From contig JAQIBT010000026.1 in assembly GCA_027858915.1 (NCBI GenBank), forward strand, positions 1-33,461: DNA of 33,461 nucleotides, read 5' to 3'. Shown here in pieces: positions 1 to 33,461 of the stretch. This stretch comes from Salinisphaera sp. (GTDB lineage Bacteria; Pseudomonadota; Gammaproteobacteria; Nevskiales; Salinisphaeraceae). The notes beneath the pieces were generated by a model, which had not been told where the DNA came from, did no database searches, and saw only the letters and a list, made by a program, of their open reading frames with translations. Both the position numbers and the translations under genes were made by a program. How positions within the stretch are numbered: the first letter of the stretch is position 1; each line of letters starts with the position of its first letter.

Positions 1-37
1 ACGCACGATACGACCAAATGAAACTCGGGGTGTAGAT

Positions 38-109
38 GCCGCCTTGGGCGGCTGTCTTCTAAGGCGCCTTTGAGGCGCTCTCCGTTAAGGCCCCCGGCTT
101 TGCCGGGGG
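38..109. repeat. three tandem GC-rich hairpins
   Basis: Three perfect stems follow one another: 38-43 with 47-52 (loop TTG), 64-69 with 73-78 (loop TTG), and 91-98 with 102-109 (loop TTT). All have three-base loops. They lie upstream of the sigma-54 promoter, so they are not in the transcript that promoter makes. They may be the 3' end or terminator of a gene left of the window, or a small cluster of REP-like palindromes. A T-rich stretch (TTTTTTT) follows about 15 bases after the third stem. Confidence 0.6.
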
Positions 110-184
110 ATACTTACTGTCGGCTTTTTTTACATATCGCTAAGCGTCAAATCATAAGTCACTGAATTGCATAGAATATTATTT

Positions 185-199
185 TGGCACGTTCATTGC
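185..199 (+). promoter_or_regulatory. sigma-54 (RpoN) promoter
   Basis: TGGCAC, five bases, then TTGC matches the -24/-12 consensus. The invariant GG (186-187) and GC (198-199) are exactly 12 bases apart. Transcription should start near 211, about 30 bases before the ATG of the PEP-CTERM-type gene. From the literature, PEP-CTERM genes in exosortase bacteria are often under RpoN with the PrsK/PrsR pair. No activator gene is in this window. Confidence 0.8.
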
Positions 200-239
200 C
201 TTTGTCCGAGTCAGGCTTACTAACGAGGGGAAATAGACT

Positions 240-884
240 ATGCATTTGAATAAATCCACGATCCTGGGCTCGGCGCTCCTTGCCTTGGCCATCAGTGGCG
301 CCGCCAGCGCTACAACGATCAACTTTGGTTCGCAGCTCGACAGTGACGGCGTGCCGATGACGACCGTGGGCAGCGCCACGACCGTCAACTTCAACAACGG
401 CGCCTGCGGTTTTGCGAGCTGCAATGGCAACTTCCATATAGTCAGCGGCGCCAAGCGCTCACACTACGCAGCCCCGAACAGGGATACGACTAAGTATCTG
501 GCCGTGCCGAATGATAATTCGAGACGCACGTCCGCAACATTCACCCTCGGCACGACCGCCAACTATTTCGGCCTGCTTTGGGGCTCGATCGACTCCTACA
601 ACACGCTCGACTTTCTGAGCAACGGTTCCAGTGTTGCCAGCTATACTGGCACCGACATTCGCAGTCTGGCCGGTACGGGGAACACGTTCGTGAATTTCTT
701 CCAACTGCCGAACTTCGACGCGGTCAAACTGAGCAGCAGCTCGTATGCGTTCGAGACAGACAACATGGCCTATGCCCTTGCCGTACCCGCGCCGGGCAAT
801 CTGGCGCTGTTCGGGCTGGCAGTTCTCGGCCTGTTCGGCGCCGGCGTCTTCCGCCGCCGTCTCCCGGGTCGCCACTCTTCCTAA
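240..884 (+). CDS. PEP-CTERM-type exosortase-dependent surface protein
   Basis: This 214-residue protein is probably exported and sorted by an exosortase. Residues 1-24 are a clear signal peptide ending in ASA. The body is rich in Thr, Ser, Asn and Gly and contains a WGSIDSYNTLDF stretch like the Npun_F0296 family of exosortase-dependent surface proteins (recognised from memory). The C-terminus has the sorting-signal layout: a VPAP motif, a hydrophobic helix of about 18 residues, then an RRR cluster. The usual PEP is PAP here, a known kind of variation. The start follows an AGGGG ribosome site. A sigma-54 promoter sits upstream and a rho-independent terminator downstream, so the gene is a single-gene unit. 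No exosortase is in the window. Confidence 0.8.
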   Translation: MHLNKSTILGSALLALAISGAASATTINFGSQLDSDGVPMTTVGSATTVNFNNGACGFASCNGNFHIVSGAKRSHYAAPNRDTTKYLAVPNDNSRRTSATFTLGTTANYFGLLWGSIDSYNTLDFLSNGSSVASYTGTDIRSLAGTGNTFVNFFQLPNFDAVKLSSSSYAFETDNMAYALAVPAPGNLALFGLAVLGLFGAGVFRRRLPGRHSS

Positions 885-910
885 CCATCAGTCGGCTCGG
901 ATTGCCCTGT

Positions 911-944
911 CCCCGCCCGGCTCGCGCCGCGCGGGGATTTTTTA
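911..944 (+). terminator. rho-independent terminator of the surface-protein gene
   Basis: CCCCGC (911-916) pairs with GCGGGG (931-936), and an inner CGG (918-920) pairs with CCG (927-929). A run of six T follows from 938. It lies 27 bases after the stop codon. Confidence 0.8.
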
Positions 945-1721
945 TTGGTAACGCGCTGCCCGCAATTCAAAGTCGGCCCTACTCTGCAGTCGACATCGCG
1001 AAGCCGACCAGAGCGCGACCGCCGTGCCTCTTCTGGACACTCGAACGCTGAGACGGTCAAGAAGCCCACAGTGCGCTGCGGCAAGCGACGGTTCAAATAC
1101 GCTCGATAATGGCTTTCGCAAACCCTTGGGTGGAACCGTCGCCGCCCAGATCCGGCGTGGTACGGTCGGCTTCCGAGCCGCCGGGTCAGATCTGGTCTTG
1201 TGCCTTTTATCGATCTGCAGCGTGATATCGGCTTATGGAGCGCCCTCCACGAGGTGCCGAGCACGAAAGGCGCCGAGCGTCCGCAGCCGCTTATGTTATT
1301 GATGATGGTAACTGGCAGCAGTTGAGTGGTTTGCGGCCCAGTGAGCGCAACGCGTGGATTAATCGAGCGCTGGCCCATTACGATCGCCGGTGCCGACTAC
1401 GCATCGCGGCCTCGAAATTGGATGTATTGAGCCAGTCGTTGCCGCGCCGCGATGGCTGTGCCGACGACTGGGTGCGCGTTGAGCGCTCTCGCGACGGATG
1501 ATTAGTTCGTTCAGTGGTTCGCGCAGCAGCGCGAAACCTCAGCCCCGATCGACGGCTACCTATAAATCAGTCGATGTGCCGGGAAATCTAATCCGGCCAG
1601 ACTTGCTTAGTCTGATACATAATCAAGGCCGGACTTGACCCTCGAGGCCGGGATGGCGGATACGGTGCGCTCGGTTGCGGCCATCCGGAGGCCGCGTTAG
1701 CAGGCGACTGACGAGTCGCAC
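945..1721. other. gene-poor stretch with small hairpins
   Basis: I recognise no gene here. The open frames on both strands are rich in Arg, Ser, Pro and Ala and look like by-products of high GC. Two structured spots stand out. One is a stem at 1518-1524/1529-1535 (TTCGCGC, loop AGCA), which resembles the palindrome at about 5456. The other is a nested pair: TCCGGCC (1592-1598) with GGCCGGA (1627-1633), enclosing AGACT/AGTCT (1599-1603/1609-1613). The latter could be the transcription end for tam or a structured repeat. Confidence 0.4.
1235..1501 (+). CDS. possible small hypothetical protein
   Basis: An 88-residue frame. Its middle (VIDDGNWQQLSGLRPSERNAWINRALAHYD) is more protein-like than the surrounding frames, with a plausible amphipathic helix. 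It has no clear ribosome site, and the first 20 residues are Arg/Ala-rich low-complexity sequence, so a real start may lie further in. No family is recognised. It could equally be a decayed remnant. Confidence 0.2.
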   Translation: MERPPRGAEHERRRASAAAYVIDDGNWQQLSGLRPSERNAWINRALAHYDRRCRLRIAASKLDVLSQSLPRRDGCADDWVRVERSRDG

Positions 1722-2513
1722 TCAAGCCACCCGCAACACCATAAACAGCCGCGGGAAAGGCAGCACGAGCGTGCCGTCGGCAAGCATCGGATAGGCCCCG
1801 GCCAGACGTGTTCGATAGGCCTGGAGGAATTCGACTTGTCTATCGGCATCGAGCCGCTGCAGATAGGGGCGGAGTGCCGAGCCCTTGAACCATTCGATCA
1901 CGCCGTCGACGCCGTCGGCGAGCAGATGATGATAGGTGATACGCCAGACATCGATCGAGGCCGCATGGGCCCTGAGCTGGGCGATATACCAGTCGGCAGG
2001 ATGACGCGGCGCCCGCAGGGCAGAGGTATCGGCCTGGACCTTGGCCCAACGGGCGTCGGTGGTGACTTCGCGCATCAATTGGTGGGCGGGTTCGTCGAGG
2101 TTGTCCGGCATCTGGATAGCCAGCCGGCCGCCGGGGGCGAGCGTCTTGAGTAGGCGCGGGAGCAGACTGGCGTGGTCGGGTAGCCAGTGCAGCGAGGCGT
2201 TGGCGAACACGACATCGAAGCTGTCCGATGGTTGCCAGTCGGTGATATCGACTTGTTCGAAACGCACGGCCGGCAGGCGCTTGCGCGCGGCAGCGAGCAT
2301 GTCTTCGGACTGGTCGATGCCGTGGATTTCGGCCTGGGGAAAATGTCCGGCTAGCAGTTCGGTGGAATTGCCCGGACCGCAGCCGAGGTCGGCTACGCGC
2401 GCAACGTTTTCGGTTGGCAGTCGCGCCAGAAGGTCGAGGATGGGCTGGTTACGCTCGGCTTCGAACTTCACGTATTGCGTCGAGGACCATTGCATGGCGT
2501 GTTCCGTGGTCAT
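1722..2513 (-). CDS. tam: trans-aconitate 2-methyltransferase
   Basis: An S-adenosylmethionine-dependent methyltransferase that methylates trans-aconitate, a spontaneous by-product that inhibits aconitase. It aligns well with E. coli Tam: the N-terminal Q/W-S-x-Y-x-x-F-x-A-E-R block, the SAM-binding motif VADLGCGPGNST, VFANASLHWLPDH, a QMPDN stretch, and the FPRLFMVLR end. The start at 2513 (MTTEHAMQW) gives 263 residues. An internal ATG at 2495 gives 257, closer to the usual 252. A longer frame to 2588 adds 25 residues with no family match. Neither start has a strong ribosome site. The gene stands alone between repeat-bearing intergenic regions. Cytoplasmic. Confidence 0.9.
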   Translation of the reverse strand: MTTEHAMQWSSTQYVKFEAERNQPILDLLARLPTENVARVADLGCGPGNSTELLAGHFPQAEIHGIDQSEDMLAAARKRLPAVRFEQVDITDWQPSDSFDVVFANASLHWLPDHASLLPRLLKTLAPGGRLAIQMPDNLDEPAHQLMREVTTDARWAKVQADTSALRAPRHPADWYIAQLRAHAASIDVWRITYHHLLADGVDGVIEWFKGSALRPYLQRLDADRQVEFLQAYRTRLAGAYPMLADGTLVLPFPRLFMVLRVA

Positions 2514-2702
2514 GGTGCCGACGGCCGACGAGCGCTTAGCCCTAGGAGAATCCGCCCCGCAAGCGGCACGCTGTTGCGCAGGAAACAACGCTACGATGCT
2601 ACGACGGGGCCCGACAAGGTCAAAAAATATTTCAGAAAATCAGACATTAACGGCCTGTTGCTCGAGACGTGTGCGCATCAGGCAGAAAAATCCAAGACAG
2701 GG

Positions 2703-2874
2703 TTATCCGCAGATTTGCGCAGATTAAAGGGATTGAAGACAACGATCGCGAACCGCTCGACTTTTGTAACAGATGATCGGACCAGACGAGAGTGCACCGT
2801 AAGCACTGGCGGTCTGAAAACTTTTCCTGTCCTTGTTTTTAATCTGCGTTAATCGGCGTCAATCTGCGGATAAA
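2703..2874. repeat. inverted pair of TTATCCGCAGATT-type repeats
   Basis: The left arm (2703-2728) begins TTATCCGCAGATT and ends GCGCAGATTAAA. The right arm (2838-2874), read on the minus strand, begins TTTATCCGCAGATT and ends AACGCAGATTAAA. They enclose about 110 bases. A third copy lies at 16341-16368. Outside the arms the flanks also match loosely (CAGAAG followed by a few bases, then TTATCC), so the unit is larger than the core. The rest of 2514-3048 holds no recognisable gene. Confidence 0.65.
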
Positions 2875-3048
2875 ATGCCTTCTGCTTCTGGGCTGGGTCG
2901 TCAAAAATACTTCAACAAAATCAAGCACTAATGGAATATTTCATCAGAGCCCATCAGAGCCCATCGGACTCAAGGCCACTCTACTGCGCCGGCGGGATAA
3001 TGGCGCAAAAAATCGGCTTTTTTCGCGCTCATCCTCTCGCCTCGCTCG

Positions 3049-4116
3049 CTACGATCGCTTGAGTCCAACAGCCTCTTGGCCGAGCACGGCATCCAGCTGC
3101 AAGTGGGCCACGATCGGGTCTTCGCTGTTGGCGATGATTTCGGAATGTGCGATCACGTATGAGCGGCCGGTGATGGTGTTGTTGACCACATCCACGTCGC
3201 CGGTGTCGTTCTCCATGCGGGCACGGCCTGTGAATTCGCCGATGAAGCGGGTGTTGCGCAGCGATACGGTTTCCAGCCGGTCGCCGGGTTCGATGCGCTT
3301 TTCATGGTTCATCAATGCCAGCCGGGCCGAGGTGCCGGTGCCGGTGGTGCTGCGACAGATCACGCCGGGGTGCACATAGGTCGCCGAGCGAGAACGATAA
3401 AAGCCGGGCTCGACGGTCTCTTCGGGGCCCATGAAATGCAGGAACGGCAGCGGGCCGACGTCGCCGAGGCTGTAGTGTGAGAACTGTCGGCTGGCGCGGA
3501 TCGCTTCTACGATCTGGTGTGCGGTGTCGGCGAGCTGGCGCTCTTCGGAGGCGACCAGTTCGAAGCCGAGTTCGCCAGCGTCGACCAAGGCATAGAACCC
3601 GCCGCTGTAGGCGATGCTGTAGGTGATATCGCCCAGGCCCGGAACCGATACGCTGGCCTGATAGGTATCGATATAGCTGGGCAGGCCTTCGCAGGTAATC
3701 GCCTCGACCACGCCGTTTACTACCTGTGCCTCGATCTGGACCAGCCCGGCCGGGGCTTCGAGCATGAAGCGCTGGGTGCCTTCGCGTTTTTCCACGATGC
3801 CGGCTTCGAGGACTGCAGTGGCGGTGCAGATGGTATTGGAGCCGGAATAGATGGGATAACCCATCACTTCCATGATGATATAGCCGGCGACGGCGCGTTC
3901 GTCGCTGGCCGGTACCAGCAGGTCCACCGACATTTCGGGAATGCCGTTGGGTTCTTCCAGCAGCAGGCGGCGCAGGTCGTCGGCTTCGTCGCGCAGATAT
4001 TCCATCTGGGCACGCACGGTCGCGCCCGGCAAGGGTTTGACGCCGCCGGTGACGATACGGCTGACGTCGCCGCCGGCATGGGTGTCCATGAGTTGCAATG
4101 AGAGTTGACGATTCAT
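3049..4116 (-). CDS. proline racemase family protein (hydroxyproline epimerase/dehydratase type)
   Basis: A 355-residue member of the proline racemase superfamily, which includes proline racemase, 4-hydroxyproline 2-epimerase and trans-3-hydroxy-L-proline dehydratase. Residues 10-16 (MDTHAGG) and the second catalytic block (residues 255-263, RSTTGTGTS) fit the family. The two acid/base positions are normally Cys, or one of them Ser or Thr. Here they appear to be Ser91 (in YSGSN) and Thr258, so proline racemisation is unlikely and a dehydratase or other activity is more plausible. Cys97 lies nearby. The start at 4116 has a GGAG site and overlaps the upstream oxidoreductase stop by ATGA. A longer frame to 4158 only copies that gene in another frame. 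Confidence 0.85.
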   Translation of the reverse strand: MNRQLSLQLMDTHAGGDVSRIVTGGVKPLPGATVRAQMEYLRDEADDLRRLLLEEPNGIPEMSVDLLVPASDERAVAGYIIMEVMGYPIYSGSNTICTATAVLEAGIVEKREGTQRFMLEAPAGLVQIEAQVVNGVVEAITCEGLPSYIDTYQASVSVPGLGDITYSIAYSGGFYALVDAGELGFELVASEERQLADTAHQIVEAIRASRQFSHYSLGDVGPLPFLHFMGPEETVEPGFYRSRSATYVHPGVICRSTTGTGTSARLALMNHEKRIEPGDRLETVSLRNTRFIGEFTGRARMENDTGDVDVVNNTITGRSYVIAHSEIIANSEDPIVAHLQLDAVLGQEAVGLKRS

Positions 4117-5279
4117 GAGTGTTGCTCCAGGGCGAACGGCGCGCCGTGTTGGTCCCATTGCGCATCCGGCACGACCACGATCTTGCCGAGGTAATTGCTG
4201 GAGCGGTTCATGAAATAGCGTTCACATTCATGCAGATCGGATAGCTTGAACGCGGCGTGCAGCACTGGCTTGAGATCGCCGGCGCGGATCCAGGCGATCA
4301 GCTGCGCGGCTTCTTCGCGGGTGCCGTGGGAAACGCCAAATATCTGCACCTGGTAGAGATAGATTACCGTCCACAGAATTTCGGTGACGTTGTCGGCGCT
4401 GGCGCCGGCGATCGACAGGCGCGGATAGGTCGCGCGTTTGTTCATGTTGAAGATCATGGTCTCGATGAATTGCCGCGTCATCTCGCCGCCGACCAGATCC
4501 ATCACGGCGTCGATCGGCTGATCATCGGTGAGTGCGCGCAACTGGCCGGTGAAATCGTCCATTTCGGTGCGGTCGAGCACGGCCTCGGCCCCTAGTTCGA
4601 TCAGGGCCTCGGCCTTGTCGCGCTTGCTCAACGCATAGGGGATCGCGCCGACGATGCGACACAGCTGGATAAGCGCGGTGCCTACACCGCCGCTGGCGCC
4701 GGTGACCAGTACGCGTTCGCCGGCGCGGATATTGGCCGAGGTCATCATGTGGTAGGCGGTCTGGTAGGAACACATGCCCATGGATGCCAGCTCGGCGTCT
4801 GCCAGCGCCGGGTTGTCGACGGCGTGGAACTGGTCGGACGGCACCGCGACATATTCGGCAAAGCCGCCGTCGGCGCCGTGGCCGTAATAGTCGGGCGTGA
4901 GATTGATGTCGCGCCGTTCGTCGGCATAGATATTGAAATCCAGCAGGCCGCGTTCGCCGATGCGAGCGCTGTCCACGTTGTCTCCGACTGCGACGACGCG
5001 GCCGACGATGTCGGCGCCCTGGATACGCGGAAACGTAAGCGTGTTCTTGCCGCCGATAGCGAACGACGTCTTGTCGTTCTTGTCGCGTGTCGGGTACAGG
5101 CCTTCACGGGCCTTGCGGTCGGTGTTGTTCTTGGCCGTGGCTGTCACCTGAACCAGCACTTCGCCTGTGCGCGGCACTGGCATGGGGGTGTGGGTATCGT
5201 AGACCAGCTGATCCACGTCGCCGTGGCCCATGAGCCGCATGGCCTGCATGGAGTCGGGCAGGGTTGGTTTATCGGCCAT
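4113..5279 (-). CDS. zinc-independent MDR-family alcohol dehydrogenase/quinone reductase
   Basis: A 388-residue NAD(P)H-dependent oxidoreductase of the medium-chain family. The N-terminal GroES-like part contains GEVLVQVTATAKNNTDRKAREG and GADIVGRVVAVGD. The Rossmann part has GERVLVTGASGGVGTALIQLCR. The structural-zinc Cys cluster is absent, as in quinone-reductase-like and crotonyl-type members. The start follows a GGAAAA sequence. It is the first gene of a two-gene unit: its stop overlaps the start of the proline racemase family gene. The two enzymes may act in the same amino- or imino-acid pathway, but the substrate cannot be read from the sequence. Confidence 0.85.
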   Translation of the reverse strand: MADKPTLPDSMQAMRLMGHGDVDQLVYDTHTPMPVPRTGEVLVQVTATAKNNTDRKAREGLYPTRDKNDKTSFAIGGKNTLTFPRIQGADIVGRVVAVGDNVDSARIGERGLLDFNIYADERRDINLTPDYYGHGADGGFAEYVAVPSDQFHAVDNPALADAELASMGMCSYQTAYHMMTSANIRAGERVLVTGASGGVGTALIQLCRIVGAIPYALSKRDKAEALIELGAEAVLDRTEMDDFTGQLRALTDDQPIDAVMDLVGGEMTRQFIETMIFNMNKRATYPRLSIAGASADNVTEILWTVIYLYQVQIFGVSHGTREEAAQLIAWIRAGDLKPVLHAAFKLSDLHECERYFMNRSSNYLGKIVVVPDAQWDQHGAPFALEQHS

Positions 5280-5455
5280 GGGTTTTCCAATCGCTGAATA
5301 CTGAATAGGCGATCAGAATAGCAAACGATTCGCCCGCTGGCGGACGCATCAAACGGCTCCTTGATTACGTATCAAACTCAGCGGTCAACCAGCTCTGCTA
5401 TGGCGAGCGGATCGTCACATGGTCGGTGCTGCTGTTACTTCGATCTGGCTTAGGA

Positions 5456-5720
5456 TTTCGCGCTGCTGCGCGAGTCACTTATCTTGCTTGCCCTTGAGTA
5501 ACCAAGAGAAGGGCACCCTGTCTTGCGTCGATGCTTCGCATCGATTCCCTGCGCTGCTCGCCAGCCTTGTGGCTTCCCTGGGGCGCCGCCGGAACTCGCG
5601 TCGCTCAGACACCCGGCGGCTTCTCCGCTTTCTGGCTCCGCTGCTCGGCGCTACGCCCAAGGGGGAGAATACAGGCACTGAACGGTCTGACTTCGGGTTA
5701 TATTTTGCTCCGTGGTGCGA
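5456..5720. repeat. non-coding GCGAGTCACTT-type intergenic repeat
   Basis: The stretch begins with a palindrome (TTCGCGCTGCTGCGCGA), then GCGAGTCACTTATCTTGC, then AGTAACCAAGAGAAGGGCAC. It matches my memory of a repeat common in proteobacterial genomes and often mis-annotated as small proteins reading VTFLCLPKEKVTKRK. The frames across it are GC-driven and lack ribosome sites. The remainder of 5280-5746 shows no gene. Confidence 0.55.
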
Positions 5721-5746
5721 AACCAAGTGTCGCTTTCGTTGAGCAC

Positions 5747-6511
5747 TTATGGATTCGATGGCACGTTCGCAATGCCGGCGGCGTTTATCTGCAGGGTGTT
5801 GGTCTGTTGTACGAAGGCGACGACATGGAGGGTGGCCTGATGCGCGTCGTGCGGTATTGGCAGGCTGACGGTCCAGCTGTCCTTGTCGGACGATTTGCTG
5901 TGCTGCGGGCTCGCCGGCTGCAGATAGCGCACCACGCCATCTTCGCGTAGCGTCCGGCCGCTATTTTCTCCGGCGCCGACGTGTGAAATCACCTTGTCCT
6001 GGGTCATCGCAAACCAGAGTCTGTGACCGGGCGCGACATTGCCGTTCGCTACCGTCGCCAACACGGAATTGCCCTGGGGCTGAACGCTAATCGCCAGCGC
6101 ATCGACCGCGGGCGATGCGGGCTGTGCGATCACGGCGAGCATCCGGCGGCGATCGCTGCCGACCATTTCCTGGGTGCCGTTGACGACCAGCTGTGGCGTG
6201 TAGATGCGATCGGCGCCGAAGACTTCTCGGGCATAGCGTTGCTGGCGCGCCGTATAGGCCGCACTGGAGTAGCGGTCGACCCAGTTCAGCTGGTTCCAGT
6301 AATCCACGTGCTCGTCCAATCGGATGAGCTGGACCTGATCGTCATCGACCTTGGAGGCCAGACTGTTCAGCAGGTCGTAGGCAGGCGGACAGCTCGAACA
6401 GCTGTTGGAGGTGAATAGTTCGAGCACCACCGGCCGCGGGGCAGCGATCGCTGGCGCAGCCACAGCGCACAGCAGGATAAGCAAGGCTCGCAGAGGAGAC
6501 AGGCAAGGCAT
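5747..6511 (-). CDS. DUF1223 thioredoxin-like exported protein
   Basis: A 254-residue secreted protein. Residues 1-23 form a signal peptide ending AIAA. Directly after it comes VVLELFTSNSCSSCPPAY, the DUF1223 hallmark, with a CSSC pair (Cys38 and Cys41) at the position of a thioredoxin active site. FGADRIYTPQLVVNGTQEMVGSDR is also typical of the family. The biochemical role of DUF1223 is not established. A periplasmic dithiol/disulfide function is inferred from the CxxC and fold. The start has a CGGAG ribosome site. It lies 72 bases downstream of the sensor kinase, in the same direction, so it probably belongs to the regulator-kinase operon next to the methionine-sulfoxide repair genes. Confidence 0.85.
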   Translation of the reverse strand: MPCLSPLRALLILLCAVAAPAIAAPRPVVLELFTSNSCSSCPPAYDLLNSLASKVDDDQVQLIRLDEHVDYWNQLNWVDRYSSAAYTARQQRYAREVFGADRIYTPQLVVNGTQEMVGSDRRRMLAVIAQPASPAVDALAISVQPQGNSVLATVANGNVAPGHRLWFAMTQDKVISHVGAGENSGRTLREDGVVRYLQPASPQHSKSSDKDSWTVSLPIPHDAHQATLHVVAFVQQTNTLQINAAGIANVPSNP

Positions 6512-6583
6512 GATGACTCCGGTCGTGGTGGGCTTGTCAGCACCAGCCTCGCGCGGGGCGCGGCTTGAATCCTCACGAAAGCG

Positions 6584-8059
6584 TCACGCAAGCGCCAGTC
6601 GGAAGTTGGCTTGTGTGCCGGCGCCTGGCGTGCTCACCAGCGTCAACCGGCTGTCGTGGCGCTCGCAGATTTCGGCTACGATCGCCAGGCCCAGACCGGT
6701 ACCGTCGCCGGGTGTGCGCCCGCTGGCTGTGCGATAGAAACGCTGGGTGACCAGCGGCAGTTCCTCGGCCGATAGGCCAACGCCGTCGTCGATGACGCTG
6801 ACCGCCAGATCGCCTGCCTCGGCGTGCGCTCTGATCTGGACCCTGCCGCCGGGCGCGGTAGCGCGCAGGGCGTTGTCGACCAGATTGGTGAGCGCGCGGT
6901 CGATCATTTCCAGATCGGCCGCGACCTGCAGCGTGGTGTCGGCACATTCCACGCTCAGGGCCACGCCGGCGTCATGGGCCTGCGGGCCAAACTTGCCGGC
7001 GATGTCGTGGGCCAGTTCGGCAAATGGAAAGGTGTCGATACGCAATGGCCGTTCCGAGACATCCACGCGCGCCAGCAGCGAGAGCTGATCGGCCAGATGC
7101 GACAGACGCGACACATTGTTGAGGATCGCGTCCAGCTGTTCGCGTTGATTGTGTTCGGTCGATGACAGACCCGCGCGCAGCTGCTGGGCATAGCCGCGCA
7201 GTGAAGTCAGGGGGGTGCGGAAATCGTGCGACAGATTGGCCACCAGTTCGCGGCGCTGGCGGTCGTTCTCGCGCAGCGCGCCCAGCTGCGCCTCAATGGT
7301 CGCCGCCAGTTCATTGAAGGCACGGCTGGCCTGGCCGATCTCGTCGTCGGCAACCGGTTCGATACGCTGGCTGTAGTCGCCTCGGGCAAACCGCTGTACG
7401 GCACGCGTCAAGCGCGAAAAACGACGCGTCAACAAGGCAAACAACAACAATCCAAGGCCGGCCGACAGCAGCAGGGCCACGCCGCCGGCAATCAGCAGCG
7501 ACCGCGAGATACTGCTGGTTTGCCACATGCCTACCATCGACATGTGGGTTTTGGCTTCGAGCACCACGAACAGATAACCCGGCGTGTGTGCCGGGCCGAT
7601 GGTCACCGGTGCCGCCGAGAACACGTTTTTGCCGCCGTGGCAGGGAACAGTGGCATAAACCGGCAACATGGGCATGGCCGAAAGCAGTTCGTGTATCGCG
7701 GTCAGGCTGATGGTTTGGCCGACTCCGCACTTGCCGTGGCCATAGGCGTCGATCACTTTTCCATGCGCATCCAGTACATAGAGTGAGAGAGCGGGATTGA
7801 TGGTCATGATGCGCTTGGCGGCTTCGTTGGTGCCGGCGCTATCGACCCCGGCCGACAGCGGCGCCTCCAGCACGTGTTTGAGGTTGGACGCCAGATTCAG
7901 CTGGCTGCGCTGGAGCCATTCCCGGCCCAGATGATCGAACTGGCCGACGGCAATCCAGGCGGTGCCGAGCGACATCACGATCAGGCTCGCGAGATACACG
8001 AGCGCCAGGCGCGCATACAGGCTGCGGAACAGGCGCCCTGCACGGCCAGGCCGGCTCAT
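6584..8059 (-). CDS. membrane sensor histidine kinase
   Basis: A 491-residue two-component sensor. Membrane helices lie at about 17-38 and 188-210 and enclose a periplasmic domain of about 150 residues. That domain carries two cysteines (Cys111, Cys140) and a Met cluster (residues 173-178). A HAMP domain (about 211-265) leads to the dimerisation/phosphoacceptor helix with NLSHDFRTPLTSL (His278). The ATPase domain has an N box around Asn396, DDGVG at 424-428 and GDGTGLGLAI at 451-460. The start overlaps the regulator stop by ATGA. By position it senses an envelope signal, possibly oxidant stress. The cysteines and Mets are candidate sensing residues (inference). Confidence 0.92.
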   Translation of the reverse strand: MSRPGRAGRLFRSLYARLALVYLASLIVMSLGTAWIAVGQFDHLGREWLQRSQLNLASNLKHVLEAPLSAGVDSAGTNEAAKRIMTINPALSLYVLDAHGKVIDAYGHGKCGVGQTISLTAIHELLSAMPMLPVYATVPCHGGKNVFSAAPVTIGPAHTPGYLFVVLEAKTHMSMVGMWQTSSISRSLLIAGGVALLLSAGLGLLLFALLTRRFSRLTRAVQRFARGDYSQRIEPVADDEIGQASRAFNELAATIEAQLGALRENDRQRRELVANLSHDFRTPLTSLRGYAQQLRAGLSSTEHNQREQLDAILNNVSRLSHLADQLSLLARVDVSERPLRIDTFPFAELAHDIAGKFGPQAHDAGVALSVECADTTLQVAADLEMIDRALTNLVDNALRATAPGGRVQIRAHAEAGDLAVSVIDDGVGLSAEELPLVTQRFYRTASGRTPGDGTGLGLAIVAEICERHDSRLTLVSTPGAGTQANFRLALA

Positions 8060-8802
8060 GGCTGGTGATCCCTGCGCTCGGAAACCGCTGATCCGGTGGT
8101 CACGGCGTCGGTGAAGCGATAACCCACGCCCCAGACGGTATGGATATAGCGCGGATGCGCGGGGTCGGCTTCGATCTTGCCGCGCAGACGGTTGATATGG
8201 GTGTTCACGGTATGGTCAAAACCGTCGAACTCTGGCCCCCACACTCGATCCAGCAGATTCCCGCGCGTGAAGCCGTGGCCCGGATGCTGGGCGAACAGTG
8301 CAAGCAGGGCGAATTCCTTGGCGGTGAGTGCGACCGGCTGGCCGCGCAACACGGCCCGATGGGCGTCGATATCCACCACCAGCTCGCCGGTGCGGATCGT
8401 CGCAGAGGCTGGCTCGGTCGCAGGCGGTCGGGCGCGCCGACGCAGCAGGGCCTGGACACGGGCGAGCAGGATATCGGCCTCGAACGGCTTGGTGATGTAG
8501 TCGTCGGCGCCGATTTCCAATCCCTGAACCACGGCCTGGGTGCTGGCTTTCGCGGTAAGCATGACCAGAGGAATATCGACATCACGCGCTCGTATCTCGC
8601 GGCAGACGGTCAAGCCGCCCACCCCAGGCAGCATCAGATCCAGCAATATCAGGGAAGCGCTGGACCAGCGCGTCAGTGCCGTTTCACCGTCGCTGACCCA
8701 GTCGACGGCATAGCCGGCCTTGCCGAGAATCGCGACCAGCAAGCGCCCAATATCGGGATTGTCTTCCACGCAGAGGATGGATTGCGGTATCGGTTGTGAC
8801 AT
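8056..8802 (-). CDS. OmpR-family response regulator
   Basis: A 248-residue transcription regulator. The receiver domain (8-125) has the acidic pair Glu13/Asp14, phosphoacceptor Asp55 (LILLDLMLPG), Thr of MLTAKAS and Lys of DDYITKPFE. A winged-helix DNA-binding domain (about 135-235) shows the typical LTAKEFALLALFAQHPG and HTVNTHINRLRGKIE blocks and ends YIHTVWGVGYRF. It is the first gene of the regulator-kinase-DUF1223 unit and is divergent from the Met-rich peptide and methionine-sulfoxide repair genes, which are the obvious candidate targets. Confidence 0.95.
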   Translation of the reverse strand: MSQPIPQSILCVEDNPDIGRLLVAILGKAGYAVDWVSDGETALTRWSSASLILLDLMLPGVGGLTVCREIRARDVDIPLVMLTAKASTQAVVQGLEIGADDYITKPFEADILLARVQALLRRRARPPATEPASATIRTGELVVDIDAHRAVLRGQPVALTAKEFALLALFAQHPGHGFTRGNLLDRVWGPEFDGFDHTVNTHINRLRGKIEADPAHPRYIHTVWGVGYRFTDAVTTGSAVSERRDHQP

Positions 8803-8858
8803 GGCTCTGGGTCGCAGGGTCGGCAGTCACCACTGTATTGACTCACTGGCACTCTCGC

Positions 8859-8917
8859 ATCACGAAAGCATAAACCGGATATCGCGTGAATTTTGCGGGC
8901 CGTTATCAAATCGTGAT
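8859..8917. promoter_or_regulatory. candidate operator between regulator and Met-repair operon
   Basis: The divergent intergenic region (8803-9020) holds ATCACGA at 8859-8865 and its inverse TCGTGAT at 8911-8917, with a related ATCGCGTGA at 8881-8889. Such repeated half-sites are plausible binding sites for the adjacent OmpR-type regulator. No clear -35/-10 pair could be assigned with confidence. Confidence 0.3.
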
Positions 8918-9020
8918 GATTGCCGACCTGGCCGCGGCTAACGTGATTGTCACCGGAATCATAAAAAGCATCCGGCGTTGAACCACTTTTGCGAGGGCCA
9001 GGCGCCCGAGGAGTCAGATC

Positions 9021-9314
9021 ATCTCGAAGCACACGTATCAATCCGAGGCCCGATTCGTTGCCATTGCTGTTACGGCCCTGATGGCAGGCGGGATGAGCCT
9101 GTCGGCAATGGCCATGGATAACAATATGTCGCATGACAGCATGAAAAGCGACCATATGAGCGGCAACTCAATGTCCAAGGATGGGATGTCGCACGACTTG
9201 ATGGGCAAGGACAAGAGCATGAGCCACGGCTCCATGCAAAAGAATGGCATGAAGAGTGATTCCATGAACCACGACAAGATGAAAGACGGCTCGATGAGCA
9301 GCGGCGACAAGTAA
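9021..9314 (+). CDS. methionine-rich MXXXX-repeat periplasmic peptide, apparent ATC start
   Basis: A small exported protein whose mature part (about 66 residues) is a run of five-residue units beginning with Met (MSHDS, MKSDH, MSKDG, MNHDK and so on). It has 13 Met, or about one residue in five, and no Cys. This matches the pentapeptide MXKDX-repeat family. The only canonical start is ATG at 9081, but that begins inside the hydrophobic core of a signal peptide. The frame upstream encodes ISKHTYQSEARFVAIAVTALMAGG. A strong GAGGAG site (9008-9013) is 7 bases before an ATC codon at 9021, and no ATG, GTG or TTG lies between the upstream stop (8979) and 9081. Start is therefore proposed at ATC (9018 or 9021), giving a complete signal peptide cut after AMA. 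Likely role: oxidant sink and substrate of the downstream reductases. Confidence 0.7.
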   Translation: MSKHTYQSEARFVAIAVTALMAGGMSLSAMAMDNNMSHDSMKSDHMSGNSMSKDGMSHDLMGKDKSMSHGSMQKNGMKSDSMNHDKMKDGSMSSGDK

Positions 9315-9322
9315 TCGCATAA

Positions 9323-9350
9323 GCCGCCAGCGAACGATGTCGCTGGCGGC
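9323..9350 (+). terminator. intercistronic hairpin after the Met-rich gene
   Basis: An 11-base perfect stem: 9323-9333 pairs with 9340-9350, loop ACGATG. No T run follows, and the cytochrome gene starts 24 bases later. It is probably a partial terminator or mRNA-stability element that lets the small Met-rich gene be expressed more highly than the enzymes behind it. Confidence 0.5.
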
Positions 9351-9374
9351 CGCTATTGCCAACCGGATATTGCC

Positions 9375-10277
9375 ATGGCCCTCTCAATCGATAATCCAAC
9401 GGACAGCGCAATCGACACGCACGCCAGTGCTGGGTCGGATTTACCGGTGCGGTCGGCGGTTATCAAGCGCCACGGTGTATTTACGCGTATCTGGCACTGG
9501 GTCAATGCGCTATGTCTGCTGGTGCTGTTGATGAGCGGGCTGCAGATATTCAATGCCCACCCCGCGCTTTACTGGGGCCACGGTTCAACGTTCGCGCATC
9601 CGGTACTGGCGATCGGCGCCTACCGCGCGGCGGACGGTCAACCGGTCGGGACATTGGATATCGGCCATCATCGTTTCATTACCACCGGCGTGCTGGGCGT
9701 GTCGTCCGACAACGGCCAGACGGTGGCACGGGCGTTTCCGAGCTGGGCCACGCTGCCCGGATCGCAGTGGTTGTCGCTGGGCCGTGAATGGCACTTTACG
9801 GCGGCCTGGGTGTTTACTGCCATGCTGGTGTCCTACCTGATTTATTCCGTGATCAGTGGGCGTCGACGCCGATTGATTGCGCCAACCAGCCGTGATGCAC
9901 GCACGTTCGGGCATGCCATCGTCGAACACCTGCGGTTTCGGTTCGAGCGCGTCCGGCATTACAACCCGCTGCAGAAGCTGACGTATCTGGCGGTGTTGTT
10001 CGGATTGCTGCCTTTGATGATTGCCACGGGCCTGTCGATGTCGCCAACCATGGATGCCGCATGGCCCTGGCTGCCGGCGGTTCTGGGTGGGCACCAGAGT
10101 GCGCGCACGCTGCACTTCATCAGCGCGTTTCTGCTGTTTGGTTTCTTCCTGGTCCATGTCGCCCTGGTGCTGGTGTCGGGACTGTTCAACAACCTGCGGT
10201 CGATGACTACCGGCGGCTATCGTATTGCCGATGCGTCCGAGGATGAATCGAATCGACAAGGGAAGCGCAGGTCATGA
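9375..10277 (+). CDS. membrane cytochrome b (b561 type), electron donor to the Mo enzyme
   Basis: A 300-residue integral membrane cytochrome. Helices are visible at about 41-58 (HWVNALCLLVLLMSGLQIF), 138-158 (WHFTAAWVFTAMLVSYLIYSV), 202-220 and 242-265 (HFISAFLLFGFFLVHVALVLVSG). Their His residues (His41, WHF, LHF, VHV) are the expected heme b ligands. A loop of about 75 residues separates helices one and two. It should pass electrons from the quinone pool to the periplasmic molybdoenzyme encoded next. It would play the part MsrQ plays for MsrP, although it belongs to the b561-like family and not to the MsrQ family. Its stop overlaps the next start (ATGA at 10274-10277). Confidence 0.85.
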   Translation: MALSIDNPTDSAIDTHASAGSDLPVRSAVIKRHGVFTRIWHWVNALCLLVLLMSGLQIFNAHPALYWGHGSTFAHPVLAIGAYRAADGQPVGTLDIGHHRFITTGVLGVSSDNGQTVARAFPSWATLPGSQWLSLGREWHFTAAWVFTAMLVSYLIYSVISGRRRRLIAPTSRDARTFGHAIVEHLRFRFERVRHYNPLQKLTYLAVLFGLLPLMIATGLSMSPTMDAAWPWLPAVLGGHQSARTLHFISAFLLFGFFLVHVALVLVSGLFNNLRSMTTGGYRIADASEDESNRQGKRRS

Positions 10278-11083
10278 AGCCTCAGAATGATAAGACAGGG
10301 CTGATCGTGCCCGATGTGGCGCGTCGCCGATTGATTGCCGGCCTGGCTACCGGCTTCGGCGCGTTGGGCGCCAGCGTGCTGCTGGGCGGCTGCGATCGTC
10401 TGGTCACCAGCGATGCCGCACAGCGCGTTGTGGGTTCTACGCAGAAGCTGACCCAGGCCGCGCAGCGGCTGGTCGCCTCGCGCGAATCGCTGGCCCGTGA
10501 GTTCGATGCCAGCCAGATCGCGCCGACTTTTCGCACGAACGGCACCACGAACCCGCAGCAAGCCGCGTATCGGCGATTGCTAGCCGATGGCTTTTCGGAT
10601 TGGCAGCTGCGCGTCGGTGGCCTGGTGGAGCGCCCAGCCTCGTTCTCGCTGGCTGCACTCAAGGCCATGCCCTCGCGCACCCAGATTACGCGGCACGACT
10701 GCGTCGAAGGCTGGAGTTGTATTGGCCAGTGGACCGGCGTGCCGCTCACCCAGATACTGGATGCGGTGCGCCCGCAGGATGCGGCCCGCTATGTGATCTT
10801 TCACTGCGCGGATCACGTCTACGGGGCGGCTACCCCCTATTACGAAAGCCTCGATATGGTCGAGGCGCATCATCCGCAGACCATTTTGGCGTATGGATTG
10901 AACCGGCAGACGTTGCCGGTGGCCAACGGTGCGCCGCTGCGGCTGCGCGCCGAACGCCAGCTCGGTTACAAACAGGCCAAATACCTGATGCAGATCGAAC
11001 TGGTCGATTCCTTCGCGAGTATTCAAGGGGGCAAGGGCGGTTGGTGGGAGGACCGCGGTTATCAATGGTGGGCAGGTATATGA
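10274..11083 (+). CDS. molybdopterin-dependent oxidoreductase (sulfite oxidase/MsrP superfamily)
   Basis: A 269-residue enzyme with the oxidoreductase molybdopterin-binding fold. The N-terminus has a twin-arginine stretch (ARRRLIAG, residues 16-23) and a lipobox LLGGC (Cys40), so it is probably exported folded by Tat and perhaps lipid-anchored. Cys143, in HDCVEGWSCIGQWTGVPL, is the expected Mo ligand. E. coli MsrP has a similar CVEAWS block. Together with the coupled cytochrome b and the exported MsrB and MsrA behind it, reduction of methionine sulfoxide in the envelope is the best guess. Another S- or N-oxide is possible. The gene overlaps both neighbours by four bases. Confidence 0.85.
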   Translation: MKPQNDKTGLIVPDVARRRLIAGLATGFGALGASVLLGGCDRLVTSDAAQRVVGSTQKLTQAAQRLVASRESLAREFDASQIAPTFRTNGTTNPQQAAYRRLLADGFSDWQLRVGGLVERPASFSLAALKAMPSRTQITRHDCVEGWSCIGQWTGVPLTQILDAVRPQDAARYVIFHCADHVYGAATPYYESLDMVEAHHPQTILAYGLNRQTLPVANGAPLRLRAERQLGYKQAKYLMQIELVDSFASIQGGKGGWWEDRGYQWWAGI

Positions 11084-11703
11084 AACATCGAGACATGAAC
11101 ACACAAGTTTCCGAACAGCCGTTATCGAACCATGCGCCGGATATCGGCCGACGACGGCTGCTGTTGGGCTCCGGGCTGGCGCTGGGCGCCGGTGCGCTGG
11201 CCAGCATGGGTTGGCCAGCGCGCACGCTGGCCGCCGGTACGTCGTCCATGGTCCAGGTTGTCGTATTCGACGACAACGGCCAGCGGATGGGTGATCGCTT
11301 GGTGCCGCTCGTGCAGAAAAGCGAGGCACAGTGGCGCAAGCAGCTGTCGCCGGCTGCGTATCGCATCCTGCGCGAAGACGGCACCGAGCGTGCGTTCTCG
11401 GGCGATTACAACAAGCCAGACCGGCCCGGATTCTATCGTTGCGTCGGCTGCGGCAATGCGCTCTACGACGCCGCGACGCAGTTTCACAGCGGGACCGGAT
11501 GGCCGAGCTTCTGGCAGCCGATCGCCGAGGAAAACGTCAGTCGACACAGCGATCGTACGTTTTTCATGACGCGGACGAAGATATCCTGCAAGCAGTGCGA
11601 GGGGCATCTCGGGCATGTCTTTAATGACGGCCCGAAGCCGACCGGACTGCGCTACTGCATGGACTCTGTCGCGCTGCGGTTCGTGCCGACCGGCTCGGCC
11701 TGA
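11080..11703 (+). CDS. msrB: exported peptide-methionine (R)-S-oxide reductase MsrB
   Basis: Reduces the R epimer of protein methionine sulfoxide. The 207-residue protein starts with a Tat signal (GRRRLLLGSGLALGAGAL, residues 23-40, then ARTLAAG). The catalytic domain has the family order: GTERAFSGDY, zinc Cys121/Cys124 (CVGC), SGTGWPSFW, zinc Cys170/Cys173 (CKQC), GHLGHVFNDGP and catalytic Cys193 (RYCMDSVAL). No further Cys is present, so there is no resolving cysteine. The ATG at 11080 overlaps the Mo-enzyme stop, and an in-frame ATG at 11095 is an alternative. Most bacterial MsrB proteins are cytoplasmic, so the Tat signal matters: it places the enzyme with the neighbouring envelope proteins. 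Confidence 0.93.
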   Translation: MKHRDMNTQVSEQPLSNHAPDIGRRRLLLGSGLALGAGALASMGWPARTLAAGTSSMVQVVVFDDNGQRMGDRLVPLVQKSEAQWRKQLSPAAYRILREDGTERAFSGDYNKPDRPGFYRCVGCGNALYDAATQFHSGTGWPSFWQPIAEENVSRHSDRTFFMTRTKISCKQCEGHLGHVFNDGPKPTGLRYCMDSVALRFVPTGSA

Positions 11704-11719
11704 ATCATCTATTCAAAGA

Positions 11720-11739
11720 GGGCGAGCCTTCGCTCGCCC
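11720..11739 (+). other. intercistronic hairpin before msrA
   Basis: GGGCGAGC (11720-11727) pairs perfectly with GCTCGCCC (11732-11739) around a CTTC loop. It abuts the msrA ribosome site (GGAG, 11741). It has no T run and could tune mRNA processing or msrA translation. Confidence 0.5.
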
Positions 11740-11752
11740 AGGAGACCATGAC

Positions 11753-12469
11753 ATGAACCAGACGCTCACTCATATTCTGCCATCGGCCCTGATTGCAGTG
11801 GCTGGGCTGACGCTGGCCGCCTGCACGCTGGGCACATCGGCCCACGCCAATGATACCTATGGCACGGCGATTCCAGCACCCACGGCCCACTTGGCCAGCC
11901 AGCCGCACGGTACCCAGACTGCGGTGCTGGCCGGCGGTTGTTTCTGGGGCATGGAAGAAGTCTTTCAGCACGTAAAGGGCGTCACCGATGTGGTGTCCGG
12001 CTACGCCGGTGGCGACAAGGCCCATGCCAATTACAGCGATTCCAGCTCGGGCCGCTACGGCGACGCCGAAGCGGTGAAGATCAGCTATGACCCGCAGAGG
12101 ATCAGCTATGCCGAGCTGCTGCGGATCTATTTCTCGGTGGCTCACAACCCGACACAGATCGATCGCCAGGGACCGGATGTCGGCACCCAGTACCGTTCCG
12201 AGGTGTTCGCCGCGGATGCGGCCCAGGCGCGTGTGGCGCGCGATTATATCCAGCAGCTGCAGAAAGCCGACGTATTTGACGCAGCAATCGCGACCAAGGT
12301 GTCAGTCGGCAAGAACTTCTTCCCGGCCGAGTCCTATCATCAGAACTACGCCGAAAGACATCCGGACAGCTACTACATCCGCATCAACGATGCGCCCAAG
12401 GTGGCAGCGCTCGAGACACGGTTTCCGGCCCGTTACCGGGTGCCGCACAAGTTGGCATCCAACGGCTGA
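11753..12469 (+). CDS. msrA: lipoprotein peptide-methionine (S)-S-oxide reductase MsrA
   Basis: Reduces the S epimer of methionine sulfoxide. It has 238 residues. A lipoprotein signal ends at LTLAAC (Cys24), so it is probably anchored to a membrane facing the periplasm. A linker follows, then AVLAGGCFWGMEEVF with catalytic Cys63, VVSGYAGG, GDAEAVKISYDP, and the PTQIDRQGPDVGTQYRS and AESYHQNY blocks of MsrA. There is no other Cys after Cys63, so it is a one-cysteine type. The start has GGAG 8 bases upstream. It is the last gene of the plus-strand operon. It faces the GGDEF gene tail to tail, 12 bases away. Confidence 0.94.
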   Translation: MNQTLTHILPSALIAVAGLTLAACTLGTSAHANDTYGTAIPAPTAHLASQPHGTQTAVLAGGCFWGMEEVFQHVKGVTDVVSGYAGGDKAHANYSDSSSGRYGDAEAVKISYDPQRISYAELLRIYFSVAHNPTQIDRQGPDVGTQYRSEVFAADAAQARVARDYIQQLQKADVFDAAIATKVSVGKNFFPAESYHQNYAERHPDSYYIRINDAPKVAALETRFPARYRVPHKLASNG

Positions 12470-12481
12470 ATTGGTGAGCGT

Positions 12482-14143
12482 TCAGATCGTCGGCGACAGT
12501 TCAGAGCTCTCGGCCGCCACCACCCGGTTGCGGCCGGCGCGCTTGGCGACATAGAGACGTCGATCGGCGTCGTCGATCAGCGTCTCCATATCGTGACCGG
12601 CTGTCGCTTGAATAATGCCGGCGCTGAAGCTGCTGAAGAAAACATCCTGGCCGGCCAGAAACTGAAACTTATTGAACGCCACACGGAGTTCATCGAATAT
12701 ACGTGTGGCCTGCTCGAGTTCGCAATCGTGCATGACGGCGAGAAATTCCTCGCCGCCATATCGACTGACGAGGTCCGAGGTGCGCAGGCGTCGATGCAGC
12801 AGGCTGGCGAGCGCGTGAATGACGTCGTCGCCCACGAGATGGCCGTGGGTATCGTTGACGCTCTTGAAATGGTCGATATCGATCATGGCCGCGCATAGCG
12901 GTATCCCGGTTCGTTGTGCTCGGGCGAGGGACGTGGCCAGTTGTTCCTTGATATCGGCGTGCTTGAGCAGGCCGGTCAGGCCGTCTCGCGAGAGCGCCAT
13001 CGACAGCATGCGCGCACGCCGTGCGCGTGCGGTGACTGCGGCCAACAGTATGTTGGGGGCGATTGGCTTGACCAGGAAATCGTCGCCGGCCTTGGTCATG
13101 GCGACCAATTGCTCGCCGGCATCGCCAACGGCCGACAGATAGACGATCGGTACCTGCAGCCAGCGCGTGTGATAACGCACAATCTGGGCGAGTTCAGGGC
13201 CGCTGCATCGAGGCATGCGTACGTCGAGCACCAACACATCCGGGTTGAAGCTTTCGAGGGTCGACAAGGTTTCTTCCGGCTCGCTCAGCGTTATCACCGA
13301 GAATCCGGCGGTCTCGAGTACCAGCTGATGATAGCCGAGCGCCGCTTGGTCGTCGTCGACAATCAGCACGCGCATCGGCGGGGCTCGATGTCGGCGCAGG
13401 TGATTTTCCAGCACGCCGGCGAGCCGGATCGGCTCGAGCGGCCGGCTGAAGAATCCCTCGACACCGGCGCGCACGGCTCGCAGTTGAACATCGAATTGCT
13501 GCGACTCGTCGGTTGCGAACAACGGCAGGGGCGGGTTCATCTCGCGCTGGATCGCCTCGCCGATGGATAGCCCATCGATGGCGTTTTCACCGCCAAAATG
13601 CAGGTCCAGAATGAGCGCATCCGGGCGCATGTGCCGACAAGCTTCGATAAGCGCTTCGCTGTCCGTGAACAGGGTGGGGCGGTAATGGAAGCTGGCGAGA
13701 ATGTCATGCAGCTGAGCGCCCAGCGTCTTGTCGTCCTCGAGGATATAAATATGCCGCGGATTGAGTGGTTCGATCTGGCCTATCCGCGAAGGCCCCGTCG
13801 GCCTGGCCGGTTGTTTGGACGAGAGGTCGCGCGTCCATGTACTGAGCGTAGACAGGCTGACGCGCAGTTCGTTGATATTGGCATCTGCCGGATCGGCGAG
13901 TAAGGCATCGATGCGTTGCTCGAACAGGTGTGCTGCCTCGCTGATCGAGGCCAGCCCAAAGGTCCCGGCGCCACCGGCGATCTTGTGCAGCCGGTCGCGC
14001 ATCATACGCCATGGATCTGGGTCATGGGAGTCGGGCGGCAGCATTCGGGCGGCGGCAGCCAGCTGTATCAGTTCCTGGTGCAGCCAGACGGTATATTCCT
14101 CGCGCATTTGTGTCAGGCGCGTCTGGATCATCAGTTCAGGCAT
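12482..14143 (-). CDS. HPt-REC-REC-GGDEF diguanylate cyclase
   Basis: A 553-residue signalling protein expected to make cyclic di-GMP. An N-terminal HPt domain has RLHKIAGGAGTFGL (His53). The first receiver (about 131-250) has Asp180, but Lys is replaced by Arg in the FFSRP position. The second receiver (about 257-370) is canonical, with DDD at 263-265, Asp307 and LVKP Lys359. The GGDEF domain (about 385-545) has the active GGEEF at 463-467 and an intact inhibitory I-site RxxD (Arg454-Asp457) five residues before it. The start has a GGAA site. The gene lies 39 bases after the natural stop of the broken GAF-PAS sensor, so the two probably formed one phosphorelay/c-di-GMP unit. Confidence 0.93.
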   Translation of the reverse strand: MPELMIQTRLTQMREEYTVWLHQELIQLAAAARMLPPDSHDPDPWRMMRDRLHKIAGGAGTFGLASISEAAHLFEQRIDALLADPADANINELRVSLSTLSTWTRDLSSKQPARPTGPSRIGQIEPLNPRHIYILEDDKTLGAQLHDILASFHYRPTLFTDSEALIEACRHMRPDALILDLHFGGENAIDGLSIGEAIQREMNPPLPLFATDESQQFDVQLRAVRAGVEGFFSRPLEPIRLAGVLENHLRRHRAPPMRVLIVDDDQAALGYHQLVLETAGFSVITLSEPEETLSTLESFNPDVLVLDVRMPRCSGPELAQIVRYHTRWLQVPIVYLSAVGDAGEQLVAMTKAGDDFLVKPIAPNILLAAVTARARRARMLSMALSRDGLTGLLKHADIKEQLATSLARAQRTGIPLCAAMIDIDHFKSVNDTHGHLVGDDVIHALASLLHRRLRTSDLVSRYGGEEFLAVMHDCELEQATRIFDELRVAFNKFQFLAGQDVFFSSFSAGIIQATAGHDMETLIDDADRRLYVAKRAGRNRVVAAESSELSPTI

Positions 14144-14191
14144 GGAAATTGTTCCAGATAGTCTTGATCTGTGCGGCCAGCGTCATCTTTG

Positions 14192-14224
14192 CAGTGCCTG
14201 TTCCAGTGCCTGTTCCAGTGCCTG
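14192..14224. repeat. 12-base tandem repeat at the 3' end of the GAF-PAS gene
   Basis: CAGTGCCTGTTC occurs almost three times in a row. On the coding strand it gives ALEQALEQALQ, a heptad-like helix. Its length is a multiple of three, so changes in copy number would keep the frame. Confidence 0.85.
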
Positions 14225-14245
14225 GAGTTGGCTGCGGTCGATGGC

Positions 14246-14268
14246 GATACCCAGATACCCAGATACCC
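14246..14268. repeat. 8-base tandem repeat causing a frameshift
   Basis: GATACCCA is present three times, the last copy short by one base. Because 8 is not a multiple of 3, gain or loss of a unit switches the reading frame at the end of the second PAS domain. Confidence 0.85.
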
Positions 14269-15690
14269 GGTCACCGAACCTGCCCGGTCGTGGATACCGC
14301 TGATTACCAGCCGTACAAGACGCTGTTCGCCGTCTTGACGCACAAACGTCCAGTCGCGACTTTCGGTTTCTCCGCGGGACGGACGCGCCGTCAGCGCCGC
14401 GATGTCAGCAAAAGGCGTGCCGTATTCAGCGCTGATCGGTGCGGCGTATTCTGCGATTTCGTCCCGCCTGCAGAAACTGGCCGGCGTGATCTGCCCGACC
14501 GCCTGCTCGGCGGTGTAACCGAGCAGCCGTTCAGCGCCCGGATTGAATACCGTGATCTGGCCGTGACGATCGGTCGCTATGATTGCGACCTCGGTCGATG
14601 CATCGATCACCGCCTGCAGGTGTTGGCGTACGTCGGCCAGCTCCTGTTCGCGCTGCTTGCGCTCGGTCACATCGTGCATGACCGCCACTGCCCCGAGCCG
14701 CGTGTGTCGAAGAATGCCCGCGCATTGCTGGTAATGGAACGCGGTGGCTGGCCGCGAGCCTTGATGCATATTTCCGCGTCGCGCACGATGTCGCCATTCC
14801 AGGCACGCAACAACGGTACCTGCGACGGCGCCAGCGGGGTGCTGCAGTCGGCTTCAAACAGGCCGAAATGCGCGGCCCATTGCTCGGGGGGCAGCTGCAT
14901 CGGATCGCTGCCGTGCCAGGCACGGGCACGCGAATTGAACAGGCTCAGCTGGCCATTGATGTCGCTGGCCACAACGCCTTCTGGGATAACCTCCAACAGA
15001 CTGTCGAGCATCGCCTGCCGTGTTTCGGCCTTGCGTGTCTGCGCTCGCTGCTCGATCAGACGCCGCGCGAGCATGGCGAGATCCTCAAGTGCCGATAGCT
15101 GATCCGGTTCCAGCGTGCGGCGCACGGTATCGAATACGCACAGCGTACCGAGACAATGTCCGCCTTCCACAGTGAGCGGAGTGCCGGTATAGAAACGGAT
15201 ATGCGGGGCACCGGTCACGGCGGCCAGCGAGGCAAACCGGTGGTCCTGGCTGGCATCCGGAAGATAGACCGGTTCGCCGCTGGTCACGACGCCGCCGCAG
15301 GGTGCGTGCGCGCGCGGCAACTCGTCGACGCCCAGGCCGACGCCGCTCTTGATCCACAGACGATGCTCGTCGATCAGCGAGATGACCGCGAAGGGCGTGT
15401 GGCACAGTTGTGCCGCCAACCGCGCGATCGCATCGAATTCGGCCTCGGCTGCGCTGTCGATGATCCCGTATTCAGCAAGCGCGGCCAGCCGGGCCGCTTC
15501 CCGGTCCGGGTGTTCACGCATGGGTTGGGCTGTCGCTTTCAATGGAATGTTTCGGGCGCTGGTATCCGTTATCGCTGTATCGGACATGCGGCCGATTTCT
15601 TGATAGCTGGCTGAAGGTGGGCGCTATACAGACTGCATGCGCGCTAACACGGTGGCCTGGCCGTTCGAGGAACGCGTATGCTCGCGAGTG

Positions 15691-16263
15691 ATGCGTGATG
15701 ACTGCCACAAAGACGAGCAACGCTGTGGCTGGGCACGCGGCCACGATTCGCTGCGTGTCTATCATGACCACGAGTGGGGCGTGCCGGAATATGACAGCCG
15801 TGCACTGTGGGAAAAACTGATTCTCGATGGGTTTCAGGCCGGTCTGTCGTGGCTGACGATTCTCAATAAACGCGACGCCTTCCGTGAAGCGTTCGTAGGA
15901 TTTGAACCGACCCGTGTGGCCGCATTCGACGAGGCCGCTGTAGCGACGCTGCTCTCCAACGCAGCCATCGTGCGCTCACGGGCCAAGATCGATGCGACTA
16001 TCGGCAATGCAAAAGCCTATCTGGCGATGGCCGAGGCCGGCGAGGACTTCGCAGAGTTCGCCTGGGCATTCGTGAATGGCCGTCCGTTGCTGGGCGACGG
16101 CCAGCACGTGCCGACCCAGACCCAGTGCTCGGCCGAGTTGTCGAAAGCCCTGAAAAAACGCGGTTTCAAGTTCGTTGGCCCGACCATCGTTTATGCCTGG
16201 ATGCAGGCCGTAGGCATGATCAACGATCATGCCAGCGAGTGTTTTCGGCGATATGCCGTGTGA
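15691..16263 (+). CDS. tag: DNA-3-methyladenine glycosylase I
   Basis: Base-excision repair enzyme that removes 3-methyladenine. It matches E. coli Tag closely: QRCGW, YHDHEWGVPEYDS, GFQAGLSWLTILNKR, a GIIRHRGKI-like AAIVRSRAKIDATIGNA, SKALKKRGFKFVGPTIVYAWMQA and GMINDHASEC. The zinc-snap residues are all there: Cys of RCGW, His of YHD, and His and Cys of NDHxxxC. The start at 15691 gives 190 residues, near the usual 187. An upstream in-frame ATG at 15637 would add 18 residues with no family counterpart. Neither has a strong ribosome site. It diverges from the GAF-PAS gene, about 100 bases apart. Confidence 0.93.
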   Translation: MRDDCHKDEQRCGWARGHDSLRVYHDHEWGVPEYDSRALWEKLILDGFQAGLSWLTILNKRDAFREAFVGFEPTRVAAFDEAAVATLLSNAAIVRSRAKIDATIGNAKAYLAMAEAGEDFAEFAWAFVNGRPLLGDGQHVPTQTQCSAELSKALKKRGFKFVGPTIVYAWMQAVGMINDHASECFRRYAV

Positions 16264-16340
16264 TGCGGTGATTTCTTCGGCACGCTCTTGTCATATCAAG
16301 TCGCAGGAATGATGGTATTCAGCTTCAAGGCAGAAGACGG

Positions 16341-16368
16341 TTTATCCGCAGATGAACGCAGATTGAAA
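16341..16368. repeat. third copy of the TTTATCCGCAGAT repeat
   Basis: TTTATCCGCAGATGAACGCA followed by GATTGAAA, preceded by CAGAAGACGG. It is the same element as the inverted pair at 2703-2874. It lies between tag and the PhzF-family gene. Confidence 0.6.
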
Positions 16369-16436
16369 CGCACTGACTATCTGCCTTTCGTTGGCATATC
16401 GTTCCGCGATTATCCATCGTGACATCTGGAGTTTGC

Positions 16437-17267
16437 ATGCACCGTTTCTCTCAGGTTGACGTCTTTACCGACCGGTTCTTGCTCGGCAACGCGCTGGCGG
16501 TGGTCCACGATGCCGATGATCTGTCGGAAGACGAGATGGCTGCGTTTGCTCGTTGGACCAACCTGGCAGAGACCACGTTTTTGCTGACGCCCACCGAACC
16601 ATCGGCCGATTACCGTCTGCGTATATTCACGCCGAGCGTCGAGCTGCCGTTTGCCGGCCATCCGACGATCGGCTCGGCGCGCGCCTGGCTGCGGGCCGGC
16701 GGCCAGCCCGCCAATCACGAGCGGCTCATCCAGCAATGTGCCGCAGGGCAGGTTGAACTGCGTCGCGCGGGCGATCGGCTGGCCTTCGCTGCGCCGCCGC
16801 TGATCCGCAGTGGGCCGGTGGATGCAGATGATCTGGCGACTATCGCGCGCGGCCTTGGCATTGTCGAGTCCGACATTGTAGACAGCCAGTGGGTGGACAA
16901 CGGCCCAGGCTGGGTAGCACTACTGCTGGCGAGTGCAGAGCAGGTTCTGGCCGTCGAACCCGACTACGGCGTCCTGGCAGGCCTCAACCTGGGTGTTGTG
17001 GGGCCGCAGCCCGAGTCCTCGGATACCGCATTCGAGCTGCGGGCCTTCATCGCCGATCGGGCAGCCAAGGAAGATCCGGTCACCGGCAGCCTCAATGCAT
17101 CGGTTGCTCGCTGGCTGATCGATAGCGGCCGTGCTCCGGCCAGTTACGTGGCGGCCCAAGGTACTCGACTGGCGCGTCGCGGGCGCATCTATATCGATGA
17201 TGCCGCCGATGGATTGTGGGTTGGCGGCGATTCAGTGATCGGTATTGTCGGTGAACTGGCGCTCTGA
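16437..17267 (+). CDS. PhzF-family isomerase/epimerase
   Basis: A 276-residue member of the PhzF/DAP-epimerase-like fold. Visible marks are HRFSQVDVFTDRFLLGNALAVV at the N-terminus, NLAETTFLL with the conserved catalytic Glu, IFTPSVELPFAGHPTIG, and EDPVTGSLNASVARWL in the second half. Phenazine genes are absent, so this is one of the many PhzF paralogs of unknown substrate. The ATG at 16437 follows a CTGGAG site. An earlier ATG at 16419 would add six residues and lies on the ribosome site itself. It stands alone and faces the PilZ/HD gene tail to tail. Confidence 0.9.
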   Translation: MHRFSQVDVFTDRFLLGNALAVVHDADDLSEDEMAAFARWTNLAETTFLLTPTEPSADYRLRIFTPSVELPFAGHPTIGSARAWLRAGGQPANHERLIQQCAAGQVELRRAGDRLAFAAPPLIRSGPVDADDLATIARGLGIVESDIVDSQWVDNGPGWVALLLASAEQVLAVEPDYGVLAGLNLGVVGPQPESSDTAFELRAFIADRAAKEDPVTGSLNASVARWLIDSGRAPASYVAAQGTRLARRGRIYIDDAADGLWVGGDSVIGIVGELAL

Positions 17268-17300
17268 AATCCACCGAAAGCCCAGGTTCAGGCGCTGCGC

Positions 17301-19007
17301 TCAATACGGGGCCAAGTCATACTGACTGGCGAGTGCTGCGCCCACCAATTGCCCAAGCTGTGCGATGCGCCGCCCTTCGATGATCGTGTTCATCGGCCGA
17401 CCCGTGCCGGCCAGATGCCGAACCGCGCGTATCCGGCTGGGCTGGCCGGCGCTGTTCAAAGCCATGACCCAGGCCAGGTAACCGTCTGAATACTCGACCA
17501 GGGTACCGATCGGCGTCATGCCGTAGCGCTGGATATAGCGTGTCAACCAGCCGCGATCGAACAATGACGGCTGGCTGTAGATCTGGCGATAGGCTGCCGA
17601 AACGCTGAATGCACATCGATCGCCGCGTGCGCGAGTCATCGCGTCGACGACGTCAACTATCTGAGCCGCTCTTGCCGTAGTGTCCAACGCCGGTGCGGTG
17701 ATGGCGCACGGATAGCCGCTGCCGTCCAGCCGCTCGTTGACCTGTTCGATCAGGCAGCGCCGGACGTTCGCCGGCAGCCAATCGGGCGGCAGGCAAGCGG
17801 TCAGTTGCATGACGTGCTGTTGCAGGCAATGTTTCGAGGGCGGGCTTAATATGCCTTCGCTGGGTAGGCACTGCTCAGCCAGCATGAGTTTGCCCAGATC
17901 GTGAATCAGTGCTGCACATACGCGCTGCCGGGGCGTGCCTACGGCGTCTGTTGCGTCGGCCAGTATGTCGGCGAGACGTCCGGCGACCGCGATCGAATGG
18001 GCGAGCGTCCCCGGTTGCTCGTGCAGACAGCACAGGGCATACAGAAAACGCTCTCGATCCCGATCAAGCAGCTCCAGCATGCGGTCGGCGCTGGACTCGA
18101 CGCGGCCGACCGGCATCGGTTCGCCTTGGCGCAACGCAATCACGCACGTACCCAGGTGGCCTACAATATTCTCTAGCGCCGGCAGCATGGGCGGGCGTTC
18201 AGGTTTGGTGTCCCGGCTATTCGAGGTGGCACTGGCTCGTTCAGCCGCGAGGAACGGCGCGCATTCCTGAAGAATACGGCTGGCCTGCCCGCTACGCAGC
18301 GCTATCTCGTTTTCGATGCTTCGCAACCAGCGCACGATGCGCCGCTGTGTACCGGCTGCCAGCTCGGTGAATTGGATGCCGACCAGCACGTTGGGTCCGG
18401 TGTCGGCGCCGCGCACGTGGCACACGCGCGCGCCACAGGTTGCCTGCTCGCTCGTGGGGCCGGTCAGCCGCAGCTCATCCAGCTTGTCGTTGGTTTGCCA
18501 GAGCAGGGCAACCTGCAACGGCACTTCGAGCTGGCAGCCGCCGACCGAAAGATCTCTGATGATGGCGCGAACCGGCGCGTCCAGCGCACAGCGGCGTACC
18601 TCGGCGCTTCCGGCAATGGAGCCGGTCAGTGGCAGGCGCGCTACCTGGCGTTCGTCGTGCGGCGCGAGTCGGGCCGGCAGGCCGCAACGCAGCCAGCCGC
18701 CGTGTCCCATGGTCGGTGGCTCCAGCAGAGGCAGCCGCTCGAAGCGCTCGAATGTGCCGTGGCCGGCGGCCGACAGCGTGAGGGTCACCTGGTCCCAAAC
18801 CGAGGGCGCGGGTGAGTCGGTACCCAGCTGCAGGCTCAGGCTGCTGTCGCCCGGCTCGTAGCGCAGCGCATGGATAGCCAGCGGCAGCGCCGTGTCCCCG
18901 GCGTGCAGCCAGAGCGTGATCTGGTGTGGCGTGTTCCCGATCCGGGTCAGAGCCTCCAGCACGTTGGCTTGTGTGGCGTCGGTGTCAATGGCAGTCAACG
19001 CGGTCAT
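17301..19007 (-). CDS. PilZ and degenerate HD-GYP domain protein
   Basis: A 568-residue protein. Residues 1-115 resemble the YcgR-type N-terminal domain. A PilZ domain (about 118-235) carries RRCALDAP and RDLSVGGCQLEV, the c-di-GMP-binding signature (R...DxSxxG). The C-terminal part (about 315-500) is HD-GYP-like: AHSIAVAGRLA (His336), ALIHDLGK (His369/Asp370) and NERLDGSGYP. The HHE metal-ligand pair that normally precedes the DGxGYP motif is changed to VNE, so phosphodiesterase activity may be reduced or lost. It therefore looks like a c-di-GMP receptor, perhaps with a regulatory HD domain. The start has a GGAGA site. No close operon partner. Confidence 0.85.
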   Translation of the reverse strand: MTALTAIDTDATQANVLEALTRIGNTPHQITLWLHAGDTALPLAIHALRYEPGDSSLSLQLGTDSPAPSVWDQVTLTLSAAGHGTFERFERLPLLEPPTMGHGGWLRCGLPARLAPHDERQVARLPLTGSIAGSAEVRRCALDAPVRAIIRDLSVGGCQLEVPLQVALLWQTNDKLDELRLTGPTSEQATCGARVCHVRGADTGPNVLVGIQFTELAAGTQRRIVRWLRSIENEIALRSGQASRILQECAPFLAAERASATSNSRDTKPERPPMLPALENIVGHLGTCVIALRQGEPMPVGRVESSADRMLELLDRDRERFLYALCCLHEQPGTLAHSIAVAGRLADILADATDAVGTPRQRVCAALIHDLGKLMLAEQCLPSEGILSPPSKHCLQQHVMQLTACLPPDWLPANVRRCLIEQVNERLDGSGYPCAITAPALDTTARAAQIVDVVDAMTRARGDRCAFSVSAAYRQIYSQPSLFDRGWLTRYIQRYGMTPIGTLVEYSDGYLAWVMALNSAGQPSRIRAVRHLAGTGRPMNTIIEGRRIAQLGQLVGAALASQYDLAPY

Positions 19008-19119
19008 GAAATACAGTCTCCAAGCAGTGCCGGGCCTGTCTCCACGGCCTTTCCCTGTATTTGCGTCTTATCGGCCAACCACGATCGATGTTTACCCTGT
19101 GTCTCGCTATGACGACTCG

Positions 19120-19311
19120 TCAGCCGATGCTCTCGCCACCGGCCTCGGTGATCTCCGAAACTACGGCTTCGCAGGCCTGCTGATTGCGGCTGGAAACCAC
19201 GACGTAGGCGCCGCGAGCGGCCATCTGGCGCGCGATTGCCCGGCCTATGCCGCGGCTGGAACCGGTGATGAGCGCTACGCGGTCGGTGAGATCAAACAGG
19301 GTGTCAGTCAT
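19120..19311 (-). pseudogene. N-terminal fragment of a short-chain dehydrogenase/reductase
   Basis: Sixty-three residues beginning MTDTLFDLTDRVALITGSSRGIGRAIARQMAARGA, with the SDR cofactor motif TGSSRGIG, then VVVSSRNQQACEAVVSEITEAGGESIG and a stop. A complete SDR is about 250 residues, with a later YxxxK catalytic motif. None of this is found downstream on either strand. The gene is cut off after the second alpha/beta unit. It is a remnant, not a functional enzyme. Confidence 0.85.
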
Positions 19312-19491
19312 GGTCGAATTCTCAAGTCGCGGCCGAGCAGGCCGATATTCAGGGGTAGCGACAGGCTGGCTATACCACAGCGTTGCGCCAGCGGTTACGC
19401 GCCCACCTGGAATGACCGACGTTATCGATTGGCGGCCGCGAGTCGCGACGTCGATTCGCAGCATGGACTGGGCGTCATCGAGACGAACAAT

Positions 19492-21084
19492 ATGAAGTCG
19501 GATATTGAAAAGCAACTGCGCCTGTGTCCCTCGCTGCCGACGTTGTCGACTGTGGCGTTGAAACTGGTCGAGATCGGGCGTGATCCGCAGGTCGACCTGC
19601 GTCAAGTGGCACAGTTGTTATCCAACGATCCTGCGTTGGCGAGCAAGACCCTACGCGTCGCCAACTCGCCGCTTTACATGCGCGGTCGTGGCGCGCGCAC
19701 GTTGACGCAGGCGATCGCGGTGCTGGGTCTGAATGCCAGCGTCAGTCTGGCGTTGAGCTTCTCGCTGGGCGCCAGTCTGCGTTCCAGCGACACGCCAGGG
19801 ATTGATCTCGATCGCTACTGGCGACGTGCCCTGTTGTCCGCGCAGGCTGCGAAGTTCATGGGTCTGCGACTGGGCGTTGGCGGAGTGGAAGAGCTGTTCC
19901 TTGCCGGCCTGCTCCAGGATCTGGGGATGGTGGCGCTTGATGCGGCGTTACCGGGTGAGTATGCCGCGATCGTGGCCGGTGCCGCTCATGAAGACTTGCC
20001 CATGCTGGAGCGGGCGGCGCTGGATGTCGATCACGTCGAGGCGGGCGCGTGGCTGCTGCATGAATGGGGCCTCCCGGGATATCTGGCGCGTGCCGCGCGC
20101 TACAGCCATGAGCGGCACGCGGCCGCCAAGGCTGAGGTGTCTGCCGGTTTCATGGCCTGCGTGACGATATCCGGACCGATTGCCGATATCTATATCGAGG
20201 GCGACAAGGACGCGGCCACAGCGCGTGCTTTTGCGGTGGCTGACGCCTGCCTGGGCATGGGCGCGCGGCATGTCACAGAGGTACTCGAGCGGATGGCTGC
20301 GACATTGCCGGAACTGGAGTCGCTATTTGATATCCCGGTGTTGCCGGCCATTCAGGCGCTGGGTCTGACCGAACAGGCTCGCGAACTGCTGGCCATGCGT
20401 AATCTGCAGCTGCTGCAATCGGCGAGCGAGACGCGCACCCGCGAGAATGATTATCGCGAACGGGCAGATGAACTGAACGAGCTTGTTCGGCGGGATGCAC
20501 TGACCGGATTGTTCAATCGCCGCTATTTTGACGACGTGTTGAGCGACGCTCTGCGGGCGGCCGACGCGGATGGCGACATGCTGAGCGTCGCTTATATAGA
20601 CCTCGACCGCTTCAAATCGATCAACGATTGCTACGGGCATCCCACGGGCGACCGGATACTCATCGCGGTCGCCGACCGTCTGCTGTCACAGCTCAGGCCA
20701 GGCGATCTGCTGGCTCGTTACGGCGGCGAGGAATTCGTGCTGCTTATGCCGGGCGTCGATACCACGGTCGGATCTCAGGTTGTCGAACGCCTGCGGGTCG
20801 CCGTCGAGCAGATGCGTCACCGTTTGGATACCGGCGGCTTTCTCAATGTCACCCTGTCCGCAGGGGTAGCTTGCTATACCGGTGAATGCACGACCCACGA
20901 CGCTTGCGGCGAATTGCTGCACCTCGCCGACCAGGCGCTCTACGAGGCGAAAGTCTCGGGCCGTAACTGCGTACGGGCCAGCCAACAGCCGCATTCGTCA
21001 GTTGATGGGCGCGCGCCTACCAAGGCCGGGGCAAGTGTGCCGACTTCGGCCAGCAGAGGTTCGGCCGCCGACGATCCGTTGTAG
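19492..21084 (+). CDS. HDOD-GGDEF diguanylate cyclase
   Basis: A 530-residue protein with an N-terminal HDOD domain (about 8-205), marked by CPSLPTLSTVALKLVEI, LLSNDPALASKTLRVANSPLY and an AIAVLGLNA block. A linker/coiled region (about 295-330) leads to a GGDEF domain (about 331-496) with active GGEEF at 411-415 and an I-site RxxD (Arg402-Asp405). It is expected to make c-di-GMP in response to a signal through HDOD. The ATG at 19492 starts exactly at the HDOD homology. A much longer frame to 18892 is antisense to the PilZ gene and the SDR fragment and is not credible. The last 34 residues (SQQPHSSVDG...) lie outside the domain and are read partly through antisense beta-lactamase debris. Confidence 0.9.
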   Translation: MKSDIEKQLRLCPSLPTLSTVALKLVEIGRDPQVDLRQVAQLLSNDPALASKTLRVANSPLYMRGRGARTLTQAIAVLGLNASVSLALSFSLGASLRSSDTPGIDLDRYWRRALLSAQAAKFMGLRLGVGGVEELFLAGLLQDLGMVALDAALPGEYAAIVAGAAHEDLPMLERAALDVDHVEAGAWLLHEWGLPGYLARAARYSHERHAAAKAEVSAGFMACVTISGPIADIYIEGDKDAATARAFAVADACLGMGARHVTEVLERMAATLPELESLFDIPVLPAIQALGLTEQARELLAMRNLQLLQSASETRTRENDYRERADELNELVRRDALTGLFNRRYFDDVLSDALRAADADGDMLSVAYIDLDRFKSINDCYGHPTGDRILIAVADRLLSQLRPGDLLARYGGEEFVLLMPGVDTTVGSQVVERLRVAVEQMRHRLDTGGFLNVTLSAGVACYTGECTTHDACGELLHLADQALYEAKVSGRNCVRASQQPHSSVDGRAPTKAGASVPTSASRGSAADDPL

Positions 21085-21263
21085 TAAGCCGTGTCGATCA
21101 ACGGCGCCCGCTCGGGAGGCCAGAATACAACCACATGGCTGGTCTGATTACCCGCACGGGAAGCTTCGATGTGGTGGCCAATTGCGATTGACATCGTCAC
21201 CAGTGAACCCGCAGGCACTCCTTTCATCGACGGGCCCAGCCAACAGCCAGACAAGGTGCCGAA
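21015..21263 (-). pseudogene. C-terminal remnant of a class A beta-lactamase-like gene
   Basis: On the minus strand one frame reads LSGCWLGPSMKGVPAGSLV, then SRAGNQTSHVVVFWPPERAPLIDTAYYNGSSAAEPLLAEVG. This resembles the end of class A beta-lactamases (LxGWLLxN...GVPAGW..., then NDxAVxWPPxRAPLVLxxYxT). The KTG motif expected between the two blocks is destroyed, and no Ser-x-x-Lys active site is seen upstream. It overlaps the 3' end of the HDOD-GGDEF gene. The rest of 21085-21390 shows nothing else recognisable. Confidence 0.55.
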
Positions 21264-21392
21264 CGCCGCACCGAAATCGACCGCGCGTGATTCGCAGGTT
21301 GTGCTGTCTTGCTCTGAGTATTGAGATGTAAAATACACGATGAATTCTGTGTTGCTGCGGCCCTGCGCTAATGAGTTTCGGTCGCCGACCGA

Positions 21393-21489
21393 CAAGGGCT
21401 GTTTTGCGGCAATACAGCGTTGCAGCGCGTTTATGTAGAATGACTACATGACTCTTGCTGCGCCTCGTCTTGCCGCAAAACAGCCCTTG
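21393..21489. repeat. 97-base element with 20-base perfect terminal inverted repeats
   Basis: CAAGGGCTGTTTTGCGGCAA at 21393-21412 is exactly inverted at 21470-21489. The interior carries a second palindrome, ATGTAG(AATGA)CTACAT (21433-21449). It separates the beta-lactamase remnant from the 6-phosphogluconate dehydrogenase remnant. No transposase and no target duplication were found. It may be a MITE-like element or a promoter region, since TGTAG-N5-CTACA resembles an operator. Confidence 0.7.
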
Positions 21490-21519
21490 GCGCGGCCTCG
21501 CACGAAACGGCAACACGCC

Positions 21520-22297
21520 CTAGGACTGGGCCGGATGGGTGGCAATATCGCTCGGCGTCTGATCGATGCGGGTCACGAATGCGCGGTGTTCGATGCCAAC
21601 GCAGAAGCGACGGCCGACGGTGGCGAGGCCTGCGACTCGCTCGAGATGCTGGTAGAAAAGCTGCCGGCACCGCGCACGCTCTGGCTGATGCTGCCGGCCG
21701 GCCAGATCACCGAAGATGCAATCGCGAGTCTGACTCCCTTGCTTGCGCCGGGCGACACCCTGGTCGAAGGGGGCAATGCGATGTTCAAGGATGATGTTCG
21801 GCGCGCCAAAGCGCTGGCGGAGCACGACATCCACTATATCGACGTGGGTGTCTCTGGCGGCGTTTGGGGGCGCGAGCGCGGTTAATGTCTGATGATCGGT
21901 GGCGAGACAGAACAGGTTGAACGCCATGATTCGATATTTGCTGCACTCGCACCGCATGCGGGCGATGTCGATGTAACACCGGGCCGTGACGGCGGCGGCT
22001 TCGACAAGCGGGCAGAACAAGGCTATCTACACTGTGGGCCGGTTGGCTCGGGGCATTTCGTCAAGATGGTCCACAACGGTATCGAGTACGGGATGATGGC
22101 GGCCTACGCCGAAGGCTTCGATATTCTCAAGAATCGAGCAAAGAGCGAATTGCCAGAAGACGAGCGCTACGACCTCAACCTGGCCGATATCGCCGAACAA
22201 GCGTTTTCGCTCGCGTCGTGATCACACGTTCGGCGACAAACTGCAGTCGGCCATGCGCAACCAGTTTGGCGGCCACGGCGAGTCGCACGACGACTGA
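21520..22297 (+). pseudogene. gnd: decayed decarboxylating 6-phosphogluconate dehydrogenase
   Basis: The frame reads LGLGRMGGNIARRLIDAGHECAVFDANAEA, LWLMLPAGQITEDAI, LVEGGNAMFKDD and IDVGVSGGVWGRERG, all typical of the GndA/YqeC-type enzyme. A TAA follows at 21883-21885 where a Tyr codon is expected, and the same frame then continues [12 protein letters not shown]... and [32 protein letters not shown]. After DLNLADIAE (about 22195) roughly 85-90 residues are missing. The 3' end, [27 protein letters not shown], resumes in another frame from 22202 and stops at 22297. The normal N-terminus is also damaged. Nonsense plus internal deletion make it non-functional. Confidence 0.88.
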
Positions 22298-22364
22298 TGA
22301 TCGAGGGAATGCTGGACAAGCGTGTGGCACCGGGTCTCCGCACACTGTGCAACGATCTCTGAGG

Positions 22365-22631
22365 TTACTGGGCCTTGGCGCCGTTGTCGGTCCTGTTCTC
22401 ATTCGCCGGATTAGTCTGATCCTTGCTCGGATCATGGGTGACGGGATTCTGTCCCCGGTAACCACCGGCCGAATCCTTTTTCACTGGTGATTGAACGCCA
22501 TAACCGTGCTTCTGGGCTTCATAGCCGCCCGCCGCTCCGCCTGCGGCTGCTGCCGCTGCGAAACAGCCCTGCAGCGACGCACACAGCGCCAGCGCAGTAA
22601 CGAGTGTCAAGGAACGCGGCAATATCTTCAT
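22365..22631 (-). CDS. small lipoprotein with an Ala/Gly-rich segment
   Basis: An 88-residue predicted lipoprotein. The signal ends LQGC (Cys23), followed by FAAAAAAGGAAGGYEAQKHGYG and a polar tail rich in Asn, Asp, Lys and Pro. The Ala/Gly run recalls glycine-zipper envelope lipoproteins, but no named family is certain. The start at 22631 begins the signal sequence directly. A TTG eight codons earlier is possible but unneeded. No clear ribosome site or operon partner. Confidence 0.7.
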   Translation of the reverse strand: MKILPRSLTLVTALALCASLQGCFAAAAAAGGAAGGYEAQKHGYGVQSPVKKDSAGGYRGQNPVTHDPSKDQTNPANENRTDNGAKAQ

Positions 22632-22860
22632 GGCGTGATCTGCTGTGAATGCCAAGCCAATATTATAGGTGCCGCTCGGACGGCCGACTAGTGATCGCGA
22701 TCGCCCGCTCTCAGCGGCCGTTCAGGCAGCCGTTGTGTATGGACGCGAGTCTGCCCTGGTCTGCCTGGGCGTGCAGTCACTGAATGCGAGCCTGGTCGGA
22801 TTGTGCACAATCGGTTTTCCAAGCGTAGACTCGCGGCACATCCTGAAAGGTCTTTTTTGT

Positions 22861-23742
22861 ATGAACGATCAAACCGAATACACGCCGCCAGTTGTCTGGA
22901 CCTGGGATCAAGCCAGCGGTGGCAAGTTCGCTAATATCAATCGCCCGGTCGCCGGGCCTACCCACGATAAAGAGCTGCCGGTCGGCAAGCATCCGTTTCA
23001 GCTGTACTCGTTAGCGACCCCGAACGGCGTGAAAGCCACGGTGATGTTCGAGGAACTGCTGGCACTGGGCCACGGCGACGCAGAATACGACGCCTGGCCG
23101 ATCCAGATCGGTGAAGGCGAGCAGTTTTCCAGCGGCTATGTCGAGATCAATCCCAATTCCAAGATCCCGGTCATGGTCGACCACGGCGCGGCTACGCCGA
23201 CGCGCGTGTTCGAATCCGGTTCGATTCTGCTATATCTGTCGGAGAAGTTCGGCGCCTTGCTGCCGGCCGATCCCCAGGCGCGAACAGAGTGCCTGAACTG
23301 GTTGTTCTGGCAGATGGGCAGTGCGCCCTATATCGGCGGCGGCTTCGGGCATTTCTATGCCTATGCGCCGGTCAAGCTCGAGTATCCGATCAATCGATTT
23401 GCGATGGAAGCCAAGCGTCAGTTGGATGTGCTTGATCGCCGTCTGGCCGAGCAGCCGTATCTGGGCGGTAGCGAATACAGCATTGCCGATATTGCCAACT
23501 GGTCCTGGTATGGCGTGTTGGCGCTGGGCCGGATCTATGATGCGGGGGAGTTTCTGCAGGTACAGGAATACCAGAACGTACAGCGTTGGGCGAAGGAAAT
23601 CGACGCTCGGCCTGCGGTTCAGCGCGGCCGGATGGTCAACCGCCTGTGGGGCGAACCGTCGGAGCAATTACACGAACGCCACGATGCCAGTGACTTCGAA
23701 CTGCGCACACAGGACAAGCTAGAGCTAGAGCCTGCTGATTGA
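22861..23742 (+). CDS. yghU: YghU-type glutathione S-transferase (disulfide-bond oxidoreductase)
   Basis: A 293-residue Nu-class GST, known in E. coli for glutathione-dependent disulfide reductase and peroxidase activity. Similarity is visible along the whole length: VVWTWDQASGGKFANINRPVAGPTH, ELPVGKHPFQLYSLATPNGVK, NPNSKIPVMVDH, RVFESGSILLYLSEKFG, GGGFGHFYAYAPVKLEY, INRFAMEAKRQLDVLD, RWAKEIDARPAVQRGRMVN and the EQLHERHDASDFE end. The start matches the family and has AAAGG upstream. Cytoplasmic single gene. Confidence 0.95.
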   Translation: MNDQTEYTPPVVWTWDQASGGKFANINRPVAGPTHDKELPVGKHPFQLYSLATPNGVKATVMFEELLALGHGDAEYDAWPIQIGEGEQFSSGYVEINPNSKIPVMVDHGAATPTRVFESGSILLYLSEKFGALLPADPQARTECLNWLFWQMGSAPYIGGGFGHFYAYAPVKLEYPINRFAMEAKRQLDVLDRRLAEQPYLGGSEYSIADIANWSWYGVLALGRIYDAGEFLQVQEYQNVQRWAKEIDARPAVQRGRMVNRLWGEPSEQLHERHDASDFELRTQDKLELEPAD

Positions 23743-23752
23743 TTCGGCAGCC

Positions 23753-23778
23753 GGCCGCGCACTGAATAGCGCGCGGCC
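23753..23778. terminator. hairpin between convergent yghU and yceH
   Basis: GGCCGCGC (23753-23760) pairs with GCGCGGCC (23771-23778) around a ten-base loop. There is no T run on either side. It lies between two convergent genes and probably ends transcription from one or both directions. Confidence 0.5.
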
Positions 23779-23828
23779 TGCACACGAGTCATCATCAACC
23801 GAAGTGTCGATATTGCTGCGGGTTGGCA

Positions 23829-24497
23829 TCAGGGCGCGTCAGCCAGTAGTTCCTTGAGCTCGGCATTCTCGGCTTCGAGTTCTGCTACACGTGCTTCCAG
23901 CGCACGGATTCGTTCGAGATCGGCCGAGGAGCCAGAGGACCTGGCTGAACCGTGTCTGGCGACGTACGCATCTACATCGATCGCGCCACAGAACTGATGC
24001 ATCAGTTCTGCTTCCTTTCGGCCCGGCGTGCGCGGCAGGCGAATGATGATCGAGTCGGCGCTGTCTTCGGTGTCGATCAGTTCGTCTGCTGCTGCGCTGA
24101 CCGCCTCGTTGTCGGCAAACTCATGCAGCCGGCCGGCTCGGGCGCGCAATTCGCCCGGTGTCTGGGCTCCGCGCAGTAGCAACAGAGTCACGATGGCGAA
24201 TCCCGCCCTGGTGAACTTCAAGTCGTTGAACTGTGTGTTGCACAAGCGCTGCTTGTACTTCTGTACGCCGTTCTTGAAGTTCTCCTCGATGTGCAGGAGG
24301 CTGCGATCCTTCAATGCGCGGCAGGCGCGCTGAACGTCCATCGGTTTGAGAGTCAGCACCGGCTCGCGCGCCGATTTTTGATTGCAGGCGTTGGTCAGCG
24401 CGTTGAGCGTCAACGGATACTGATCGGGCGTCGTAATGGATTTTTCCATCAGGCAGCCGATGATGCGGGCTTCGATGTCGGTGAGCTGGGGTAGCAT
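23829..24497 (-). CDS. yceH: YceH family (DUF480) protein
   Basis: A 222-residue protein of the conserved YceH family, made of winged-helix-like repeats. Its molecular role is not established. Recognised blocks are LTDIEARIIGCLMEKSITTPDQYPLTLNALTNACNQKSAREPV, VQKYKQRLCNTQF, LLLRGAQTPGELRARAGRLHEF and LPRTPGRKEAELMHQFCG. The tail (about 190-220) is a coiled coil (LEARVAELEAENAELKELL). Start and length fit the family. Confidence 0.92.
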   Translation of the reverse strand: MLPQLTDIEARIIGCLMEKSITTPDQYPLTLNALTNACNQKSAREPVLTLKPMDVQRACRALKDRSLLHIEENFKNGVQKYKQRLCNTQFNDLKFTRAGFAIVTLLLLRGAQTPGELRARAGRLHEFADNEAVSAAADELIDTEDSADSIIIRLPRTPGRKEAELMHQFCGAIDVDAYVARHGSARSSGSSADLERIRALEARVAELEAENAELKELLADAP

Positions 24498-24592
24498 GTG
24501 GGGTCTCGGCGGGTTGTTCGCAATTACGCGTCAGTCTGGCATGCGCCGATCGTTTATCACACGGCGTCCACGAATACAGTCGTCTTCGTGTC

Positions 24593-24627
24593 AGGGCCTG
24601 TTGCCGTATGAGACGGCAACAGGCCCT
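24593..24627. repeat. perfect 15-base-stem palindrome (AGGGCCTGTTGCC type)
   Basis: 24593-24607 pairs perfectly with 24613-24627 around ATGAG. It sits directly after the last conserved residue of the GST remnant, downstream of the zinc-finger gene. A related palindrome at 25138-25187 shares the outer AGGGC-TGTTGCC, so this is a small repeat family that may also end transcription. Confidence 0.7.
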
Positions 24628-24747
24628 AGCGTTATGTCGTAGCCCATCAGGCGTATGGCGACGGGCGCATAAAAGGCATCGACCGCGGTGAACTGCGCGC
24701 CGGCCAGCCATGGGCCGCCAAAACGGGTCAATCCCTTTGCTGAGATA
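24628..24747 (-). pseudogene. GST C-terminal fragment
   Basis: On the minus strand, about 40 residues read ISAKGLTRFGGPWLAGAQFTAVDAFYAPVAIRLMGYDITL. This is the C-terminal signature of the bacterial GST group (GLxRFGGPFLxGxxFxxVDAFxAPVAxR). Nothing of the rest is present upstream, where the zinc-finger gene lies, and downstream the frame enters the palindrome and stops at 24591. A fossil of a GST gene. Confidence 0.7.
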
Positions 24748-24752
24748 TATTC

Positions 24753-25103
24753 TTACTCCCGTGCGGCCGTGCAGTCGAGACACCGCAAGGCCGTAGGATC
24801 GTGGCGCAAGCGAGCCGCCGGGATTGGCTCGTCGCAGTCCGGGCAAATGCCAAAATCTGCGCTGTCCAGACGCTTGCGGGTCGCGGCGATCCGCGATAGC
24901 TGTTGCCGGGCTCGACCGCGAGCGGCCTGGTTCATGGCCTGTGACTGCATCGCGTCCATGCGCGATAGACGCCCCTGGCGGGTCTGGTCCAGTTCGACCG
25001 CCTGCTCGCTGGCGGCGCTGTCCTCGAGATACGCGCGTGTCTCGGCTTCCAGATGGTCAAGCCGCGCGGCCAACGTCTCTCGGTCGATCGGTGGTTCGGT
25101 CAT
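24753..25103 (-). CDS. TraR/DksA-type C4 zinc-finger protein
   Basis: A 116-residue protein of the TraR/DksA family, whose members bind RNA polymerase through its secondary channel and alter promoter response. Residues 8-80 form a long helical hairpin rich in Ala, Glu, Gln and Arg. Residues 84-111 are the zinc finger (CPDC, 17 residues, CLDC: Cys87, 90, 108, 111). It is shorter than DksA (151) and lacks its usual coiled-coil tip motif, so a function equal to DksA is not assured. It is flanked by two related palindromes (24593-24627 and 25138-25187). Confidence 0.85.
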   Translation of the reverse strand: MTEPPIDRETLAARLDHLEAETRAYLEDSAASEQAVELDQTRQGRLSRMDAMQSQAMNQAARGRARQQLSRIAATRKRLDSADFGICPDCDEPIPAARLRHDPTALRCLDCTAARE

Positions 25104-25137
25104 TCATGCAGACTGCCGCAAGCCGAGCTTCGTTGCT

Positions 25138-25187
25138 AGGGCGTGTTGCCATTTCATACGGCGTCGTATGAAATGGCAATACCCCTT
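25138..25187. repeat. palindrome of the AGGGCNTGTTGCC family
   Basis: TTGCCATTTCATACG (25146-25160) pairs perfectly with 25165-25179, and the outer AGGGCGTG/TACCCCTT arms pair imperfectly. It follows the stop of the 694-residue gene by seven bases on the minus strand, a typical place for a terminator or REP-like element. Confidence 0.65.
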
Positions 25188-25194
25188 GGTGGCT

Positions 25195-27279
25195 TCAGAA
25201 CGCCTTGGCCCAACTTTCGCCCGCCAGCTCAACGACGCGTTCGATCGCTTCATCGGGGACCTGGTCGGCGTGGCCTTTTTCCAGCGGGTCGTAGTGGAAG
25301 ACAAACAGGCGCGAGGCGAACTGGTCGAACGGCAGGCTGGCCTCCCCCGGATACTCGCCGTGATCGCGGGTAGAGGTGACGATGCCCTGGCCCCAGTCCT
25401 GGCCGCTGTCGTTGTTGGGATTGAAGAAATACACGCGCATGACGTTGTCGGGATCGAGTGCGACGCGCCGCAACGTGATCGCGTGGCGACCGACGTAGCG
25501 CGCGGCGCTGTCGGTTGCTGCAATGCCGGCAGGTTGCGGATGGATGACCGGCACCTGGCCGTTGTAGTAGGGATGGTAGCTGGCATAGAAATGCCTTACG
25601 AAATCGGCGTGATCGACAATCTTGTCGGTACAGCCATCGGCGACCACGCGAAAGCCTACACCGACCCACCAGCCATAGAGCTCGGGATGAATCCAGCGAT
25701 GCAGGTCGTCGTCACGCTCGCCGCACAGCCGCCCCATCTCGATATACAGCCGATCGAGATGCGGCACCAGAATCATCGACACCGCGTCGACGTCCAGCGG
25801 CCGCGCCTTGGCGAGCCCGTCATCGAGCCCCTTGGATGAGACCGGCTGGCCTTCGAAACGGATCAGGATTTCGTCATCGCGCGCGGCCCAGGCGACCAGT
25901 TGCAATAGATAGTCTGGATCGTTGTCGGCCCAAAGCGATAATCCGACTACCGACTGACAAGTGGGATTATTGCCCTGGCCGACGCCCAGCGGCTGGCCCA
26001 GGATCTGCAGTACGCCAGCGAGCAGATAGACACGCGCCGGGTGCGTATCGCCAAACGCGGCGCGCAGCGTGGCTTCGGTTTCGGCCGACAAAGTCAGCCG
26101 TATCTGTCGCCAAAGGCCGGAGGCCACAGGGGAGGAGTACAAGACGCCGCGTTCGAGCAGGCGAGCCAGGCCATAGATCGCCGAGGCTGTTTCGACATGG
26201 ATCGCCTGGTCGATCAGCGAATGCACCAGTTCGCGATACGAGGCCAGCGCATCGGCGCCGGTATTGCTGACCCCGAGAGCGACCGGGATCAGCTCTTCGC
26301 CGTCGGCGCCCCGGTTGCGCAGATGACGCAGGAAAACCGCGTGATAGACCGAGGCAAGCCCGGTATCGTGCATGGCGCAGGCAAAACCATAGGCTTCGTC
26401 CGATAGCGCCCCCGGCAACATGGCTTCGAGCCGTTCGGCGTACACCTCTACGCCCGGGTCCTCGGCGCAGCCCGGCGTCGGTGAAAACAGCGCATTGACC
26501 AATCGCCGCGCATCGTCGTTGTCGGTATCAATTGCCGGGTCGTAGAGACATTGGGCGATCTGAATCACCATCTGTCGGGCATTGTCGACATCGATTGGCC
26601 GTTGATCGAGGATCCGCCACACTTCGGCGACCAGGCTATCGAGGATGCTGGCGTAGCCCATGCGGTCGATCAGAAAACGATACAGCCCCTGTACTGTCTG
26701 CCCGAGATTCTGTTCCCGCTCGCGGTCCGATTCATTCATCTGGTCGGACAGCAGATCGAGATTCAGTGCCATCACCTGCGTGATGAACCGGGCAGCGCGT
26801 TCGGCCGTGATACCGGGGTGATCGTAGTCGCCTTGTGCTACGGCCAGCAGCCGCAGCTGGCTCAACGCCTCGATCACCGTGGTATCGAAGTCGCCGGTGC
26901 GCAGCGAATGTCGGGCGATGTCGGCTTGCAGGATAGACGGACGGGCCCAGTCGGTTCCGGCGAACACGCCTGCGGATTCGATTTTGCGCACCCGATCGTA
27001 GATCGCTAGCGGTCCGGCTTTCTGCGCCAGCAAGGCGCCCGCCGCCATCAGCACGCCGCGGTTGGACGCACGCGGATCGGATTGATGCGCCTGGCCCAGT
27101 GCAAGCAGGGCATTATCAAGCGCGCGGCTATCGACAGACAAAGGCAATGGCTTGTCATCGGGAGAGAGGGTATCTGCAGACATAGACAATCGCTTGATGT
27201 CAGGGGAGCTGAGGTGCGCCGGCGCGGGCGAACCCATGTTATCCGAGCTTGCATGCTCGGTATCGATATCGCCGCTCAC
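25195..27279 (-). CDS. large protein of unknown function with a possible Cys-His-Asn triad
   Basis: A 694-residue acidic protein with no signal peptide or membrane helix. I do not recognise the family. Residues 50-430 are mostly helical and repeat-poor. The C-terminal part has strongly motif-like spots: GQGNNPTCQS (Cys441), YVGRHAITLRRV (His599) and VYFFNPNNDSGQDWG (Asn620). The order and context (N-x-x-C, G-H-A-x-x-L, F-N-P) recall the Cys, His and Asn of papain/calpain-like enzymes, so a cysteine peptidase or transglutaminase-like domain is possible (inference only). The start at 27279 is GTG with a poor ribosome site. ATG at 27237 (residue 15) is an alternative. It appears to be its own transcription unit, ending at a palindrome. 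Confidence 0.8.
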   Translation of the reverse strand: MSGDIDTEHASSDNMGSPAPAHLSSPDIKRLSMSADTLSPDDKPLPLSVDSRALDNALLALGQAHQSDPRASNRGVLMAAGALLAQKAGPLAIYDRVRKIESAGVFAGTDWARPSILQADIARHSLRTGDFDTTVIEALSQLRLLAVAQGDYDHPGITAERAARFITQVMALNLDLLSDQMNESDREREQNLGQTVQGLYRFLIDRMGYASILDSLVAEVWRILDQRPIDVDNARQMVIQIAQCLYDPAIDTDNDDARRLVNALFSPTPGCAEDPGVEVYAERLEAMLPGALSDEAYGFACAMHDTGLASVYHAVFLRHLRNRGADGEELIPVALGVSNTGADALASYRELVHSLIDQAIHVETASAIYGLARLLERGVLYSSPVASGLWRQIRLTLSAETEATLRAAFGDTHPARVYLLAGVLQILGQPLGVGQGNNPTCQSVVGLSLWADNDPDYLLQLVAWAARDDEILIRFEGQPVSSKGLDDGLAKARPLDVDAVSMILVPHLDRLYIEMGRLCGERDDDLHRWIHPELYGWWVGVGFRVVADGCTDKIVDHADFVRHFYASYHPYYNGQVPVIHPQPAGIAATDSAARYVGRHAITLRRVALDPDNVMRVYFFNPNNDSGQDWGQGIVTSTRDHGEYPGEASLPFDQFASRLFVFHYDPLEKGHADQVPDEAIERVVELAGESWAKAF

Positions 27280-27435
27280 TTAGGTTATCGGCGTCGATGA
27301 ACGCTGCTGGAGTCTAGCAGTTGGAAATGCTGGGCGTAGCTGAACGAGCGATTGGGAACAGCTCGGCAGAATGTGGCTCGCACCGACGATCGATGGCGGT
27401 CGCATTCAGCACTCCGTTACGGCACAGTCGCGAGC

Positions 27436-28539
27436 ATGTCGACTCCTCTGGTTTTCCGCGGTCTCGCGCTCGTATGCATACTTTGCCTGGCCGGCTGTGC
27501 GGCGTGGCAGCCGCCCAGCGCTCCGCCGCGGCCGGCGTCTGCGGTGCGGTCGGAGATTGCGCGTATGCTGCCTTCCGGTGTCGACGATCGGCGCGGCTGG
27601 GCGCGGGATATTCAAGTCGCGTTCACTAGCCAGACGCTGAGCGCCACGCACTCGAATATCTGCTCGGTGATTGCGGTTGTCGCACAGGAGTCGTCCTTCG
27701 AGGCACAGCCTGTGGTGCCGGGGTTGGCGCATATTGCTCGCTCCGAGCTCGAGCGCCGCGCCACCGCCGCCCACGTGCCGGGTTTCGTTCTCAGCGCGGC
27801 ACTCGAGCTCACCTCATCAAATGGCAAGACGTACAACCAACGGCTGGACTCAGTGCGTACCGAGCGCCAGCTCAGCGATATGTTCGAGGATTTCATCGGC
27901 CGTGTGCCGCTGGGTAAAAGTCTGTTCGGGCGTTTCAACCCGGTGCATACCGGCGGGCCGATGCAGGTCGCCGTCGATTTCGCCGAGGCGCATGACAGCA
28001 ATTATCCCTATGCCGACGTGACGTCGGTGCGCAGCGAGGTATTCAGTCGTCGCGGCGGCCTGTACTTCGGCATACTGCATTTGCTGGGTTACGGCACCGA
28101 CTACCCAAGCCCGCTGTACCGCTTTGCCGATTACAACGCCGGCTGGTATGCCAGCCGCAACGCGGCCTTCCAGCGTGCTGTCAGCCAATTGACCGGTATC
28201 AAGCTGGCACTGGACGGGGATCTCGTGAGCTACCACTCCACCGCCCAGAGTCATACTGAGCGCGCCACCAAGACGCTCAGTTCACGGATTGATCTGAGTG
28301 AAGGCACGATCCGACGGGATCTGACAGAAGGCGAGAAGAAGACCTTCAGCGATACCAAACTCTACAAACGCGTATTTGCGTTAGCGGACTCGGCCCAAGG
28401 CCATCGAGTGCCAAGAGCGATCTTGCCCGGTATCCGGCTGGAAAGCCCCAAGATCACTCGAAAGTTGACGACCGCGTGGTTTGCCAAGCGTGTCGATGCA
28501 CGCTGGAAAGCCTGTATGAGGCGAGTAGGAAACTCTTGA
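27436..28539 (+). CDS. DUF1615 family outer-membrane lipoprotein
   Basis: A 367-residue lipoprotein. Its signal ends CLAGC (Cys21), followed by a Pro/Ala linker. The rest fits DUF1615, the family of E. coli YaiW: the WARDIQVAFTSQ block, ICSVIAVVAQESSFEAQPVVPGL, PVHTGGPMQVAVDFAE, GGLYFGILHLLGYGTDYPSPLYRFADYNAGWYASRNAAFQ. The AQESSF segment (Glu85) looks like the catalytic-Glu region of lytic transglycosylases, so a peptidoglycan-related fold is plausible but unproven. The start at 27436 is the one that yields a lipoprotein signal. The ribosome site is weak. Confidence 0.85.
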   Translation: MSTPLVFRGLALVCILCLAGCAAWQPPSAPPRPASAVRSEIARMLPSGVDDRRGWARDIQVAFTSQTLSATHSNICSVIAVVAQESSFEAQPVVPGLAHIARSELERRATAAHVPGFVLSAALELTSSNGKTYNQRLDSVRTERQLSDMFEDFIGRVPLGKSLFGRFNPVHTGGPMQVAVDFAEAHDSNYPYADVTSVRSEVFSRRGGLYFGILHLLGYGTDYPSPLYRFADYNAGWYASRNAAFQRAVSQLTGIKLALDGDLVSYHSTAQSHTERATKTLSSRIDLSEGTIRRDLTEGEKKTFSDTKLYKRVFALADSAQGHRVPRAILPGIRLESPKITRKLTTAWFAKRVDARWKACMRRVGNS

Positions 28540-28598
28540 AACGACAGGCTAGTGATGCAAAAAATGCATGTTGTCGATATGCGCAACGCCAAGCGATG

Positions 28599-29063
28599 TC
28601 AGCCGCCGAGAAACGACGACATTGCCTTGTCTGCGATGGCGCCGCATACGCGCTCGCCTAACTTGTGCTTCAAGTTGGTCAGGCTGAAGGTCTGACCCTG
28701 GCCGCCTTGCAGCAGCCCACTCATGCCTTGCTTGTAGCCCTGGCTACGCGTCGCCTGGGCTGGCCCGCCAAGCTTGGCCATCAGCTTGTTCTTGATCTGT
28801 TCGGTCGCGCTTTTTGTATAGCCTTGTTTTTGACAGTAACCCAGCACGCCGGCTGCATTCTGCACGCTGCCGAGATTCATCGAGCCGGATGTCAGTTGCC
28901 CCAATAACGCGCCGGCCCCGCCGGAGGTCTGGGCAGCACCTTGTGAATTGGTCATGTCGCCAGCGCTCTGCTTGAGGTCGTTCATTCCATACGCGGATGC
29001 CAGCGGTGATAACGCCAGCCCTACAGCCAGCAATGCGGTGGCGGAGAGAATTCGAGTAGTCAT
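28599..29063 (-). CDS. DUF2501 family exported protein
   Basis: A 154-residue secreted protein with a signal peptide (1-24, ending ASA). The mature part has GSVQNAAGVLGYCQKQGYT, SATEQIKNKLMAKLGG and a GLLQGGQGQTFSLTNLKHKLGERVCGAIADKAMSSFLGG end, which is the DUF2501/YjjA pattern. Two Cys could form a disulfide. The start has an excellent AAGGAG site. It converges with the DUF1615 gene, with an ATGCA/TGCAT pairing at 28555-28569 between them. Confidence 0.85.
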   Translation of the reverse strand: MTTRILSATALLAVGLALSPLASAYGMNDLKQSAGDMTNSQGAAQTSGGAGALLGQLTSGSMNLGSVQNAAGVLGYCQKQGYTKSATEQIKNKLMAKLGGPAQATRSQGYKQGMSGLLQGGQGQTFSLTNLKHKLGERVCGAIADKAMSSFLGG

Positions 29064-29133
29064 CAGGTGACTCCTTATTGGGACGGTGAATCCGGACTAG
29101 ATTCGGGTTCCTGCGCTTTGATTGCTGGCTAGC

Positions 29134-29150
29134 TTACGCCATCGGCGTAA
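29134..29150. promoter_or_regulatory. palindromic site upstream of DUF2501 and the small secreted gene
   Basis: TTACGCC (29134-29140) and GGCGTAA (29144-29150) form a perfect inverted repeat around ATC. A similar GCGCCATTACGCG follows at 29153. It lies in the 260-base divergent region, where operators are expected. No regulator is assigned. Confidence 0.3.
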
Positions 29151-29326
29151 TTGCGCCATTACGCGATACTTGCAGCGTTCCTGTAGTTATGTGGTTGCCG
29201 CCGAGCCTCGGTGGTCGCGGTGCCAGGACAGGTATGACAGTGGCTGAAGCGGTTACCGTTCAGGTATGAAAGCGTAAAATTCCAAAACTAGTCATACACA
29301 ATCGGCATTCGCCGTAAGGAAAACCA

Positions 29327-29683
29327 ATGTACTCAAAATTTCACCAGACCGGCGTGTTTTTTCGTACCGCTTCGGTAGCCGCAATTTTGAGTTTAGCGGG
29401 CACTGGCTATGTCTATGCCCATACCGATAACGCAATGACCGGCTCGCACGACGATTCCGCAGCCTCGCAGTCCAGCCACAGCGGCATGCCGTCTCGTATG
29501 GCGCCGACTCAGCAGACAAAAGGCACCGGAGCGATGCCGAACACTGATTCGTCGAACCAGATGTCGAGTCACTCGGGTCATAGCGCGTCTTCCGAGACCA
29601 GCAGGTCTATTCAGCCGAGTATGGCGCCGACTCAGAATACCAAGGGCGATGGTGGCATGTCGGACGCGAATTCCGGTAAGTAA
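29327..29683 (+). CDS. small secreted protein with a duplicated MAPTQ-TKG motif
   Basis: A 118-residue exported protein with a signal peptide of about 31 residues (ending VYAH). The mature part is low in complexity: Ser, His, Gly, Met, Thr. It carries an internal duplication, SRMAPTQQTKGTGAMPNTDSS and, 35 residues later, PSMAPTQNTKGDGGMSDANSG. No family or function is recognised. An AAGGAA ribosome site precedes the ATG, and a strong terminator follows 42 bases after the stop, so it is a real, separately transcribed gene. Confidence 0.75.
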   Translation: MYSKFHQTGVFFRTASVAAILSLAGTGYVYAHTDNAMTGSHDDSAASQSSHSGMPSRMAPTQQTKGTGAMPNTDSSNQMSSHSGHSASSETSRSIQPSMAPTQNTKGDGGMSDANSGK

Positions 29684-29725
29684 GTCGACCAGGCGCTGAC
29701 ACGTCAGCACTTGGCGGTCGATTCC

Positions 29726-29753
29726 AAGCATGGCCGGCGGCCATGCTTTTTTT
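29726..29753 (+). terminator. rho-independent terminator
   Basis: AAGCATGGCC (29726-29735) pairs perfectly with GGCCATGCTT (29739-29748), ending in a run of seven T (29747-29753). It ends the small secreted gene. An AA at 29726-29727 on the other side gives only weak use in the reverse direction. Confidence 0.88.
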
Positions 29754-29858
29754 AATTCGCCCATGTATGGGTATCCTATTTGGCATCGCAAGCGCCGGCG
29801 CCGGCTGCGATACGCCGCACTTATCGCTTCGGTCGCCGGTATCCGACGGCCTGGGCGC

Positions 29859-30812
29859 TCAGTTCGACGAGGTAGGCGTCGCGGCATGATCGACGTCGGC
29901 AAACCGCTGAGCCGGACTGGCTCGATCCTGCAGCGCAGCGACGGCTCGATCCTTGTCTTTCCAGATATCGGAAAGCCATATTTTGAAGCGCTCTCGGTAT
30001 TCTGGGTCGGCCGTATAGTCGCCTTCGCGCAACTCGAGGGGTATCGGCAGATAGCGGACCCGAATAGCGATTGTAGGTATCCGGCCGCATAGTACATCCC
30101 AGAAAGTCGGTTCCGGCGTATTGACATAGGCCACGCTCATATCGACGACGCCGTCCAGCACGTCGCGCATGGCGTTGACAGCAAACGCCGTGCCGCCTGC
30201 CTTGGGCGGCAGCAACGCCCGGTATGGGGATTCGACCGCGCTGCGCTTGGCGGCGGTGGAACGCGTGCCCTCAGCGTAGTTTACGATGCACACCGGCCAA
30301 TCGTGAAATACCTTGCAGGCGCGGCGCACGGTATTGAAGTCCTCGTTGCGCAGGCCCGGGTTCTTCTCGATCTCGGCGCGCGTATGACGTTTCATGAAGG
30401 GGAAATCGAGCGCCCAGCAGGCCAGTCCCACGACTGGCAGCCAGCGCAGCTGTTCCTTGATGAAATACCGCGGGAAGGGCAGCTGGCGATCAATGGCTTT
30501 GATCAGCAGCATCACATCCGCCCAGCACTGATGATTGGAGATCAGCACATAGCGGCCATCGGGATTGGCTTGCATCTCCATTTCCGTGGCCACATGCGTG
30601 CCGCCGACGCCGAGGATGATGGCATTCGAGCAGCGCGCCCAGAACTTGGCGATCGCCAGCACGGCGCGCGTGGCGCGGTCGCGCAGCGGGCCTTGCGGCG
30701 ACATCAATTTGACGACGCCGGCCGGCAGCAGCGGAATACCCATCAGCAGCGTGAAGACGACCAGCGCCGTCATGCCGGCCAGCCCGCGTAGCGTAGCAGC
30801 CAGCCGAATCAT
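29859..30812 (-). CDS. PlsC/YihG-type membrane acyltransferase
   Basis: A 317-residue 1-acyl-glycerol-3-phosphate acyltransferase-like enzyme, expected at the inner membrane. The N-terminal helix (about 14-35) is hydrophobic. The acyltransferase motifs are SNHQCWADV (NHx4D, the catalytic pair), [26 protein letters not shown], and NYAEGTR (motif III). The pattern and length resemble E. coli YihG, which affects acyl-chain composition and is not essential. It starts inside the hemE stop (ATGA overlap at 30809-30812), so it is translated with hemE. Confidence 0.88.
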
Positions 30813-31855
30813 GCAGGAATCGAGAATTCGTGCACTGCATCCACGAGTGCGGCGACATGGGCTGGGTCTACCTGCGGCGTCACGCCGTGGCCGAGATTGA
30901 ACACATGTCCCGGATGATGGCCAAAGCGAGTGAGAATTTCGTGGACCTGGGTGCGGATGATGTCGGGCTTCGCATACAACAGGGCTGGGTCGGCGTTGCC
31001 CTGAAGGGCCACCTTGTCGCCCACACGTTCGCGCGCGTTGTCGATGTCGATTGTCCAGTCCAGGCCCAGCGCCGAGGCGCCGGTCTCGGCCATGGCCTCC
31101 AGCCAGGCGCCGCCGCCCTTGGTGAACAGGATGCTCGGTACGCGGCCGTCCGGGCCGGGCTCCAGACGGGCTACGATCTGCTGCATGTAGACCAGCGAAA
31201 ACGCACGGTAGTTAGCCGGCGACAGTACGCCGCCCCAGGTGTCAAAGATCTGCACCGCCTGGGCCCCGGCAGCGATCTGCGCGTTCAGATAAGCCGCCAC
31301 TGAGCGCGCCAGCAGATCCAGCAGCTTGTGCAACGCGGCCGGCTCGTTGAACATCAGCGCCTTGATGTGTTGATAAGTCTTCGACGGGCCGCCTTCAACC
31401 ATATAGGTCGCCAGTGTCCATGGGCTGCCGGCGAAACCGATCAACGGCGTCTTGCCGTCCAGCTCTCGGCGAATCAGCTTCACCGCGTCCGGCACATAGC
31501 CCAGATCATCGGCCATGTCCGGCACGCCGAGTTTGTCGATATCGGCCGGCGTACGCACCGGATGATGAAAATGCGGGCCTTCGTTGGGGATGAAATGCAG
31601 CCCCAGGCCCATCGCTTCCGGGATAGTGAGAATGTCGGAGAACAGGATAGCGCCGTCCAGGTCGAAGCGGCGCAGCGGCTGTAGCGTGACCTCACAGGCC
31701 AGTTCCGGATTCTGGCAGAGCGTGAGAAAACTGCCGGCCTGCTCGCGCAGCTTGCGATACTCCGGCAGATAACGCCCGGCCTGGCGCATCAACCATACAG
31801 GCGTGACGTCGACGGGTTCGCGACGGAGGGCGTGCAGCAGGCGGTCGTGAGACAT
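30809..31855 (-). CDS. hemE: uroporphyrinogen III decarboxylase
   Basis: Removes four acetate carboxyls from uroporphyrinogen III to give coproporphyrinogen III in heme synthesis, in the cytoplasm. The 348 residues match the family throughout: [16 protein letters not shown] near the N-terminus, [19 protein letters not shown] (with the catalytic Asp), [32 protein letters not shown], and [16 protein letters not shown] at the end. A GAG site precedes the ATG. It leads a two-gene unit with the acyltransferase. Confidence 0.97.
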
Positions 31856-31977
31856 TCAGGCTCTTGCCGTGGCCCGCGATCCACTCGGATTCGGGCAGGA
31901 ATTCGTTACCCGAGTCTAACGGTTGCCTGCGGTCGAGTGATAGTCAAGTCCAACCGGACGGGGTGTTTTTTGACCAT

Positions 31978-32697
31978 CTATCGACGAGCCGCTAAGGCAT
32001 CGGCAATCTCATGCTGGATCGCCTCTGCAGCGGCCTCCGGATCGCTGGCCTGGCGGATCGGCCGCCCAACCACCAGATAATCGGCGCCGGCGGCGATGGC
32101 CGTCGTCGGCGTCATCACGCGTTTCTGGTCGTCCGGCGGGGTGTCGTTATCTACCGGCCGGATGCCGGGCGTGACTGTGATCAAGGTGTCCGGCGCTTCG
32201 GCGCGCAAGCGGGCGAGCTCCAGCCCGGACGACACCACCCCATCACAGCCGGCCTCGAGCGCACGGCGGGCCCGCGAGAGCACGAGCTCATCAATATCGC
32301 AATCAAAGCCCAGATCGTCCATATCGCCGCGATCTAAGCTGGTCAGCGACGTGACTGCCAGAATTTTTGCACGACCTTTTCGCGCGTCCGCGGCGGCCTG
32401 CATGATGCCCTGATTGCCGTGAACCGTAATGAAATCGACGTCGCGCGCGTCCAGGCGAACCACGGCGGCAGCCACGGTAGCCGGTACGTCGAACAGCTTC
32501 ACATCGACAAACACTTTCTTGCCGCGTGCCTTTAGCCAGTCGATCAACTCGAAGTAGCCGGGCGACATCGCGAGCTCGAGTCCGACCTTGTAAAAGGTGA
32601 CGGTATTCCCGAGTTGTTCTACTAGTACTCGAGCGGCGCCGGTGTCGGGTACGTCCAGAGCGAAGATCAGTCGGTCGCGATTATTGATCGAGATCAT
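31978..32697 (-). CDS. pyrF: orotidine 5'-phosphate decarboxylase
   Basis: Last step of UMP synthesis. It has 239 residues. Motifs: RLIFALDVPD, VGLELAMSPG, KVFVDVKLFDVPATV (the catalytic D-x-K-x-x-D), ITVHGNQG, VTPGIRP and ADYLVVGRPI. Only four bases separate it from the stop of ccdB upstream and no strong ribosome site is visible, so its expression probably depends on the toxin-antitoxin transcript or on a promoter inside it. The 122 bases to hemE show nothing notable. Confidence 0.97.
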   Translation of the reverse strand: MISINNRDRLIFALDVPDTGAARVLVEQLGNTVTFYKVGLELAMSPGYFELIDWLKARGKKVFVDVKLFDVPATVAAAVVRLDARDVDFITVHGNQGIMQAAADARKGRAKILAVTSLTSLDRGDMDDLGFDCDIDELVLSRARRALEAGCDGVVSSGLELARLRAEAPDTLITVTPGIRPVDNDTPPDDQKRVMTPTTAIAAGADYLVVGRPIRQASDPEAAAEAIQHEIADALAARR

Positions 32698-32701
32698 TGC
32701 A

Positions 32702-32992
32702 TCAGATGCCGGTCAGAAGTAAGCCGAGTGCAGCGACAATCTCGTCCTGCTGCAGCTGTGCGTTGATGACGACCTTGCCCAGTTCGGGCAGTAGTAATCC
32801 GGCCAGATCGGCGATGGAGACAACGTATATTGCATCCCGCACGCGGATCGTAGGGTGAAGACGGGTCAGCCTACTTCCAAAGCGGTCAACGTGAATAATT
32901 GGCACAACGACGCGTGTGGCGACATCGACCAGATCACTCTGAACATCGGCTGTGCTGGCGCGCGCATTCTCATAGACGTCGAACTGCACCAC
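32702..32992 (-). CDS. ccdB: CcdB-family toxin
   Basis: A 96-residue toxin of the CcdB family, whose F-plasmid member poisons DNA gyrase. It aligns from VQFDVYENARASTADVQSDLVDVATRVVVPI to HPTIRVRDAIYVVSIADLAGLLLPELG and the end ALGLLLTGI (CcdB ends NLMFWGI). The usual Trp before the terminal GI, important for gyrase poisoning in F CcdB, is Thr here, so activity is uncertain. The start is GTG: the first of two GTG codons, at 32992, overlaps the ccdA stop by one base. A longer frame to 33082 lies inside ccdA and is not used. Confidence 0.88.
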   Translation of the reverse strand: MVQFDVYENARASTADVQSDLVDVATRVVVPIIHVDRFGSRLTRLHPTIRVRDAIYVVSIADLAGLLLPELGKVVINAQLQQDEIVAALGLLLTGI

Positions 32993-33213
32993 TAGAATCG
33001 AACCAGACCTTCGTTCCAAGGGCCGTTTCGCTCGATGCGCGCATTGTATTCCGCTATCGCTTCGCGGTTTTTCTCCAGCCATCGCTGTGCGCGCGTGGCT
33101 CTGGCGTGCGTGGCCAGCTGATTCTCGACGAACGCCGAGATATTCAGGCCCGACTCGCGCGCGGCTTTCACCAGATATTCATCAATATACCGATTGAGTC
33201 GCGTCTTGCTCAT
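32992..33213 (-). CDS. ccdA: CcdA-family antitoxin
   Basis: A 73-residue antitoxin. The N-terminal part (SKTRLNRYIDEYLVKAARESGLNISAFVENQL) is a ribbon-helix-helix DNA-binding segment for autorepression. The C-terminal part (RWLEKNREAIAEYNARIERNGPWNEGLVRF) is the flexible toxin-neutralising tail of CcdA. The ATG at 33213 fits the family. ATG at 33219 or TTG at 33231 is possible. It is first in the ccdA-ccdB-pyrF run. Confidence 0.88.
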   Translation of the reverse strand: MSKTRLNRYIDEYLVKAARESGLNISAFVENQLATHARATRAQRWLEKNREAIAEYNARIERNGPWNEGLVRF

Positions 33214-33234
33214 GTGCATAAGTATGCGCAAGGG

Positions 33235-33461
33235 TCAATCTGCGCGCAATACGGTGCACTCCTTCGCGTCGTTATCAGTTAATAGTCGGCGCGATTTTGC
33301 AATCGTAATTGTCGCCACCAGCAGGTCTTTCTGGTACCGGCCAAAGCGGACCTTACGCCCGAGCACTACTTGATTATTGGGACAAGGTCGCTGACTTGTA
33401 CGCTCCAGGGCGGCGATGTACTCCATATCAAACGCGCTGGGTTGGTAGGAGCCGAGTGGCC
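33235..33461 (-). CDS. unknown protein, C-terminal part (runs off the window)
   Basis: The frame is open from the window edge to the stop at 33235 and includes FDMEYIAALERTSQRPCPNNQVVLGRKVRFGRYQKDLLVATITIAKSRRLLTDND. An ATG at 33426 would give 63 residues, but the frame continues upstream, so the gene may start outside. The LLVATITIAKSRRLLTDND stretch faintly recalls the end of PIN-type nucleases. I do not assign a family. It lies 21 bases before the ccdA start. Confidence 0.4.
   Translation of the reverse strand, partial: PLGSYQPSAFDMEYIAALERTSQRPCPNNQVVLGRKVRFGRYQKDLLVATITIAKSRRLLTDNDAKECTVLRAD

Follow-up and report, generated by a model that had tools for sequence, protein, structure and literature searches.

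The closest described systems to the locus examined here are MrpX with YedYZ of Azospira suillum PS and BcrXQP of Brucella melitensis, to which excerpts of the reports ascribe hypochlorite scavenging or protection (PMC8315932, PMC4623255). Precedents for the start codon come from other genes. In a section of PMC1805508, infC of both Escherichia coli and Bacillus subtilis starts at AUU, and three B. subtilis start codons are re-annotated as ATC, ATT, and CTG, so that annotated ATC starts exist. An AUU start of pncA (bbe22) in Borrelia burgdorferi is described, in part of PMC13398362, as backed by genetics, biochemistry, and structure.

Here we analyzed a 33,461-nucleotide stretch of a Salinisphaera sp. 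genome (hereafter, the window), in which, as in the MrpX/YedYZ and BcrXQP systems, the gene for a secreted Met-rich repeat peptide adjoins a methionine sulfoxide reductase of the MsrP/MsrQ type. The system, of the known MrpX/BcrX type, here has a variant start codon: unlike MrpX and BcrXQP, the window gene reads ATC at its start. The window also differs in having a two-component neighbor, as opposed to the sigma/anti-sigma pair of the described systems, and in that MsrB and MsrA genes follow in the same direction. The gene resembles infC in having an AUN codon after a good Shine-Dalgarno (SD) sequence, with ATC also at infC of the same genome and family, but the infC codon is conserved, whereas ATC at the Met-rich gene occurred only in the window genome among the relatives read. 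It shares an AUN start with pncA, which databases list from a downstream start according to the same excerpt (PMC13398362); the pncA start is experimentally backed, whereas the ATC start of the Met-rich gene is predicted from sequence.

Gene content of the locus

By its repeats and a signal peptide judged by eye, the Met-rich gene is an MrpX/BcrX-like gene for a secreted Met-rich peptide. Counted from 9018, 16 of its 98 codons specify Met in a short, secreted repeat protein, and genes with PF01292 and PF00174 domains lie directly downstream, forming a neighborhood of the MsrP/MsrQ type (Table 1). The peptide matched NCBIfam TIGR02953 (penta_MxKDx) at an E-value of 4e-09 with a score under the curated cut-off, and was therefore not counted as a member of that family. 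Against the NCBIfam MsrP equivalog model, the MsrP-like gene reached 111.7 bits, short of the cut-off at 207. By analogy with MrpX and BcrX, the peptide would be oxidized instead of other proteins and recycled by the reductase. Based on its position, the divergent OmpR-type response regulator is a candidate regulator of the Met-rich operon. A consensus scan of the locus found no promoter or terminator.

Table 1. Features of the locus (window positions) and of two further genes of the same genome with candidate non-AUG starts
Feature	Position	Strand	Evidence
Sensor histidine kinase paired with the response regulator	6584..8059	-	PF00512, PF02518, PF00672
Divergent OmpR-type response regulator	8056..8802	-	PF00072, PF00486
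In-frame TGA preceding the Met-rich frame	8979..8981	+	sequence
SD-like GAGGAG	9008..9013	+	motif class common to the ATG of 37/37 kept relatives, at 6-10 nt
First ATC, less likely start	9018..9020	+	4 nt spacing, outside the relatives' 6-10 nt
Second ATC, most likely start codon, matches the relatives' ATG	9021..9023	+	7 nt from GAGGAG
Met-rich peptide CDS, 97 codons and stop	9021..9314	+	frame; TIGR02953 36.3 bits, cut-off 41
Predicted signal peptide, 31 residues, cleavage after AMA	9021..9113	+	judged by eye
First in-frame ATG; product without charged N-terminus	9081..9083	+	used as start by no kept relative
Cytochrome b561-type membrane subunit	9375..10277	+	PF01292 84.7 bits, cut-off 30.1
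MsrP-like molybdopterin oxidoreductase	10274..11083	+	PF00174 115.7 bits, cut-off 24
MsrB with N-terminal extension	11092..11703 (range as searched plus stop)	+	TIGR00357 171.8 bits, cut-off 113.05
MsrA with N-terminal signal-like sequence	11753..12469	+	TIGR00401 159.8 bits, cut-off 108.1
yraN (UPF0102), L239	own contig C58:68949-69305	-	NF009150 103.4 bits, cut-off 81
rluC, CTG candidate start	L247:4462-5403, own contig C160:124462-125403	-	GGAG 6 nt before CTG

Start region and the starts of relatives

Stops at 8979 and at 9312-9314 bound the open Met-rich frame (8982-9311), whose codon score was 0.26 versus -0.04 for the best other frame. A first-pass annotation had proposed that the gene starts at an ATC, and the sequence agrees with its description: ATG, GTG, and TTG are absent from the 33 in-frame codons scanned between the upstream TGA and ATG 9081, and GAGGAG is separated from ATC 9018 by 4 nt and from ATC 9021 by 7 nt. 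Read from 9021, the predicted protein is ISKHTYQSEARFVAIAVTALMAGGMSLSAMA, then MDNNMSHDSM and more Met-rich repeats, such that a start at the ATC site would join a full signal peptide (by eye) to the repeat protein, as claimed, while ATG 9081 as the start would drop the charged N-terminus. The start-region leader folded worse than its shuffles (z +2.0; 200 of 200 shuffles were at least as stable), and this lesser folding would favor initiation. TTG 8978 and TTG 8989, in other frames, were rejected as upstream starts, being without an SD-like motif and never joining the repeat frame. The latter opens a 30-codon frame that runs to a TGA at 9079-9081 and overlaps ATG 9081 as TGATG (window 8989-9083), probably by chance.

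Relatives were gathered with a cytochrome query against a genome collection of 84,980 species, from which the best 80 of 507 relatives were used; with the window and loci L008, L010, and L013, this gave 84 loci. A rule of at least 6 Met per 40 residues near the cytochrome gene recovered a Met-rich frame in 42 of them, window included, and none in the remaining 42. Set aside from the 42 were L070, L081, and L099, which by eye have no secreted Met-rich protein, and L060, a different Met-rich protein with an ATG that lacks GGAG/GAGG. All 37 kept syntenic Met-rich relatives (from the best 80 of 507 and the three added loci), which are not independent and include close kin such as Rhizobium loci, had ATG 6-10 nt after GGAG/GAGG, placing the arrangement of SD and ATC in the window beyond chance. 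The kept locus L024 is a tandem neighbor of its genome's gene, L012, which has ATG at 7 nt, and L011 (same genome as L043) was ambiguous, since either an ATG immediately behind GAGGAG or a GTG at 6 nt could serve. Signal peptides of the Salinisphaera relatives L009, L010, and L013 were 29-30 residues by eye, compared to 31 from 9021.

By this comparison the homologous start is ATC 9021, neither 9018 nor ATG 9081, as its 7 nt spacing fits the 6-10 nt range and the 4 nt of 9018 does not. On the same grounds, ATC is the derived state in the window genome, one base off the ATG of relatives. The idea that orthologs might all begin at the 9081 position was contradicted by the 37 of 37 kept relatives with ATG at the 9021 position, which bear out a start at the ATC site. 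Of the two readings offered in the first-pass annotation, a start-codon change is now better supported than translational control, since ATC at the Met-rich gene was seen only in the window genome among the relatives read. The infC-like conservation of a non-AUG codon was not found at this gene, where ATG is universal in the kept relatives (37/37), and with ATC here in no other genome examined, a function of the codon itself is without comparative support.

Cytochrome b phylogeny and search for the same allele

For the cytochrome b reconstruction, 94 loci were considered, 38 sequences were readable by motif, and 30 entered the tree. The window sequence formed a long branch (0.4) in a supported set of eight (99/96) that also contained six Salinisphaera loci and L015, the second copy from the window genome. 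The gene at the Met-rich position was low-complexity and not Met-rich in the six read of the other seven members (all but L014). Met-rich relatives were placed outside this set, which left no close relative in which the gene is Met-rich. The second copy, on own contig C70 (96824-99946), adjoins a ModA-like gene, and both here and in five relatives (L003, L005, L023, L025, and L034) cytochrome b is preceded by a low-complexity gene that is secreted-looking and non-Met-rich. In searches for a second copy of the ATC allele, viral contigs held no exact match to a 27-base query, megablast matched nothing in plasmids, and the 17 family genomes gave no close match; a same-species allele was not found.

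infC and the initiation machinery

The infC gene of the window genome has no standard codon near its start and reads AAAGGAGG-ATGCTGCA-ATC. In the family, infC was present in 17 genomes, with 16 readable (L149 is cut by a contig end), and in all 16 ATC follows an SD, 55-56 codons ahead of the conserved RIMDYGK motif. In-frame TTG, ATG, or GTG codons lie further upstream in six loci (L136, L137, L140, L141, L146, and L147), and most family loci also have standard codons downstream; ATC is the codon common to all. In the class-level sample, infC was in 55 of 56 genomes, and the codon after the SD in the 26 readable of 30 fetched loci was ATC (20), ATT (5), or GTG (1). The loci with these counts are L103 and L134-L148 (family) and L180-L209 (class). 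The gene had been invoked earlier as an example of a start at AUU, its textbook codon; the non-AUG start stands, with ATC rather than AUU in the window's family (16/16). Given ATC after the SD in every readable family genome and in 20 of 26 class loci, AUC very likely initiates in the lineage of the window.

Neither an altered initiator tRNA nor an altered IF3 was upheld. ARAGORN, applied to 30 of 42 tRNA loci, found three different Met-CAT genes, and L127 (77 nt) looks ordinary, with a GGG/CCC anticodon stem that we take to be typical of initiator tRNA. In IF3, four positions have a residue shared by at most one other aligned IF3, none of them at a position of known importance, and the sequence looks ordinary. 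Weak pairing at the third base of the start codon is disfavored by IF3, and output from AUC in E. coli is about one percent of that from AUG or less. In the in vitro work of PMC10158994, going by part of its text, fMet initiation at AUU with anticodon CAU drops as IF3 rises, and the pair of AUC with anticodon CAU is omitted from its table. According to a report cited in an excerpt of PMC9845219, AUU or AUC cuts initiation by only 10-20% in chloroplast petD, and weak initiation at AUC may therefore not hold in every system.

Genome-wide scans, yraN, and rluC

A strict scan of 1,214,781 bases (1.21 Mb) of the window genome, window included, looked for gene-like frames of at least 60 codons in which GGAG/GAGG precedes the codon by 5-9 nt and the stretch between the upstream stop and the 14th codon downstream is free of ATG, GTG, and TTG, with infC as a positive control. 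Among 40 matches, four had ATC: the Met-rich gene (two positions), yraN, and infC. The Met-rich gene is like infC here, with no standard start and a near-cognate codon at good SD spacing. Six other near-cognate matches were rluC (CTG), one each in C10 and C91 (better ATG downstream), two in C2 (one gene, internal, near a contig end), and an ATA in C58 in a frame of doubtful coding status. The control scan of 800,000 bases (0.80 Mb) of relative G013 gave 26 matches, two with ATC, of which one is in a gene taken for phoH from its sequence, with TTG 25 codons on, and the other has no clear coding signal (0.16 versus 0.15). Inspection covered the near-cognate matches; the other 30 own and 22 control matches have other codons. 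Three ATC genes, infC being one, against none convincing in G013 are too few to call the genomes different. Apparent AUC starts on ordinary genes are rare in the window genome yet not restricted to the Met-rich gene.

Across the whole genome, AAGGAG-N5-8-ATC occurred at 44 sites and the same pattern in reverse at 30. Of the 44 sites, 30 were fetched, and these included one open frame that had no standard start upstream, L164, with ATG as its next codon. In looser scans, antisense frames, internal codons, and 5′ leaders made up most of the matches listed.

The yraN gene of the window genome has only an ATC after an SD, 6 nt from GGAG, while in 15 of 15 relatives an ATG, GTG, or TTG lies no more than about eight codons away. 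It is a weaker case than the Met-rich gene, since the position of the standard start varies among the relatives and an SD is absent from most. For rluC, ATG, GTG, and TTG are absent near the start in the window genome, and CTG, 20 codons ahead of the RLDNF motif, was present in all 13 Salinisphaera genomes that gave a match (L326-L338), some of which also have GTG or TTG nearby; three loci from other genera (L339-L341) have GTG in place of CTG. We regard rluC as a candidate for a conserved CUG start. The TGTAAT just ahead of the CTG could alternatively be a promoter -10 box.

Interpretation of the ATC start

The best and least assuming account is a changed start codon with weak residual initiation at AUC, to which we assign a probability of roughly 0.55. 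An ancestral ATG at 9021 would have changed to ATC by a single base, with ribosomes binding GAGGAG and presumably starting with fMet at AUC 9021 using the ordinary initiator tRNA. The rate would be well below that of AUG and probably held down by IF3, resulting in a full signal peptide at low expression, and with inefficient AUC initiation low output is the expected state. In the periplasm, the peptide would, on the model of MrpX and BcrX, take oxidation for other proteins and be recycled by the downstream methionine sulfoxide reductase. Intact neighbors with their expected domains argue for such residual initiation, as does yraN of the same genome with its lone ATC after an SD.

The same ATC could instead mark a loss of the start, with AUC too weak, the peptide effectively unmade, and the gene a recent pseudogene among operon members that are all intact. 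We consider this rather unlikely. Confinement of ATC at this gene to the window genome among the relatives read would fit, the second cytochrome b copy on C70 (L015) may relax the need for the operon, and atypical-start genes in the older E. coli database Colibri are, in the section available of PMC1805508, mostly defective or of unknown function. However, all 97 codons are open, the codon score is gene-like, and signal peptide and repeats are intact, although a very recent loss would look alike. A true ATG at 9021, obscured by an assembly or sequencing error, is improbable. The genome is a single draft of 169 contigs, searches gave no further genome of the species, and all kept relatives have ATG; against this, single-base errors are rare in such assemblies, completeness is rated at 99.6% and contamination at 2.48%, the conserved genes searched in the window are unbroken, and yraN is likewise without a standard start.

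Selected translational control, in which AUC would couple peptide output to the IF3 level as at infC, has to be considered in light of infC itself, as its apparent AUC start, common to all 16 family genomes that could be read, makes IF3-sensitive initiation at the Met-rich gene possible, and the SD and its spacing to 9021 are good. Yet ATC is not conserved at the Met-rich gene, no link between IF3 and oxidant stress is known in this group of bacteria, and the divergent two-component system already offers transcriptional control, which makes this reading very unlikely. Most improbable is reinitiation, whereby ribosomes would leave the short frame from TTG 8989 at its TGA and restart at ATG 9081. 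The TGATG overlap is present in the sequence, but neither TTG 8989 nor ATG 9081 is preceded by an SD-like motif, the product would be without a charged N-terminus, and 37 of 37 kept relatives start at the 9021 position.

To our knowledge, natural AUC starts outside infC are rarely documented, and the titles and abstracts among the literature matches listed reported neither an AUC start on a Met-rich peptide or yraN nor a CUG start on rluC. A broader and doubtful reading is that AUC serves as a start codon outside infC in the window species (at the Met-rich gene and yraN, with CUG at rluC across the genus), which would put a small gene set, including an envelope oxidant-defense peptide, under an infC-like, IF3-sensitive regime. 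Should AUC initiate, the Met-rich gene, yraN, and infC would form a one-genome set for testing the effect of IF3 on non-AUG output; should it fail to, the window would hold a clean start-loss allele in a bleach-defense operon. In either case, gene finders limited to ATG, GTG, and TTG would either overlook the gene or place its start at 9081, at the cost of the signal peptide.

Elsewhere in the window, a short tandem repeat (HWNRHWNRHC in the protein) lies at about 14190-14230, close to where the minus-strand frame 14131-14769 has its 3′ end.
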